NCBI RefSeq assembly: GCF_002007105.1
Contig: NZ_MVBC01000020.1
Span: 1-64,000 of the forward strand
DNA length: 64,000 nucleotides
From: Hymenobacter sp. CRA2
GTDB taxonomy: Bacteria > Bacteroidota > Bacteroidia > Cytophagales > Hymenobacteraceae
Direction: 5' to 3'
In this document: in pieces, positions 1 to 64,000 of the stretch
Layout: each line of letters starts with the position of its first letter
Position numbering within the stretch: the first letter of the stretch is position 1
The notes under the pieces: model-generated
Told to the model about the DNA's origin: nothing
The model's input: the letters and a program-made list of their open reading frames with translations, nothing else
Databases searched by the model: none
Program-made: the position numbers and the translations under genes

Positions 1-117
1 CAGGCCCGTACCCGTGAAGCACTGGAGGCGGCTATCCAAACCGCGGTTGAGTGGATTTCCAGCAAGGATGCCAAAGCCTGGTTCAACCATTGTGGTTATC
101 ATGTACATCGTTCATGA
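1..117 (+). pseudogene. IS630-type transposase, C-terminal tail (cut by window edge)
   Basis: Frame 1 is open from the first base to a TGA at 115-117 and encodes 38 residues ending in EWISSKDAKAWFNHCGYHV plus a short tail. The WF-x-HCGY ending is characteristic of the C-terminus of IS630-family DDE transposases (family knowledge, recalled). The 5' part lies outside the window, so it is unknown whether the element is intact. I could not identify a terminal inverted repeat with confidence in the 100 bases that follow. Confidence 0.55.
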
Positions 118-332
118 ATCCGCTATAAAAGGACCTACCGGTACCCGCCGGCGTGGTAAGTAGTCGGCATTTAGCTCCAGACGGCTGGGGATGAACACAG
201 ACTGAAAGCATAGGAAAGAAGAGGTAGCGACAATGTTGGCAGCGGTTGACTTTGAAATGCAAAGTTCTTTTTATTACTTTGCCGTACCTCCGCATCGAAC
301 CGCTGGAGTCGACTCAAAAACTTTAAAAGACA

Positions 333-644
333 ATGGGCATGGAAATCAACTCAGCGCTGAAAAATAGATCATCTGCAGGTGCCCTGATAGGGGGAATGTT
401 TGGGATAGTCGTTTTTGTAATCGGGATAATTAATACTTTCTGGGGGAATGACCCGGGCTTTGGTATATTCCTTATTTTGGTATCATCTATTTATTTTCCA
501 ATGATTGATGCTTTTATTAAAAACAGAATTGGTTTTTCGATTCCACAACTTGGAAAGGTAGCGCTGGGGATTTTTGTTATATGGGCGGCTCTAGGCGTAG
601 GCGAGCTGTTCGATAAAATAGACCTTATGCTGGCAAGTATCTAA
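333..644 (+). CDS. Small integral membrane protein, unknown function
   Basis: 103-residue protein with three predicted membrane segments at about residues 16-35, 42-60 and 75-95 and a short charged N-terminus. I do not recognise the family. The gene is clearly AT-richer than everything downstream, as is the surrounding 118-980 stretch, and it sits just behind a transposase tail, which suggests an acquired or relic segment. ATG at 333 is used; an in-frame ATG at 339 is equally possible. Hypothetical but likely real, given its length and coherent hydrophobic pattern. Confidence 0.5.
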   Translation: MGMEINSALKNRSSAGALIGGMFGIVVFVIGIINTFWGNDPGFGIFLILVSSIYFPMIDAFIKNRIGFSIPQLGKVALGIFVIWAALGVGELFDKIDLMLASI

Positions 645-990
645 TTGCTTATTTGATAATGCTGGCTGTAAGAGCAGGAGAGGAGTATTTTCGTTCTGTG
701 GCTTGCAGGCGCAGATATGCTCGACAATACTTTGAAAGTGTATGATTGTCAGATTGTTTATGAGAATGGACTATTGCCGGCGGTAGATAAACGCGCTCAT
801 GTATTAGGAGCGGTGACGGTCATCTACCTGCGCTTATATAGCTCATAGAGTAAAGGTATATGTGTATTTTATTGCTGCTTGCAGGTTGTGTTTATCTATC
901 TGTAAGAGGAATGTTTAATAATAGGTGCTACTATATATTTTTTTTGCCTTAAAACTTTGTAATACAAAGCTCTTTTACTTCGTCAAAAGC
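645..990 (+). other. Gene-free stretch before the ABC ATPase
   Basis: AT-rich intergenic DNA. The only open stretch is a 43-codon ORF at 717-848 with no recognisable features. It carries no obvious hairpin. A promoter for the ABC operon is expected here, but I could not identify a convincing TAnnTTTG box. Confidence 0.4.
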
Positions 991-1902
991 ATGCAGCTAA
1001 CTATACAAAATGTCGCCAAAACGTACGCCAATGGGGTGCAGGCACTCAAGGACGTCTCGCTTACTATCCCAGCGGGCATGTATGGGCTGCTGGGCCCAAA
1101 CGGGGCGGGGAAGTCAACGCTGATGCGCATTCTGGCCACGCTGCAGGAGCCCGACGCGGGCAGCATCCAGCTCGGTGGCCTTGACGTGCTGCGCCAAAAG
1201 GACGCTGTGCGCCAGACGCTGGGCTACTTGCCGCAGGAATTCGGTGTATACCCCAAAGCCCGCGCCGAGGACCTGCTAGATTATTTCGCTGTGCTGAAGG
1301 GCATTACCGCGCAGCGGGCACGCCGGGAGGTGGTTGAGCGGCTATTGCGCCAAACCAACCTGTGGGAGGTGCGCCGGCAACGGCTGGGCGGCTTTTCGGG
1401 CGGTATGAAGCAGCGGTTCGGCGTGGCCGTGGCACTGCTGGGCAACCCTCAGCTGCTGATTGTGGACGAGCCCACGGCAGGCCTGGACCCCGCCGAGCGC
1501 GTGCGCTTCCTCAACCTGCTCAGCGAGTTGGGCGAGCAGAGCGTGGTCATCCTTTCCACGCACATCGTGGAAGACGTAGCCGAGCTGTGCACCCACATGG
1601 CCATCATCAACCGCGGGCAAATCCTGCTCGAAGCCGAGCCGCTGCGGGCTGTGGAGGCACTGCAGGGCCGCATCTGGCGCCGAATCGTGGAGAAAAGCGC
1701 CTTGCCCCAGCTGGAGCAGGAATACAACGTAATTTCGACCAAGCTGTTGAGCGGCCGCACCCTGGTGCACATCTACAGCGAAGAAGCGCTGGGCGGTGGC
1801 TTCGAGCCCATAGCCCCGGACCTGGAAGACGTGTACTTCAGCACCATGGCCGGGCACTGCGGACGAGCGGTAGCCCAACCGAATGAGCAGGTGCAGGTAT
1901 GA
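991..1902 (+). CDS. ABC transporter ATP-binding protein
   Basis: 303-residue ABC-2 type ATPase. Walker A GPNGAGKST is at about residues 35-43, the Q-loop Gln near 82 (YLPQEFG), the signature FSGGM near 135-139, Walker B LLIVDEP near 155-161 and the switch His near 191 (STHIVED). The open frame extends upstream to a GTG at 925, but the ATG at 991 (MQLTIQNV) puts the conserved beta-strand at the usual distance from Walker A, so I chose it. Its stop overlaps the start of the permease gene by 4 bases (ATGA), so the two are translationally coupled and almost certainly form one complex. Substrate unknown. Confidence 0.9.
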   Translation: MQLTIQNVAKTYANGVQALKDVSLTIPAGMYGLLGPNGAGKSTLMRILATLQEPDAGSIQLGGLDVLRQKDAVRQTLGYLPQEFGVYPKARAEDLLDYFAVLKGITAQRARREVVERLLRQTNLWEVRRQRLGGFSGGMKQRFGVAVALLGNPQLLIVDEPTAGLDPAERVRFLNLLSELGEQSVVILSTHIVEDVAELCTHMAIINRGQILLEAEPLRAVEALQGRIWRRIVEKSALPQLEQEYNVISTKLLSGRTLVHIYSEEALGGGFEPIAPDLEDVYFSTMAGHCGRAVAQPNEQVQV

Positions 1903-4900
1903 AGTTCGGCAAGATCTTTCGCTACGAATTCCGCTACCAGCTGAGCCACGTCTCGACCTGGCTGTTTCTGGCGGTAATGCTGCTGTTGCCCGTGCTGCTG
2001 ACCAAAATCAGCACCCCCACCGACGGCACCTACCACAACGCGCCGTCGGCCATTGCCTTCTTCACGGTGGGCAGCAGCGTGCTCTGGCTGCTCATGGCCG
2101 GAGCCATCAGCGGCGACGCGGCCGCGCGCGACGTGCAGACGCGGATGCACCCGCTGATGTACACCGTGCCCGTCAGCAAGGCCAGCTACCTAGGCGGCCG
2201 GTTTCTGGCCGCTTTCGCGCTGAACGCCCTGCTGCTGCTGGCGGTGCAGCTGGGCCTGATGCTCGGCTTTCAGTTGCCGGGCAGCCGGGAGGGCGTGCTG
2301 CTGGGCCCGTTTCGGCCCGAGGCCTACCTCACCGCTTACGCCTTCCTGAGCTTGCCCATGGCCCTGGTGGGCACCACGGTGCAGTTTGCGGTGGCGACCC
2401 TTACGCGGCGGCCCATCACCAGCTACCTCGGCAGCGTGTCACTGTTTATCACCTCCCACTTCGTGGTGATGATTATGGCCCAGTACGTGGGCTGGTGGGG
2501 GCTGACCAAACTGCTGGACCTCGTGGGCTTCGGCAGCGTGCTGAGCAGCGAGCTGGAAACCTGGACCCCGGTGGAGCAGAATACCCGGCTGTTTGTGCCC
2601 AAGGGCCTGCTGCTCTGGAACCGCCTCATCTGGCTGGGCGTGGCGCTGGGCCTACTGGCCTTTACGTACGTCCGCTTTCACCTTGGCCACCCCGCTGCCG
2701 GTAGCCAGGGCCGCCGCTGGTGGCGCCGGGCTACGGCCAAGGTGCCAGCCCCAGCGGTGGTCAGCAGCCCGGTTACGTTGGTAGCGGTGCCGCGCTCCTT
2801 CGGTTTTGCGACGCACCTCCGGCAAGCACTGGCCGTAGCCTGGTCGTCCTTTGGGAAGCTGGCCCGGAGCCGCGTCGGGCTCACGCTCGTGACGATTCTG
2901 GCGCTGGGCTCGGCGTTGCTCGGGTCGGAGTTTATGCAGCAGAATACCATTCCGCTGTATCCGACCACCCAGCAGGTGGTTGAGTTTCTGACGCCGCCCC
3001 TCGGCAACGTCAAGACTCCCTGGATCATCATTCCGCTGCTGCTTATGTACTTCGCCGGGGAGCTGGTGTGGCGGGAGCGGGAAGCCGGTATGAGCGACAT
3101 TGCCGACGCGGCGCCGGTGCCGGAGTGGGCTCTTTTCGCGGGGAAGTTCCTCGGGCTCGGGCTGCTGCTCGTGGTGTGGATGGGCATTCTGCTGCTGGGC
3201 GGGGTGCTGCTGCAAAGCATCCTCGGCTACCACCATTTTGAAATCGGGCTGTATCTGCAGACGCTCTTCGGGCTGCAGCTGGTGGAGTACCTGCTCTTCG
3301 CCCTGCTGGCGCTGGCCGTGCACGCGCTGGTAAATCAGAAATACGTGGGCCACTTGGTGCTGCTGCTCGCGCTGGGCTACATCGGCTTTGCGGGCAAGCT
3401 CGGCATTCACCATCACCTGCTGGTGTTCGGCGGAGCACCCGACTGGTCGTACACCGATATCCGCGGTTTCGGGGCTTCGCTCGGGCCCTGGCTGTGGTTT
3501 AAGGCCTACTGGATGGCGTGGGCGCTGCTGCTCGCGGTGGTGGCCTGCCTGCTTTGGCCCCGGGGCAAGCAGATGAGCTTCGGTGCGCGGGTCGCGCTGG
3601 CGCGCGGCCGCTTCACGCGGCCCACGGCCGCGGCGGCTGGTCTGGCTGCCGGGCTGGTGTTGGCGCTGGGCGGATTCATTTTCTACAACACCAACATTCG
3701 CAACGACTACACCACGGCGGCGGACCGCACCCGGCAGCGGGCCGAGTATGAGCGGCGCTACGCCCGGTACGCCCGCCGCCCGCAACCGGCCCTGACCAGT
3801 GCCAAGCTGGAGGTGGAGCTGTACCCCGAGCAGCAGGCCGTGACGATTCGGGGCACGTACCGCTTGGTCAACCGCAGCGCCGCGCCGCTCGATTCCATTC
3901 ACCTGGCGCCCGCGCCGGACGTGGAAACCAGCGCCGTGTCCTTTGGCCGCCCGGCTACCCAGGTGCTGTCCGACGACGAAGTGAATTACCGCATCTACAA
4001 GCTCGCCCAACCTTTGCAGCCCGGCGACTCCCTGCAGCTCAGCTTCCGGGTACAGGCCCGGCCGCAAGGCTTTGGCAACAGCGGCGTTAACGCTCTGGTG
4101 GAGCACTCGGGCACTTACCTGATGTACCAGGACGCGTTGCCCGGCATCGGCTACCAGCCCATGCGCGAGCTGCGCGAGGCGGGCCTGCGCCAGCAATACG
4201 GCCTGCGTCCGCGCCCCGACATTCCCTCGCTCTACGACATGGCCGCCCGCGAGAAATCAACCCGCGGCGACTGGATGCTGCTCGACGCGGTGGTGAGTAC
4301 CACGCCCGACCAAGTGGCCGTGGCGCCGGGGCAACTGCGCCGAACCTGGACCGCTGGTGGCCGCCGCTACTTTCATTACGTGACGGATGCGCCGATTCAA
4401 AACCAGGCGGCTTTCTTCTCGGCGCCCTACGCCGTGCGCCAAACGCAGTGGACGGATACTGCGGCAACCGGGGCGGGCCAACGGGTTTCCATCAGCCTGT
4501 ACTACTACCCGGGGCACGCGGCCAACGTGGAGCGGATGCTGCGCAGCATTCGTGCTTCTCTGGGGTACTACACGGCGCAGTTTGGCCGCTACCCCTACGG
4601 GCACCTGACGGTGGTGGAGCGGGCCGGTAACGAAGGCGAGCTGAACGCCGAAGCCAGCACCATCGATTACGGCGAGCAGTTTGCTCTGATGCGCCCCGAC
4701 GACAGCCCCAGCGGCTTCGATCTGCCTTACTACGTGCTGGCCCACGAGATGGGGCACCAGTTTGGCGGGGCCTACGCCTCCGTGGAAGGCGTGCAGGTGA
4801 TGGCCGAAGGCCTGGCCGTGTACTCGGGGATGCAGGTGCTGGAGCAGGGCTACGGCTACGGCCACCTGCGCCGCTACCTAAGCTTCCTGCGGCAGTCCTA

Positions 4901-5510
4901 CGAGGTGCCCCGCTCACGGGCCATGGCGCCGCTGCTGCGCTCCGACAACGCGTTTCTGGGCTACCGCAAGGGGCCGCTGGCGCTGTACGCGCTGAGCAAA
5001 TACATCGGGCGGGACAAGGTAAACGCGGCGGTGCGGCGCATGATTGCCGAGCACGATGCGCCCACGGCGCCGCTGGCCACCACCCTCGACCTGTACCGGG
5101 AGCTACGCGCCGCCACGCCCGATTCGCTGCACTACCTGCTGCGCGACCTATTCGAAACCAATACTTACTGGGAGCTGAAAACCGAGCAGGCCGTGGCCCA
5201 GCAAACCGCCGCCAGCCGCTGGCAGGTAACCCTTGATGTGCAGGCGCGCAAGCTGGTGGTCGACAGCGCGGGGGCGGAGCGCGAAGTGCCCATGAATGAC
5301 TGGGTGGAAATCGGCGTGCTGGCGCCCCGCGCAAAAAACGAGGACTATGCCCAGCCGCTTTACCTGCAGAAGCACCGCATCCGCACGGGTCGGCAGACGA
5401 TACGGGTGACCGTGCCCGGCCAGCCCGCCCGCGCCGGCATCGATCCGTACCTGCTGCTCATTGATGTGGTCGGCGACAACAACGTGCAGCCGGTGAAGCT
5501 GGGCCGCTGA
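1899..5510 (+). CDS. ABC-2 permease fused to M1-family-like peptidase domain
   Basis: 1203 residues. The first ~580 residues contain multiple hydrophobic segments arranged as two permease-like halves (ABC-2 type). From about residue 600 the protein becomes soluble and resembles M1 gluzincin aminopeptidases: HEMGH with zinc ligands His949 and His953 and catalytic Glu950, followed by Glu970 (AEGLAVYS) as the probable third ligand. The spacing is two residues shorter than the classical HEXXH-X18-E. An NEGELNAE stretch replaces the usual GAMEN. The M1 domain should lie outside the cytoplasmic membrane, but its side is inference. Such permease/M1 fusions occur in Bacteroidota annotations; the substrate is unknown. 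It overlaps the ATPase gene by 4 bases. Confidence 0.85.
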   Translation: MKFGKIFRYEFRYQLSHVSTWLFLAVMLLLPVLLTKISTPTDGTYHNAPSAIAFFTVGSSVLWLLMAGAISGDAAARDVQTRMHPLMYTVPVSKASYLGGRFLAAFALNALLLLAVQLGLMLGFQLPGSREGVLLGPFRPEAYLTAYAFLSLPMALVGTTVQFAVATLTRRPITSYLGSVSLFITSHFVVMIMAQYVGWWGLTKLLDLVGFGSVLSSELETWTPVEQNTRLFVPKGLLLWNRLIWLGVALGLLAFTYVRFHLGHPAAGSQGRRWWRRATAKVPAPAVVSSPVTLVAVPRSFGFATHLRQALAVAWSSFGKLARSRVGLTLVTILALGSALLGSEFMQQNTIPLYPTTQQVVEFLTPPLGNVKTPWIIIPLLLMYFAGELVWREREAGMSDIADAAPVPEWALFAGKFLGLGLLLVVWMGILLLGGVLLQSILGYHHFEIGLYLQTLFGLQLVEYLLFALLALAVHALVNQKYVGHLVLLLALGYIGFAGKLGIHHHLLVFGGAPDWSYTDIRGFGASLGPWLWFKAYWMAWALLLAVVACLLWPRGKQMSFGARVALARGRFTRPTAAAAGLAAGLVLALGGFIFYNTNIRNDYTTAADRTRQRAEYERRYARYARRPQPALTSAKLEVELYPEQQAVTIRGTYRLVNRSAAPLDSIHLAPAPDVETSAVSFGRPATQVLSDDEVNYRIYKLAQPLQPGDSLQLSFRVQARPQGFGNSGVNALVEHSGTYLMYQDALPGIGYQPMRELREAGLRQQYGLRPRPDIPSLYDMAAREKSTRGDWMLLDAVVSTTPDQVAVAPGQLRRTWTAGGRRYFHYVTDAPIQNQAAFFSAPYAVRQTQWTDTAATGAGQRVSISLYYYPGHAANVERMLRSIRASLGYYTAQFGRYPYGHLTVVERAGNEGELNAEASTIDYGEQFALMRPDDSPSGFDLPYYVLAHEMGHQFGGAYASVEGVQVMAEGLAVYSGMQVLEQGYGYGHLRRYLSFLRQSYEVPRSRAMAPLLRSDNAFLGYRKGPLALYALSKYIGRDKVNAAVRRMIAEHDAPTAPLATTLDLYRELRAATPDSLHYLLRDLFETNTYWELKTEQAVAQQTAASRWQVTLDVQARKLVVDSAGAEREVPMNDWVEIGVLAPRAKNEDYAQPLYLQKHRIRTGRQTIRVTVPGQPARAGIDPYLLLIDVVGDNNVQPVKLGR

Positions 5511-5613
5511 GGACGCGCCGCGCAGCCCGGCAGCCAACATCCGCAGGCAGGGGAGGGGGCTGACAGGGAGGAAAAGTGCCGGCAGCGGCAGCAGGCGGGC
5601 CGTCATCGGGTAG

Positions 5614-7896
<2,283 letters not shown>

Positions 7897-7913
7897 GCTA
7901 CCCAAAGGCTAAC

Positions 7914-7950
7914 AAAAAGCCGCGTCCCTTGCTGGGGCGCGGCTTTTTTT
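7914..7950 (+). terminator. Rho-independent terminator after GH97 gene
   Basis: GCCGCG-t-CCC pairs with GGG-g-CGCGGC across a TTGCT loop, followed by a run of seven T. The A-run on the 5' side also makes it usable for the convergent minus-strand gene that ends at 7983. Confidence 0.85.
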
Positions 7951-7982
7951 GGTTTAATCAGTAAGGGCGGAGTGGCCGCGGG

Positions 7983-8285
7983 TTACTGGGCCAGGTCAGC
8001 CAGCCACGTCACGCGGAAGAACCGGCGGTGCACTTCCAGGGCCCGCAGCACGGCTTGGCGGAGCTTTTCGCCTCCGATCTGGCGCGAAAGGGCTGTGTCA
8101 TGGTGGTGAAACTGATCGGCTACCCAGCGGGCGGTGCGGGCCGTGCCCCAGCTGGCCCAGAGCGGGTAGGGCAGGTCCCAGCGCCAGGGCACGGCGGTAT
8201 CGGGCGAGAGCTGCACCACCAGGTGGATTTCGGCAACGGATTTGTTCTTTTCAACCAAAGCGCGCACGTTGGGAGTAGGTGGCAT
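7983..8285 (-). CDS. Hypothetical ~100-residue protein
   Basis: Predicted soluble 100-residue protein, MPPTPNVRALVEKN at the start, containing a Trp-rich segment (PWRWDLPYPLWASWGT) and an Arg-rich C-terminal helix. I do not recognise a family. ATG at 8285 is preferred over an in-frame ATG at 8324 because the extra 13 residues are low-complexity S/P/T. It is convergent with the GH97 gene and divergent from copA. Confidence 0.45.
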   Translation of the reverse strand: MPPTPNVRALVEKNKSVAEIHLVVQLSPDTAVPWRWDLPYPLWASWGTARTARWVADQFHHHDTALSRQIGGEKLRQAVLRALEVHRRFFRVTWLADLAQ

Positions 8286-8485
8286 GACGGAAGGAGCATT
8301 TGAGGGGGTGGAAGTCGATGGCAAGGGCCCAGGCCGTAAGGAAGCCGGAGCCGCGGTGCTGGGTGAAGCGCATCCTTATACGGATTTATCGTGCAGACTG
8401 CTACGTGGTTGCCCCGAAATCGGGGTAAATACTTAGGAGTTCGACAAGGACGCGCAGCGCTGCAAATCCTGTAATCCGTAGGCGT

Positions 8486-8534
8486 AATGTTGTACCGCGG
8501 GCGGGGAGCTAAGCGGCTCCGGGCGAATGTTGTA
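8486..8534 (+). promoter_or_regulatory. Direct repeat AATGTTGTA x2 upstream of copA
   Basis: AATGTTGTA occurs at 8486-8494 and again at 8526-8534, a 40-base period (about four helical turns). Between them lies a GGAGC/GCTCC inverted repeat. The position just before the copper ATPase gene suggests a regulator-binding region, but no known copper-operator consensus is recognised. Confidence 0.25.
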
Positions 8535-8551
8535 AGGTCGGGAAGCGAATT

Positions 8552-10948
<2,397 letters not shown>

Positions 10949-10972
10949 TCCGGCGCTTTGCCTTCTTCGCTC

Positions 10973-11350
10973 ATGGATACTGCCCAACTACTGGTTACGG
11001 CGGGCGGCGCGGGGCTTATTGCCCTGGTCGTCTGGTTTTTCTTCTTTGCCCCGCACCGCGTGGCTGCGGCCGTGGCCGGTACTGGCGGCGTGCAGCAGGT
11101 CGACATCACGGTGAAGGGCGGCTACTCACCTGACGTCATCGAGGTGGAGCGCGGCCGGCTGGTGCAGCTCAACTTCTACCGCGCCGAAGACAACAGCTGC
11201 TCAGAGGAGCTGTTGCTGCCCGATTTTCAGATTCGGCGCGAGCTCCCCCCGTTCCAGACCACGGCCATCGAGCTGCTGCCCCGGCAGCCCGGCCGCTACG
11301 AATTCACCTGCGGCATGCACATGCTGCGCGGCAGCCTGGTAGTCAAGTAA
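10973..11350 (+). CDS. Membrane-anchored cupredoxin-domain protein
   Basis: 125 residues: one N-terminal membrane segment (about residues 6-27) and a single cupredoxin fold with putative copper ligands Cys in ENSCSEEL and Cys/Met/His/Met in TCGMHMLRG. It resembles the small EfeO-like or plastocyanin-like proteins often found beside copper ATPases in Bacteroidota, and probably binds or relays copper on the periplasmic side. ATG 10973 is preferred over a TTG at 10958. It starts 24 bases after copA and is probably cotranscribed. Confidence 0.8.
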   Translation: MDTAQLLVTAGGAGLIALVVWFFFFAPHRVAAAVAGTGGVQQVDITVKGGYSPDVIEVERGRLVQLNFYRAEDNSCSEELLLPDFQIRRELPPFQTTAIELLPRQPGRYEFTCGMHMLRGSLVVK

Positions 11351-11433
11351 GCCCGTAGCGCCCGGCGTAGTACCTTGCGCCGGGCAAGGCGGCTGACCGG
11401 CTGTGGCCGCTCGTTTTTGTTTGTTTTCTTTCG

Positions 11434-12021
11434 ATGAATCAACCCCGCCGCTGGAGCCGCTTCCTGCGCCCCTCTCTGTACGTGCTGATACCTGCCACCT
11501 TGTACGCCACCGGCCTACACACCGAAGTGCTGGGGCGGATGCAGCAGGGGATGTTGGCCACTGGCCTGTTTCGGCCGGCAGCCACATTGCCTGCCAAGCC
11601 GGGCCCCAAGGCCGATTACGCCCTGGCCCTGCGCACCCTCGACGGCCAGCCGACCACGCTGGCGCAGCTGCGCGGTAAGGTTATTCTGCTCAACTTCTGG
11701 GCTACCTGGTGCCCGCCCTGCGTGGCCGAAATGCCGGGCCTGGAGCGTCTGCACCAGAAAACCAAAAAAGATAACATCGCCGTGGTGCTGGTGTCGCTGG
11801 ACCAGAACCCGGACAAAGCCCGGCGCTTCGTGGCCCGGCGCGGCTTCACCGCCCCCGTCTACACGCTCGGCGACGCGCTGCCCGCCACCTACGCCACCGA
11901 GTCGATTCCGACTACGTTCATCATCGCGCCCAACGGCGACATTGTGGACCGCCACGAGGGTATGGCCGATTACGACAACGAGCAGATGCTGCGCTTTCTG
12001 CGCCAGCTAAAAGGTCGGTAG
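11434..12021 (+). CDS. TlpA-type periplasmic thioredoxin
   Basis: 195 residues with an N-terminal hydrophobic anchor or signal followed by a thioredoxin fold of the TlpA/ResA type. The active site is WCPPC (FWATWCPPCVAEMPG) and the cis-Pro loop is SIPTTF. It likely reduces disulfides in the periplasm. Its position behind copA and the cupredoxin suggests a role in keeping copper-protein thiols reduced, which is inference. The 83-base gap contains a GC-rich hairpin, so cotranscription is uncertain. Confidence 0.88.
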   Translation: MNQPRRWSRFLRPSLYVLIPATLYATGLHTEVLGRMQQGMLATGLFRPAATLPAKPGPKADYALALRTLDGQPTTLAQLRGKVILLNFWATWCPPCVAEMPGLERLHQKTKKDNIAVVLVSLDQNPDKARRFVARRGFTAPVYTLGDALPATYATESIPTTFIIAPNGDIVDRHEGMADYDNEQMLRFLRQLKGR

Positions 12022-12152
12022 CAAACGGGGTAGGGCATTGCTTCTGCTTGGCAAAATGCCTTGCCTGGTGGGCTATCAGGCCTGCCCAAAGCAGCTAGTC
12101 GGTTAAACAGTTGCGGGCGCCCTCTCCAACCCACGCCGCCGGGCTGCGTTAG

Positions 12153-12170
12153 GGAAAGCATTTGCTTTCC
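12153..12170 (+). promoter_or_regulatory. Hairpin immediately upstream of the MATE start codon
   Basis: GGAAAGCA-TT-TGCTTTCC is a perfect 8-bp inverted repeat ending 4 bases before ATG 12175. In mRNA it would occupy the ribosome-binding zone. It could be an operator or a translational control hairpin; nothing more can be said from sequence. Confidence 0.35.
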
Positions 12171-12174
12171 GCGT

Positions 12175-13593
12175 ATGGCTGCTCCCGTTTCGTCTCCCCG
12201 CCTCACCGAAGGCCCCATTCTGCAGTCCTTGCTGCGGCTGGCCCTGCCCATCGTGCTGGCCAACCTGCTGCAAACGGGCTACCAGCTCGTCGATGCGTTT
12301 TGGGTAGGCCGGCTCGGGGCCGATGCGGTGGCGGCGGTAGCGGTGAGCTTCCCCATCAACTTCCTGCTCGTGGCGCTGGGCTCGGGGTTTTCGGTGGCCG
12401 GCTCGGTGCTGGTGGCCCAGAACTTCGGGGCGCGTAACCTCGGCATGGTCAACCACGTGGCGGCCCAGACGCTGGCGCTGGAGCTGGTGCTATCGGTGCT
12501 GCTGACGGTCGTGGCCTACTTCGCTTCGCCCGCGCTGCTGCACCTCATCGGAGTAGGGGCCGATATCTTCACCGAGGCCGATGCCTTTCAGCGGGTGCTG
12601 TTCCTGGGCCTGCCGCTGAACTTCGGCTTCATCATGTTTCAGGCCCTGATGCGGGGCGTGGGGCAGGTGCGCATCCCGCTCTACATCAACCTGCTGGCCC
12701 TGGCGCTGAACTTCCTGCTCGACCCGCTTTTCATCTACGGCTGGGGCCCCGTGCCGGGGCTGGGCGTGGCCGGGGCGGCCATGGCTACCGTGAGCACGCA
12801 GGGCCTGTCGATGGTGCTGGGCATGGCGGTGTTGCTGCGCGGGCGCTCGGGCATTGCGCTAAGCTTCCGCGGCTTCCGCCCCGATTTCCAGCTCATGCAG
12901 CGCGCTTTCACCCTCGGCGTGCCCTCGTCCATTGATTTGTCGGCGCGGGCCCTGGGCCTGTCGATGATGACTACGCTGGCGGCCGGCTTCGGCACTACGG
13001 TGCTGGCCACGTACGGCATCGGCTCGCGGCTGCTGGCCATCGGGATTATCCCGGCGCTGGGCATTTCGCTGGCCTGCTCCACCCTGGTGGCCCAGAACAT
13101 CGGCGCGCGCAACCCCGAGCGGGCCCTGCACACGGCCCGCTACGCCATCGGGGTGAGCTTCACGTTGCTGCTGCTGGTGGGCGCGGCCGTGTTCGTGGCG
13201 GCCGAGCCGCTGGTGCGCTTTTTCCTGGCCGGCGACGAAGCCGTGACACGCGACGCGGTGGAATTTGTGCGTATTGCCGCTGGCAGCCTGTGCTTTACGG
13301 GCGTGCAGCAATCCGTATCGGGGGCGCTGCGCGGCACCGGCAACACGCTGACGGCCATGATGCTGACCATCGTCAGTACCTGGGTGCTACAGTTCCCTGT
13401 TGCCTGGTACCTGTCGAGCCACACCGACCTGGGCTTCCGCGGGCTGTGGTGGTCGTTTGTGGTGTCCAACGTGCTGGCCGCCTCGGTGTCGCTGCTGCTG
13501 TTTCTGCGGGGCCGTTGGCTGCGCAAGGACCTAGTCGATCCGCTGCAAAACGAAGTAGACGCGCTCAGCCCCGTGGCCGAAGAGCGCACTTGA
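12175..13593 (+). CDS. MATE family efflux transporter
   Basis: 472-residue membrane protein with about 12 hydrophobic segments and the two-fold MATE/MatE repeat. Conserved-looking segments include LTEGPILQSLLRLALPIVLANLLQ-like sequence at the N-terminus and a DAFWVGRLG stretch typical of the family. It probably exports cationic drugs or metabolites using an ion gradient. The frame is open from 12061, but residues before MAAPVSSPRL are not family-like, so ATG 12175 is chosen. The gene converges on the peptide-export operon, with a perfect palindrome in the gap. Confidence 0.9.
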   Translation: MAAPVSSPRLTEGPILQSLLRLALPIVLANLLQTGYQLVDAFWVGRLGADAVAAVAVSFPINFLLVALGSGFSVAGSVLVAQNFGARNLGMVNHVAAQTLALELVLSVLLTVVAYFASPALLHLIGVGADIFTEADAFQRVLFLGLPLNFGFIMFQALMRGVGQVRIPLYINLLALALNFLLDPLFIYGWGPVPGLGVAGAAMATVSTQGLSMVLGMAVLLRGRSGIALSFRGFRPDFQLMQRAFTLGVPSSIDLSARALGLSMMTTLAAGFGTTVLATYGIGSRLLAIGIIPALGISLACSTLVAQNIGARNPERALHTARYAIGVSFTLLLLVGAAVFVAAEPLVRFFLAGDEAVTRDAVEFVRIAAGSLCFTGVQQSVSGALRGTGNTLTAMMLTIVSTWVLQFPVAWYLSSHTDLGFRGLWWSFVVSNVLAASVSLLLFLRGRWLRKDLVDPLQNEVDALSPVAEERT

Positions 13594-13645
13594 GCCGCAA
13601 CGGCCGAATACTGATGGCGACCAGGCGTAGCCCGGGTACAAAATC

Positions 13646-13677
13646 GGCCCCCGGCCGCACGCGTGCGGCCGGGGGCC
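13646..13677. terminator. 32-nt perfect palindrome between convergent genes
   Basis: GGCCCCCGGCCGCACG is followed directly by its reverse complement. It lies between the convergent MATE and VKOR genes and probably terminates or protects transcripts from both sides. It lacks a strong T-run; the minus strand has only GATTTTG after it. Confidence 0.6.
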
Positions 13678-13704
13678 AAAGCTTTCATAACGGCGCCCGG
13701 GAAA

Positions 13705-15324
13705 TTAAGCCGGTTGCAGCAGCTCATCGGTGGCCACCTCGGCGCTGAAGTAATCGGCGAGGCTGGGAATCAGCAGCTGCAGGTCGGTGGGCTTGTAGCC
13801 GGGCGGGAACTGGTAGCCGTTGATGAAGAGCGTGGGGGTGCGCTTGATGTGCTGCTGGCGGCTCCACAGGTTGTGCTGCGTCACAAGCTGGGTGCTCAGC
13901 GCATGGTCGCCGCTGAAGTCGGCGGGATGCGTGGCGCCGAAACGCTCCGGGTTCATCACCGCGTACCAGGCATGGATCATGTCGCTGGTGCGCTGCGACT
14001 GATCGGGCGTGCCCCACACGTGCGTCAGCCAGTGCTGCAGCAGGTACTGCGTGCTCGTCGGGAATTTGCCGGAGTCGGCCCCGCTGATAACCCAGCGCAT
14101 GCGCAGCTTCAGCTGCTCGGGGTAAAGCTGGAGCAGGTGGTCCAGGCGCGCGTGCATGTGTTTGCAGGGCGCGCAGAAGGGGTTGCTCACCATGATGATT
14201 TCGACCGGCGCCTCGGGGTTGCCGATGACCATTTCCTGCGCGAATTCGCGGGTATCGGCGCGCGGCTGCTGTTGCAATGCGGCGGTGAACAGCTCTATCG
14301 CGTTTTTGCCCTGCTGCAACTGCTGCTTACGCTTGAGCAAATCGTTGTGGCGCTGGCCGTACTGCTTCAGCAACACCACCAGGCCCGCAATAGCCAGCAG
14401 CGCCAAGGCGGCATTCAGCACCGCTACCGGCGCCAGCGTACCAAGGGTAAATTGTCCGGCGGCAAAAGCGTACACGGCCAGGCCGGCCTGCACCAGCAGC
14501 ACGGCATCCACGCCCAGGCACAGGCGGCACCAGGCCTTGGCCACGGCATATTGGTAATAGACCGACAATGCCACCACCGGCAGGCCCAGGACCGCCGCAA
14601 TGCCGAGCAAGGGATATACGCCCGGCCTTAGATCAGGCGCCAGCGCCAGGCTGGTCAGCACGGCTGCTTGCCAGAGAAAGTACGTGGCCGACGCATCGGA
14701 GAGCTTGAAGAAGCCCAGCACGTTGACGGGGTCGGTGTGCAGCACGTCGTCGCAGCCGGCCTGGGGGCCGCCACCGCAAAACTCCGCTACCAGCTCTTGC
14801 GCAAAGTCCAGGTCGCTGGCAAACAATAGGTAGCTGATAAAGCCGCCAGCCAAGGCGGTGAGGTAAAAACCCGCGCCCAGCCAGCCGGCGTAGTGCAGCA
14901 CCGGCTGCAGAAGGAGCAATGCCGTCAGCCCTACGGTGAGCCTGGTCACGAGCAAGAGTTTGCGCTCCGTCTCGTACCGTTCGCGCTGCTCCTTATCCGG
15001 GGCCACGCGCATGCCGTCGATCTGCAGCAGGATGCCGCTCCACCCGGCATCCTCGCGCCGGGCCGCGGCCAGCTCCGCCGCGTTGCGGATCAGCAGCAGG
15101 TCGCCGCCGTTGCGCTCCACGTGCGCCAGGTACGGAAACGCCACGTCGGGCAGGTCTTCGTCGGCAAACTGCGCCGCCAGACTGTTGACGCCCAGGCTGT
15201 CGAGCACATCCGACACGCTCAGCAGCGAAGGATAATCGGGGTGCGAGCGGACCAGGTCGATAAACTCGTGCCGAGCCACCGGCAGCCGCTGCAGCTGTAA
15301 AAATCGGGCTACTACTTGCTCCAT
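13705..15324 (-). CDS. C39-like / VKOR / thioredoxin fusion, probable peptide disulfide oxidase
   Basis: 539 residues in three parts. Residues 1-110 resemble a C39 peptidase fold (HPDYPSLLSVSDVLDSLG) but lack a catalytic Cys. Residues ~125-320 are a multi-span vitamin K epoxide reductase domain with the loop pair Cys183/Cys191 and the active pair Cys266-x-x-Cys269 (WCRLC). Residues ~355-539 are a DsbA-like thioredoxin domain with CAPC at 384-387 and a TPTLF cis-Pro loop. Such fusions couple quinone reduction to disulfide formation in the periplasm (VKOR knowledge). Placement last in an operon with two six-cysteine peptides argues that those are its substrates. The open frame reaches 15807, but the residues upstream of MEQVVARF overlap the adaptor gene and are not family-like. 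Confidence 0.87.
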   Translation of the reverse strand: MEQVVARFLQLQRLPVARHEFIDLVRSHPDYPSLLSVSDVLDSLGVNSLAAQFADEDLPDVAFPYLAHVERNGGDLLLIRNAAELAAARREDAGWSGILLQIDGMRVAPDKEQRERYETERKLLLVTRLTVGLTALLLLQPVLHYAGWLGAGFYLTALAGGFISYLLFASDLDFAQELVAEFCGGGPQAGCDDVLHTDPVNVLGFFKLSDASATYFLWQAAVLTSLALAPDLRPGVYPLLGIAAVLGLPVVALSVYYQYAVAKAWCRLCLGVDAVLLVQAGLAVYAFAAGQFTLGTLAPVAVLNAALALLAIAGLVVLLKQYGQRHNDLLKRKQQLQQGKNAIELFTAALQQQPRADTREFAQEMVIGNPEAPVEIIMVSNPFCAPCKHMHARLDHLLQLYPEQLKLRMRWVISGADSGKFPTSTQYLLQHWLTHVWGTPDQSQRTSDMIHAWYAVMNPERFGATHPADFSGDHALSTQLVTQHNLWSRQQHIKRTPTLFINGYQFPPGYKPTDLQLLIPSLADYFSAEVATDELLQPA

Positions 15325-15362
15325 GGGAGAACGGATAAGGAGTGGGAAATACAGACGAGAAA

Positions 15363-16655
15363 TCAATGCTCGGTCCGCGCTAGCGCCGAGAGCTGATTGA
15401 AGAGCCGCTCCAGCAGGCGCTGGTCGCGGGTAATGACTTCGGCCGTGGCCGTCATGCCGAGCTTGTAGCTGAGCTTTTTGCCGCGGGAAGTCACTAAGTC
15501 GCTCGGCAGGCTGACTTCGGCCACGTAGCCCTCCTGCAGCGGAATTTCCGCCACCGACTTTACCGTGCCCCGCACCAAACCGAATTCCTGGTAAGGGTAG
15601 CCGTTGAAGCGGATGAGCACCGTCTGGCCCACCTGTACCTTGCCGGCGTTTTGCTGCGCGATGCGCATCTGACCGGCATAGGAGGTGTTGCCGGGCGCCA
15701 CGTAAAAGAGTATCTGCCCGGTGCTCACCTGCTGATTTTCCTGCAGGGGCAGCGGAAAAAACACCCGACCGGGGCTGGGCGCCCGCACCACGTACTTTCG
15801 CTCCCACTCATCGGTAGCGCTCTGCAGCGCGTTCAGGGCTTGCAAAAACTGGTCGCGCTGCTCGGTCATGGACTTGTCCAGCTCCAGCAGTTCCTGCTGT
15901 TTGCCGCGCTGGGCGGTGGCGTTGCTGATGAGCGAGGAGGCCGTTTGGCGGTAAGGCAGCTGCTGAGCCAGCAGCTTGCTTTTCTCGCGCTGCAGGTCGA
16001 TGGGCGCAATGACTTTCTGCTGGGCCAGGCCCTGTTGCAGCTGGTAGTCGTTTTCGGCCAGGGCCAGCGCCTGCCCCTGAATGGCCTGCTGCTGCTCCAG
16101 GTTGCGGGACATGGCCTGCAGGTCGCCGAGCTCCTGCCGCAACAGGGTCCGCTGCCGGGCAAAAAAGCCCTGCGTGAGGTACGTGCGCAGCTGCAGATGT
16201 GCCAGGGCAAAGGGCTGATAAGCCGCCTGCAGCTCCCCGAGCTGGTGAAACTGCGCCAACGGCAGCCGCGCCACCTGCTCTAGCTGGCCGGCGCTGGCCA
16301 GCTGCCAGGCCTGGCGCAGCTGCTGGCTCAGCTGCAACACCTCGTCGGGCTGAGCAGTGCTTTCCAGGTAGGCCAGCGGTGCGCCGCCGGTCACGGTGGT
16401 GCCCTCGTGCACCAATAGGCGTGTAAGGCGCCCGCCGCTACGGGCCGGAGCGGTTTTGGGAGCGTTGACGGAGGTGAGGGTGAACTTGGCCGGCACCAGG
16501 TCGGGGAAGTGGATCAGCCAGCTGCCGTAGAGCACTGCGGCCAGTAGCAGGGCAATGAGCGTGATGCTCCAGCGCACAAACCACGTGGGCTGCCGCGCCA
16601 GCATGTCCTGCACCTCCTCGGCGCGCAGCTCCACGAAGCGGGTAGGGGTAGGCAT
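15363..16655 (-). CDS. HlyD-family membrane fusion protein of peptide exporter
   Basis: 430 residues: a short cytosolic N-terminus, one membrane segment at about residues 28-48, a lipoyl/barrel-sandwich hybrid half-motif (LTRLLVHEGTTVTGG), a long coiled-coil hairpin rich in Leu/Gln/Glu (residues ~80-290), and a second lipoyl half plus beta-barrel (RVFFPLPLQENQQVSTGQ). This is the periplasmic adaptor that links a C39 ABC exporter to an outer-membrane channel. The start is ATG 16655, 13 bases after the ABC gene stop. No TolC homologue lies nearby, so a channel encoded elsewhere is needed. Confidence 0.9.
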   Translation of the reverse strand: MPTPTRFVELRAEEVQDMLARQPTWFVRWSITLIALLLAAVLYGSWLIHFPDLVPAKFTLTSVNAPKTAPARSGGRLTRLLVHEGTTVTGGAPLAYLESTAQPDEVLQLSQQLRQAWQLASAGQLEQVARLPLAQFHQLGELQAAYQPFALAHLQLRTYLTQGFFARQRTLLRQELGDLQAMSRNLEQQQAIQGQALALAENDYQLQQGLAQQKVIAPIDLQREKSKLLAQQLPYRQTASSLISNATAQRGKQQELLELDKSMTEQRDQFLQALNALQSATDEWERKYVVRAPSPGRVFFPLPLQENQQVSTGQILFYVAPGNTSYAGQMRIAQQNAGKVQVGQTVLIRFNGYPYQEFGLVRGTVKSVAEIPLQEGYVAEVSLPSDLVTSRGKKLSYKLGMTATAEVITRDQRLLERLFNQLSALARTEH

Positions 16656-16668
16656 GACGCAGAGAAGG

Positions 16669-18948
16669 TTAGGCGCCGAGCGCGAGTTGGTTTTTGACGA
16701 GGTGCCAGTACTGCCCGCGCTGGGCAATGAGGCTGGCGTGCGTGCCGCTCTCGGTGAGCCGGCCTTTGTCGAGCACCACGAGTTGGTCGGCGTGGCTGAC
16801 GGTGCTTAGGCGGTGGGCCACTACCACCACGGTGCGGCCGCGGAAAAACTCCTGCAGCCGCCCCCAGATAACGGCTTCGTTGTTGGCGTCCAGGGCGTTG
16901 GTGGCCTCGTCGAAGAACAGGTACTGCGGATTCTTGTATACGGCCCGCGCAATGAGGATGCGCTGGCGCTGCCCCTGGCTGATGCCGCTGCCGTCGGCCC
17001 CGATTTTGGTGTGCAGCCCCAGCGGCAGGGTGCCGATAAAATCCTCTAGGTTGGCTACGTGCACGGCGTGGGCCAGCTGCGCCGCGTCGATGCTTTCCAC
17101 GCCCACGGCGATGTTGCGGGCAATGGTGTCGGAGAACAAAAAGCCATCCTGCATCACCACCCCGCACTGCTGCCGCCAGCCCGCGTGGCTTACGTTGCGC
17201 AGCGCCACGTTGCCCACCCGGATGTCGCCCTCGCTGGGCGCGTAAAACTTCAGCAGCAGCTTCAGCAGCGTGGTTTTGCCGCTGCCGCTCATGCCCACGA
17301 TGGCCGTGGTACGCCCGGACGGAATCGAGAGGTTCACCCCGTCGAGCACCGTGACCTGGCCCGCGCCGGGGTAGGTAAAGGACACGTTGCGCAGGTGCAG
17401 GGCCTGCTGCTCGGTGGCCACGGAGCCGGCGGGTACGGGCGGCGCCAGGGCCAGGGTGCCCTCGGGCTCCTCGTCGGCCATCGTGTGAATCTCGTTGAGC
17501 CGCTCCACGCTGAGTTGCGCGTCCTGCAGGTTCTGCACGAAGCTCACCAGCTGCTCCACCGGGCCGTTGAGCTGGCCCACCATGTACTGCATGGCCAGCA
17601 TAGCACCGAGGGTCAGCTGCCCATCGATGACGGCCTTGGCGGCCAGAAAGGTGATGAATACGTTTTTGCCCTCGTTCAGGGCAAAGGCCCCGGCTTGCTG
17701 ATACTGCTGCAGACTCAGGGACTTCATTTGCAGCTTAAACAGCCGCGCCTGCAGCCGTTCCCACGCCCAGCGCATGGGCCGTTCGGCCCCCGCGAGCTTG
17801 ATTTCCTGCATGCCCTGAATCAGCTGCACCAGCATGCTCTGGCTGCGGGCCGAGGCGGCAAAGCGCTTCTCGTCCAGCTTGCGCCGCTGCCGCAGAAACA
17901 GCCGTATCCAGCCCAAGTACAGCACGCTGCTACCGGCAAACACCAGAAAAATGGTCGTGTTGTACAGGGCCAGCACCACGCCGAATACCACCAGGTTCAG
18001 CAGGGAAAGCACGATGTTCAGCGCCTGCCCCGTCAGGAAGGATTCGATGCGGTGATGGTCGCTTATGCGCTGCATCAGGTCGCCGTAGTGCTTCGTGTCG
18101 AAGTAAGCTACCGGCAGCCGCATGAGTTTGATAAAGAAGTCGGAGAGAATGTTCAGGTTCAGCCGCGTGCTGATGTAGAGCAGTATCCAGCTGCGGACAA
18201 ACTCCACCGCCAGACGCCCCAGTAGCAGCACCAGCTGTGCCCCCAGGATGAGGTACAGGAACGGCACGTTCTGGGTGTTCACGCCCACATCCACCACGGC
18301 CTGCGTGAGGAAGGGCAGCAGTAGCTGCAAGCCAGCCGCTACCACCAGACCCAGCAGCAGTTGCCCGATCAGCTGCTTGTGCTGCAGCACGTAGCCAAGC
18401 AGGCGCTCGAAGCCGTAGGATGGGGCCGGCGCCTCGTCTTCCTGTTCGTAAAAAGCCGGCGTGGTTTCGAGCAGCAAGGCAATGCCCGTGTGAGCACCCT
18501 GTTGCGCATCGGCGGCCCAGTGCTCCTGAAATTCTTCGGCCGAGTAAGTCAGCAGCCCGCGGCCGGGGTCGGCCACGTAGAAAGTTTCCTGGTGAGCCGA
18601 CGTCTTTCTGGAACGCGTGCGCAGTTTGCCGCGCCAGCGCGCCCAGGAGGGTGGCTTTTTCACGTCGTGCACCACCACGTAGTGGTTCTGGTCCCAGAGC
18701 ACGATGCAGGGCAGAGGCGCCTCCTCCACTAGGCTGCTCATCTCCATTTCCACGCCCATGGTGCGGAAGCCCACCGCTTCGGCTGCCTCGGCCAGGCCCA
18801 GTAAGGATGTGCCTTCACGCGCCAGCTGGCCTTTCTCGCGCAGCGTCTGCACCGGAATGGAGCGGCCGTAGTGCCGCGCTATCATGCGCAGGCAGGTAGG
18901 GCCACAGTCCATGATGTCGTGCTGCCGGTAATGGGGAAACTTCGCCAC
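16669..18948 (-). CDS. Peptidase C39-domain ABC exporter (double-glycine peptide processing)
   Basis: 759 residues. The N-terminal C39 peptidase has Gln9, catalytic Cys15 (DCGPTC), His89 (NHYVVVHD) and Asp127 (VADPGRG), so it should be active and cut after a double glycine. The six-span exporter domain covers about residues 185-450. The nucleotide-binding domain has Walker A GMSGSGKTT (552-560), signature SGISQGQRQR (~654-663) and Walker B YLFFDEAT (~676-683). The start is a GTG at 18948: an in-frame TAG lies just upstream, and any later ATG would remove part of the peptidase. Two peptides with matching leaders are encoded directly upstream. Confidence 0.94.
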   Translation of the reverse strand: MAKFPHYRQHDIMDCGPTCLRMIARHYGRSIPVQTLREKGQLAREGTSLLGLAEAAEAVGFRTMGVEMEMSSLVEEAPLPCIVLWDQNHYVVVHDVKKPPSWARWRGKLRTRSRKTSAHQETFYVADPGRGLLTYSAEEFQEHWAADAQQGAHTGIALLLETTPAFYEQEDEAPAPSYGFERLLGYVLQHKQLIGQLLLGLVVAAGLQLLLPFLTQAVVDVGVNTQNVPFLYLILGAQLVLLLGRLAVEFVRSWILLYISTRLNLNILSDFFIKLMRLPVAYFDTKHYGDLMQRISDHHRIESFLTGQALNIVLSLLNLVVFGVVLALYNTTIFLVFAGSSVLYLGWIRLFLRQRRKLDEKRFAASARSQSMLVQLIQGMQEIKLAGAERPMRWAWERLQARLFKLQMKSLSLQQYQQAGAFALNEGKNVFITFLAAKAVIDGQLTLGAMLAMQYMVGQLNGPVEQLVSFVQNLQDAQLSVERLNEIHTMADEEPEGTLALAPPVPAGSVATEQQALHLRNVSFTYPGAGQVTVLDGVNLSIPSGRTTAIVGMSGSGKTTLLKLLLKFYAPSEGDIRVGNVALRNVSHAGWRQQCGVVMQDGFLFSDTIARNIAVGVESIDAAQLAHAVHVANLEDFIGTLPLGLHTKIGADGSGISQGQRQRILIARAVYKNPQYLFFDEATNALDANNEAVIWGRLQEFFRGRTVVVVAHRLSTVSHADQLVVLDKGRLTESGTHASLIAQRGQYWHLVKNQLALGA

Positions 18949-18984
18949 GGTATTCGCTATGCGTACACAGATAAGCTAAAGAAG

Positions 18985-19015
18985 CCGGTTCACAAGTGCG
19001 TAACCTGTGAACCGG
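18985..19015 (-). terminator. Hairpin between peptide gene and exporter gene
   Basis: CCGGTTCACA and TGTGAACCGG pair across an 11-base loop. On the minus strand it is followed by CTTCTTTAGCTT, a weak T-tract, so it may act as a partial terminator or mRNA stabiliser, allowing the peptides to be made in excess over the exporter (inference). Confidence 0.5.
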
Positions 19016-19033
19016 TATTCAATAGAGGCTGGT

Positions 19034-19243
19034 TTACCCGCAGCTGATCTGACTTTCGTCGGGGCAGTAACAAATGCCACCGCCTGGGCCGTCGTTAGCT
19101 GGTAAAGCCATGGCTCCACCGCTGCAGGTGCAGCGGTAGCCACAGCCGTCCGGGTCGTCAACCGGCGGTCTGCCACCGGTGATGGATTTCATTTTGGCGC
19201 GGCTAAGCTGGCGCTGTTCCTGGAATTTGGTTATTGATTTCAT
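19034..19243 (-). CDS. Double-glycine leader peptide with six cysteines (peptide 1)
   Basis: 69 residues. The leader RQLSRAKMKSITGG ends at Gly23-Gly24, and the predicted mature part is 45 residues starting RPPVDD. It has cysteines at 34, 38, 40, 58, 60 and 68, in the order C-x3-C-x-C-SGG...C-x-C-x7-C. Leader features (hydrophobic positions before GG, L-S-R motif) match substrates of C39 exporters. The cysteine pattern is shared with peptide 2. The longer open frame to 19285 lacks leader character; ATG 19243 gives the same leader length as peptide 2. It is likely a secreted disulfide-rich bacteriocin- or signal-like peptide; the activity is unknown. Confidence 0.85.
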   Translation of the reverse strand: MKSITKFQEQRQLSRAKMKSITGGRPPVDDPDGCGYRCTCSGGAMALPANDGPGGGICYCPDESQISCG

Positions 19244-19352
19244 TATGAATGCGTTAATTGTTTCGTTTCGCTTTGATGTGTCCACTTATAGGAGCAACTC
19301 AAGGCAAGCAATAAGGAATACCGAATGGCATCTTTTTCTGCTTGATGAAGGA

Positions 19353-19568
19353 CTACTGGCCGCCCGTGCCAACGGAGCACGGCAGCGCATAGCCACTGTC
19401 GCAGACGCATGAGCCGTTGCTATAGTAGGAGGGCTCACCCCCGCTGCAGATGCACCCGTGTACCGGATCCGTGCAGTTCAACGCCTCAGGAGGGCGGCCA
19501 CCCGTAACCGCTTTCATCTGCTCGCGGCTGAGCGCGCGCTGACCTTTGATACTTTCGAATTTTTTCAT
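19353..19568 (-). CDS. Double-glycine leader peptide with six cysteines (peptide 2)
   Basis: 71 residues. The leader RALSREQMKAVTGG ends at Gly23-Gly24, the same position as in peptide 1, and is followed by RPPEAL. The predicted mature part of 47 residues has cysteines at 32, 39, 41, 54, 56 and 64, again C...C-x-C-SGG...C-x-C-x7-C. It is the first gene of the export operon, 109 bases upstream of peptide 1. The paralogues share the leader and cysteine frame but little else, which fits a two-component or diversified secreted peptide family. No YGNGV pediocin box is present. Confidence 0.85.
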   Translation of the reverse strand: MKKFESIKGQRALSREQMKAVTGGRPPEALNCTDPVHGCICSGGEPSYYSNGSCVCDSGYALPCSVGTGGQ

Positions 19569-20440
19569 CGGTATTAATGGTAAATGGTTGGGAATGGAAT
19601 ACTTGTCGGTTTTATCACGTGATAGGGTACCGACACACGAACCCCTGTTCGGCCGAACATTGTTGTGAAAATCCTTGGTGATGACAGCGCCTCGGTTGAG
19701 CCAAGAGGGGCTCAAAAGACCGAAAGCAAGTAGTGCCGTCCGGCGACGACCCGGTTCAACTTCTTAATGCTTCCGCCTGTAGCCCCACCCAAGTTTGTCA
19801 GGAGCTGGGGTACGCGGCAACGCCAGCGCTGAAAAAGCGCTTTGCAAGCTGCGAATGACGCTTTTTATGCGGCTTAGAGTGATTACCGCTGTATGGTTAG
19901 GCAGAAAATATGAACTAGCTGGACGAGGTTCGGCACCGTAAAGCATGGCCGCCAAAACCAGCATGAAATCCTTCAGATAGGTACTTAATGGCGAAGCGAC
20001 TAACCATGGTTTTTCCAAGGTTGAGCTTAGAAGAGTTTGTGACTGATAAGCGTAGTTGTTCATAAAATAACTTGTGGACTATTTTTATAGGTTCGGTGCA
20101 CAGATTTATGTGCTATGCTTCCAGTAAATAGGCGCAATAATGCACTGTAGGTCCTATTGAGTCATAATATGACCCATTGATATAAAGTGCTTCTCATAAA
20201 AAATCCGATGGGTAAGGTCAAGGAGAATATTGATAAAACCAGATGATTGCCTTATCTGGTGCTGGTAAATATAGACAGATTATGGAAGGGAGTATACCCC
20301 AACAAAATTTTATTTTTTGCGTATCGGCCCCGTTCAGTGGCCTTTGCTAAACGAGCTCTTCGAATAGTTTAGTGTGGTAGCCCGGAAGTTCGAGCCGGCT
20401 CCTGCCATAACGTGAAACGGCGCTGTCAGCCAGCCTGTAT
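19569..20440. other. AT-rich intergenic region upstream of peptide operon
   Basis: About 870 bases that are distinctly AT-richer than the flanks. It should contain the peptide operon promoter. It holds a palindrome at 19613-19624, a weakly supported 99-codon minus-strand ORF at 19764-20063 (not called), and a tRNA 3'-end-like string near 20378-20409. No gene is supported. Confidence 0.5.
19613..19624. promoter_or_regulatory. TATCACGTGATA palindrome upstream of peptide operon
   Basis: A perfect 12-bp palindrome 45 bases before the start codon of peptide 2. It is a candidate operator for control of the secretion operon. The regulator is unknown; no regulator gene lies beside it. Confidence 0.3.
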
Positions 20441-20489
20441 AAAAAACACCCCCGTGCGGAACCAGGCAAAAGCTGGCGCCGCACGGGGG
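20441..20489 (-). terminator. Terminator after the PA2169-family gene
   Basis: An 11-bp stem CCCCCGTGCGG/CCGCACGGGGG (20449-20459 with 20479-20489) with an inner CCAG/CTGG stem. On the minus strand it is followed by TGTTTTTT, giving a good intrinsic terminator for the gene ending at 20506. Confidence 0.8.
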
Positions 20490-20505
20490 GCTAACGGTCA
20501 AACCT

Positions 20506-21318
20506 TTAGGACTGCTGGCCTTCCAGCTGCTTCAGTCGCTCATACGTCTTTTGCGACTGGGCATACTGGCGGTGCACCTCCCGGCGCAGGTAGGGTGGCA
20601 AGGCGCCGTCGCTCAGGGCTTCTTCATATGCCTTCAGGGCCCACTCTTCCCCGTACACGTTCGAGCCGAGAATGGCTTTTTCGTCGCGGCCGGTGATGGC
20701 GGCTTTGGTGTCCATCCAGGCCCGGTAAAGCTTGCCTTTCAGCGTCGTGCCGTCTTCATGGCCGCCGTCCTGCTGGCGCAGGTGGTTGTTCAGCTGGGTG
20801 GCAAACTGCTGGCTTTGACTTACCAGCTGCTTGTAATAGCCGCGCAGCTCAGAGTCCTTGCTTTCCTCTACGGCTCGCTGATAGCCCTCAATACGGTCAT
20901 TGACGAAGAGCAGCAGCTCGCGCAGCGTGTCAGCCTGCGCCCCGGAAGATTTAGCGGCAGTACGCTTGTTCTGCTTTTTCGGGGCCGACTGCCCTGAGCG
21001 GCTCAGCAGGTACCAGCCGCCGGCAGCTACCAGGGCTCCGCCCACTACTTTCTGGGTGGTGGAGAGCTGACGCCAGCGGCCGGCCGTTTGGCCCGCGAGG
21101 CGTTTTACAGGTTCGGGAACCTGGGTAAGGGCGGTGGGCAAATTGTTGCCTTGCAGCCACTGTTGGGCCTGAGCCAGCAGGCCGGTTGCGGCGGCCGGTT
21201 CGGCCGGGGCATCGGTGGCAGTGGCGCGGTCGGGGTGCAGCTTGGCGTCGGCGGCGTCGGACAGGGCCTGGGCGGCCGGCGAGTTGGGGCTAACGCGGGG
21301 CGAATGTGGATGGCTCAT
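20506..21318 (-). CDS. PA2169-family four-helix-bundle protein (DUF2383)
   Basis: 270 residues. The N-terminal 85 residues are Ala/Pro rich, followed by a short hydrophobic stretch (VVGGALVAAGGWYLL) and a basic linker. The C-terminal 140 residues form the DUF2383/PA2169 ferritin-like four-helix bundle (LLLFVNDRIEGYQRAVEES, WALKAYEEAL). Proteins of this family are often stress-associated, but the biochemical function is not established. ATG 21318 is chosen; upstream residues in the open frame are not family-like. The gene is monocistronic and has its own terminator. Confidence 0.8.
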   Translation of the reverse strand: MSHPHSPRVSPNSPAAQALSDAADAKLHPDRATATDAPAEPAAATGLLAQAQQWLQGNNLPTALTQVPEPVKRLAGQTAGRWRQLSTTQKVVGGALVAAGGWYLLSRSGQSAPKKQNKRTAAKSSGAQADTLRELLLFVNDRIEGYQRAVEESKDSELRGYYKQLVSQSQQFATQLNNHLRQQDGGHEDGTTLKGKLYRAWMDTKAAITGRDEKAILGSNVYGEEWALKAYEEALSDGALPPYLRREVHRQYAQSQKTYERLKQLEGQQS

Positions 21319-21529
21319 GGGAGTGAATAGCAAATGGATGAGTACTAGGCCGGTAAGGCCAACGTGCCATTCATTCGCGGGAAAGGAGCCGAAGGTTACA
21401 TGCCAGCAGTTAAAAGATAGGGCAGCCGCAGGCCGTTGGTTGTGTAGCCGTTGAGCTATGAACACAGGTCGGCCGGACCCATTTACTGCTCGGGCAATGA
21501 AAATAGGTCACCGGAGAATACACGCCTTA

Positions 21530-22705
21530 CTACCGGCCCAGTTCGGCCAGAATAGCCACGGCGGCGTCCAGCTCCTCGTGCGTATTGAAGTAGTGCGGCG
21601 AGAACCGAATGGCCCACTCCACGCCCTTCGCCTCGAAATCCAGCAGGGCAAAGCTGCGCAGGCTCACGGTATGCACCACGCCGCGCGCTGTGAGCAGCTG
21701 CGTTACCTCTTCCAGCGAGTGGCCGGGGGTATCGAAGGTGACGAGGCTGCACTGCACCGAGCCGAGGTCGAGCAGGCGCAGGTGGCCGAGCGTGCTTAAG
21801 CGCTGACGCAGGTAGCCGGTTAGCTCCGCGTCGCGGGCGGCAATGGATTCGATGCCAACGCCGTTGGCGTAGCGCACGGCCTCGGCTAGCCCCAGTGCCG
21901 ATACGCCGAATTCCTGTTGCTCGAAGCGGCGCGCGTCGGGGTGGGGGTGGTAGGCGTCGGGGCTGCTCCAGTCGGCCCCTCGGCGGTCGATAAACAGGGG
22001 CTCCAGGCCGGCCGCGAGGGCGCGGTCGGAGATGTAGAGGAAGCCCGTGCCGCGCGGGCCACGCAGAAACTTGCGGCCCGGCGCGTTCAGGAAGTCGCAG
22101 CCGATGCGCTGCACATCCACCACGAGCTGTCCGGCCGACTGGCTGGCATCGACCAGGTACCACGTCTCGTGCTGCCGGCAGAGTTGGCCGATGGTTTCCA
22201 CCGGCTGCACCAGGCCGGAGTTGGTGGGCACGTGCGTCACGGCCACCAGCACCGGGCGGTGCTGCTTCAGCTGCTGCTCAAAGTCGTCGAGGTCCACGTC
22301 GCCGCCTGGCAGGTTGCGGCTGCGCACCACTTCCACGCCAAAGCGCTTCTGCAGCGAGAAGAAGGCAATGTGATTGGAAATGTAGTCGTCGGCGGTGGTC
22401 AGGATGACGTCGCCACTGCGGAAGGGAATGGCTGACAGCGCCCGGCTGTAGGCATCGGTGGCGTTCCAGGCGAAGGCGAAGTTGTGCGGCGCGGCATTGA
22501 ATAGACGGGCTAGTTCGGCGTACAGGAGCTGGTAGTCGTCGGCGTGCTGCCGCTCCACTTCGTAGCCGCCCAGCTGCTCTTCCTGTTGTAGGTAGTCCAA
22601 CATGGCCTGCATCACCGGGCGCGGGGTGAGCGAGGCGCCGGCACTGTTCAGAAAGAGGCGGTCGGCGCAGCCAGGCGTGTCGCGGCGAAGCAGGTCGAGG
22701 TTCAT
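21530..22705 (-). CDS. Class V aminotransferase-fold PLP enzyme
   Basis: 391 residues of the aminotransferase class V fold (SufS / isopenicillin-N epimerase / kynureninase-like). The likely PLP lysine is Lys212 (NAPGRKFLRGPRG), with Asp186 (YLVDASQSAGQ) pairing with the pyridine nitrogen. The N-terminus FLNSAGASLTPRPV resembles the substrate loop of epimerase/EgtE-like members. The exact reaction cannot be assigned. No sulfur-acceptor or ergothioneine genes are adjacent. ATG 22705 is preferred over 22726, which adds a non-conserved MRPPPTA. Confidence 0.85.
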   Translation of the reverse strand: MNLDLLRRDTPGCADRLFLNSAGASLTPRPVMQAMLDYLQQEEQLGGYEVERQHADDYQLLYAELARLFNAAPHNFAFAWNATDAYSRALSAIPFRSGDVILTTADDYISNHIAFFSLQKRFGVEVVRSRNLPGGDVDLDDFEQQLKQHRPVLVAVTHVPTNSGLVQPVETIGQLCRQHETWYLVDASQSAGQLVVDVQRIGCDFLNAPGRKFLRGPRGTGFLYISDRALAAGLEPLFIDRRGADWSSPDAYHPHPDARRFEQQEFGVSALGLAEAVRYANGVGIESIAARDAELTGYLRQRLSTLGHLRLLDLGSVQCSLVTFDTPGHSLEEVTQLLTARGVVHTVSLRSFALLDFEAKGVEWAIRFSPHYFNTHEELDAAVAILAELGR

Positions 22706-22927
22706 GGCAGTAGGAGGTGGGCGCAACGTAAGAGGGAAGGCCGGAGTTGGCGGGCAAAAATGCGAATTGTGGCGCTACGGCCTCTTAAGCAGCAGCTGAA
22801 AACACAGGCTGCCCTAGGCTAATAATACGTTTCGGCTTAATCCTCGCCCGCGCATCAGGCGCCCAGCCTAGCCTTGCGCCGTGTAGTAGCCGTAAGCAGT
22901 AGCGTACTTCGTTGCAGCCATTGCCTG

Positions 22928-23766
22928 ATGTTCTCTTCTGTCTTCACCGCCTCCTTGCTGCGCCGCTTCGACCGGTGGGCCACACCGGCGCTGGCGGCCG
23001 TAGCGGTGGGTTTGCTCATTCTCGAGACCGTGCGGCCGCTGCGGCGGCGTACCCGTCCGCGGGTCGAGCGTTGGGCGCGCAACGTCGGGTTGGCCTTGCC
23101 TTCATTTGGTAGCCATGCGCCTCACCCTGCTGCCGGCAATGGTGGACCTGAGCAAGCCAGAGCAGCGTCGGGGCCTGGCCCGCCTGCCGGAGCCGTGGCG
23201 GCTTGTGCTGGAGCTGCTGGTGCTCGATTACGTGGCCTACACCTAGCACCGCCTGCTGCACGCGCCCGTGCTTTGGCGCTTCCACCGCGTGCACCACATC
23301 GACCTCGACATGGACCTGACCACGGCGTGGCGTTTTCATTTCGGCGAGATGTTGGCCAGCATTCCGTACCGGGGTGGCCTGCTGGCCTTAGCAGGCGTAC
23401 GGCCGACCACGGTGTTGGCTTACGAAGCCGTATTCGAAGCCTGTACGGCCTTTCATCACAGCAATGCCCGTCTGCCGTTCAGCCTCGAACGGGCGCTGGC
23501 CCGGCTGCTGGTGAATGCCGCGTGCACACGGCAGTCACCACTCGGTGGTGCAGCGCGAAACGCAGAGCAACTTCGGAGTGGTGCTCACCCTGTGGGACCA
23601 GCTGCACCGCACGCCGCGGCTGAACGTACCACAGGCGCAGATTACCATTGGCGTGCCGGCTTACTCCGAGGCCGATGAGCAGACCGTGGCCGAGTTGCTG
23701 GCCCTACCGGCGGCACCGCACCGCGGCTGGGCCCGCCCCGATGGCTTGGTGCCGGAGCGTGCGTAG
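22928..23766 (+). pseudogene. Sterol desaturase / fatty acid hydroxylase family, broken
   Basis: Three reading frames together encode a fatty acid hydroxylase-type membrane protein with its histidine clusters: HRLLH, HRVHH, FHHS and HGSHH (followed by SVVQRETQSNFG). Three lesions are visible: a frameshift between about 23070 and 23110, a TAG at 23244-23246 directly before HRLLH (where Trp would be expected), and a second frameshift near 23511-23514 (GTGAATG). Two frameshifts plus a nonsense codon point to real decay rather than one sequencing error. The parent enzyme would have been a di-iron membrane hydroxylase. Confidence 0.85.
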
Positions 23767-23808
23767 CCACCAAGCCCGCGGACGGAGCTAGCGGAGTAGC
23801 CGTAAGGC

Positions 23809-23925
23809 CTAGCCTAAAAAGCGTTCGGCCAGCCACATCAGCACCAGAGCGGCCACTACAATGATGATAACGTATTTGGTGTTGGCCGGCGGGATAAGGC
23901 GGGGCGGGCGTTGGGGAGGGCGCAT
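23809..23925 (-). CDS. Tiny single-span membrane protein (38 residues)
   Basis: A 39-codon frame starting at ATG 23925: basic, proline-rich N-terminus (MRPPQRPPRLIPP), then a clean hydrophobic segment (YVIIIVVAALVLMWLA) and ERFLG. A positively charged N-terminus followed by one membrane helix argues for a real small protein rather than chance. No family is recognised. It is encoded opposite the desaturase pseudogene, whose end is 42 bases away. Confidence 0.5.
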   Translation of the reverse strand: MRPPQRPPRLIPPANTKYVIIIVVAALVLMWLAERFLG

Positions 23926-24090
23926 ACAAGTGGGCAGGTAAAGTACTGGCTATATACGCGGGAAAAGTACCCGGAGTGTATAAGGCGCCAACAAAACCTG
24001 CGGCTGGGCGTGGCCAACCCCGACGCGACAGGTATCCTCAAAACTACCTAGCGGGCAAAGCCGCGCCAGTTTCCGTAATTTTCGCCCCGT

Positions 24091-24882
24091 ATGCAGGCAA
24101 ATGCCCTTTCCCTAAGAACCGTCGACGTGACGCGCTACGTGGTGCCATTGCGCGAAGGCGGTTCGCTGCCGGCCTTGGTGGAGGCCGACGATAACTTCAT
24201 GTACGTGGTGAAATTCCGCGGCGCCGGCCAGGGCCCGAAGGCTCTCATTGCCGAGCTGATCGTGGGCGAGCTGGCGCGGGTGCTCGGCCTGCGCGTGCCC
24301 GAGCTGGTCTTTGCCTGCCTCGACGAAGCCTTCGGCCGCTCCGAGCCCGACGAGGAAATCCAGGACCTGCTGCGCGCCAGCACCGGTCTGAACCTGGCCC
24401 TGCACTACCTCGCCGGCGCCATTACCTTCGATGCCTTGGTCACCGCCGTGGATGCGCGCCTGGCCTCGCAGGTGGTGTGGCTGGACATGCTCACGCTGAA
24501 TGTGGACCGCACCGTGCGCAACACCAATATGCTTATGTGGCACAAGGAACTGTGGCTGATTGACCACGGCGCCGCGCTCTACGTGCACCACGCCGGACCG
24601 GGCTGGGCCGAGCCGCGGCCGCGCACGTTCCCGCAGATCAAAGACCACGTGCTGCTGCCCCGCGCCACCGAGCTGGCCGCCGTCGATGCCGAATGCCGCG
24701 CCCGACTCACGCCCGACATCATCCGCCGCATCGTGGCCCTGGTGCCCGACGAGTGGCTGCTGGAGCCCGACCTATCTGCCGACGAGCAGCGCCAGAATTA
24801 CGTGCGGTTCCTGGAGTACCGCCTGGCCGCATCCGAAACCTTTGTACAGGAAGCCGAAAATGCCCGACAAGCACTTGTTTGA
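24091..24882 (+). CDS. Short HipA-like kinase
   Basis: 263 residues of the HipA-like kinase fold without the HipA N-terminal domain and without a HipB-type antitoxin gene. Kinase features include Lys41 (MYVVKFRG), a catalytic-loop-like DRTVRNTN with Asp139 and Asn144, and a metal-binding IDHG with Asp158. It is followed by and overlaps a DUF3037 gene, a recurrent pair in bacteria (recalled). The target is unknown; the absence of HipB argues against a classical toxin-antitoxin pair. Confidence 0.8.
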   Translation: MQANALSLRTVDVTRYVVPLREGGSLPALVEADDNFMYVVKFRGAGQGPKALIAELIVGELARVLGLRVPELVFACLDEAFGRSEPDEEIQDLLRASTGLNLALHYLAGAITFDALVTAVDARLASQVVWLDMLTLNVDRTVRNTNMLMWHKELWLIDHGAALYVHHAGPGWAEPRPRTFPQIKDHVLLPRATELAAVDAECRARLTPDIIRRIVALVPDEWLLEPDLSADEQRQNYVRFLEYRLAASETFVQEAENARQALV

Positions 24883-25270
24883 GTACGCCGTGCTGCGCGT
24901 GGTACCGCGCGTGGAGCGGGAGGAGTTCCTCAACGTCGGCGTCATCCTGTACTGCCGTGGGCTGGGCTTTTTGCAAGTGCGCAGCCACCTGCCCGAGGCC
25001 CGGCTGCGCGCCTTCACCGGCGAAGAACTCGATATGGACGACCTGCGGCAGCGCCTGCTGTCCTTTGAAAAGATTTGCAATGGCCGCGCCGAAGGCGGGC
25101 CCATCGGCCGCCTGGGCGTGGCCGAGCGGTTTCGCTGGCTCACGGCCACGCGCAGCACCATCGTGCAGTGCTCCTCGGTGCACCCGGGCCTGTGCGAGGA
25201 CGCCGCCGCCATGCTGGATAGACTGTACGCGCAGCTCGTGGCACCGCCAGTAGCAGCGCCAACGGAGTAA
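24860..25270 (+). CDS. DUF3037 domain protein
   Basis: 136 residues matching the DUF3037 pattern (HLFEYAVLRVVPRVEREEFLNVG at the N-terminus, then a conserved GGP...RF.W.. region). It starts inside the last 23 bases of the HipA-like kinase gene in another frame, so the two are translationally coupled and probably act together, the DUF3037 protein perhaps as partner or antagonist of the kinase (inference). Function unknown. Confidence 0.8.
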   Translation: MPDKHLFEYAVLRVVPRVEREEFLNVGVILYCRGLGFLQVRSHLPEARLRAFTGEELDMDDLRQRLLSFEKICNGRAEGGPIGRLGVAERFRWLTATRSTIVQCSSVHPGLCEDAAAMLDRLYAQLVAPPVAAPTE

Positions 25271-25433
25271 AGCGCGTTGAAGAAGTGGAATTGACAAGCC
25301 TTCTAGCGTCTGTCATCCTGAGCAACGCGAAGGACCTTACCACTGCAGAACGACAACCGTGGTAACGACTTGTTCAAGTGTGCTCAGGTTCTATCCTTCG
25401 TCAGGATAACAGATAAGCCTAAAGCCATGCCTA
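25271..25433. repeat. Degenerate TCATCCTGAG-type palindromic repeat
   Basis: Contains TGTCATCCTGAG...GCGAAGGACCTT and, about 70 bases on, an imperfect inverted counterpart (CTATCCTTCG...AGGATAACAGA). It resembles the better preserved palindrome at 26319-26423 and is probably a decayed copy. Confidence 0.5.
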
Positions 25434-25480
25434 AAACCAAAAAACCGCTACGCAGCCCTGCGTAGCGGTTTTTTGGTTTT
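25434..25480. terminator. Bidirectional terminator between DUF3037 and enoyl-CoA hydratase genes
   Basis: A long perfect stem AAACCAAAAAACCGCTACGCAG against its complement with a 3-base loop. A-run/T-run on both sides lets it act for both convergent genes. Confidence 0.88.
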
Positions 25481-25493
25481 ATACTAGACAATA

Positions 25494-26273
25494 CTAACGG
25501 CCCTTAAACTTCTCGATGGCCTGCCGGGTGAAGTCCGACAGCACCAAGCGCCCGCTGATGCCGGCGCGCTCCACGAGTAGCTTATCCCAGTGGTCGGTGC
25601 CTTGCCAGAGCACTTTTTTCAGCTCGGCCAAAGCCTCGGGGTTGTAGGCGGCGAGCTTGGTGGCGAAGGCCGCCACGGCAGTGTCCATGTGTGGGGTGGT
25701 ATCGAACACATCAGCGTAGAGGCCATGCTCACGGGCCCAGGCAGCGGAGCGGAATTCGCCCGCGTCCAGTGCCAACTGACCGAAGGCGGCGTTGCCGATT
25801 TTGCGCTCCACGGCCGGCCCGACTACGAACGGACCGATGCCCACCACCAGCTCGCTCAGCCGAACGGAGGCCTGCGTGGTAGCAAAGCAGTAGTCGGTAG
25901 CCGCAGCTACGCCTACGCCGCCGCCGATGGCCTTGCCCTGCACCCGGCCGATGATGATGCGCGGGCAGGTACGGCAGGCGTTAATCACCTTAGCGAAGCC
26001 CGAGAAAAAGGACTGTCCCTGGGCTTCGTTATCGATGGCTATCAGCTCGTCGAACGACGCGCCCGCGCAGAAGGTCTTGTCGCCTTCGCTGCGCAGGATA
26101 ATGACTTTGGTCTGCGCATCCTGGCCGACGCGGGTAATGGTTTCGGCCAGCTCCGTGAGCAGGGCGCCCGGCAGGGAGTTGTGCGAAGGGTGGGAAAAGC
26201 AGATGGTAGCAACGCCCTGCTCGTCGGTGGTTACATCGACTCTGCCGGCGGCTAAAGTTTCGGTGGTGCTCAT
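25494..26273 (-). CDS. Enoyl-CoA hydratase/isomerase family protein, last gene of paa locus
   Basis: 259-residue crotonase-fold enzyme. The oxyanion hole motifs are present: FCAGASFDEL and GKAIGGGVGVAAATD. A glycine-rich GIGPFVVGP stretch lies where one catalytic Glu is found in other hydratases, so the catalytic details may differ. The location after paaZ suggests the PaaF role (hydration of 2,3-dehydroadipyl-CoA), but it also resembles methylglutaconyl-CoA hydratase-type proteins, so no symbol is given. It is separated from paaZ by 177 bases carrying a large palindrome. Confidence 0.78.
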   Translation of the reverse strand: MSTTETLAAGRVDVTTDEQGVATICFSHPSHNSLPGALLTELAETITRVGQDAQTKVIILRSEGDKTFCAGASFDELIAIDNEAQGQSFFSGFAKVINACRTCPRIIIGRVQGKAIGGGVGVAAATDYCFATTQASVRLSELVVGIGPFVVGPAVERKIGNAAFGQLALDAGEFRSAAWAREHGLYADVFDTTPHMDTAVAAFATKLAAYNPEALAELKKVLWQGTDHWDKLLVERAGISGRLVLSDFTRQAIEKFKGR

Positions 26274-26318
26274 GGGAATGCGGTTGAGGCAAATGGGAAT
26301 CGGCTGTCAAACTTTGTT

Positions 26319-26423
26319 TGTCATCCTGAGGCGCAGCCGAAGAACCTTGCCACGTCCGATAGCAATTACCGATGCAGGTCGTTCATGCGTGGCAAGGTTC
26401 TTCGGCTGCGCCTCAAGATGACA
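26319..26423. repeat. Large palindromic repeat (36-nt arms)
   Basis: The left arm 26319-26354 (TGTCATCCTGAGGCGCAGCC...) and right arm 26388-26423 are inverted copies with one mismatch, around a 33-base spacer. Related TCATCCTGAG or CTCGACTTCGCTCGGAATGACG units occur at 25311, 29084 and 58856. It looks like a dispersed REP/BIME-like element that could also fold into an mRNA hairpin between paaZ and the hydratase gene. Confidence 0.8.
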
Positions 26424-26450
26424 GACGAGGTTGGCTGACAGAAGGTAGGA

Positions 26451-28502
26451 TTACTCCTGGTTTTTCTTCTTGACCATGGTCAAAATCGTCGCCACGGCTA
26501 CGGTTTCGCCGATTTCGTCGGTTACCTGCACCAGCCAGCGCACGATGCCCTTGGCCACGTCGTTTTCGTCGCGCTTTTCCTGGCTGATTTTCTCCTTCAC
26601 CGTCAGCTGCACGCCAATGGTCATGCCCGGGTACACGGGCTTGGTGAAGCGGCACTCGTCGAGGCCGTAGTTCAGCAGCACCGGTCCTTTGCGCGGGTCC
26701 ACGAACATGCCGGCGGCCTTGCTCAGGATGTAGTAACCGTGGGCTACGCGGCCGGTGAACAGCGTACCTTCCAGCGAGGTAGCGTCCACGTGGGCATAGA
26801 AATTGTCGCCCGACACCTGCGCGAAATTGGTGATGTCAGCCTCCGTCACGGTGTGGCGGTGCGTGGTGTAAGTCTGCCCGATGGTCAGCTCCTCGAAGTA
26901 GTGCTGGAAGGGGTGCTTGTCGCGCTCCGTTTGCTTGGCACCGGCTTGGTACACGTCGGTAATGGCCGTAATCATCGTGGGTGAGCCTTGGATGGCCACG
27001 CGCTGCATAAAGTGCTCCACGCCGCGCATGCCGCCCATTTCCTGCCCGCCGCCCGCGCGGCCGGGGCCGCCGTGAATCAGCAGGGGCATGGGGGAGCCGT
27101 GGCCGGTGCTTTCCTTGGCTACTTCTTGGTTCAGCACCAGAATGCGGCCGTGGTGGGTAGCCGCGCCGAGGGCAAACTCCGTGGCGACCATTGGGTCATC
27201 CGTAGCCACCGAGCACACCAGGGAGCCTTTGCCCATATTGGCCAGCTTCACGGCGTCATCTACCGTCTTGTAGGGCATGATGGTCGTGACGGGGCCGAAG
27301 GCTTCCACCTCGTGCGAATCGGTGAAGCGGAACGGATCGGGGTTCAGCAGCACGATGGGGGAGATGAACGCGCCCACTTTGCAGTCCCCGCCGATAACCT
27401 GCACGTTGTCTAGGTCGCCGTACACGATGGGCGTGTTCTTGGCCAGCTGCTGCACCTTCTCGCGCAGGCGTTTGACCTGCTCCATGCCAGCCAGCGCGCC
27501 CATGCGCACGCCTTCGGCCAGCGGGTGGCCGATGGTGGTTTGGGCCAGGGCTTTGCCGAGGGCAATCTGCACGTCTTCCACCAAGTGCTCGGGCACGATG
27601 GCGCGGCGGATGGCGGTGCATTTCTGGCCCGCTTTGGCCGTCATTTCCTTGCGCACCTCCTTGATGAAGAGGTCAAACTCGGCGGTGCCGGGCGCGGCGT
27701 CAGGGCCGAGCACGGCGGCGTTGAGCGAGTCGGCTTCCAGGTTGAAGGGCACGGCTTCCTCGATGATGCGCGGGTGCGCCTTCAGCTTGCGGCCGGTTTC
27801 AGCCGAGCCGGTGAAGGTCACCACGTCCTGGTAGTTGACGTGGTCGAGGATGCCGATGCCGGAGCCCACCACCAGCTGCAGCGCGCCCTCGGGCAGGATA
27901 CCGGAGTTGATGATTTCGCGCACCACCGCTTCGGTGAGGTAGGCCGTGGGCACGGCCGGCTTCACGATGGCCGGCATGCCCGCCAGCAGGTTCACGGCAA
28001 TCTTCTCCAGCATGCCCCAGATGGGGAAGTTGTAGGCGTTGATGTGCACGGCCACGCCTTCCTTGGGTACCATCAGGTGTTGGGCCATGAAGGTGCCGCC
28101 CTTCGACAGCCCAATCGGCTCCCCGTCGACGTAGAACGGTTTGTCGGGGAATTTGCGGCGTAGCGAGGCGTTGGCAAACAGGTTGCCAATGCCGCCCTCG
28201 ATGTCAATCCACGAGTCGGCGCGGGTGGCACCCGAGCGGTAGCTCAGGGTGTAGAACTGCTCCTTGCGCTCGGTCAGGTAAAAGGCCAGGGCCTTGATCA
28301 TGCGGCCGCGCTCGTGGAAGGTCATCTTACGCAGGGCCGGATTGCCCACGCGGCGGCCGTAATCGAGCATGGCGGCGAAGTCCAGGCCTTCGCCGTCGGC
28401 CAGGGCAATGACTTCGCCGGTGGAGGCGTCGTAGAGCTCTTGCTTCTGGCCCGAGCCGGGCATCCAGCGGCCTAGGGCGTAGTTTTCGAGGGTGGGAGTC
28501 AT
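26451..28502 (-). CDS. paaZ: Bifunctional ring-opening hydrolase/oxepin-CoA dehydrogenase PaaZ
   Basis: 683 residues: an N-terminal aldehyde dehydrogenase domain with general base Glu256 (FNLEADS) and nucleophile Cys295 (GQKCTA), the same numbers as recalled for E. coli PaaZ, and a C-terminal MaoC-type hotdog hydratase domain (TVTEADITNFAQVSGDNFYAHVD, ~residues 545-683). The enzyme opens oxepin-CoA and oxidises the aldehyde to 3-oxo-5,6-dehydrosuberyl-CoA. Full length with both active sites kept. ATG 28502 is preceded by a repeat that frames a small inserted gene, so paaZ may need its own promoter or read-through. Confidence 0.95.
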   Translation of the reverse strand: MTPTLENYALGRWMPGSGQKQELYDASTGEVIALADGEGLDFAAMLDYGRRVGNPALRKMTFHERGRMIKALAFYLTERKEQFYTLSYRSGATRADSWIDIEGGIGNLFANASLRRKFPDKPFYVDGEPIGLSKGGTFMAQHLMVPKEGVAVHINAYNFPIWGMLEKIAVNLLAGMPAIVKPAVPTAYLTEAVVREIINSGILPEGALQLVVGSGIGILDHVNYQDVVTFTGSAETGRKLKAHPRIIEEAVPFNLEADSLNAAVLGPDAAPGTAEFDLFIKEVRKEMTAKAGQKCTAIRRAIVPEHLVEDVQIALGKALAQTTIGHPLAEGVRMGALAGMEQVKRLREKVQQLAKNTPIVYGDLDNVQVIGGDCKVGAFISPIVLLNPDPFRFTDSHEVEAFGPVTTIMPYKTVDDAVKLANMGKGSLVCSVATDDPMVATEFALGAATHHGRILVLNQEVAKESTGHGSPMPLLIHGGPGRAGGGQEMGGMRGVEHFMQRVAIQGSPTMITAITDVYQAGAKQTERDKHPFQHYFEELTIGQTYTTHRHTVTEADITNFAQVSGDNFYAHVDATSLEGTLFTGRVAHGYYILSKAAGMFVDPRKGPVLLNYGLDECRFTKPVYPGMTIGVQLTVKEKISQEKRDENDVAKGIVRWLVQVTDEIGETVAVATILTMVKKKNQE

Positions 28503-28547
28503 ATGGTTGAGAGGGGAATGAGTAGTGGGAAGGGGCTTTGTTTAGGC

Positions 28548-28585
28548 CGTCGTGCTGAGCTTGGCGAAGCATCTCTACCGCTTCG
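28548..28585. repeat. Left 38-nt inverted repeat flanking a small gene
   Basis: CGTCGTGCTGAGCTTGGCGA... It is matched in inverted orientation by 29012-29049 with two mismatches in 38. The pair encloses the low-GC gene 28604-28993. Confidence 0.8.
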
Positions 28586-28603
28586 TTGGAGCTACAGAAT
28601 TAA

Positions 28604-28993
28604 TTAATAGTCGTCTTCGTCGTCTGCTAACCACTCCAACTCGTCGGACACAGGCCGGGGCAATCTGCCTTCGAGCCATGTTTTAAGGTCGTCAGGCTTG
28701 AAGTCTTTGTGCTTGTTTTCAATTACCCAGGAGAGAAATTCTTGTGGCCCGCCATTCATATAGGGCGGCGGTGAAACCGGATAGAAAACGGTTGGCAACC
28801 TATCATTTATAGACAGATGGTTGACAACATGTCCTAACTCCTGCACCACTTGCCACGCCAGCGGATGCCGGATGTCAATTTTGAACTTCAGCCACCATAA
28901 TCCTGCTTCATCGATTCCCGTTCCAGCTATGTTTTCAATAGCTGGTATTTGGGCTATGAAGCTATGGAGCGCCTCAAATGGGTTGTCGTTCAT
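28604..28993 (-). CDS. Hypothetical 129-residue protein inside the paa operon
   Basis: A soluble acidic protein beginning MNDNPFEALHSFIAQIPAIE and ending in an acidic ELEWLADDEDDY tail. I do not recognise a family and nothing in it suggests phenylacetate metabolism. Its base composition is clearly AT-richer than neighbouring paa genes, and it is bracketed by 38-nt inverted repeats, so it appears to be an insertion between paaY and paaZ. The coding character (regular hydrophobic pattern, long frame in low-GC DNA) supports a real gene. Confidence 0.65.
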   Translation of the reverse strand: MNDNPFEALHSFIAQIPAIENIAGTGIDEAGLWWLKFKIDIRHPLAWQVVQELGHVVNHLSINDRLPTVFYPVSPPPYMNGGPQEFLSWVIENKHKDFKPDDLKTWLEGRLPRPVSDELEWLADDEDDY

Positions 28994-29011
28994 GTCGGAT
29001 TGATGTTCTGC

Positions 29012-29049
29012 CGAAGCGGTAGAGATGCTTCGGCAAGCTCAGCATGACG
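29012..29049. repeat. Right 38-nt inverted repeat flanking a small gene
   Basis: Inverted partner of 28548-28585. It is followed at 29084-29107 by the unit TCCTCGACTTCGCTCGGAAT..., which recurs identically over 24 bases at 58856-58879. Confidence 0.8.
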
Positions 29050-29114
29050 TTCTTGTTTGATCGTTCAACGAAGCACGCGAGATTCCTCGACTTCGCTCGG
29101 AATGACGTTCCTCA

Positions 29115-29714
29115 TCAGGCGCCGCTTTTCCGTTCGGCCCAGGTTTGGTAGCTGCCTTGCTGCACCGCGCGGTCGGTGGGGACTTCGCGTAGCGGCTCGC
29201 AGGGCTGCAGGGTGGCGTGCAGGTCGGCAGGGAGCTGCATGTAGATGTGCGTGCCTTCCGTCTTCCAGGCCAGCATGTCGTCGCTGACTTGCCGGATGAT
29301 TTTGTGCGGATTGCCGACCACCAGGCTGCGCGGCGGAATCACCTCGTCGGCTTTGATGAAGCTCAGCGCGCCGATGATGCACTCGTCGCCGATTTCGACG
29401 CGGTCCATGAGGACGGCGTTCATGCCCACCAGCACGTTGCGGCCCACGGTGGCGCCGTGAATGATAGCGCCGTGGCCGATGTGGGCCATTTCCTTGAGCC
29501 GTGTGGTGGTGCCGGGAAACATGTGCACGGTGCAGTTTTCCTGCACGTTGCAGTTGTCCTCGATGATGATCTGGCCCCAGTCGCCGCGGATGGCCGCGCC
29601 GGGCCCCACGTACACGTTGCGGCCGATGATGACGTTGCCGGTCACCGCGGCCTGCGGGTGCACAAAGGCCGATTCGTGCACCACGGGCACGATGCCGTTG
29701 AACGAGTAAATCAT
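29115..29714 (-). CDS. paaY: PaaY: hexapeptide-repeat (gamma carbonic anhydrase-like) thioesterase
   Basis: 199 residues with left-handed beta-helix hexapeptide repeats (VTGNVIIGRNVYVGPGAAIRG) and metal-binding His residues in HMFPGTTT and HIGHGAIIHG. PaaY proteins are accessory thioesterases that remove dead-end CoA adducts in phenylacetate breakdown (family knowledge). Its ATG overlaps the stop of the thiolase gene by 4 bases, so the two are coupled. The open frame extends to 29759 inside the thiolase gene, but MIYSFNG is the family-like start. Confidence 0.9.
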   Translation of the reverse strand: MIYSFNGIVPVVHESAFVHPQAAVTGNVIIGRNVYVGPGAAIRGDWGQIIIEDNCNVQENCTVHMFPGTTTRLKEMAHIGHGAIIHGATVGRNVLVGMNAVLMDRVEIGDECIIGALSFIKADEVIPPRSLVVGNPHKIIRQVSDDMLAWKTEGTHIYMQLPADLHATLQPCEPLREVPTDRAVQQGSYQTWAERKSGA

Positions 29715-30916
29715 ACCTTTTCGATGATGGCGGCGTAGCCCTGGCCCACGCCGATGCACATGGTCACGAGGGCGTAGCGCTTGTTTTGCTGGTGCAGCTC
29801 CAGGGCGGCCGTGCTGAGGATGCGCGCCCCGCTCATGCCCAGCGGGTGGCCCAGCGAAATGGCCCCGCCGTTGGGGTTCACGCGCTCGTCGCCCTGCTCG
29901 ATGCCGAGGCCGCGCATGCAGGCCAGCACCTGGGCGGCAAAGGCCTCGTTGAACTCGATCAGGTCGATCTGGTCCAGCGTCAGGCCGGCTTTCTTCAGCG
30001 CCTGCTGCGAGGCCGGCACCGGCCCGATGCCCATATAGCGCGGCTCCACGCCCGCCACGCCCATGGACACGATGCGGGCCCGGGGCGTGAGGTTGTGCTG
30101 CTTGATGCCTTCTTCCGACGCCAGCAGCAAAGCGGCTGCGCCGTCGTTCAGGCCCGAAGAATTGCCGGCCGTCACGGTGCCGCCCTGCCGGAACGCCGGG
30201 CGCAGCTTGGACAGGCCTTCCAGCGAGGTGTTCGACTTGATAAACTCGTCCTTCTCGAACAGCACCGGCTCGCCCTTGCGCTGCGGAATCGGCACGGGCA
30301 CGATTTCCTCGGCGAAGCGGCCGTTGTCGCGGGCGCGGGTGGCTTTCTGGTGCGAGGCGTAGGCAAACTGGTCCTGGTCTTCGCGGCTGATCTGGTCGCG
30401 CTCGGCTAGGTTCTCGGCCGTTTCGCCCATGGCGTCGATGCCGTACTGCAGCTTCATGCGCGGATTCACGAAGCGCCAGCCGAAGCTGGAATCCACCATT
30501 TCGGAGTCGCGGCCGAAGGCGGTGCTGGCCTTGCTGATGACCAGCGGGCCGCGCGTCATGTTTTCCACGCCGCCAGCCACGAACAAGTCGCCGTCGCCCG
30601 CCTGAATGCCGCGCGCCGCCCCGATAGCCGCCGACAAGCCCGAGGCGCAGAGACGGTTTACCGTTTCGCCGGGCACCGTCACGGGCAGGCCGGCCAGCAG
30701 CGCGGCCATGCGGGCCACGTTGCGGTTGTCTTCGCCGGCTTGGTTGGCGCAGCCCAGAATGACGTCGGCAATTCCGGCCGGGTCCACCGAGGCGTTGCGG
30801 CGCAGCAGCTCCTCGATGACGAGGGCCGCCAGGTCGTCGGGACGCACGGGAGCCAGGGAGCCGCCGAAGTTGCCGATGGGCGTGCGGATGCCGTCGATGA
30901 TATAGGCTTGGTTCAT
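29711..30916 (-). CDS. paaJ: 3-oxoadipyl-CoA thiolase
   Basis: 401-residue thiolase with nucleophile Cys90 (RLCASGLSA), the [16 protein letters not shown] motif carrying the catalytic His, and the second Cys in CIGVGQG. In this context it cleaves 3-oxoadipyl-CoA to succinyl-CoA and acetyl-CoA and 3-oxo-5,6-dehydrosuberyl-CoA to the next intermediate. The same family includes beta-ketoadipate pathway PcaF; the paa neighbourhood decides. Length and motifs are complete. Confidence 0.93.
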
Positions 30917-30938
30917 GTCAGAAGGGAAATCAAACTAG

Positions 30939-31020
30939 GTCGTGCTGACGTGGGGCCTCACCCCCTGGTCCCCTCTCCGAAAAGGAGAGGGAGAGCGGCT
31001 TTGGCATGCTTAGCACGACG
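30939..31020. repeat. Palindromic repeat with nested hairpin
   Basis: The ends GTCGTGCTGA / TTAGCACGAC are near-perfect inverted repeats; inside is CCCTCTCC-gaaaa-GGAGAGGG. It lies between the paaI and thiolase genes. The CACCCCCTGG...CCCTCTCC unit is shared with the repeat at 35217-35386. Confidence 0.75.
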
Positions 31021-31035
31021 TTCGGTTTGGTAGTA

Positions 31036-31476
31036 CTAGGGAATTTCGTTGCTGGTGCGGTAGGAAGTGCCCTTGAATAAGGCAATCAGCTTCCCGTCTT
31101 GGTTGGTGAGGCGAATCTGGTAGACGCCGACTTTGTGCTTGAGGCTTTCCTCGCGGGATTCCACGGTAATCACGTCGCCGAGCTTGCCGGCTTCGAGGTA
31201 GTCGATGGTGACCGAGAGGCCCACGCTCTGGCGGCCGTGGCTGTTGCAAGCGAAGGCAAAAGCCGAATCGGCGGCCGAAAACGTGACGCCGCCGTGCAGG
31301 GCCTGAAAGCCGTTGAGCATGTCGGGGCGCACGGTGAAGTGCAGGCGGCAGTAACCCGGGCCGACTTCGTCGATCTGCAGGCCGAGCCAGTGGCTGAACG
31401 CGTCGTGGCGTAGCATCAGCTCCTGCACGGCCGCGGCCCGCTGCTGCTCGGGGCTAGTGGCTGCCAACTGACTCAC
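31036..31476 (-). CDS. paaI: Hotdog thioesterase PaaI
   Basis: 146 residues, hotdog fold with the PaaI signature MLNGFQALHGGVTFSAADSA (HGG loop and acidic residue). It hydrolyses ring-hydroxylated or stalled phenylacetyl-CoA-type thioesters to relieve CoA sequestration. GTG at 31476 overlaps the end of paaH by 23 bases; the alternative ATG at 31416 would drop a segment that resembles the usual PaaI N-terminus. Confidence 0.9.
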   Translation of the reverse strand: MSQLAATSPEQQRAAAVQELMLRHDAFSHWLGLQIDEVGPGYCRLHFTVRPDMLNGFQALHGGVTFSAADSAFAFACNSHGRQSVGLSVTIDYLEAGKLGDVITVESREESLKHKVGVYQIRLTNQDGKLIALFKGTSYRTSNEIP

Positions 31477-32644
31477 GCTGAAAAAACGTTTGTTCGGCCT
31501 TTACCAGGCGGCGCAGCAGGGGGCTGGCGCGGTAGCGGTCCTCGTGGTATTCCTCGTACAGCGCGTCCAGCGTTTGCAGCACGGCGGGCAGGCCCAGCTC
31601 GTCGGCCCAGCGCAGCAGGCCTTTGGGGTAGTTCACGCCCTTGGTCATGGCCAGCTCCAGGTCTTCCTTCGAGGCCACGTGCAGGTGCAGCGCGTCCACG
31701 GCTTCGTTGATGAGCATGGCCAGGATGCGGTTGAGCACCTGGTGGCCCAAAGCTGGGTCGCGGGTGGGCTCGGGCGGCACGGCGCCTTCGCGGTAGTCGT
31801 AGAAGCCGCGGCCCGATTTGCGGCCGTAGTAGCCGGCTTCGAACAAGCGCTTCTGGGTGAAGCTCGGCTTGAAGCGCGGGTCGAAGAAGAAGGCCGTGAA
31901 CACCGATTCGGTGACGCGGTAGTTCACGTCGTGGCCAATAAAGTCCATCAGCGCAAACGGGCCCATGCGGAAGCCGCCCAGCTCGGTCATGGCCCAGTCG
32001 ATGGTAGCCGCATCGGCTACGCCTTCCTCCAGCAGGCGGATGGCCTCGCCGTAGTAGGGCCGCGCAATGCGGTTTACGATAAAGCCCGGCGTGTCCTGGC
32101 AGAGCACCGGCAGCTTGCCCCAACTCTGCACCAACGCACGGACCTCCTCGGCCAGCCCGGCGCGCGTCTGCACCGCCGGAATGACTTCCACCAGCTGCAT
32201 CAGCGGGGCGGGATTGAAGAAGTGAATGCCGATGAAGCGCTCCGGCCGCTGGCAGGCAGCGGCAATGGAAGCAATGGACAGCGACGAGGTGTTGGAGGCC
32301 AGCACGCAGTCGGCCGACACCATGGCTTCCACGTCGCGGAACACGGACTGCTTCACGGCCAGGTCTTCCACAATGGCTTCGATGACCAGCCCGCAGTCGG
32401 CAAACGACTGCATGTCGTTGCAGGTCTTGACGCGGGCAATGGCGGCTTCGGCTTCCTCGGCGGTGAGCTTGCCTTTTTCGGCCAGCTTGCGCAGGTTATT
32501 GCTGATGCCGGTACTGGCGCGTTGCAGGGCGGCGTGGTTCTGGTCGAGCAGGCACACGGGGTGCCCGGCCTGGGCTACCACTTGCGCAATGCCCGCGCCC
32601 ATGGCGCCGCTGCCGATGATGCCGACTTTGATGAGCGTACTCAT
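31454..32644 (-). CDS. paaH: 3-hydroxyacyl-CoA dehydrogenase PaaH
   Basis: 396 residues: NAD-binding GSGAMG at residues 11-16 (GIIGSGAMGAGIA), active-site region GIHFFNPAPLMQLVE with catalytic His, GFIVNRIARPYYGEA, and a second C-terminal 3HCDH domain (YPKGLLRWADELG). It oxidises 3-hydroxyadipyl-CoA to 3-oxoadipyl-CoA. It abuts paaG with no spacer. Confidence 0.93.
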   Translation of the reverse strand: MSTLIKVGIIGSGAMGAGIAQVVAQAGHPVCLLDQNHAALQRASTGISNNLRKLAEKGKLTAEEAEAAIARVKTCNDMQSFADCGLVIEAIVEDLAVKQSVFRDVEAMVSADCVLASNTSSLSIASIAAACQRPERFIGIHFFNPAPLMQLVEVIPAVQTRAGLAEEVRALVQSWGKLPVLCQDTPGFIVNRIARPYYGEAIRLLEEGVADAATIDWAMTELGGFRMGPFALMDFIGHDVNYRVTESVFTAFFFDPRFKPSFTQKRLFEAGYYGRKSGRGFYDYREGAVPPEPTRDPALGHQVLNRILAMLINEAVDALHLHVASKEDLELAMTKGVNYPKGLLRWADELGLPAVLQTLDALYEEYHEDRYRASPLLRRLVKAEQTFFQRESVGSH

Positions 32645-33427
32645 TTATTGGCCGGTGAAGGTGGGTTGACGCTTTTCGAGGAAGGCCGCTACGCCTTCTT
32701 TGTAGTCGATGGTGGCGCCGGCGCGCAACTGGTAGTCGCCCTCGTAACGCAGCTGTTGGGCTAGGTCGTTGCCGAAGGTTACGTTGAGCAGCTGCTTGGT
32801 GTAGGCCAGGCCTTTGGTGGGCATGTTGGCCAGCTTGCGCACCAGCGCGTCGGCTTCCTGCTCGAAGGTCTCGTCGGAGAAGGTCTTGTAGATCATGCCC
32901 ATCTGCACGGCTTCGGCGGCCGATACTTTGTCGCCGGTGAGCATGAGGGCCGAGGCGCGCTGCATGCCCACGAGGCGAGGCAGAAAGAAGGTGCCGCCGC
33001 TGTCGGGAATCAGCCCGATTTTGCTGAAGGCCTGAATAAACGAGGCCGACTCTTTGGCTACTACCACGTCGCAGGCCAGGGCCAGGTTGGCACCGGCGCC
33101 GGCGGCTACGCCGTTCACGGCGGCCACTACGGGCTTGTTCAGCTCGCGGATCAGCAGCACGATGGGGTTGTAGTGCTTCGCCACGATGTCGGCCACCTCG
33201 GGCGCATCCGGCCCGGTGATTTCCGCCAGGTCCTGGCCGGCGCAGAAGGCCTTGCCGGTGCCGGTAAGCAGCACGGCGCGCACTTCGGCGTTTTGCTGGC
33301 ACTCACGCAGGCGCTCCTGCAGGGCCAGCGCCACTTCTTTGTTGACGCTATTGAAAACCTGGGGCCGGTTGAAGCGGATGGTCGCTACGCCGCCGTCGAT
33401 GGAGAAGAGCAGGGGAGAATCGGGCAT
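32645..33427 (-). CDS. paaG: Ring 1,2-epoxyphenylacetyl-CoA isomerase PaaG
   Basis: 260-residue crotonase-fold protein with FCAGQDLAEI and GAGANLALACD oxyanion motifs and LIPDSGGTFFLPRLVG, which carries the single catalytic Asp typical of PaaG. It converts the ring epoxide to oxepin-CoA. It lies directly before paaH and 180 bases after paaD, a gap with a large palindrome. Confidence 0.92.
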   Translation of the reverse strand: MPDSPLLFSIDGGVATIRFNRPQVFNSVNKEVALALQERLRECQQNAEVRAVLLTGTGKAFCAGQDLAEITGPDAPEVADIVAKHYNPIVLLIRELNKPVVAAVNGVAAGAGANLALACDVVVAKESASFIQAFSKIGLIPDSGGTFFLPRLVGMQRASALMLTGDKVSAAEAVQMGMIYKTFSDETFEQEADALVRKLANMPTKGLAYTKQLLNVTFGNDLAQQLRYEGDYQLRAGATIDYKEGVAAFLEKRQPTFTGQ

Positions 33428-33464
33428 GTTTGGAGGGAGTGGGAAGTAGCAGGGAGAAGCTAGG

Positions 33465-33600
33465 GCTAGTTCTCCTCCTCAGCTGAGGAAGGGGCTAGGG
33501 GTGGTTGAAAGACTAGAATTAAAAAGCTAATACTAGATGACGTCTCAAACGTTAAGGTCAACCACCCCTAACCCCTCCTTAGCTGAAGAGGGGAACTAGC
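33465..33600. repeat. Palindromic repeat between paaD and paaG
   Basis: The left arm 33465-33508 and right arm 33558-33600 are imperfect inverted copies (GCTAGTTCTCCTCCTCAGCT... / ...AGCTGAAGAGGGGAACTAGC) with CCACCCCTA cores, around an AT-rich 49-base spacer. It would form a long hairpin in the paa mRNA. Confidence 0.8.
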
Positions 33601-33607
33601 TCTAGCT

Positions 33608-34114
33608 TTAGTGGCACTTGAAATAGTCGAAGGGCTCTAGGCAGTCCAGGCACTGGTGGTGGGCCTTGCAGGCGGTGGAGCCGAACTGGCTGATCAGCTT
33701 GGTGTGGTTGGACCCGCAGTGCGGGCACTTGATGGCTTCTTCCTGACCGAAGAGGTTCAGGACGTGGCCGGTGGCGTCTTTGGGCGGGGCAATGCCGTAG
33801 GCTTCCAGCTTCTGCTTGCCGGCTTCTGACATCCACGCCGTGGTCCACGCCGGGCTGAGCTGGTTGTGAATCTGCAGCTTGGTGTGACCTTCGGCCAGCA
33901 GGCGCAGCCGGATTTCGGTGGCAATGGTGTTCATGGCCGGGCAGCCGGAGTACGTGGGCGTGATGGTGACGTGCACCTGCCCGTCGGCTTCCACCCGCAC
34001 TGCGCGCACGATGCCCAGGTCCAGGATGCTGAGCACCGGCACCTCGGGGTCGGAAACCTCCTCCAGCAACTGCCAGATGCGCTCCTCAGTCGGTGCCGTT
34101 GCTTGCTCTACCAT
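33608..34114 (-). CDS. paaD: Phenylacetyl-CoA epoxidase maturation protein PaaD
   Basis: 168 residues: an N-terminal MIP18/DUF59 domain (SDPEVPVLSILDLGIVR and TPTYSGCPAM) and a C-terminal zinc-ribbon-like region with CPHC...C...CLDC...CH. PaaD is needed for Fe-S or di-iron maturation of the epoxidase. The C-terminal cysteines are all present. It overlaps paaC by 7 bases. Confidence 0.93.
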   Translation of the reverse strand: MVEQATAPTEERIWQLLEEVSDPEVPVLSILDLGIVRAVRVEADGQVHVTITPTYSGCPAMNTIATEIRLRLLAEGHTKLQIHNQLSPAWTTAWMSEAGKQKLEAYGIAPPKDATGHVLNLFGQEEAIKCPHCGSNHTKLISQFGSTACKAHHQCLDCLEPFDYFKCH

Positions 34115-34908
34115 TTCATGCCGGGGTAAGCGCGTTGCATGTATTGCAGTTCGGCCAGCAGGTAGCCCAGGTGCTCGGAGTGGCGGCCGTCCTTGCCGCC
34201 CTTTTGCATGAACACGCCTTGGGGAACCGGCAGTGTGGCTTCCTCAAACACGCGGGCTACGTGCGCGTCGATCTGCTGCTGAATAGCAGCGTAATCGGGC
34301 ACGAAACCGGCGGCTTGCAGGGTCTGCTCGGTGGTAGTGGGCGTCGTCAGCTCGCCGCGGTAGCGCCACAGGCTGCCGATGGCTTTTTCGAGGCGGCGGC
34401 GGCTTTCGTCGGTACCGTCGCCGAGGCGAATCACCCATTCCGAGCTCCACTTGATGTGGTAGGCGGCTTCCTTCACGGATTTCTCGGCAATGGCGGCCAG
34501 GTGCCGGTCGGGACCGGCCTGCAGCTGCACCAGCAGGTGGTAGTGGAAGCAGTCGTAGAGGAACTGCCGCAGGATGGTGTGGGCAAAGTCGCCGTTGGGC
34601 TGTTCCACCAGCAGCGGGTTGCGGTACTCTACGGCCGGGCGCAGGTAGGCCAGGTCATCTTCGGTGCGGCCCTGGCCTTCTAGCTCGGCGGCGTACTGGT
34701 AATAGCTTCGAGCCTCGCCCAGCAAATCCAGCGAGATGTTGGCCATGGCCAGGTCCTGCTCCAGGACGGGGCCATGCCCGCACCACTCGGAAATGCGGTG
34801 AGCCAGGATGAGGCTGGTATCGGCCAGCTGCAGCACGTAGCTGAACAGCTGCTGGCGCAGCTCCGGCGTTACGTCGGGCAGGCTGATGCTATCGGTGGAT
34901 GCGTACAT
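34108..34908 (-). CDS. paaC: Phenylacetyl-CoA epoxidase structural subunit PaaC
   Basis: 266-residue ferritin-like all-helical protein. Family-like segments are LILAHRISEWCGHGPVLEQDLAMANISLDLLGEAR and HIKWSSEWVIRLGDGT. PaaC pairs with PaaA in the heterodimeric core. It is followed by paaD and preceded by paaB with an 11-base gap, a typical operon. Confidence 0.95.
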   Translation of the reverse strand: MYASTDSISLPDVTPELRQQLFSYVLQLADTSLILAHRISEWCGHGPVLEQDLAMANISLDLLGEARSYYQYAAELEGQGRTEDDLAYLRPAVEYRNPLLVEQPNGDFAHTILRQFLYDCFHYHLLVQLQAGPDRHLAAIAEKSVKEAAYHIKWSSEWVIRLGDGTDESRRRLEKAIGSLWRYRGELTTPTTTEQTLQAAGFVPDYAAIQQQIDAHVARVFEEATLPVPQGVFMQKGGKDGRHSEHLGYLLAELQYMQRAYPGMKW

Positions 34909-34919
34909 ACGGCCCGCAG

Positions 34920-35207
34920 TTACATGTGCTTGATGGAATCCGGCACCGTGTAGAACGTGGGGTGGCGGTAGATTTTGTCGTTGGCCGGCTCGTAGAAGGC
35001 CGCCGCATCGTCGGGGTTGGAGGCGTGCACATGCTTGGACTCCACCACCCAGATGCTCACGCCTTCGAGGCGGCGCGTGTACACGTCGCGGGCGTTCTGG
35101 ATGGCCATTTCGGCGTCGGCGGCGTGCAAGGAGCCTACGTGCTTATGGTCGAGGCCCTGCTTGCTGCGGATGAATACTTCCCACAGCGGCCATTCTTTTT
35201 GAGTCAT
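34920..35207 (-). CDS. paaB: Phenylacetyl-CoA epoxidase subunit PaaB
   Basis: 95 residues with the PaaB pattern WPLWEVFIRSKQGLDHKHVG, the HAADAEMAIQNARDVYTRR segment and SIWVVES. It is a small non-catalytic subunit bridging PaaAC with the reductase. Length matches the family. Confidence 0.95.
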   Translation of the reverse strand: MTQKEWPLWEVFIRSKQGLDHKHVGSLHAADAEMAIQNARDVYTRRLEGVSIWVVESKHVHASNPDDAAAFYEPANDKIYRHPTFYTVPDSIKHM

Positions 35208-35216
35208 GTTGAAATG

Positions 35217-35386
35217 CGTCTCACCCCCTGGCCCCCTCTCCGGTGGGGAGGGGGACTAGCTCTAGCTTTTGACTTCTAGAAACTGTCCGGGCCAGCAGGA
35301 AGAGGTATAAAGAGTTTGGGAGAGGAGGTTAAAACTAGAATCTAGTCCCCTCTCCTTTTTCGGAGAGGGGGCCAGGGGGGGAGACG
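35217..35386. repeat. Palindromic repeat between paaA and paaB
   Basis: The arms 35217-35259 (CGTCTCACCCCCTGGCCCCC...) and 35342-35386 are inverted near-copies, each with its own internal C/G-rich hairpin. It could attenuate or stabilise the transcript between epoxidase subunits, and it is unusual to find it between subunits needed in equal amounts. Confidence 0.8.
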
Positions 35387-35387
35387 A

Positions 35388-36341
<954 letters not shown>

Positions 36342-36357
36342 GCCTCCTTAACAAAGA

Positions 36358-36379
36358 TTAACTAACAGGCGTTAGTTAA
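36358..36379. promoter_or_regulatory. Probable PaaR operator upstream of paaA
   Basis: TTAACTAAC-AGGC-GTTAGTTAA is a perfect 9-bp inverted repeat. The core CTAACAGGCGTTAG differs at one position from CNAACGNNCGTTNG, the motif recalled for Thermus PaaR. A TetR gene is encoded 1.2 kb away in the same locus. Confidence 0.75.
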
Positions 36380-36439
36380 AAGTAGAAAAAATTTTCACGC
36401 CAGGACTAAACGTCAAGCTATCAGTACTGATACAGGGGC

Positions 36440-37519
36440 TTACTGGTCAAAATCCACAACCACCTTCTCCGATGTCGGGCGGGCCTGGCAGGAGAGGACG
36501 TAGCCTTTGGCCACTTCGGTATCGGAGAGGGAGTAGTTTACGTCCATTTCCACCGTGCCTTCGGTTACGCGGCAGCGGCAGGTGCTGCACATGCCGTTTT
36601 TGCAGGAGTAAGGCGCATCGATACCGATTTCCAGCAGCGCGTCGAGGATGGTGTCGCCGTAGTACGACATTTCCAGTACCTGCTTCATGCCCTCCAGCTG
36701 CACCGTCACCTGGCTGTGCTTGTCGTCCTCGCCGATGGGGCGTTGGGCTTGCCGCTCAGCCGAGCGCTTACCGCCCTCGCCCGAGGTAAACATTTCGAAG
36801 TGCACCTTCTCGGGCGCCACGCCCGCTTCCGTCAGGGCTTCCTTCACGCCCAGAATCATTTCTTCCGGCCCGCAGATGAAGGCCTCGTCGATGTCCTGCG
36901 GCGGGATGATCTTGGAGAGGAACTGCTCCGTTTTCAGCTTATCGATGCGGCCGAAAAACAGGTCGGCGTCGCCGTGCTCCCGGCTGAGGATGTGGTACAC
37001 GCTCAAGCGGTTGACAAACTTGTTCTTGAGCGCCTCAATCTGCTCCTTAAAGATTATGGAGTTGCGTCCGCGGTTGCCGTAAATCAGGTACACCTGGCTG
37101 TTGGGCTCCGTGAGCAGCACCGTCTTCACGATGGACATGACCGGCGTGATGCCCGAACCGGCAGCAAAGGCCACGTACAGCTTCTGGTTTTCGGGGTGTA
37201 GTTCGGTGTAGAAGCGGCCCATGGGCGGCATCACCTCCAGCTCTTCGCCCACGCGCAGCTGCTGCACGGCATGCGAGGAAAAGCGTCCCTCGGGCACCTG
37301 CTTGATGGCCACGCGCCACTCGTTATCGAGCGGGGAGGAGCAGATGGAGTAAGAGCGGCGCACTTCCTCGCCGTTCAGCTCGCGGCGGAAGGTGAGGTAC
37401 TGGCCCTGGGTGAAGCGAAACGTGTCCTGCAGCTCGGCGGGCACGTCGAGGGCCACCGACACGCAGTCCGGCGTCTCGCGGACGATGCTCTTGACTTTGA
37501 CTTTATGAAAACGGCTCAT
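36440..37519 (-). CDS. paaE: Phenylacetyl-CoA epoxidase reductase PaaE
   Basis: 359 residues: an FAD-binding domain (RRSYSICSSP), an NAD(P)-binding domain (AAGSGITPVMSIVKT) and a C-terminal plant-type 2Fe-2S domain with Cys306, Cys311, Cys314 and Cys344. It passes electrons from NADPH to PaaA. Here the gene sits upstream of the epoxidase core genes, behind paaR, instead of directly after paaD as in E. coli. Confidence 0.95.
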   Translation of the reverse strand: MSRFHKVKVKSIVRETPDCVSVALDVPAELQDTFRFTQGQYLTFRRELNGEEVRRSYSICSSPLDNEWRVAIKQVPEGRFSSHAVQQLRVGEELEVMPPMGRFYTELHPENQKLYVAFAAGSGITPVMSIVKTVLLTEPNSQVYLIYGNRGRNSIIFKEQIEALKNKFVNRLSVYHILSREHGDADLFFGRIDKLKTEQFLSKIIPPQDIDEAFICGPEEMILGVKEALTEAGVAPEKVHFEMFTSGEGGKRSAERQAQRPIGEDDKHSQVTVQLEGMKQVLEMSYYGDTILDALLEIGIDAPYSCKNGMCSTCRCRVTEGTVEMDVNYSLSDTEVAKGYVLSCQARPTSEKVVVDFDQ

Positions 37520-37549
37520 GTGATTCTAGTTGTCGGTTGTCCGGTGGGA

Positions 37550-37582
37550 GTTGTCAGGGTAGTGCCAGCGCGAACTGACAAC
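37550..37582. terminator. Hairpin between paaR and paaE
   Basis: GTTGTCAG (37550-37557) pairs with CTGACAAC (37575-37582) across a 17-base loop. There is no T-run, so it is more likely a processing or attenuating structure than a full terminator. Confidence 0.35.
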
Positions 37583-37596
37583 CCGCAGCGGCCAAC

Positions 37597-38241
37597 TTAT
37601 TTGGCCAGGCCGGTGAGCAGCATGGTGATGATATGGTCTTCTAGTTCTTCGGCCGACAGCTCACGGCCGGGGCGGTACCAGAGCTCCACCCAGCGCACGG
37701 CCGAGAGGATGGTGAACAAGGCCACCGACACGTTGATGGGCTGAAATTCGCCGGCGGCAATGCCCTGCTCAATCAGCCGCGCAAAGCCCTTCTCGTAGTT
37801 TTTGCGGGCTTCCTTGAACTGCGTCAGCTGCGGCTCGGGCAGGTACTTCCAGTCGTGGTTGGCCACCGATACGGCCGGCCCGTCCTCAATCATCAGCCGG
37901 ATGTGCAGCCGGATCAGCGCCTTCACCTTGTCGGCGTAGGAGGCCTCGGTCTGCTCGATGTCGGCCAGCTGGGAGATGTACGTGTGGGCGATGCGCGTGC
38001 AGATCAAGTCCAGGATTTCGTCCTTGGACTTGATATGGTTGTACATGCTGGCCGCTTCCATGCCCACTTCCCGCGCCAAATCACGCATGGAAGTACCGCC
38101 GAAGCCCTTCTGCTTGAAGAGTTTGGCGGCTTCGTCGAGGATGAGCTGGCGGCGGTTGGGCCTGCGCGACGATGGCTCCGGGTGTTTCTCCGGGGTAGCG
38201 CCTTCGGTAGCGGGGGCACCGGCAATGGGTTTCGGGGTCAT
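37597..38241 (-). CDS. paaR: TetR family regulator, probable PaaR
   Basis: 214 residues: a 28-residue Pro-rich N-terminal tail, then a TetR helix-turn-helix (RRQLILDEAAKLFKQKGF, TSMRDLAREVGMEAASMYNHI) and a ligand-binding domain. The location between paaK and paaE and the two palindromes near paaA and paaK suggest it represses the paa genes and responds to phenylacetyl-CoA, as PaaR does in Thermus (established there, inferred here). Confidence 0.85.
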   Translation of the reverse strand: MTPKPIAGAPATEGATPEKHPEPSSRRPNRRQLILDEAAKLFKQKGFGGTSMRDLAREVGMEAASMYNHIKSKDEILDLICTRIAHTYISQLADIEQTEASYADKVKALIRLHIRLMIEDGPAVSVANHDWKYLPEPQLTQFKEARKNYEKGFARLIEQGIAAGEFQPINVSVALFTILSAVRWVELWYRPGRELSAEELEDHIITMLLTGLAK

Positions 38242-38256
38242 AGCAGTTTTGGCGGC

Positions 38257-39597
38257 TTACAGGTGGCGCAGGTCTTTCACGCGGTTGAGCTTGCCGCCCT
38301 CGCTGCGCGGCAGCTGCCCGCTACCCAGCAAGGTGACCTTCATGCTTAGCCCGATGTTGTCCTTAATCTTCTTGGTAAACTGGCCCTGCAGCTGCCGCAG
38401 CGCGTCGTGCTGCTCGATAACGTCAGCCGTGAGCGTAGTCAGGCCCAAGGCGCGCAGCAGGGCTTCGGCCACTTCCACGCTTACTTCCACTTCGTCCAGG
38501 CTGCCGCGGCGGGTGGCCACCACCTGGTAGTTGGGCGAGGCGTGCTCCAGCGCGGCAATGATGTCTTCCACCTGGGTAGGAAAGAAATTGACGCCGCGGA
38601 TGATGAGCATGTCATCGGCGCGGCCGCGGATGGGACCCATTTTGACGTGGGTACGCTTTTCGGAGTGCGCGTAGTAAATGTTGGTGATGTCGCCGGTCCA
38701 GTAGCGGAGCACGGGCATGGCCTTTTTGGTGAGCGTGGTAAAGACCAGCACGCCCAACTCGCCCTCGGCCACTGGCTCGCCCGTGTCTTTGTCCACCACT
38801 TCGGGCAGGAAGTGGTCTTCCCAGATGTAGCTGCCTGTGCCGCGCTCGTCCACGTCCTCCTGCGACACGCCCGGGCCCATGATTTCGCTCAGCCCGTAAA
38901 TATTGGTGGCCGCTACCTGCAGGCCCTGTTGCACCTGCGTGCGGATGGCCTCGTTCCAGGGCTCGGCCCCGAGCACGGCGTAGCGCAGGTTGATGTCGTC
39001 GAAGCCGATGCCGCGCTTGACCAGCTCCTCGGCCAGCACCTGGGCGTAGGAGGGCGTGGCGCAGATGATTTCGGGCCGGAAGTCGCGCAGCAGGGTCAGC
39101 TGCCGGTCGGTGCTGCCGCCCGAAACGGGAATGACGGTGAGGCCTAGCTTTTCGGCGCCGTAGTGCAGGCCCAGGCCGCCCGTAAACAGGCCGTAGCCGT
39201 AGGCGTTCTGCACCTTCATGCCCGGCCGGCAACCCGCAGCGGCCAGCGAGCGGGCCACCAGTTCGCTGAAAGTATCTAAGTCGGCGGCGGTATAGCCCAC
39301 CACGGTGGGCTTGCCGGTAGTGCCGCTGGAGCAGTGCAGCCGCGCTACCTCCGTCTCGGGCACCGCGAAAAGGCCGAAGGGGTAGTTGTCGCGAAAGTCG
39401 GTCTTCTTGGTGAAGCCCAGTTTGGGCAGATCATCCAGGCCCCGGAACGTGGTGGGGTTGATGCCCAGGGCATCGAGCTTCTGCCGGTAAAACGGTACGC
39501 GGGCGTGCACGTAGGCCACCTGCTCCTTCAGGCGCGCGTTCTGCAAAGCGCGCAGCTGCGGCAACGGCAGGCGTTCAACGTCGGGATTGAACAGCAT
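38257..39597 (-). CDS. paaK: Phenylacetate-CoA ligase
   Basis: 446-residue adenylate-forming enzyme with the AMP-binding P-loop SSGTTGKPT at 90-98, YGLSEIMGPG and the hinge GRADDMLIIRGVNFFPTQVE. It activates phenylacetate to phenylacetyl-CoA with ATP, the first step of the pathway. It is the first gene of a paaK-paaR-paaE unit (15 and 77 base gaps). Confidence 0.95.
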   Translation of the reverse strand: MLFNPDVERLPLPQLRALQNARLKEQVAYVHARVPFYRQKLDALGINPTTFRGLDDLPKLGFTKKTDFRDNYPFGLFAVPETEVARLHCSSGTTGKPTVVGYTAADLDTFSELVARSLAAAGCRPGMKVQNAYGYGLFTGGLGLHYGAEKLGLTVIPVSGGSTDRQLTLLRDFRPEIICATPSYAQVLAEELVKRGIGFDDINLRYAVLGAEPWNEAIRTQVQQGLQVAATNIYGLSEIMGPGVSQEDVDERGTGSYIWEDHFLPEVVDKDTGEPVAEGELGVLVFTTLTKKAMPVLRYWTGDITNIYYAHSEKRTHVKMGPIRGRADDMLIIRGVNFFPTQVEDIIAALEHASPNYQVVATRRGSLDEVEVSVEVAEALLRALGLTTLTADVIEQHDALRQLQGQFTKKIKDNIGLSMKVTLLGSGQLPRSEGGKLNRVKDLRHL

Positions 39598-39655
39598 GGG
39601 CGGGAGTGGGAAAGCGGTGGCGGAGCGGTGCTACCAAGGTAATGACTTTTTACTT

Positions 39656-39669
39656 CAAACGAATGTTTG
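39656..39669. promoter_or_regulatory. Probable PaaR operator upstream of paaK
   Basis: CAAAC-GAAT-GTTTG, a perfect 5-bp inverted repeat matching CNAACGNNCGTTNG except for one T for C. It lies 59 bases before the paaK start. Confidence 0.6.
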
Positions 39670-39950
39670 TTAGTATTTGGTTTAAGTCCTTAGCCAATTG
39701 TTATCGATTCGGTGCCTAAGAAAGGCCCTGGATAGATAAAGCCAGCGGCCAAGCCGGCAATACCGCCGAGCTTGATCTACGAAAAGCGCAGCTAACGCGA
39801 AATTTTTCAATTGTTTTTTAAAGGGCCGTCGGCGCACTGCTAGGAGCACGCTGCTTCGAACAACTTCGGAAATCGGCTTAGCTGGCGTGTGCGCTAAGAG
39901 TACAAGCCACTGACTATACTTCCTGAAAACGTCCGCTGCACGCTCGCGCG

Positions 39951-39995
39951 GGCATTCTATAGGCTTGTTTTTCTGCAAGCAAGGAGAAATATTTG
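39951..39995 (+). promoter_or_regulatory. Promoter for GH16/CBM6 gene
   Basis: TTG at 39965-39967, 20 bases, then AATATTTG at 39988-39995 (TAnnTTTG with one mismatch). GGCATT begins 14 bases before the TTG, the same offset as in the two conserved promoters at 46603-46694 and 55231-55334. Confidence 0.5.
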
Positions 39996-40120
39996 AGTAC
40001 ATCGGAGTCCCAACTGTTGCCCTTTGGCGCCTCGCTCCGATGCCGACGCGGCGCTGTCCGCCCGCGGGCTGAAGCCCGCCATCCTACGCGCACCGACCTA
40101 CCATTCCCAACCCAAACACC

Positions 40121-41575
40121 ATGAAAAAACTGTTTACCACGCTTTTTAGCGCGGCGGCTACGGCTTTGTGCCTGGCCAACGCCGCGCAGGCCCAAAGCTA
40201 CCAGCAGGTATGGGCCGACGAGTTCAATGGCAGCATCAGCTCCAGCTGGGTTTTTGAAACCGGCGGAGGCGGCTGGGGCAACAACGAAAAGCAGTACTAC
40301 CAGCGGGCCAACGCCACCGTCAGCGCTACCGACCTCATTATCACGGCGCGCCGGGAAAACGTGGGCGGTATGCCGTACACCTCGGCGCGCATGAAAACGC
40401 AGGGAGTAAAGCAGTTTCAGTTCGGTAAAATCGAGGCGCGCATGAAGCTGCCGCAGGGGCAGGGGCTGTGGCCGGCGTTCTGGATGCTTGGGGCCAACAT
40501 CGGGCAGGTGGGCTGGCCGGCCTGCGGCGAAATCGACGTGATGGAGCACATTAATGCCGAAAACAAGGTGTACGGCACCGTGCACTGGGACAGCAACGGC
40601 CACGCCGAATACGGCGGCAACATCGTGACCTCACCCGACGCCTACCACGTGTACACGGTGGAGTGGGAGCCCACGTACATCCGCTGGTTTGTGGACGGGG
40701 TGAAGTACCACGAAATCAACATCACCAACGGCACGGGCAGCACCGAGGAGTTTCAGCGGCCCTTCTTCCTGCTGCTGAACCTGGCCGTGGCCGGCAACTG
40801 GCCCGGGCAGACGGTGGATGAGAGCCGACTGCCGGCCTCGATGTACGTCGACTACGTGCGGGTATACCAGAAAACCACTGCGCCTACGCCCAGCTCGCTC
40901 ACCATTCAGGCCGAGAGTTATTCATCAATGAATGGGGTGCAGCTGGAAGGCTGCTCCGATACGGGCGGCGGGCAGGACGTGGGCTGGATTGACACCGGCG
41001 ACTGGATGGCTTACAGCTCCATCAACTTCCCCACTTCGGGCACTTACACCATCGAGTACCGCGTGGCCAGCCCGAGCGGTGGGCGCGTGTCGAGCGACCT
41101 GAACGCGGGCGCGACGCAGCTCGGCGCCATTAACGTGCCGGCGACGGGCGGCTGGCAGAACTGGACCACCGTGGCGCAGACGGTGAACGTGAATGCGGGC
41201 ACCTACAACTTCGGTGTCTTCGCGCAAACTGGCGGCTGGAACCTGAACTGGATCCGCATCACCAAAGCTGGTGCCGCCCGCGCCGCCAGCGTCACGACCA
41301 GCACGACGCGCCTCGATGACCGCGCAGGTACGCTGGAACTGTACCCCAACCCGCAGAGTGCTGGCCAGTCCGTGACGCTGCAGCTCGGCGGGGCCTTCGC
41401 CGGGCAGCCGACCGAAGTGCGCATCACCAGCCTCGACGGCAAGCAGCTGTGGCAGCAGACGGCCACCAGCAGCACCCTGGAGCTGAACCGCGACGCGCGC
41501 CTGGCCGCCGGCGTGTACTTGGTGCGCGTGAGCAACGGCAAGACCAGCGCCGTGCAGAAGCTGGTGATTCACTAG
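40121..41575 (+). CDS. Secreted GH16 beta-glucanase with CBM6 and T9SS sorting domain
   Basis: 484 residues: signal peptide (~1-25), GH16 catalytic domain (~27-252) with Glu137, Asp139 and Glu142 in GEIDVMEH, CBM6 (~261-385) and a type IX secretion sorting domain (from LELYPNPQS to the end). The WPAFWML and GWGNNE segments are typical of laminarinase-type endo-beta-1,3-glucanases. The protein should be exported and then released or attached outside by the T9SS. The CBM6 module is almost a DNA copy of one in the chitinase gene. A 17-bp hairpin follows the stop. Confidence 0.93.
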   Translation: MKKLFTTLFSAAATALCLANAAQAQSYQQVWADEFNGSISSSWVFETGGGGWGNNEKQYYQRANATVSATDLIITARRENVGGMPYTSARMKTQGVKQFQFGKIEARMKLPQGQGLWPAFWMLGANIGQVGWPACGEIDVMEHINAENKVYGTVHWDSNGHAEYGGNIVTSPDAYHVYTVEWEPTYIRWFVDGVKYHEINITNGTGSTEEFQRPFFLLLNLAVAGNWPGQTVDESRLPASMYVDYVRVYQKTTAPTPSSLTIQAESYSSMNGVQLEGCSDTGGGQDVGWIDTGDWMAYSSINFPTSGTYTIEYRVASPSGGRVSSDLNAGATQLGAINVPATGGWQNWTTVAQTVNVNAGTYNFGVFAQTGGWNLNWIRITKAGAARAASVTTSTTRLDDRAGTLELYPNPQSAGQSVTLQLGGAFAGQPTEVRITSLDGKQLWQQTATSSTLELNRDARLAAGVYLVRVSNGKTSAVQKLVIH

Positions 41576-41598
41576 CCCGGGCCCCACTGCCTAACAAG

Positions 41599-41642
41599 CC
41601 AGGCGGCGAGGAACCACACCAGCTAGGTTCCTCGCCGCCTGG
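41599..41642 (+). terminator. 17-bp perfect hairpin after the GH16 gene
   Basis: CCAGGCGGCGAGGAACC pairs perfectly with the sequence at 41626-41642 across 10 bases. No T-tract follows. It probably stabilises the transcript end or pauses polymerase. Confidence 0.55.
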
Positions 41643-41765
41643 TGCAGCTGCCTTCCTCCTTTTCAGAAATACTATTTACCGCCTGGTCGCCGCAAACCGG
41701 GGCGCGGCCTGCTGCGCACTACTCCCAACGGCGGCCTTTTTCTCCACCAACCCAATCCCAACCCT

Positions 41766-44237
41766 ATGAAGCAAGCTTTCCTCCGTTATTGTGGCCTGAG
41801 CGCGCTGCTGGCCGGCTCCTTATCGGCCGCGGCCCAACAGCGCTCGGACACCCGCTACGAACTCGGCAGCACCCAGGACCTGGTGCGGCAGCTGGAAACC
41901 GAAGTGACAGCTAAAAGCGCCCGGCAGGCGCGCCCCGTGGTGACGCTGCGCGTATCGCCGAGCCTGGCTTACAGCGGTGTGGTTAATTACCGGGAAGACC
42001 TTGCCCGCGACGGCGAGTACGTGGTGGGCGCCATTCAGGGCGTGCCCGGGGCCTCTTTTCAGCTGCGCGTAACGGGCCAGCAGGTAGAAGGCCATATCGT
42101 GCTGCGCACCAGCCGAAAGGCCTACCGCTACTCCGCCGATGCCCGCGGCCGAGCCTTTGTGGAGCCCGTGGACATCGACAAAGTGGTGTGCGTGGACTAC
42201 GGCAAGCCCCGCGGCTACCTGGAAAAGGCGCCGGCTGCCCCGGCGGGTACGGCCAACCGCATCAGTGTCGTTTCCCTGCAAAGCCTGCCCGGCGCCCGCG
42301 GCTGCGTGATGCTGGACGTGGACGGCTACAGCCTGCCGGCCGGCACGGGCTGGAACAACGGCAATGCCTACAACGCGCCCTCGGCCAATATGACCGATGC
42401 CAACGTGCAAGCGATGTGGGAGCTGGTGAGCGAGGATTTTCGCCCGTTCAGCATCAACGTGACTACGGACGAGGCGGTGTTCAACTCCTACCCGAAGAAC
42501 ATGCGCATGCGCTGCGTTATTTCGCCCGGCAGCGGCAGCACCATTGCGCCGGGCGCGGGCGGCGTGGCCTTCCTAACTTCGTTTAAAACCAATGACGACA
42601 CGCCCTGCTGGGTGTTTATGGCCGACCCCAAGAGCGGCGGCGAAGCCGCCTCGCACGAGGTGGGGCACACCCTGGGCCTGAGCCACGACGGCCGCCTGAG
42701 CCCGAAAGAAGAGTATTACACCGCGCAGGACAACGCCGGCGCCTGGGCACCCATCATGGGCGCGGGCTACTACAAGCCCGTGACGCACTGGAGCCGGGGC
42801 GAATACAACTCCGCTAGCCAGACCCAGGACGACCTGGCCATCATGGCCAGCGCCACCTACAACGTGGGCTACCGCGCCGATGACCACGGCAACAGCATAG
42901 CTACGGCTACGGCTCTGGCGCGCAACGGCAACGGCCTGAGCAGCAATGGCCTTATTACCACTACCGGCGACCAGGACTATTTCTCCTTCAGCACCGCCGG
43001 GGGCACGGCCAGCTTCAGCGTGAATACGGTGAGCCGCTACGGCAACCTCGACATCGTGGCGCGGCTGTTCAACAGCGCCGGCAGCCTGCTGGGTACTTAC
43101 GATACCGGCGGGGGCGGTAACCTGAACGTGTCGTTTAGCGCCTCGCTGGGCGCAGGCACCTACTATCTGCAAATCGACGGCACGAGCTCCGGCAACCCCG
43201 TTACGGATGGCTACTCCGACTACGGCTCCCTGGGCACGTTCAGCATTAGCGGCTCGGCGCCGGCGCCGGCCAGCGGTGGCGTGGCCACTGTGTACAAGGA
43301 CTGCAACTACTCGGGTACGGCCGTGGGCCTGCCGGTGGGCGACTACACGCTGGGCGCGCTGCAAAGCCGCGGCGTGCTGAACGACGACATTTCCTCGCTC
43401 ACCATCAACGGCGGCTACCAGGTGGTGCTCTATGAAAACGACAACTTCACCGGCTCCTCGCTCACCCTCACGGCCAGCAACGGCTGCCTGGTAAACAACG
43501 TGCTGGGCACCGGCAACTGGAACGACAAGGCCACCTCAATGCGGGTGCAGGTGGCGCCGGCCGCGTTTAGCCTGCTGCTCGAAGCCGAAGCGGCCAGCGT
43601 CAACAACGGCATGAGCGCCGAAGCCTGCGCGGAAGGCGGGCAAAACATGGGCTGGGTGGATGCGGGGGACTACCTGGTGTGGAACAACATCACCTTCCCG
43701 ACCACGGGCAGCTACACCATCGAATACCGCGTGGCCAGCGGGGCCAGCGGCGGGACCATTTCGGCTGACCTCAACGCCGGCTCTATTCAATTCGGCAATA
43801 CGGCCATTCCTGGCACCGGCGGCTGGCAGAACTGGACGACGGTGTCGAAGACGGTGAACGTCAACGCCGGCACCTACAACTTCGGCATCTACGCCCAGTC
43901 CGCCGGCTGGAACATCAACTGGGTGCGCATCTCCAAGGCTGGCGTTGCCCGCGAAGCGTTGGCTGTGCAACCGGCTGCGGAGGTTATTGCGCCCAGCAGC
44001 CTGAGCCCGGCAAGCCTGGAGCTGTACCCCAACCCGGTGACGGACCGCCTGCACCTGCGCGCTACCCAACTGCCCGCTGATGCCCGCTACCAGATACTGG
44101 ACGCCTGGGGCAAGCCCGTGGCCCGCGGGGTCGTGGGGGCCGGTGGCATCGACGTGGCAACGCTGAAGCCAGGCCTGTACTCGCTGGTGCTGACCGCCGG
44201 CGAGAAGCTCGTGGCCACCCGACGCTTCCTCAAATAG
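41766..44237 (+). CDS. Secreted M12-type metalloprotease with PPC, crystallin-like, CBM6 and T9SS domains
   Basis: 823 residues: signal peptide, propeptide-like region, metalloprotease domain with HEVGHTLGLSH (His297, Glu298, His301, His307) and a downstream IMGAG Met-turn as in metzincins, a prepeptidase C-terminal domain (~380-495), a beta/gamma-crystallin-like domain with two YKD/YEN repeats (~505-595), CBM6 (~600-730) and a T9SS sorting domain (LELYPNPVTDRLHL). A protease carrying a sugar-binding module probably attacks protein in glycan-rich matrix such as cell walls. It lies between two polysaccharide hydrolases. Confidence 0.88.
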   Translation: MKQAFLRYCGLSALLAGSLSAAAQQRSDTRYELGSTQDLVRQLETEVTAKSARQARPVVTLRVSPSLAYSGVVNYREDLARDGEYVVGAIQGVPGASFQLRVTGQQVEGHIVLRTSRKAYRYSADARGRAFVEPVDIDKVVCVDYGKPRGYLEKAPAAPAGTANRISVVSLQSLPGARGCVMLDVDGYSLPAGTGWNNGNAYNAPSANMTDANVQAMWELVSEDFRPFSINVTTDEAVFNSYPKNMRMRCVISPGSGSTIAPGAGGVAFLTSFKTNDDTPCWVFMADPKSGGEAASHEVGHTLGLSHDGRLSPKEEYYTAQDNAGAWAPIMGAGYYKPVTHWSRGEYNSASQTQDDLAIMASATYNVGYRADDHGNSIATATALARNGNGLSSNGLITTTGDQDYFSFSTAGGTASFSVNTVSRYGNLDIVARLFNSAGSLLGTYDTGGGGNLNVSFSASLGAGTYYLQIDGTSSGNPVTDGYSDYGSLGTFSISGSAPAPASGGVATVYKDCNYSGTAVGLPVGDYTLGALQSRGVLNDDISSLTINGGYQVVLYENDNFTGSSLTLTASNGCLVNNVLGTGNWNDKATSMRVQVAPAAFSLLLEAEAASVNNGMSAEACAEGGQNMGWVDAGDYLVWNNITFPTTGSYTIEYRVASGASGGTISADLNAGSIQFGNTAIPGTGGWQNWTTVSKTVNVNAGTYNFGIYAQSAGWNINWVRISKAGVAREALAVQPAAEVIAPSSLSPASLELYPNPVTDRLHLRATQLPADARYQILDAWGKPVARGVVGAGGIDVATLKPGLYSLVLTAGEKLVATRRFLK

Positions 44238-44252
44238 CAGATTGCCTACCTG

Positions 44253-44281
44253 AAAAGCCCGGCCGCTTGGTCGGGCTTTTT
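44253..44281 (+). terminator. Terminator after metalloprotease gene
   Basis: AAAAGCCCG...CGGGCTTTTT, a symmetric A/T-flanked stem with a short loop, typical intrinsic terminator. Confidence 0.85.
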
Positions 44282-44335
44282 GCCGCCTAGCCCAAGCCGG
44301 GGCCTGGAAGAACCTTCACCACCAACTCTCCGCTT

Positions 44336-46327
44336 ATGAAAACCAACTCTATGCTCACGCGCGCCCTGGCTTTGCTGGCGCTGCTACTGGCCGCCGGGCC
44401 TGCCTGGGCGCAGTTTCGCGTCATCGGCTACGTGCCCTCGTGGGCCGGTACGGTGAGCAGCGTGCAGTACAACAAACTGACGCACGTCAACTACGCTTTT
44501 CTGCTGCCCACCAACACCGGCGGCCTGCAGCCCATCGAAAACCCCGCGAAGCTGCAAAGCCTCGTCTCGACGGCCCATGCCAACGGGGTGAAAGTGCTGA
44601 TTTCGGTGGGTGGCTGGAATAATGGCGACGACTCGGCCTTCGAGCAGTTGGCCGCCAACGCCACCTACCGCACCAATTTCGTCAATAACATCGTCAGCTT
44701 CTTGAATCAGTACGGCCTCGACGGCGCCGACATCGACTGGGAGTACCCCGACGCGGGCGCTTCGGCCAACAACTACGCGGCCCTGATGCAGCAGCTCTCG
44801 ACGGCCATGCACACGCGCGGCAAGCTGCTGACGGCCGCCGTGGTGGGCACCGGCGGCGACAGTATCCTCGGCAGCGTGTTTGGCTACGTGGATTTTCTGA
44901 ATCTGATGGCCTACGACGCCAACAACTTCGACCACTCCACCTACAGCTACGCCACGCAGTCCATCAACTACTGGAAGGGTAGGGGGTTGCCGGCCGCCAA
45001 ACTTTCGCTGGGCGTGCCCTTCTACGGCCGGCCCAGCTGGGAGTCTTTCGCGCAGCTCATAGCCCGCGGCGCCGACCCATACGCCGACGTGTTCAGCGGC
45101 GTGGGCTACAACGGCATCAACACCATCAAGAGCAAAACCAATCTGGCCTTCGACCAAGGCAGCGGCATCATGATCTGGGAGTTGTCGCAGGATGCCACCG
45201 GCACTTACTCCCTGCTGACGGCCATCAACCAGGTGGTGGTGCAGCGTAGCGGGGCGGGCACTACGCGCTACCCGATTCCGGGCAAGATCGAGGCAGAGAA
45301 CTACGCGGCGCAGTCGGGCACGGACAAGGAAACGACTACCGACACGGGCGGCGGGCAGAACGTGGACTGGTACGAAACCGGCGACTGGCTGGACTACGCG
45401 GTAAGCGTGGCCACGGCGGGCACGTACACGGCGCAGTTCCGCGTGGCCTCCGCCAATGGCGGAGCCACCCTGCAACTGCGCAACAGCTCAGGCGCGGTGC
45501 TCGGAAGTATCAGCGTGAGCAATACCGGCGGCTGGCAGTCGTGGCAGACAATCAGCACCAACGTCACGCTGCCCGCCGGCAACCAAACCCTGCGCCTGTA
45601 CGCGGCGGCCTCCACAGGCTGCAACGTCAACTGGCTCAACTTCGCCGGCGCAGCTACGTCCGGGACCCTCATTCAGGCCGAGAGCTATTCATCAATGAAT
45701 GGGGTGCAGCTGGAAACGACAACCGATACGGGCGGCGGGCAAAATGTGGGCTACATCGATGCTGGCGACTGGATGGCTTACAGCTCCATCAACTTCCCCA
45801 CCTCGGGCGCTTATACCATCGAGTACCGCGTGGCCAGCCCGAGCGGCGGCACCCTCTCTTCGGACCTGAACGCTGGCTCGATTCAGCTAGGCAACACGAC
45901 AGTGCCGGCAACGGGCGGGTGGCAGACGTGGGCGACGGTAGCGCAGACGGTGAACGTGAATGCGGGCACCTACAACTTCGGTGTCTTCGCGCAAACTGGC
46001 GGGTGGAACCTGAACTGGATCCGCATCACCAAAGCCAGTGCCGCCCGCAGCGCCAGCGTCACGGCTAGCAGCGCCGCAGCTGAGTGGGGCAGGATGGAGC
46101 TGTACCCAAACCCCGTGCACGAGCAGCTGACCGTGCAGCTCCCGCAGGGGCAGGCCGCGCAGGAGCTGACGGTAACCAACATGCTCGGGACCGTGCTGCA
46201 GCGGCAACGAACCGCTGGCAACGTGGCCACGGTGCAGGTGCCCACGGCCGGACTGCCGGCTGGGGTATACCTACTGACGGTTAAGTCGGAAGGTGGTACG
46301 CAGACGCAGCGGTTTGTGAAGGAATAA
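44336..46327 (+). CDS. Secreted GH18 chitinase with two CBM6 modules and T9SS domain
   Basis: 663 residues: signal peptide ending AWAQ (~26), GH18 TIM barrel (~27-300) with the DxxDxDxE motif Asp129, Asp132, Asp134, Glu136 (LDGADIDWEY) and VLISVGGW, two CBM6 modules (~312-440 and ~446-570) and a C-terminal sorting domain (MELYPNPVHEQ). It hydrolyses chitin outside the cell. The second CBM6 is nearly identical in DNA to the one in the GH16 gene at 40904-41281; the first is divergent. Confidence 0.93.
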   Translation: MKTNSMLTRALALLALLLAAGPAWAQFRVIGYVPSWAGTVSSVQYNKLTHVNYAFLLPTNTGGLQPIENPAKLQSLVSTAHANGVKVLISVGGWNNGDDSAFEQLAANATYRTNFVNNIVSFLNQYGLDGADIDWEYPDAGASANNYAALMQQLSTAMHTRGKLLTAAVVGTGGDSILGSVFGYVDFLNLMAYDANNFDHSTYSYATQSINYWKGRGLPAAKLSLGVPFYGRPSWESFAQLIARGADPYADVFSGVGYNGINTIKSKTNLAFDQGSGIMIWELSQDATGTYSLLTAINQVVVQRSGAGTTRYPIPGKIEAENYAAQSGTDKETTTDTGGGQNVDWYETGDWLDYAVSVATAGTYTAQFRVASANGGATLQLRNSSGAVLGSISVSNTGGWQSWQTISTNVTLPAGNQTLRLYAAASTGCNVNWLNFAGAATSGTLIQAESYSSMNGVQLETTTDTGGGQNVGYIDAGDWMAYSSINFPTSGAYTIEYRVASPSGGTLSSDLNAGSIQLGNTTVPATGGWQTWATVAQTVNVNAGTYNFGVFAQTGGWNLNWIRITKASAARSASVTASSAAAEWGRMELYPNPVHEQLTVQLPQGQAAQELTVTNMLGTVLQRQRTAGNVATVQVPTAGLPAGVYLLTVKSEGGTQTQRFVKE

Positions 46328-46348
46328 CAGCGGCGGTTATCTACAGGG

Positions 46349-46385
46349 CAGGCTCGGTGTGTACGCACGCCGAGCCTGTTTTTGT
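46349..46385 (+). terminator. Terminator after chitinase gene
   Basis: CAGGCTCGG...CCGAGCCTG with inner GTG/CAC pairs, followed by TTTTTG. Confidence 0.85.
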
Positions 46386-46602
46386 GCCCTTACAACTGCT
46401 GATGAGGAGGAAGTAGCCGGTAAGGTGACAGCAGTAAAAGCTTGTAGATATAGAAGTTGGCAGGCCAGTGACCCAGCGCTGTAGGACCACGAAAAAATAC
46501 CGCAAGCAATAATATTTTTCGTTGTTTGTTATCTGCCTCCGTGCCTGAATGACGGAGCACCCGTGGGGCCTGCGCACTGCAATTACGTGACAAACCGTGT
46601 GG

Positions 46603-46694
46603 TGTAAGCGTACACACGTAAGCGTAAAACGGCCATTTTAGCCCATTAAGGCATTTTCGGCGCTTGCTTTTGGCTAACAACACCCCTAGTTTTG
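46603..46694 (+). promoter_or_regulatory. Promoter with two TGTAAGCG boxes, upstream of giant GH16
   Basis: TGTAAGCGTACA at 46603-46614 and GTAAGCGTAAAA at 46618-46629, AAGGCATTTTC at 46648-46658, TTG at 46664-46666, a 20-base spacer and TAGTTTTG at 46687-46694. The same elements in the same order recur upstream of susC. The last two match the Bacteroidota promoter consensus; the boxes are probably activator or repressor sites. Confidence 0.75.
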
Positions 46695-46926
46695 GTTACC
46701 CTCCGATACCCGGATAGCCGCGGCATCACGCTCGCAGCCGGCTTCTTCCAAGAAAGCCAAAACGAACCGGAGGTTTCCCCGCTCTACTTGCTCCGCGTTG
46801 GGGCGTACGGCTTCCCCAAGCCGCTGCCCCGACAACCTACCGGTTCCACGCCCTGGTAGTGGTTGCCTCCCGCCCGGGAGGTCAGCCGGCTCACTGCCCG
46901 CTCATTCCCCAACCACAACACCCGTT

Positions 46927-49900
46927 ATGAAATCAACTTTACTCCCTGGCCGGGCCGGGCAGTGGCTGCGCCGTAGTGCGGCCTTGTGCGCCGCCGGCGT
47001 GGGCCTGGCATGGCTGCTACCAGCCGCCGTGCACGCCCAATGCAACCAGCTCGTCTGGCAAGACGAATTCAACACCGCCGGTGACCTGAGCAAGTGGCGC
47101 GTGTACGAAGGCGACGGCTGCGCCGAGGGCAACTGCAACTTCGGCAACGCCGAGCTGCAGGCCTACCGCGCCGCCAACGCCGTGGTGGCTGGCGGCAACC
47201 TCACCATCACCACCCGCTACGAGGCCAGCACCGTGGGCGGGCGCAGCTACAGCTACACGTCGGCCAAGCTGTTCTCGAAAACGGCCGCCGGTGCGCTGCA
47301 AACCTTCAAGTACGGCCGCATCGAGGCCTGCATCAAGCTGCCTTCGGGGCAGGGCGTGTGGCCCGCCTTCTGGATGCTGCCTGACCCCGGCAACTGGCCC
47401 TCCACCGGTGAAATCGACATCATGGAGGCCAAGCACAAGAACCCCACCTCGGTAGCGGGCACCATTCACTACGACGACAACGGCTGGCACTTTACCGGCC
47501 GCGAAACTTCGGGCACGGTGGACCTGAGCGCTGGTTTCCACACCTACGCCGTGGAGTGGAGCCCGAACCAGATCAAGTGGTTTATCGACAACACGCTCTA
47601 CCACACGGCCTCGCCCAAGACCACCTCGGGGGGCTCCTGGCCCTTCAACGACGGCAACTTCTACCTGATGCTCAACGCGGCGGTAGGCGGCCCAGGCACC
47701 GGCTTTACCGGCAACCAGAATCCCAATCCGGCCGACTTCCCCACCACCATGCAGGTGGATTTTGTGCGCGTCTACAAAGGCACGTACAACTACGCCGTGC
47801 TCGGCGACGAATCAGTATATCAGAACGATACCAACAAAACCTACCGCCTCGACGCGGTGACGGGGGCCACGTACAACTGGTCGGTGCCGGCGGGCTCCAC
47901 CATTACGGCCGGACAGGGCACCAACGCCATTCAGGTAAACTGGGGTACCTCGGCCGGCGGCAACGTGACCGTGACGACTGCCGTGAGCGGCTGCCCGACG
48001 GGCTCATACGCGCTCGGCGTCACCGTCAGCCCAGCCTTGCAGCTGGATAAGATCTACGAGGATTTTGAGGCTAACCGCTTCGTTACCTACGCCTCCGCTA
48101 CCGGCACGCTCACGCAGGCCCTGGCCAACCCGGTGAGCAGCGGGCAGAACACCTCTGCCAAAGTGGCCAGGTACGTTCGTAACTCCACGGAGCAATACGA
48201 TGTGATTTCGCTGCGCAACCTGGGCATCGGCAACGCCAACGACTACGTGGCCGGGCGCCGCAAAATCTACCTCGACGTGTACTCCACGGCGCCAGTGGGC
48301 AGCAAAGTTACCCTGCAGCTGGAAAACAGCGCGGTGACAACGGCCACCAACTTCCCGCTGGGTCGGCACAGTGCTTACCGCGCCTACACGACCCGGCAAA
48401 ATGCCTGGGAAACCCTGGAATTCGACCTGGAGCGCAGCATCGACGCGGGCACCAGCATCTACAGCATCGACAACGTAACGCTGCTGTTTCAGCCCGCCAC
48501 CAACTCCGGCGCCACGTTCTACTTCGATAACCTGCTGGTGAAGAAAGAGGCCGATAAGCCCATTCTGAGCACCGACGTGCTCATCAACTACGACGGCACG
48601 GCCCGCATCACGCAGAACGCGACCAAAACCAACGGCACTTACACGGCAAATTTTGCCAACCCCTCAGCCACGGGCCTTAATACCTCGGCCAAGGTGGCGA
48701 AGTACGTGCGCAACGCGGCTGAGCAGTATGACGTGCTGTTTTTTGACGCCGGGCCGGCGGGTACCATCATTGAGGACGCGGCCTTGTTCAAGAACCAGAC
48801 CTACCAGATTCAGGCCGACGTGTACACAGCCGCGCCGGTGGGTACCGCCGTGCTGCTGAACCTGCAGAACAAAGCCGCCGCGGCGGGTACGTATCCTGCC
48901 GGCCGCAACAGCACCTGCGAGGCGCGCACCAGTGCGCAAAATGCCTGGCAGACGCTGACCTTCAACTACGTGACCTCGCCCGACGGGGGCACGGCCAACG
49001 TGGCCATCGACGAGCTGGCCTTCCTGTTTGGCAACAACTCCAACACCGGCGACACCTATTACGTCGACAACATCCGCATCGTGAAGCGCGCCGCCGCGCC
49101 GACCTACGCGGCCGGCACCGTGTTCGAGAACTACGACGCGACGCGCAACCTGACTTTCCTCAGCGCCAATGGCACCTACGCGGCCGTGGTCAACAACCCG
49201 TCGGCTACGGGCCTAAACACCTCGGCCAAGGTGGGGCAATACACCCGCAACGTGGCCGAGCAGTACGATGTGCTGGCTTTCCGCAACCTGCTGACCACCG
49301 ATGGCAGCGCCTACAAGCGCGGCGACAAGGTGTTTGCCATGGACGTGTACACCAACGCGCCGGCCGGCACCGTCATCAGCTGGCAGCTGGAAAGCAGCGC
49401 CGCCTCGCGCCCGCAGAACTACCCCACGGGCCGCCACAGCATTTACCAAGCCGCGGTGAAGCAGAGCAACGCTTGGCAGACGCTCATCTTCACCTTCGCT
49501 AGCGCCCCGGACCCCGGCACGCCTGACGCGGACGTGGACAACTCGGTGCTGCTATTCGCGCCCAACTCGCTGACGGGGTACGTATTCTACGTCGATAACC
49601 TGCGCAGCCTGACCAAGAATTCGACCGCGCCAAATACGCCGCCCACAGTCAGCCTGACCTCGCCCACCAGCGGCGCGACATTTGCGGCGCCGGCCAGCAT
49701 CACGGTATCGGCCAACGCTGCCGACGCCAACGGTACTGTAGCGCAGGTACAGTTCTTCAACGGCTCCACCTCCTTGGGCATCGACACGAGCAGCCCCTAC
49801 AGCATCAACTGGACGGGCGTGGCTGCTGGCACTTACACAATTACGGCCGTGGCCACCGACAACGCTGGGGCCGCTACCACATCCGCCGCCGTAACGGTGA

Positions 49901-50928
49901 CGGTGGGCAGCACGCCCACAGCCACCAACCTGGCCCTGAACAAGCCCACCTTCACTTCCTCCACGGAAAACACTGGCACGCCCGGTTCGGCCGCCGTGGA
50001 CGGCAACGCCGCCAGCACCCGCTGGAGCAGCGCCTTCGCCGATCCGCAGTGGCTGTACGTGGACCTGGGTGCCAGCTACAACGTAAGCCGCGTGAAGCTG
50101 ACCTGGGAAGGCGCTTACGGCAGGGACTACCTGGTGCAGGTATCGGCCGATGCCGCCAACTGGACCACCATCAAGACCGTCTCGGGCAATACCGCGCTCA
50201 TCAACGACCACACCGGCCTGAGCGGCACCGGGCGCTACGTGCGCATGTACGGCACGGCCCGCGGCACCACCTACGGCTACTCCATCTACGAGCTGGAGGT
50301 GTATGGCACGGCCGCTACCGGTGGCACTAACCCGGGCGGCAGCGGCGTGTGCAGCGGCACCGTGGCCAATGGCGACTACCGCTACGAAGTATCGACGACC
50401 AACGGCACGGTGAACTGGACCTTCATTCCGCAGGCGCCCATTGCGGGCAGCACCATGGCCTTGATTTATGTGAAAGTGGGCAGCGGCGGCTACGGGGGCT
50501 ACCAAATGACGGCTTCCGGCAGCAACTTCACCTTCTCGCAAGCGCAGCCCGCCGGTACGGCGCTGTCGTTCTACTTCACCTACCGCGTAGGCACTACCAC
50601 GGCCGAGCGCAACTCCAGCGGCACGCCCCACAGCTACACCGCCGGTGCTACCTGCACGGGCAGCCGCGTGGCGCTCAGTACCCATAGCGCCGCTGCCGAA
50701 GCTGCCCTGGCCTACCCGAACCCGGTGAGCGAGCAGCTGACCGTGAGCCTGCCCGCTGGTGCATCCGCGACCATCAGTCTAACCGACGCCCTGGGCCGCG
50801 AAGTGTTGAAGCAAACGGCTACCCAAGCGACTTCGATGCTGGACGTGCATCGGCTGCGGCCGGGCATGTACGTGCTGACGGTGCGCAGCAGCGCCGGCGT
50901 ACACACCCAACGAATCATCAAACAGTAA
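46927..50928 (+). CDS. Giant multidomain GH16 beta-glucanase with T9SS domain
   Basis: 1333 residues. Signal peptide to ~38; GH16 domain ~39-290 with Glu162, Asp164 and Glu167 (GEIDIMEA); a PKD-like domain ~293-368; three tandem ~175-residue beta-sandwich repeats (~370-545, 545-722, 725-897), each with a SAKVxxYxRNxxEQYDV core; a Big/Ig-like domain ~900-998; F5/8 type C (CBM32-like) ~1000-1127; CBM56-like beta-1,3-glucan binding domain ~1135-1237; T9SS sorting domain (AYPNPVSEQ) to the end. It is a secreted laminarin-type endo-glucanase with several binding modules. ATG 46927 is chosen because it gives the signal peptide; the frame is open from 46798. Confidence 0.92.
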   Translation: MKSTLLPGRAGQWLRRSAALCAAGVGLAWLLPAAVHAQCNQLVWQDEFNTAGDLSKWRVYEGDGCAEGNCNFGNAELQAYRAANAVVAGGNLTITTRYEASTVGGRSYSYTSAKLFSKTAAGALQTFKYGRIEACIKLPSGQGVWPAFWMLPDPGNWPSTGEIDIMEAKHKNPTSVAGTIHYDDNGWHFTGRETSGTVDLSAGFHTYAVEWSPNQIKWFIDNTLYHTASPKTTSGGSWPFNDGNFYLMLNAAVGGPGTGFTGNQNPNPADFPTTMQVDFVRVYKGTYNYAVLGDESVYQNDTNKTYRLDAVTGATYNWSVPAGSTITAGQGTNAIQVNWGTSAGGNVTVTTAVSGCPTGSYALGVTVSPALQLDKIYEDFEANRFVTYASATGTLTQALANPVSSGQNTSAKVARYVRNSTEQYDVISLRNLGIGNANDYVAGRRKIYLDVYSTAPVGSKVTLQLENSAVTTATNFPLGRHSAYRAYTTRQNAWETLEFDLERSIDAGTSIYSIDNVTLLFQPATNSGATFYFDNLLVKKEADKPILSTDVLINYDGTARITQNATKTNGTYTANFANPSATGLNTSAKVAKYVRNAAEQYDVLFFDAGPAGTIIEDAALFKNQTYQIQADVYTAAPVGTAVLLNLQNKAAAAGTYPAGRNSTCEARTSAQNAWQTLTFNYVTSPDGGTANVAIDELAFLFGNNSNTGDTYYVDNIRIVKRAAAPTYAAGTVFENYDATRNLTFLSANGTYAAVVNNPSATGLNTSAKVGQYTRNVAEQYDVLAFRNLLTTDGSAYKRGDKVFAMDVYTNAPAGTVISWQLESSAASRPQNYPTGRHSIYQAAVKQSNAWQTLIFTFASAPDPGTPDADVDNSVLLFAPNSLTGYVFYVDNLRSLTKNSTAPNTPPTVSLTSPTSGATFAAPASITVSANAADANGTVAQVQFFNGSTSLGIDTSSPYSINWTGVAAGTYTITAVATDNAGAATTSAAVTVTVGSTPTATNLALNKPTFTSSTENTGTPGSAAVDGNAASTRWSSAFADPQWLYVDLGASYNVSRVKLTWEGAYGRDYLVQVSADAANWTTIKTVSGNTALINDHTGLSGTGRYVRMYGTARGTTYGYSIYELEVYGTAATGGTNPGGSGVCSGTVANGDYRYEVSTTNGTVNWTFIPQAPIAGSTMALIYVKVGSGGYGGYQMTASGSNFTFSQAQPAGTALSFYFTYRVGTTTAERNSSGTPHSYTAGATCTGSRVALSTHSAAAEAALAYPNPVSEQLTVSLPAGASATISLTDALGREVLKQTATQATSMLDVHRLRPGMYVLTVRSSAGVHTQRIIKQ

Positions 50929-50952
50929 CAAGAAGTGAGTGAATGCGAGGAC

Positions 50953-50979
50953 AACGGGGCGGGGTTTCTCCGCCCCGTT
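50953..50979 (+). terminator. Hairpin after giant GH16 gene
   Basis: AACGGGGCGG pairs with CCGCCCCGTT over a 7-base loop. The T-run is short (TTT), so it may be partial, allowing read-through into the GH5 gene that starts 43 bases later. Confidence 0.6.
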
Positions 50980-51021
50980 TCTCGCTTTGCGGCTTCGATT
51001 GCCTTTACCTGCGTACCGCGT

Positions 51022-52911
51022 ATGAATCTGCTTGCCCCCTCTGCCTTTTGCCAACGCATTGCTTCCCCGGCCACGAAGGCCACGCTGCTAGCGGGCCTGC
51101 TGAGCCTGACGACTCTTGCCGCTCCGGCCCAGCAGCTGAGCCGGCTCAGCGCCAAGGCAACGCAGGTAGTGAATGCCCAGGGTAAGCCGGTAGTACTGCG
51201 CGGGGTGAACGTGGGCGGGTGGCTGCTGCAGGAAAGCTACATCCTCAAAACCGACACCTTGGGCTGCCAGCGGCGCATTCAGCAGGGTTTGCTGCGCGTG
51301 ATGCCCGAAAAGGACATGGAGGAGTTTTACCGGCAGTACCGCGCCGGCTTCGTGACCAAGGCCGACATCGACTTCATTGCCCAGCAGGGCTTTAACTGCG
51401 TGCGCCTGCCGTTTCACTACGACTTGTTTCTGACCCAGGAACAACGCCGCGCCCGTACCAAAGTCCTGCAAAGCCCTAATAACCCGGCCGCCGTGACGGC
51501 CTACGTGCAGGGGCTCAGCCAGTGGTACGACGAAGGCAAGCTCTTCACCGATGCCAAGCAGCTCGATGGCTTCCGCTTCATCGACAACGTGCTTGGCTGG
51601 TGCGCGGCCAACAACATGTACGTGGTGCTCGACCTGCACGCCGCGCCCGGCGGCCAGGGCACCGACCCCAATATCAACGACAACTTCCTGCCCCTGGACC
51701 TGTGGAAGCGCCGCGACGCCAAGGGCCGCCTGATTTACCAGGACGTGACCGTGCGCCTGTGGGAGCAGCTGGCCCGCCGTTACAAAAACGACGCGCGCGT
51801 GGCCATGTACGACCTCATCAACGAGCCGCACAACGCCAACGCGGCCAACGGCATGTCGGCTGACAATGCCGAGCTGAACGTACTCTATAGCCGCCTCATC
51901 GATGCCGTGCGCGCTCAAGGCGACTCGCACCTGCTGATGCTGGAGGGCAACGGCTACGGCAACGAGTACACCAACCTCACGCCCGACAAGCTGCGCGTGA
52001 AGGACAAGACCAACCTCGTCTACAACGCACACCGCTACTGGTGCCCCAACGACGCGGCGGCTAACGACCCGAACCCCAATCAGATCAACTTGGTGCACAA
52101 CCTCGCCGCCTTCCGCGACCGGTGGCAGGTGCCGGTGTGGGTAGGGGAGACGGGTGAAAACTCCAACGAGTGGTTTGCGGCCGCTGTGCAGCAGCTCAAC
52201 GCCCAGCACATCGGCTGGTGCCACTGGAACCTGAAGCGGGTCGACGCCGGCACCAGCTTCTTGCGGGTGAAGCCCTACGGCAGCATCCTGACTGCCGAAG
52301 GCCGTGCTGCGCTGCTGCGCAACAGCCAGTTCCGCAACTGCGAAGTGAACAAGGACGTGCTTTTTGCCCTCACCCAACCTACGGCGCAGCGTCCCTTTGC
52401 CGCGCATACGTTGCCGGGCACCCTCTTTGCCTCCGATTACGACTACGGCCGTGAGGGCCAGGCCTACCACGATGACTACGCCGCCCGCACCGATTACCGC
52501 GAGCTGAAGCCCACCAACCGTGGCGGCGCCTACCGCAACGACGGGGTCGATATCCTGCCCGTGCAGGATGCCGGCTCCAACGGCTACGGCGTAGGCCATA
52601 CCGCCGCGGGCGAGTGGCTAAGCTACACCGTGACGGTGCCCAAAGCCGGTAGCTACAGCGTGCAGCTGCGCGCTACCAATGCTACCGCCGCCCCGGCCCA
52701 ACTGCTGCTCAAGCTGAACCAGGCCACGGTGGGCACTTTCAACGTGGCCCCGGCGGCCTCCGAAGCGGCAGGCTGGCAGACGGTTAATGGCGGCACGCTG
52801 ACCTTGCCTGCCGGCACGCACACCCTGCAGCTCTTCGTGGCGCAGCCGGGCGCTGTGGTCAGCTGGCTACGCTTCGGCGACGCTGCCTCGGCTCCGCAAG
52901 GCGGTCAGTAA
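51022..52911 (+). CDS. Secreted GH5 glucanase with C-terminal CBM6-like module
   Basis: 629 residues: signal peptide (ending APAQQ), GH5 barrel (~50-420) with acid/base Glu268 (DLINEPHN) and nucleophile Glu376 (VGETGENS), and a C-terminal CBM6-like beta-sandwich (~490-625, VGHTAAGEWLSYTVTV). NVGGWL near the N-terminus fits GH5 exo-beta-1,3- or beta-1,6-glucanase subfamilies, which suits the GH16 context, but the subfamily is not certain. It lacks the T9SS sorting domain, so it may remain periplasmic or use another route. Upstream frame to 50935 is not signal-like; ATG 51022 is chosen. Confidence 0.88.
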   Translation: MNLLAPSAFCQRIASPATKATLLAGLLSLTTLAAPAQQLSRLSAKATQVVNAQGKPVVLRGVNVGGWLLQESYILKTDTLGCQRRIQQGLLRVMPEKDMEEFYRQYRAGFVTKADIDFIAQQGFNCVRLPFHYDLFLTQEQRRARTKVLQSPNNPAAVTAYVQGLSQWYDEGKLFTDAKQLDGFRFIDNVLGWCAANNMYVVLDLHAAPGGQGTDPNINDNFLPLDLWKRRDAKGRLIYQDVTVRLWEQLARRYKNDARVAMYDLINEPHNANAANGMSADNAELNVLYSRLIDAVRAQGDSHLLMLEGNGYGNEYTNLTPDKLRVKDKTNLVYNAHRYWCPNDAAANDPNPNQINLVHNLAAFRDRWQVPVWVGETGENSNEWFAAAVQQLNAQHIGWCHWNLKRVDAGTSFLRVKPYGSILTAEGRAALLRNSQFRNCEVNKDVLFALTQPTAQRPFAAHTLPGTLFASDYDYGREGQAYHDDYAARTDYRELKPTNRGGAYRNDGVDILPVQDAGSNGYGVGHTAAGEWLSYTVTVPKAGSYSVQLRATNATAAPAQLLLKLNQATVGTFNVAPAASEAAGWQTVNGGTLTLPAGTHTLQLFVAQPGAVVSWLRFGDAASAPQGGQ

Positions 52912-53050
52912 AAGCTTGTTGTTTCTTGCACCGGACAGCCGCCCCCGCGGCTGTTGTCGGTTCTTCCGTTTGCCCGCGGTGCGGGCCGGCCTGCACCACG
53001 CGGCCGGAAAGCGGCACAATGCGGGTAGTTTCTATAACTTGTAAGCTACC

Positions 53051-55132
53051 ATGCGCCCCACCTTACCCATTCCCACCCGTTCCACTCGTTCCGCCGTGGC
53101 TGGCCCGCGGCATTGGTGGCAGCTGTTGCTGCTTTGTTTCTTACTCATTGCCCAGGCGGCCGGCGCGGCAGCCAGCCCCGGCCCAGAAGAGCGGCTGCAC
53201 GTGCGCACCGGCGACGAAGAGCTGTTTATCGAGCCGCGCAACTACAGTGTGCTGGAGGACCCCACCGGCAAGCTCACCCTGCAGGACGTGCAGCAGCCGC
53301 AGCACGCGGCCCATTTTGTAGCCGGCTCCAGCATTTCCACCAACATGCAGCACCCCGGCGTGGCCTACTGGCTGCGCCTGACGGTGCAGGCCCACGGCCC
53401 GCAGCCGCAGCACTGGTACCTGGAGCTCTACGATTCGCACCTGAGCGACGTAGTGTTCTTCCCCCAGGCGGAAGTACCTAACAATCTGGTGCACACCGGC
53501 GCCGATAAGGCATTTTCCTCGCGTCCTTACGCATACAAAAACTTTCTGCTGCGCCTGCCCCTGCGTGGCGACGAGGTGCAGACGTATTACCTGCGCCTGC
53601 AGGCCAACTCCAAGACCAGCTTTCTGGCGCGCCTGCGCACCGAGCAGGGCATCGTGGAGTGTTTTCAGCAGGAATACGGCCTGCTGGGCGCTTTTTATGG
53701 CGTTTTGCTCATCATGGTGGTGTACAACCTGTGCTTGTACTTCTTCACTCATGAGCAGACCTACGTGCGCTACGTGCTCTACGTGCTGAGTTGCAGCTTG
53801 GTATTCCTGTCCGAAGACGGCCTGGGTTTTCAGTATCTGTGGCCCAACCATCCGTGGTTTAATCAGCTGGTTATCACCAGCTCGGCGCCGCTGCTGCTGC
53901 TCACGTTCAGCTACTACGCCCGCCACTTCCTCGACGCTCCGCAGCGCCTGCCCAAGTATGACCCCTGGATGCGCAACGTGGTGCTGTTCAGTGCCGCGGC
54001 CCTGCTGCTGGATGCCTTCTGGTGGCAGTCCGACCTGAGCTTCTGGTTCTACCTGCTGCCCTATGGCATGCTGTTCTACGCGGCCCTGCGGGTGTGGCAG
54101 CGTGGCTTCCGTCCGGCACGTTTCTTTGTTTTGTCGCACACTTTGGTAGTGGTGAGTGTGGGCTTCCTTATCCTGCGCAAGCTGGGCATCGACACCTTTA
54201 CCAACACCTTCACGGTGTACAGCATGAACGTCGCCTTCGTGACGGAAGTGGTGGTGCTGTCCTACGCGCTGGGCGAGAAAATCAAAGGCATTCAGGACGC
54301 TACGCTTAAGGCACAACAGCGCCTGGTAAAGCAGCTGCGCAAAAAGCACGAGGTGCAGGAGCAACTGGTGGAGCAGCTGCGTCAGAACGAGGACCTGAAA
54401 GACCAGCTGAACTCCGAACTGGAAAACCTGGTGGCCCAGCGCACGGAAGAACTGCGCCAGCAGGGCGAAACCATTGCCGCCCAGAACCGCGAGCTGCTCC
54501 AGGCCAACGGCTTGCTGGCGCTGCAGTCGGCGGCCATCGAAAAGCTCAACGGCGACCTGCAGCGCGACTTGCAGAAGGCCCAGGCGGCCCGGGTGCTGTC
54601 GCAGGAAGTGGACTTCGGCGAGTTCAGCCAGATCTACCCCGACAAAGATGCTTGCCTGCGCTATCTGGCCGACCTGAAGTGGACGGACGGCTACCATTGC
54701 CGCAAGTGCGGGCACGACAACTACTGCGAGGGCCGGGAGCCACACTCGCGGCGCTGCACGCGCTGCCGTTACGTGGAATCGGCTACGGCCTACACCTTGC
54801 TGCAGAAGTGCAAGTTCTCCATCGTGAAGGCCTTCTACGCCGTGTTCCTGCTGCATACCCACAAGGGCAATTACTCGGCGCAGGAACTCTCGCGGGTGCT
54901 GGATTTGCGCCGCGCTACCTGCTGGAGCTTCAGCCAGAAGGTGGTAGACGCCATGCGTCGGCAGGTAGCCGAGGGCAGTGACGAGGACAGCTGGACCCAC
55001 TTGCTGCTTGACGACACGGGCGCCGAAACGGAAGACGCAGGCGACGAAGAAACGGCCGTGGTGGCTGGCTTGGAGCGCAAAGTAGAGGCTTGGGCGAGCA
55101 AGGGAAAAAATACCGAAAAAAAAGTGGGCTAA
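53051..55132 (+). CDS. 7TM-DISM membrane receptor with coiled coil and transposase-type zinc ribbon
   Basis: 693 residues: signal sequence, extracellular 7TMR-DISMED2-like beta domain (~45-180, WYLELYDSHLSDVVFF), seven-helix 7TMR-DISM region (~205-410), long coiled coil (~415-530) and a C-terminal region with CRKC (Cys550, Cys553) and CTRC (Cys569, Cys572), followed by ...KCKFSIVKAFYAVFLL, which closely resembles the zinc ribbon and start of IS1595-type transposases. There is no histidine kinase or cyclase output domain. It may be a sensor whose cytosolic end binds DNA or another partner. It lies directly before the susC promoter, so control of that locus is plausible (inference). Confidence 0.85.
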   Translation: MRPTLPIPTRSTRSAVAGPRHWWQLLLLCFLLIAQAAGAAASPGPEERLHVRTGDEELFIEPRNYSVLEDPTGKLTLQDVQQPQHAAHFVAGSSISTNMQHPGVAYWLRLTVQAHGPQPQHWYLELYDSHLSDVVFFPQAEVPNNLVHTGADKAFSSRPYAYKNFLLRLPLRGDEVQTYYLRLQANSKTSFLARLRTEQGIVECFQQEYGLLGAFYGVLLIMVVYNLCLYFFTHEQTYVRYVLYVLSCSLVFLSEDGLGFQYLWPNHPWFNQLVITSSAPLLLLTFSYYARHFLDAPQRLPKYDPWMRNVVLFSAAALLLDAFWWQSDLSFWFYLLPYGMLFYAALRVWQRGFRPARFFVLSHTLVVVSVGFLILRKLGIDTFTNTFTVYSMNVAFVTEVVVLSYALGEKIKGIQDATLKAQQRLVKQLRKKHEVQEQLVEQLRQNEDLKDQLNSELENLVAQRTEELRQQGETIAAQNRELLQANGLLALQSAAIEKLNGDLQRDLQKAQAARVLSQEVDFGEFSQIYPDKDACLRYLADLKWTDGYHCRKCGHDNYCEGREPHSRRCTRCRYVESATAYTLLQKCKFSIVKAFYAVFLLHTHKGNYSAQELSRVLDLRRATCWSFSQKVVDAMRRQVAEGSDEDSWTHLLLDDTGAETEDAGDEETAVVAGLERKVEAWASKGKNTEKKVG

Positions 55133-55616
55133 ACGGTTATTTTTTTCGTGTTTTTTACCCGTAAGCTACTTGATAGGTTAATCCCGCAAACGATTGCAGC
55201 AGGCCCTATATGGCCTCGCTGAGTGGGTGATGTAAGCGTACAGCTGTACGTGCGATGTAAGCGAAAATCGTTGTTTAAAGGCTTTCAAGGCATTTTCAGG
55301 CCTTGATTTTCCGAAAACCACACCGATATATTTGGCCATCGATTCCGCCCTGATGAATTACTCACTCACCGGCCGTTGCTCCGCCTCCCCGGGCAAAGCC
55401 GCCGCGGCTCAGGTCGCACCGCTGGTATTACCGCCGCGCCGGCAGTATTACCGCTTCCTTTAATGAGGCCTGCTGCCGGGCCCGCATTATCTCAGCGCAT
55501 TCGGACTGCCACCAGTTCCTGCCGTGACGGGCAGGCGCGCGGCTGCCTTATTGCCCCGCCAAAGCCTGCGGGCCAACGGTACTCTCAACCATAACACAAC
55601 ATCCATTCCCACACAC
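55133..55616 (+). other. Intergenic region with conserved promoter of the susC operon
   Basis: 484 bases. It holds the TGTAAGCG-box promoter at 55231-55334, then about 280 bases of probable leader. No gene is supported; the frame open from 55524 is an extension of susC without signal-peptide character. Confidence 0.65.
55231..55334 (+). promoter_or_regulatory. Promoter with two TGTAAGCG boxes, upstream of susC
   Basis: TGTAAGCGTACA at 55231-55242, TGTAAGCGAAAA at 55256-55267, AAGGCATTTTCAGG at 55287-55300, TTG at 55303-55305, a 21-base spacer and TATATTTG at 55327-55334. AAGGCATTTTC starts 16 bases before the TTG in both this and the 46.6 kb promoter, and the second box starts 46-47 bases before it. 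Confidence 0.78.
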
Positions 55617-58600
55617 ATGAGCTACACTTTTTACGCAAGTTCCGTCCTGCGGCGGGCAGTGCCCCTGGCAGCCTGCGGGCTGCTGACGCTGGCTCTGCCC
55701 GGGCAGGCTACCCCGCACAGCCCCAGCGCCACCGCCCGGCTCGCAACCGCCGACGTGCCCGTATCGGGTAAGGTGACGCAGAAGGACGGCTCGCCGCTGC
55801 CCGGCGTGACAGTTATCGTGAAGGGCACGACCCTGGGCACCAGCACCAACGCCGAGGGCGTCTTCTCGCTGGACGTGCCCGACGGCAGCACCCTGGTGGT
55901 CAGCTCGGTGGGCTACCTAAAGAAGGAAGTAGTCGTATCTGGCGCCACTTCGGGCATTACGGTGCAGCTGCAGGAGGATCAGCAGGCCCTGAGCGAGGTG
56001 GTGGTAGTGGGCTACGGTACGCAGGAGCGCGGCAGCGTGACGGGCGCCATTTCCTCCGTCTCGTCGGAGCAGGTGAAGGCCCAGCCGGTGGCCGATGCCA
56101 GCCAGGCGCTGCAGGGCCGCGTGGCCGGCGTGACGGTGACAGCCAACGGCGGTGACCCCGGCGGGGCCGCTGGTACCTCGGTGCGCATCCGCGGCCTTAC
56201 CTCGGCCGGCAACAACGCCCCGCTGTACGTGGTGGACGGCTTCCCGCTGCCCTCCGGCGATGAAGGCCAGCTGAACACCATCAGCCCCAACGACATCGAG
56301 AGCATCGACGTGCTGAAGGATGCCTCGGCTACCTCCATCTACGGGGTGCGCGCCGCCAACGGGGTGGTTATCATCACCACCAAGCGCGGCAAGGCCGGCA
56401 AGGCCAGCATCAACTTCGACGCTTACCGCGGCGTGCAGCAGGTGTGGCGCAAGCTGGACTTCCTCAACGCGCAGGAGTACGCCACCATCAACAACGAAAA
56501 CCGCCTGGCCGGCAACTCGCCCATCGTATTCCCCGATCCGGCTTCGCTGGGCACGGGCACCGACTGGCAGGATCTGATTTTCCGCCGCGCCAAGATTCAG
56601 AACTACTCCCTCTCGGCCACCGGCGGCAGCGAAAAAGCCCGCTACGCCGTGTCGGGCACGTACTTCCAGCAGGACGGCACCATCATCGGCTCGCACTTTG
56701 AGCGCTTCACCATCCGCGCCAACGGCGACGTGCAGGTGGGCAAGATGCTGAAGCTGGGCAACAACATTGCCCTGTCGCACCAGAACGACCGCCGCGTGGA
56801 CGCCGGCGGCTCGGAGTTTGGCGTCATCAGCTTTGCCTCGCAGATTCCGGCTACCATTCAGCCCTACAACGCTTCGGGCGGCTGGTACGAGCCTACGGCG
56901 GCCGACAACTTCGTGGAGGAAAACCCGCTGGCCGTGGCCCTGCGCACCAACTCGCGCTTCAACCGCAACCGCGCTACCTCCACGTTCTTTGCCGAGCTGG
57001 AGCCCATCAAAGGCCTGCGCGCCCGCACCAACGTGGGCATCGACTACATCTTCGACGAGTCGAACTCCTTCGCGCCCAAGATTGCCGGCTCGCAGCGCTA
57101 CAACGTGGCCGGGGCTACCGCCACGCTCACGCACAACAGCAGCTACCTGATTGAGAACACGCTGACCTACGACCACCTGTTCGGGGGCAAGCACCAGGTA
57201 ACAATTCTGGCGGGCCAGTCGGCGCAGCAGTTCAACAACAACTACGTCACGGCCTCGCGCAGCAACTACACCCGCAACGACCTGCAGAACGTGGATAGCG
57301 GCCCGCGCGACACGTTCTTGTACGGCGGCGGGGCCCAGGCGCCGGATTCGCGCCTGGCCAGCTTCTTCGGCCGCGTGAACTACGAATTTGCCGGGCGCTA
57401 CCTGTTTCAGGCCATCGTGCGCCGCGACGGTAGCTCGGCCTTCGCACCGGGCAACAAGTTTGCTACCTTCCCCGGCATTTCGGCCGGCTGGCGCATCTCG
57501 GAGGAGAACTTCCTGAAAGACCAGAGCCTGGTGAGCAACCTGAAGCTGCGCGGCGGCTGGGGCAAGGTAGGCAACGCCCTGAACGCGGGCGCCTTCCAGT
57601 ACCTCTACGTCATCAACTCGGGCATCGAGTATCCCTTGGGGCCCGACGGCACGGTGAACACCGGCGCCGCCCCGACGCGCCTGCGCAACGACAACCTGAT
57701 CTGGGAAAACAACATCCAGACCAACATAGGCTTGGACGTGGCCCTGCTCAACAACCGCGTGGAAGCCACCTTCGACGTGTACAAGCGCAAGTCGCCGAAC
57801 CTGATTGCGCCGTTCACGCCCTCGCTGGTATCGGGCACCTACGAATCGGTGGCTACCAACGCCGCTTCGGCCACCAACAAGGGCTTCGACATCTCGCTGA
57901 CCACGCACAACCTGCAGGGCGCGGGCAACGGCCTGGTGTGGACCACCACGTTTAACTTCTCGCACTACAAGTCCAACTTGGAGTCGCTGGGCCTGGGCCA
58001 GCCGTACGCCGGCTACGGCATCCGCAACGGCCTGAACGTGATTCGCTACGACGTGGGCCAGCCCTTCGGCTCGTTCTACGGCTACAACGTGGTGGGCGTG
58101 TTCCAGACGCCGGAGGAGGTGCGCTCGGCGCCCACGCAGGTAACGGGCAGCTCCGACGCCACCCGCACCGCGCCCGGCGACCTGCGCTTCCAGGACACCA
58201 ACGGCGACGGTACCATCAACGCCGACGACCGTGTGTTCATCGGCTCGCCGGTGCCGGACTTCACCTACGGCGTGACCAACACCCTGAGCTGGAAGGGCTT
58301 CGATCTAAACTTCTTCATCCAAGGCTCGCAGGGCAACGACGTTTATAACCTGAACCGCTTCTACACCGAAGGCGCCCTGACTGGTAACGGCAGCGGCATC
58401 TCGCGGGTGCTGAACCGCTGGACCGGCCCCGGCACCAGCAACGACGTGCCCCGCGCCATTGCCGGCGACCCGAACCAGAACTTCTCGCGCGTGTCGAGCT
58501 ACTACGTGGAAGACGGCTCCTACGCCCGCCTGAAGCTGCTGACCTTGGGCTACACCCTGCCCAAATCCGTGATGCAGCACATTTCGGCCTCGCAGATCCG

Positions 58601-58739
58601 CGTGTACGTGTCGGCCCAGAACCTGGTGACGCTGACCAAGTACTCCGGCTACGACCCGGAAGTGGGCGCCAGCGGCATCGACCGCGGCATCTACCCGCAG
58701 CCGCGCGTGTTCCTGGGCGGTCTGAATATTGGATTCTAA
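55617..58739 (+). CDS. SusC/RagA-type TonB-dependent outer membrane transporter
   Basis: 1040 residues: signal peptide, a CarboxypepD_reg-like beta domain (~47-125, VSGKVTQKDGSPLPGVTV), a TonB plug with the SusC-family segment VVVVGYGTQERGSVTGAISSV, the LYVVDGFPL motif, and a beta-barrel ending in a terminal aromatic (GGLNIGF). It imports oligosaccharides bound by the SusD partner encoded next. The neighbours (GH16, GH5) suggest beta-1,3-glucan fragments. ATG 55617 is chosen by signal peptide. Confidence 0.95.
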   Translation: MSYTFYASSVLRRAVPLAACGLLTLALPGQATPHSPSATARLATADVPVSGKVTQKDGSPLPGVTVIVKGTTLGTSTNAEGVFSLDVPDGSTLVVSSVGYLKKEVVVSGATSGITVQLQEDQQALSEVVVVGYGTQERGSVTGAISSVSSEQVKAQPVADASQALQGRVAGVTVTANGGDPGGAAGTSVRIRGLTSAGNNAPLYVVDGFPLPSGDEGQLNTISPNDIESIDVLKDASATSIYGVRAANGVVIITTKRGKAGKASINFDAYRGVQQVWRKLDFLNAQEYATINNENRLAGNSPIVFPDPASLGTGTDWQDLIFRRAKIQNYSLSATGGSEKARYAVSGTYFQQDGTIIGSHFERFTIRANGDVQVGKMLKLGNNIALSHQNDRRVDAGGSEFGVISFASQIPATIQPYNASGGWYEPTAADNFVEENPLAVALRTNSRFNRNRATSTFFAELEPIKGLRARTNVGIDYIFDESNSFAPKIAGSQRYNVAGATATLTHNSSYLIENTLTYDHLFGGKHQVTILAGQSAQQFNNNYVTASRSNYTRNDLQNVDSGPRDTFLYGGGAQAPDSRLASFFGRVNYEFAGRYLFQAIVRRDGSSAFAPGNKFATFPGISAGWRISEENFLKDQSLVSNLKLRGGWGKVGNALNAGAFQYLYVINSGIEYPLGPDGTVNTGAAPTRLRNDNLIWENNIQTNIGLDVALLNNRVEATFDVYKRKSPNLIAPFTPSLVSGTYESVATNAASATNKGFDISLTTHNLQGAGNGLVWTTTFNFSHYKSNLESLGLGQPYAGYGIRNGLNVIRYDVGQPFGSFYGYNVVGVFQTPEEVRSAPTQVTGSSDATRTAPGDLRFQDTNGDGTINADDRVFIGSPVPDFTYGVTNTLSWKGFDLNFFIQGSQGNDVYNLNRFYTEGALTGNGSGISRVLNRWTGPGTSNDVPRAIAGDPNQNFSRVSSYYVEDGSYARLKLLTLGYTLPKSVMQHISASQIRVYVSAQNLVTLTKYSGYDPEVGASGIDRGIYPQPRVFLGGLNIGF

Positions 58740-58740
58740 G

Positions 58741-58880
58741 CTACCATCAGAACGTCATGTCGAGCGCAGCCGAGACATCTCGCGTGCTGACATCGGATAG
58801 TAACCCGACGATTGGAATTACTATCCGGCGAGATTGGCTAGCGCCTTCCTACGGGTCCTCGACTTCGCTCGGAATGACGG
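58741..58880. repeat. Palindromic repeat element between susC and susD
   Basis: Contains GTCATGTCGAGCGCAGCCGAGACATCTCGCG and the partly complementary GGTCCTCGACTTCGCTCGGAAT at the other end, about 100 bases apart. The last 24 bases of the second unit (58856-58879) are identical to 29084-29107. Probably a dispersed REP-like element that would fold in the susCD mRNA. Confidence 0.7.
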
Positions 58881-58918
58881 CCTGAAGGTTTCCCAACCAC
58901 AACATTCCCACACAAGTG

Positions 58919-60412
58919 ATGATAACGATTAAGAATACTCTGGGTACGCTGGCGCTGCTAGGCCTGCTGACGGGCTGCGGCGAGAAATGGCTCGACGTGC
59001 AGCCGAACAGTTCGGTAACGGAGAATAACTTTTACCAAACGGAAGCCGACGCGCTGCAGGCCATCACGGCCATTTACAGCGAGCTGGGCAAGACCGGCCA
59101 ATACAACTTCTCGCTCTGGGGCATCGGCGACATCATGTCGGACAACTCCACCACCGGCGGTGGGGGCGGCGGCGACGGGGCGGAGTTCCAGCAGCTCGAC
59201 AACTTTACCGTGGCTGCCTCCAACCCGCTTACCAACCGCCTCTGGGGCGGCTGCTACGTGGGCATCGGGCGGGCCAACATTGCCATCCAGCGCATTCCGG
59301 GCATCTCGGCCATGGATGCCGGCCTGCGCAACCGCCTGGTAGGGGAGGCCCAGTTCCTGCGCGCCAAGTACTACTTTGATCTGGTGCGCGTGTTCGGCGA
59401 CGTGCCGCTGATTACGACGCCGCCCACCACGCTGGACCAGGTAAACATTCCGCGCAACGCGGAAGCCCAGGTGTACGACCAGATCGTGCAGGACCTGACG
59501 GCCGCCTACGCCGCGCTGCCCGCTTCCTACAGCGGCGCCGACCTGGGCCGGGCCACCAAGTGGGCCGCGGCTGGCCTGTTGGCCAAGGTGCAGCTCACCC
59601 GTGGCAACAAAGCCGAAGCTGCCCGCTGGGCCCGCGACGTGATGCAGAACAGCGGCAAGCAGCTGTGGGCCAACTACGGCGACAACTTCAAGATTGAAAA
59701 CGAGAACGGGATGGAGTCCTTGTTCGAGGTGCAGTACATCTCGGGCAAAAACCAGTGGACCACCGACGGCCTGGGCTTCGTGGGCAACGAGTACTTCGGG
59801 CCGCGCGGCATGAGCACCACCCCGCAGAGCGGCTACGGCTTCAACATCCCCGAGCTGGAATTCGTGAATGGCTACGAAGCCGGGGACATCCGCAGGGACG
59901 TGACTATCTGGAAGCCTGGCGACCCGTACCCCGCTGGCAGCAACGCCACGGCTCAACCGGCCTCGCTGCCCGGTTCGCCCAACGGCTTCGGCGTCAAGAA
60001 GTGGTTTATCGGCAAGGTCAACACCAACATCTGGGACTCGGGCCTGAACTTCCCGGTGCTGCGCCTCGCGGAGGTGTACCTGATCTACGCCGAAGCCGTG
60101 GGGCCCACGGCCGAGGGGCTGGAGGCCATCAACAAGGTACGCCGCCGCTCCTTTGGCCTGCCCATCAACACGCCCTCGGCAGCCCGCGACCTGACGGCCT
60201 CCACGCCCAACTTCACCGACGCGGTGATTCGGGAGCGGCGCTACGAGCTGGCCTTCGAGGACGACCGGTGGTTTGACCTGAAGCGCACCGGCAAGCTGCT
60301 GACCCTGCCCACCCTGCAGGCCAAAGGCGTGAAGTCCTTCAACATCGTGATGCCGATTCCGCAGTCGGAGCGCGACGCCAACCCCAGCCTGACGCAAAAC
60401 ACCGGCTACTAA
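58919..60412 (+). CDS. SusD/RagB-family surface glycan-binding lipoprotein
   Basis: 497 residues with a lipoprotein signal (LLGLLTGCG, Cys near residue 20), SusD N-terminal features (WLDVQPNSSVTENNFYQTEADALQAI), tetratricopeptide-like helical middle (FLRAKYYFDLVRVFGDVPLI) and a C-terminal family ending (VIRERRYELAFEDDRWFDLKRTGKL). It forms the lid of the SusC transporter and binds the incoming glycan. ATG 58919 is chosen over GTG 58916. Confidence 0.95.
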   Translation: MITIKNTLGTLALLGLLTGCGEKWLDVQPNSSVTENNFYQTEADALQAITAIYSELGKTGQYNFSLWGIGDIMSDNSTTGGGGGGDGAEFQQLDNFTVAASNPLTNRLWGGCYVGIGRANIAIQRIPGISAMDAGLRNRLVGEAQFLRAKYYFDLVRVFGDVPLITTPPTTLDQVNIPRNAEAQVYDQIVQDLTAAYAALPASYSGADLGRATKWAAAGLLAKVQLTRGNKAEAARWARDVMQNSGKQLWANYGDNFKIENENGMESLFEVQYISGKNQWTTDGLGFVGNEYFGPRGMSTTPQSGYGFNIPELEFVNGYEAGDIRRDVTIWKPGDPYPAGSNATAQPASLPGSPNGFGVKKWFIGKVNTNIWDSGLNFPVLRLAEVYLIYAEAVGPTAEGLEAINKVRRRSFGLPINTPSAARDLTASTPNFTDAVIRERRYELAFEDDRWFDLKRTGKLLTLPTLQAKGVKSFNIVMPIPQSERDANPSLTQNTGY

Positions 60413-60419
60413 CCGCGCT

Positions 60420-60449
60420 GGCTCCGCCCCGCCAACGCGGGGCGGAGCC
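60420..60449 (+). terminator. 13-bp GC hairpin after susD
   Basis: GGCTCCGCCCCGC pairs perfectly with GCGGGGCGGAGCC over a 4-base loop. There is no T-run, so it may be a stabiliser or partial terminator before the PKD lipoprotein gene. Confidence 0.55.
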
Positions 60450-60556
60450 CACGGGCCCAACTCTTCCGCTTGCACAAGCTGCGCTGCCCGCATCCGGGCA
60501 GCGCCTGGGCCGTGCATTGCCGCGTTTTTCCTCCCCTTAAGCTCCGTTCTCGATCC

Positions 60557-61834
60557 ATGACATTCTCATCTACTGATAAATACCTCCTGCGCCCGGCCGC
60601 CTTGCTGCTGCTGGCCGGCGCTTGCACCCTCGGGGCCTGCGAGCAGGAAGAAGGCAAGCTGGAAGGGCCCGTGCCCACGCCCGGCTTCACCGTGCAGCTG
60701 AACACCACGCAGTTTCCGGTGGTGGCTACCTTCACCAACACCACGCCGGACGGCTTCGTGAACCAGTGGGATTTCGGTGATGGCTCGCCCACCGAATCGG
60801 GCGTGGGGCTGAACACCGTGACCCACACCTACAACCGGCCCAACACCTACCAGGCCAAGCTGACGGTGGGCGCGCGGGGCGGCTCCAATGCCACCACGCA
60901 AACGGTGACCATTCCCACGGCCTGCAGCAACGCCGCTTTTGCCATCATTGCCGGCTGCGGCGGCACGGGCTCCTCGGCCTGGACCTTCAGCGACCAGCCC
61001 GGCGCCATCAAGAAGCTCTCGGCTTCGGGTGCGGTTATTTCGTCCTCGGCGGCGCCGCTGGACCCCTGTCAGGCCGACGACCAGTTCTCCTTTGCCAACA
61101 ACTTCGCTTTCGGCTACGACGCGGCGGGCGGCACGTACTCGGGCACGAGCTGCGGCACCGACCGCAGCGGCAATACCACGTTTATCTTCAAGCCCAACGG
61201 CAGCCTGGGTCAGATTATCCTGCAAGGCAAGCGCACCTTTATCGGCCTGTCCGACTCGGTGGTGAATAAGACCTACGACATCCTGGAGGCCTCGCCCACC
61301 CGCCTGCGCCTGCAGGGCACCAATCCCGACGGCACCAAGACCGAGGTGACGTTCATGCCGCAGCTCTCGCCCATCGACAAGGCCAAGCAGTTCCTGACCG
61401 GTGGCTCGTCGCGCACCTGGGTGCTCGATAACGCTGCCCAGGCCGTTATCGTGGTGGGCCCCGGCGACTCCGACCCCACGGGCTACTACGCCGGCGGCTC
61501 GCCCAACACGCTGCCCGGCTGCCAGGCCGACGACGAATTTACCTTCACCACGGCCAACCAGTTTATCTACGACGCCAAGGCCGAAACCTTCGTGGCCGGC
61601 TCGCCCGGCTCGTGCCAGGCGCCGCGCTCCGGTAGCTCGGCCTTCACCTTTGGCGCGGCTTCGGGCGCGGGCATTGCGCAGTTTGAGCTGACCTCGCCCT
61701 CCGCCTTCATCGGCGTAACCGATGCCGCCAACCGCATTTACCGTATCCAGTCCATCGACAACCAGCACATGGTGCTGCGGGCGGGGCCGCCCTCGGGCGC
61801 GGTGGTGCACACTATCAAGCTGCGCGTGAAGTAG
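60557..61834 (+). CDS. PKD-domain surface lipoprotein of the sugar locus
   Basis: 425 residues: lipobox around Cys28 (LGACEQ), one PKD domain (~50-115, NQWDFGDGSPTESG) and two repeats of a ~120-residue module of unknown type, each with a CQADD(Q/E)F core and an SAW/SRTW start (~125-270 and ~280-425). Position after SusD is that of a SusE/SusF-like surface glycan-binding protein, and I infer that role. The frame extends to 60470, but the lipobox fixes ATG 60557. Confidence 0.85.
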   Translation: MTFSSTDKYLLRPAALLLLAGACTLGACEQEEGKLEGPVPTPGFTVQLNTTQFPVVATFTNTTPDGFVNQWDFGDGSPTESGVGLNTVTHTYNRPNTYQAKLTVGARGGSNATTQTVTIPTACSNAAFAIIAGCGGTGSSAWTFSDQPGAIKKLSASGAVISSSAAPLDPCQADDQFSFANNFAFGYDAAGGTYSGTSCGTDRSGNTTFIFKPNGSLGQIILQGKRTFIGLSDSVVNKTYDILEASPTRLRLQGTNPDGTKTEVTFMPQLSPIDKAKQFLTGGSSRTWVLDNAAQAVIVVGPGDSDPTGYYAGGSPNTLPGCQADDEFTFTTANQFIYDAKAETFVAGSPGSCQAPRSGSSAFTFGAASGAGIAQFELTSPSAFIGVTDAANRIYRIQSIDNQHMVLRAGPPSGAVVHTIKLRVK

Positions 61835-61868
61835 CTTGCCGGCTTACCGTTGACTTTTTCCCTTCCTG

Positions 61869-62750
61869 ATGCGTACCCCCGTTGATTTCCTGCGCCGCAC
61901 GCTGTGGGCCAGCGCCAGCCTTGGGCTGGCGCTGAGCCTGACCGTCGTCGGCTGCACCGAAGAACCGCCCAAACCCCAGCCGCCTGCCCCGGCGACGCCC
62001 GAGCCCAACGCCACGGCCAAAGAGTTTGCGGCCTACACCCAGCTGATAGCCAACAACTCCGACGAATTCACGGGCGGGGCTCTGGACCAGCAAAAGTGGA
62101 CCTTTGAAGTGCAGGACGACTGGTTCAACAACGAAAAGCAGGCCACCACCAACTCCCCCAACAACCTGTACCTGACGGGCGGGGAGATGCACATTCAGGC
62201 CCGGCGCGAGCAGCTGCGTAACAAGCAGTTCACCTCGGCGCGCATCGTGAGCAAGAACAAGATGACCTACGGCTACGGCCGCCTCGACGTGCGTGCCAAG
62301 CTGCCGAAAGGGCAGGGCATCTGGCCCGCTATCTGGATGCTCGGGCTGAACGACACCCAGGTGGGCTGGCCGGCCTGCGGCGAAATCGACATCATGGAGC
62401 TGCGCGGCAGCGTGCCGAACGTGAACGTGAGCACCGTGCACTACGGCGCCAACACCGCCAGCCGTCAGTACAAGGGCACCACGTGGCGCCTGCCCTCCGG
62501 CGACTTTTCGGAGGATTTCCACACCTTCTCGCTCATCCGCAGCAAGGACCAGCTGCGCTGGTTTGTCGATGGTACGGAGACGTTCAGCGTGACGCCCGGC
62601 GTGGTGTCGCCTTACCCGTTCAACAACCCGTTCTACCTGATCCTGAACGTGGCCGTGGGCGGGGACTTCGACGGCGACCCGGCCGCTTCGGAGCCCTTCC
62701 CGAAGGAAATGGTGGTGGATTACGTGCGCTTCTACCAGTACCCGCAATAA
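61869..62750 (+). CDS. GH16 beta-glucanase lipoprotein
   Basis: 293 residues with lipobox VVGC at Cys29, a Pro-rich linker and a GH16 domain (~60-293) whose catalytic residues are Glu172, Asp174 and Glu177 (GEIDIMEL). WPAIWMLG and VDYVRFYQ are typical laminarinase-type segments. It is probably anchored on the outer membrane and cuts beta-1,3-glucan near the SusCD importer. Starts 34 bases after the PKD lipoprotein gene, likely same operon. Confidence 0.93.
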   Translation: MRTPVDFLRRTLWASASLGLALSLTVVGCTEEPPKPQPPAPATPEPNATAKEFAAYTQLIANNSDEFTGGALDQQKWTFEVQDDWFNNEKQATTNSPNNLYLTGGEMHIQARREQLRNKQFTSARIVSKNKMTYGYGRLDVRAKLPKGQGIWPAIWMLGLNDTQVGWPACGEIDIMELRGSVPNVNVSTVHYGANTASRQYKGTTWRLPSGDFSEDFHTFSLIRSKDQLRWFVDGTETFSVTPGVVSPYPFNNPFYLILNVAVGGDFDGDPAASEPFPKEMVVDYVRFYQYPQ

Positions 62751-62927
62751 AAGCAGGGCAGGGGCCGGCCGCTTGGCTAGGAGGCCCTTGCGCCTGGAAA
62801 CAGTATCCAACCCTTTGGGGCGGCCCGCGGCAAACGAGGAATGAATGCGCCGGTTGTGGGACCGGCCATTCTGGGAACAGGGGCGTTTGCCGGGGCCGCA
62901 CCCGCGGGGTGGTTTTCTTTTTGATCC

Positions 62928-63839
62928 ATGCAATACGACCTTTGGCATCCGCGCTTCGCTGCCGCGCTGGGCCTGCTGCTGGCCTTGGGCAGCACCGCCG
63001 GCCCGCGCCAGCCCGATCAGCCCCGTGTGCTGAAGCCGCAGCCGGCTCAGGCCCGGCCAAAAGCGGCCACCGCCCCAAAGGCGCCGCGCTACTCCTTTAA
63101 AGAGTTGCTCTGGCGCGACGAGTTTAACTACTCGGGCCTGCCTGATTCCAACCGCTGGGGCTACGACGTCGGCGGGCATGGCTGGGGCAACAAGGAGCTG
63201 CAGTACTACACCAAGGCCCGCAAGGAAAACTGCCGCGTCGAGAACGGTCACCTCGTCATCGAGGCCCGCAAGGAAGCCTTCGGCGACAAGAACCCCTACA
63301 CCTCCGCCCGCCTCGTATCCAAAGCCAAAGGCGGGGGTAGCCTAGCCTACGGCCGCATCGAGGTGCGGGCGCAGCTGCCGGCGGCCCGGGGCACTTGGCC
63401 CGCCATCTGGATGCTGCCCGACGACTGGAAGTACGGCGACAAGGGCTGGCCCGACAACGGCGAAATCGACATCATGGAGTACGTGGGCTACCGGCCGGGC
63501 ATCGTGCAGGCCACCACGCACTGCCGCAAGTACTACTTCCGCACCAACACCCAGAAGACCGACTCGACGGCCGTACCGACGGCCGCTTCGGCCTTTCATG
63601 TGTACGCCGTGGAGTGGACGCCCGAAACCATCACCGCCTTCGTCGACGGCAAGTCCTACTTCACCAGCCGCAACGAGCACTCGGGCTGGCAGGCCTGGCC
63701 CTGGGACCACCCGTTTCACCTGCTGCTGAACGTGGCCGTGGGCGGGGAATGGGGCGGCAAAAAAGGCATCGACGAAACGGCGTTTCCGCAGCAACTGCTG
63801 GTGGACTACGTGCGCTTCTACCGCCTCAAACAAGACTAA
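62928..63839 (+). CDS. GH16 beta-glucanase, periplasmic or secreted
   Basis: 303 residues: N-terminal hydrophobic signal (AAALGLLLALGS) without a lipobox Cys, a Pro/Ala/Lys linker and a GH16 domain (~57-303) with Glu179, Asp181 and Glu184 (GEIDIMEY). It lacks the CBM and T9SS parts of the 40 kb and 47 kb enzymes. It is the fourth GH16 in the window and probably finishes oligosaccharides after import (inference). A 177-base gap precedes it. Confidence 0.92.
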   Translation: MQYDLWHPRFAAALGLLLALGSTAGPRQPDQPRVLKPQPAQARPKAATAPKAPRYSFKELLWRDEFNYSGLPDSNRWGYDVGGHGWGNKELQYYTKARKENCRVENGHLVIEARKEAFGDKNPYTSARLVSKAKGGGSLAYGRIEVRAQLPAARGTWPAIWMLPDDWKYGDKGWPDNGEIDIMEYVGYRPGIVQATTHCRKYYFRTNTQKTDSTAVPTAASAFHVYAVEWTPETITAFVDGKSYFTSRNEHSGWQAWPWDHPFHLLLNVAVGGEWGGKKGIDETAFPQQLLVDYVRFYRLKQD

Positions 63840-63915
63840 TCCGCGGGTGGCTGGCCTGCTCCACTAATCAGCTGGCACGCCGGCTATTCCTCCGCTTTTC
63901 TTCTCCGCTGTAGCT

Positions 63916-64000
63916 ATGGCCGCTCCCGTTGTATCCGCCACCGCGCCGCACGCCACCACCACGGCCGGCGCGCCTACCCCGAACTACGCCCCGGCGCTGG
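63916..64000 (+). CDS. Start of a further CDS (truncated by window end)
   Basis: ATG at 63916 opens a frame MAAPVVSATAPHATTTAGAP... that runs off the window. An Ala/Thr/Pro-rich cytosolic start after a glucanase gene would fit a sugar MFS transporter, but 28 residues are not enough to assign it. Confidence 0.45.
   Translation, partial: MAAPVVSATAPHATTTAGAPTPNYAPAL

Follow-up and report, generated by a model that had tools for sequence, protein, structure and literature searches.

Among described systems, the closest in the same phylum are the bacteroidetocins, proposed class IIf bacteriocins (Coyne et al., 2019; PMC6671954) that kill Bacteroidales (PMC6671954, PMC8546649) and whose activity is weakened by deletion of an oxidoreductase (PMC6671954). 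They are described as combining a double-glycine peptide with paired cysteines, a C39 ABC exporter, and a thiol oxidoreductase; leaders ending in GG are given as 15–16 amino acids, mature peptides as 42–53 residues (PMC8546649), and the cysteines of bacteroidetocins A and B as four, and the locus has an unknown five-TM protein separate from the oxidoreductase (PMC6671954). Glycocin clusters (sublancin, pallidocin) are described with a SunT C39 exporter, a peptide glycosyltransferase, and two separate enzymes for disulfides, the thioredoxin-like BdbA and the DsbB-like BdbB (PMC6405829).

The window analysed here, a stretch of 64,000 nt from Hymenobacter sp. CRA2, contains an operon with the same general features as a bacteroidetocin locus, a likeness drawn from published descriptions of such loci. 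The predicted mature peptides, at 47 and 45 residues, are within the bacteroidetocin range, but each has six cysteines, and their leaders of 24 residues are outside the length described for class IIf. In place of two separate proteins there is a single C39-like/VKOR/DsbA-like fusion, along with an HlyD adaptor. No gene for a separate five-TM protein is among the operon's five; that number of membrane helices is found inside the fusion. As in the glycocin clusters, a C39 exporter is accompanied by DsbA- and DsbB-type partners, with VKOR replacing DsbB, but here these are one fused enzyme and there is no glycosyltransferase in the operon; nothing in the window matches three glycosyltransferase or DUF proteins taken as representatives from relatives.

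The fusion also resembles Synechococcus VKOR (3kp9/4nv2), with a VKOR core fold, redox cysteines, and a linked thioredoxin-fold domain. It differs from ordinary VKOR-thioredoxin (VKOR-Trx) proteins in its DsbA-like domain, an added C39-like domain and membrane helix (TM0), and inverted loop charges. In ordinary bacterial VKOR-Trx proteins, the active site and thioredoxin domain are periplasmic, and disulfides in the cytosol are unusual. The inverted archaeal VKOR of Aeropyrum pernix, with its active site toward the cytosol, serves general cytosolic oxidation, whereas the window fusion is tied to one leader-peptide class. Its N-terminal domain has the fold of the HlyB C39-like domain, which has no protease activity, and of the ComA, PCAT1, and LahT C39 domains, but its partner is a redox enzyme instead of an ABC transporter.

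Results

Five genes run on the minus strand from 13705 to 19568, as in the original prediction: precursor peptides 1 (19353..19568) and 2 (19034..19243), a C39 peptidase-containing ABC exporter with a GTG start (16669..18948), an HlyD-type periplasmic adaptor (15363..16655), and the 539-aa fusion (13705..15324). Pfam finds C39, ABC membrane, and ATPase domains in the exporter, HlyD in the adaptor, and, consistent with the VKOR/thioredoxin assignment made earlier, VKOR and Thioredoxin_4 in the last gene; neither window peptide has a Pfam match. The exporter had been called catalytically intact, and Cys15, His89, and Asp127 are indeed at positions conserved among 12 exporters, with a Walker A motif and ABC signature present. 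It has the PCAT arrangement, a C39 domain with Cys/His/Asp fused to an ABC exporter, and is the only C39-ABC found in the genome at E ≤ 1e-20. With these domains intact, it would be expected to cleave and export the window peptides. As suggested, no other dedicated oxidoreductase accompanies the fusion in the operon; one further VKOR-family protein is encoded in the genome, with the CxxC pair only and no loop cysteines. Overall, an operon for double-glycine peptide export with its own oxidase is supported, and pairing of the peptide cysteines is probable.

A terminator-like hairpin of 16 pairs, followed by a T run, lies 3′ of the fusion gene at the operon end (13644..13679, minus strand). Another hairpin, of 13 pairs, lies on the same strand between the peptide 2 and exporter genes (18985..19015, from the consensus scan only) and is possibly an attenuator or 3′ end stabiliser; since the scan of the window gave 9 sites against 7.3 expected, only the 16-pair hairpin (13679-13644) stands out. 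The Bacteroides promoter motif has no match in the window, and no immunity gene is evident there. A TlpA-like gene at 11434 was considered as an operon member and rejected, being on the opposite strand and beyond a MATE gene; three sister genomes have it in 19.5 kb stretches that lack the operon. In a sister genome without the operon, the cupredoxin and 20506-gene alignments end ~90 bases apart. A clean insertion with an empty site was nonetheless rejected: in that genome the 20506 gene is inverted and the TlpA and MATE genes are also absent.

Peptide 1 has 71 aa (leader MKKFESIKGQRALSREQMKAVTGG; 24 + 47 residues; net charge about −3) and peptide 2 has 69 aa (leader MKSITKFQEQRQLSRAKMKSITGG; 24 + 45 residues; net charge about −4). 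Both cores are small, acidic, and glycine-rich, with the predicted six cysteines, spaced 6-1-12-1-7 in peptide 1 and 3-1-17-1-7 in peptide 2; the two are tandem copies with a common leader and cysteine order (E 7.5e-5). A strict leader pattern, drawn up after the first loci had been seen and with cysteines no part of it, matches exactly two ORFs in six frames of the 64 kb, namely these. Sixty first-order Markov resamplings of the window gave 0.03 leader-pattern matches per run, and no match had four or more cysteines in even number. Convincing core homologues were not found in 120 genomes of the family (non-operon matches have E 0.0075 or worse, many with stops), and a PDB sequence search with the window cores returned nothing useful. 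The cysteine pattern originally offered as diagnostic did not survive as a search key: as written it misses peptide 1, which has 9 residues after SGG instead of 10–20, and it matches 0 peptides of relatives. A loose form fits only the two window peptides among 137, and the exact form only peptide 2. For TIGR04149 (radical-SAM-modified RiPP), the peptides reach 14.6 and 22.2 bits, below the NCBIfam curated cut-off of 25, and no ORF of at least 220 aa with CxxxCxxC, as a radical SAM candidate, occurs in the window.

Along the fusion, all on the minus strand, are a C39-like domain (residues 1–105, 15010..15324), a VKOR core (residues 148–290, 14455..14883; C183, C191, C266-x-x-C269), and a DsbA-like domain (residues 340–531, 13732..14307; C384-A-P-C387, cis-Pro497). 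The loop cysteine pair, CxxC, and VKOR fold place it in the VKOR family, and the core superimposes on Synechococcus VKOR with Z 13.7 and rmsd 2.5 over 135 residues; ScsC is the top structure match of the DsbA-like fold. The model of the full fusion is middling (pLDDT 78.6, pTM 0.52). Six redox cysteines and the cis-Pro are found in 89/89 fusions over 480 aa, a set comprising the 91 described below minus two shorter ones, in which 8/89 rows have a stop or unread codon.

The earlier description recognised the VKOR and DsbA-like modules and overlooked the N-terminal domain. Judged by profile and structure comparison, this is a catalytically dead C39-like domain, the fold used by exporters to hold double-glycine leaders. 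The C39 nucleophile motif is in none of the 89 fusions. Alignment to the exporters' C39 domains with hhalign gives a probability of 98.3 (E 1.2e-14), and a 41-sequence profile of the domain matches the ComA, PCAT1, and LahT C39 domains with E from 2.9e-8 to 0.0012. Pfam Peptidase_C39 is found in 9 of 12 fusion members (best 2.5e-17), the window fusion not among them. The domain was folded alone because the VIA-align rows do not reach it; at pLDDT 89, its best matches are ComA, PCAT1, and HlyB, with modest Foldseek E-values (best 1.3e-3). The N-domain alignment (A5) has 40 of 80 available domains, every second one, plus the window's. Among the matches listed, no open-licence paper describes the C39-like/VKOR/DsbA-like architecture.

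Six membrane helices are predicted in the window fusion, including TM0, which is hydrophobic in 89/89 fusions; nothing is aligned there in 11/11 VKOR-Trx comparators. K+R density is greater on the redox side in 87/89 fusions and 0/11 comparators, an inverted pattern, although positive-inside counts are a rule of thumb, the alignment sets the loop edges, and C183 is aligned in only 4/11 comparators. An odd number of cysteines in the DsbA-like domain is found in 33/89 fusions and 0/11 comparators. The comparators, from seven genera with four from one genus, are not fully independent; they were drawn from 21 non-fusion VKOR loci, with seven standalone proteins shown apart and L286, L304, and L154 (the last without loop cysteines) left out. 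The window fusion itself has a weak charge index (+0.037 vs a family mean of +0.142) and no K or R in its redox loop; the index is negative in two members, L052 and L055, and TM2 is weakly hydrophobic in 13/89. The three disulfides had been placed in the periplasm; helix number, loop charges, and odd DsbA-like cysteines point instead to the cytosol, although the charge signal of the window fusion itself is weak.

At the sequence level, the fusion is linked with even-cysteine leader peptides throughout the phylum; the operon had been recognised earlier, but not this wide spread of the arrangement. Genome searches, which scored the two or three top candidates for fusion and exporter in each genome, found the fusion in 41 of 395 sampled genomes; 39 of these 41 have a C39 exporter, compared with 17 of the 354 fusion-negative ones. 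The 91 fusion loci (90 Bacteroidota and one Balneolota) include close pairs, for example L053/L060 and L069/L105, and are not fully independent; L034 (no fusion match) and L023–L025 (duplicates of named loci) were left out. A leader peptide with at least four cysteines lies within 3 kb at 74/91 fusion loci and 2/54 loci that have a C39 exporter but no fusion (75/91 and 4/54 when the distance is 8 kb), in part a contrast of leaders, since those of lanthipeptides fit the pattern poorly. Loss of the peptides from relatives keeping exporter and VKOR would have told against the original prediction; the 74 loci with a peptide speak for it. A leader peptide was not found at 17/91 fusion loci within 3 kb or 14/91 within 8 kb, some on short contigs. 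Within 3 kb of a fusion, 117 of the 123 different leader peptides have an even number of cysteines, as do 71/74 when the nearest per locus is taken. Three control loci have an even-cysteine leader peptide (4, 6, and 8 cysteines) without the fusion in the stretch examined.

Neighbouring gene families were counted at 35 of the 54 control loci. LanB is a neighbour at 16/35 of these and 2/91 fusion loci, which suggests one C39 exporter family with two trades, thioether peptides and disulfide peptides. A DUF4369/TlpA-type protein is nearby at 54/91 fusion loci and a glycosyltransferase or DUF6734/DUF6625 group neighbour at 29/91; ORFs of 250–700 aa with CxxxCxxC number two within 6 kb over all 91. 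In some relatives, propeller, Porph_ging, or DUF4369 proteins follow the peptides.

Near the 91 loci are 137 distinct leader-matched peptides with at least four cysteines, their cores hypervariable behind a constant leader (99 clusters) and 95 acidic, 23 neutral, and 19 basic. The peptide alignment (A4) has 120 of 122 relatives' peptides, two from L114 being left out, plus the two from the window. Leaders have L at −12, M/Q/L at −7, and I/V at −4, positions held by the C39 groove of LahT (PMC6363468), a match that is no independent test since the search pattern required such residues. Two Chitinophaga eiseniae peptides have an LDL-receptor class A domain above the Pfam cut-off (2.2e-9, 9.8e-11). 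This fold needs three disulfides. EGF-like spacing was tried and rejected, fitting 4/64 six-cysteine cores (0.15 by shuffling) and none from the window. A C..C..C..CxC..C framework fits 15/64 (0.5 by shuffling), but was drawn up after seeing 9 of the 15, leaving only 6 independent.

Discussion

The operon's gene content, domains, and conserved redox residues can be read directly from the DNA. The explanation preferred here, with a probability of roughly 55%, is a minimal peptide operon whose precursors are oxidised on the cytosolic side before exporter cleavage and export. The C39-like domain, lacking the protease nucleophile, would probably bind the leader, the DsbA-like domain would make disulfides, and the VKOR core would pass electrons to quinone. 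The predicted topology puts C39-like domain, VKOR active site, and DsbA-like domain all in the cytosol, so the three disulfides would form on the leader-bearing precursor; the C39-ABC exporter and HlyD adaptor would then cut after GG and send out the folded core. We infer the binding of the leader, the way electrons flow, the cytosolic location, and the order of events. Leader-guided disulfide formation on the cytosolic face, followed by cleavage and export, is the predicted course; against it count the rarity of disulfides in the cytosol and the need for a C39 exporter to pass a folded peptide.

Oxidation could instead follow export. The VKOR topology would then be ordinary, with TM0 lying along the membrane or only dipping into it. 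The C39-like domain would serve for anchoring or docking in the cytosol, and the DsbA-like domain would form the disulfides in the periplasm as the core emerges. Glycocin clusters offer a model, pairing a thioredoxin-like and a DsbB-like protein with SunT (PMC6405829). The window fusion's weak charge signal fits, as does the DUF4369/TlpA-type neighbour at 54/91 loci, since many of them may involve thiol chemistry outside the cytoplasm. Ordinary bacterial VKOR-Trx proteins work in this way, and Synechococcus VKOR is a structural match (Z 13.7). However, TM0, hydrophobic in 89/89 fusions, would have to leave the membrane unspanned, and 87/89 fusions would be K/R-rich outside and K/R-poor inside, the reverse of 11/11 comparators; the odd DsbA-like cysteines (33/89) also sit poorly with it, and it is considered unlikely. 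That the fusion keeps peptide cysteines reduced, or isomerises disulfides, is highly improbable: DsbA-like folds include both activities and ScsC is the top match, but VKOR cores with loop pair and CxxC are quinone-linked oxidases, all four of these cysteines are in 89/89 fusions, and thioether peptides are often the product of C39-exporter loci that lack the fusion (LanB at 16/35). Small ORFs are prone to over-calling, and with no convincing core homologue in 120 family genomes the peptides might be taken for chance cysteine-rich ORFs beside an unrelated transporter; given tandem copies with a common leader and cysteine order, none from resampled windows, and the phylum-wide linkage, the likelihood of this is close to nil.

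Separate from where the disulfides form is what the peptides do, the least supported part of the proposal. By analogy, growth inhibition of competitors would be likeliest, and bacteriocin activity like that of bacteroidetocins and glycocins is plausible: cores that vary so widely (99 clusters among 137) behind an unchanging leader suit competition peptides, and Bacteroidales are killed by bacteroidetocins, in which leader, exporter, and oxidoreductase follow the same logic (PMC6671954, PMC8546649). It is possible, if some way short of probable, that they are extracellular signals, metal binders, or ligands of surface partners. Most cores have an acidic or neutral character not typical of membrane-active bacteriocins, no immunity gene was seen in the window, the two Chitinophaga eiseniae peptides have the LDL-receptor class A domain, and in some relatives propeller, Porph_ging, or DUF4369 proteins come after the peptides.

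Extended to the phylum, cytosolic oxidation would define a class of maturases in which a dead C39 domain reads the leader in the cytosol and an inverted, quinone-linked VKOR-DsbA folds disulfide-rich peptides whose cysteine spacings differ greatly, including eukaryote-like LDL-receptor class A modules, before export; the chances of this broader claim are rated as not quite even. If true, disulfide bonding would take its place beside lanthionine and radical-SAM chemistry as a modification guided by the leader, and the operon would allow a direct test of whether disulfides form in the bacterial cytosol. Cysteine frameworks of many unrelated kinds, all with one leader, may be oxidised by a single enzyme, an ability useful for peptide production, and one marker gene would lead to a large number of secreted disulfide-rich Bacteroidota peptides, most of them still unnamed.

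Operon Structure and Peptides

The five-gene minus-strand operon of the original prediction is present in full at 13705–19568. In transcription order it comprises peptide 1 (19353–19568), peptide 2 (19034–19243), a C39-ABC exporter (16669–18948), an HlyD adaptor (15363–16655), and a 539-residue C39-like/VKOR/DsbA-like protein, hereafter the fusion (13705–15324), with intergenic gaps of 109, 85, 13, and 38 bases. A hairpin scan of the window found a terminator-like hairpin 3' of the fusion gene, and another between the peptide genes and the exporter gene. A search of the 5.88 Mb genome at E ≤ 1e-20 found no C39-ABC besides this exporter; the eight further matches at this threshold all begin at query residue 150 or beyond. 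A second VKOR-family protein (contig C40:121265–121654; L239:5200–5727) is standalone, with a CxxC pair only and without loop cysteines. Next to the operon (8552–12021) are a cupredoxin-like gene (by Pfam), a TlpA-like thioredoxin, and a P-type ATPase judged by eye to be of the copper type. In a sister genome (G003), the cupredoxin and the 20506-gene homologue are ~90 bases apart, and the operon, MATE, and TlpA genes are missing from 19.5 kb of sequence.

Both peptides have a 24-residue leader, with cores of 47 (peptide 1) and 45 (peptide 2) residues, each containing six cysteines as expected. Their net charges are about −3 and −4 respectively, and they share 43% identity (E 7.5e-5). If cleaved behind GG, they would have calculated monoisotopic masses of 4700.91 and 4454.75 with three disulfides, compared with 4706.95 and 4460.80 in reduced form. 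Leader ORFs of this type were not produced by chance in resampled windows. Since no convincing homologue other than each other was found in 120 genomes of the family, and all NCBIfam scores were under the model cut-offs, the cores are orphans, and the leader is the common part.

Domains and Distribution of the Fusion

Pfam identifies VKOR and Thioredoxin_4 in the window fusion; Peptidase_C39 was matched in 9 of 12 fusion members, the window copy not among them. In profile comparison, the N-terminal domain matches the C39 domains of neighboring exporters with a probability of 98.3, and a PDB profile search with it matched ComA, PCAT1, and LahT. Modeled alone, this domain has its best matches in ComA, PCAT1, and HlyB, including the C39-like domain of the last (best E 1.3e-3). 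The C39 nucleophile motif is found in none of 89 long fusion members, while a cis-proline and six redox cysteines are found in all 89. The VKOR core of the full model (pLDDT 78.6) resembles Synechococcus VKOR (Z 13.7, rmsd 2.5 over 135 residues); structures similar to its last domain are ScsC, a Salmonella homologue, and BdbD (ranks 2–8: Z 14.9–15.7, rmsd 2.6–3.1, 156–162 residues). At two loci there are two reading frames instead of one (L028:9813–10208/8671–9831 and L030:1798–3386, the latter with a four-base overlap), either frameshifts or a genuine two-gene form.

With the window fusion as query, matches were found in 14 of 148 relatives, counting its own genome and one short partial match; a fusion profile had matches in 41 of 395 genomes sampled across the phylum. 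An exporter of this type is present in 39 of these 41, vs. 17 of the 354 fusion-negative genomes (Fisher 5.6e-38). A GTDB contig scan yielded 129 relatives, and 80 named loci from this set were retained; record titles or tree labels place all of them in Bacteroidota except for Fodinibius, a balneolote. The window fusion belongs to a supported seven-member group, together with three copies from its own family (L021, L022, L047), one from Cyclobacteriaceae, one from an unranked Bacteroidetes, and that of the balneolote; other own-family copies (L026, L027, L029) are placed elsewhere in the tree, in which L022 and L029 are on long branches. This scattered placement suggests lateral movement of the fusion. 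Seven plasmid records match it, and in four of them the match covers 80% or more of the protein.

Leader Peptides and Other Neighboring Genes

Leader ORFs were sought with a pattern blind to cysteine around 91 fusion loci (the window, the 80 named loci, and 10 others) and 54 control loci with a C39 exporter but no fusion. Within 3 kb of the fusion loci there are 123 distinct leader peptides, 122 with at least four cysteines and 117 with an even number; 74 of the 91 loci have a peptide with at least four. The corresponding controls have eight peptides, four with at least four cysteines and one with an even number. With the fusion 3.7 and 4.0 kb away, the window peptides are counted only in the 8 kb set, with 141 peptides at fusion loci (137 with at least four cysteines, 133 even) and 21 at controls (six and four). 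Control loci with a peptide of at least four cysteines number 2/54 at 3 kb and 4/54 at 8 kb; at three of these four (L213, L238, L254) the number is even, so such peptides can occur away from a fusion. Lanthionine peptides use their cysteines singly; an even number is the expectation for paired cysteines.

The cores themselves are diverse: 137 fall into 99 clusters, and the 64 six-cysteine cores have 62 distinct spacings. Two GG-leader peptides adjoining the fusion in Chitinophaga eiseniae (L051:11652–12005 and 12090–12440) both score above the Pfam cut-off (2.2e-9, 9.8e-11) for the LDL-receptor class A domain, a module that has three disulfides and is familiar chiefly from animal proteins. 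At four loci from Flavobacterium and Bacteroidales (L106, L111, L114, L119), up to eight tandem short GG peptides, mostly with four to six cysteines, lie beside the fusion. The “TIGR04149 rSAM-modified RiPP” model scores 40 of 122 peptides in an alignment of the relatives' and window peptides at E ≤ 0.05, but CxxxCxxC ORFs are nearly absent nearby, and the name is therefore probably misleading here.

Among the control loci, other neighbors were counted for the first 35 (L205–L238, L240). LanB-type lanthipeptide dehydratase genes are found at 16 of these vs. 2 of the 91 fusion loci, and LANC_like genes of two kinds at 8 and 5 of the 35; the same exporter family also serves lanthipeptide loci. 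Members of five glycosyltransferase/DUF groups adjoin 29 of the 91 fusion loci (e.g., L028:7304–8638, L050:6889–8340, L054:13231–14070, L073:13144–14472, L092:13368–14291): UDPGT and a group that includes some Glyco_transf_25 proteins (6 loci each), Glycos_transf_2 (3), and the uncharacterized domains DUF6734 (10) and DUF6625 (6). None of the five is in the window operon. By analogy with glycocins, some fusion-locus peptides may be glycosylated. DUF4369/TlpA-type thioredoxin proteins are near the peptides at 54/91 fusion loci (e.g., L089:17159–19441) vs. 3/35 controls, and at a few loci peptides are followed by propeller (5 loci) or Porph_ging (4 loci) proteins (e.g., L062, L049). These thioredoxin, propeller, and Porph_ging proteins may be isomerase, immunity, or delivery partners.

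Membrane Topology and Possible Mechanism

A hydrophobic helix (TM0) precedes the VKOR core in 89/89 fusions; nothing aligns at this position in 11/11 VKOR-thioredoxin proteins of the ordinary kind, all likewise from this phylum. With six helices, both ends of the fusion should be on one side of the membrane. In the ordinary proteins, K/R-rich loops are opposite the active site and the redox side is K/R-poor, the expectation for a periplasmic active site, and an index of K+R density (redox side vs. opposite side) is negative in 11/11. It is positive in 87/89 fusions, the exceptions being L052 and L055. Mean K+R in the fusions is 3.4 before TM0, 4.3 in the redox loop, 2.0 in TM3–TM4 (with almost no acidic residues), and 6.5 after TM5, vs. 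0.5, 0.1, and 0.3 in TM0–TM1, TM2–TM3, and TM4–TM5. In 33/89 fusions vs. 0/11 ordinary proteins, the cysteine count of the DsbA-like domain is odd, a feature more readily explained if the domain lies in a reducing compartment. The stretch connecting the C39 domain to the first helix aligns weakly with that of PCAT1, whose C39 domain is cytosolic.

C39 exporters cleave leaders in the cytosol, so leaders are expected only there. C39 domains grip the leader in a groove ~20 Å from the active site, through its hydrophobic residues at −4, −7, and −12 (PMC6363468). Leaders at fusion loci have I/V at −4, M/Q/L at −7, and L at −12, although the search pattern itself required these. Carried by a redox enzyme, the dead C39 domain is thus best read as a leader-binding part. 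It would bind the leader on the cytosolic side, where the DsbA-like domain would oxidize the core, and the oxidized precursor would then be handed to the exporter. We give such leader-guided oxidation at the cytosolic face, before export, a probability of roughly 0.55.

The original prediction placed formation of the three disulfides in the periplasm. Oxidation there by the fusion would retain the usual VKOR topology, and the charge rule is statistical, with an index of just +0.037 for the window fusion itself; periplasmic oxidation would, however, leave TM0 and the charge pattern unexplained, and seems a less likely alternative. The periplasmic location is thus less well supported than the predicted cytosolic face, which TM0 and the family's inverted charges favor.

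Relation to Known Systems

The general scheme of GG peptide, C39 exporter, and thiol oxidoreductase is already known from bacteroidetocins, and, with BdbA/BdbB, from glycocins (PMC6405829). No paper on the C39-like/VKOR/DsbA-like fusion appeared among the open-licence papers listed, and passages from PMC10352776 and PMC11195462 do not treat this architecture. Bacteroidetocins are C39-exported GG peptides with paired cysteines that need a thiol oxidoreductase for full activity and can kill related bacteria through BamA (PMC6671954, PMC8546649). The fusion-locus peptides are mostly acidic; by analogy, a role as bacteriocins is likely for them.
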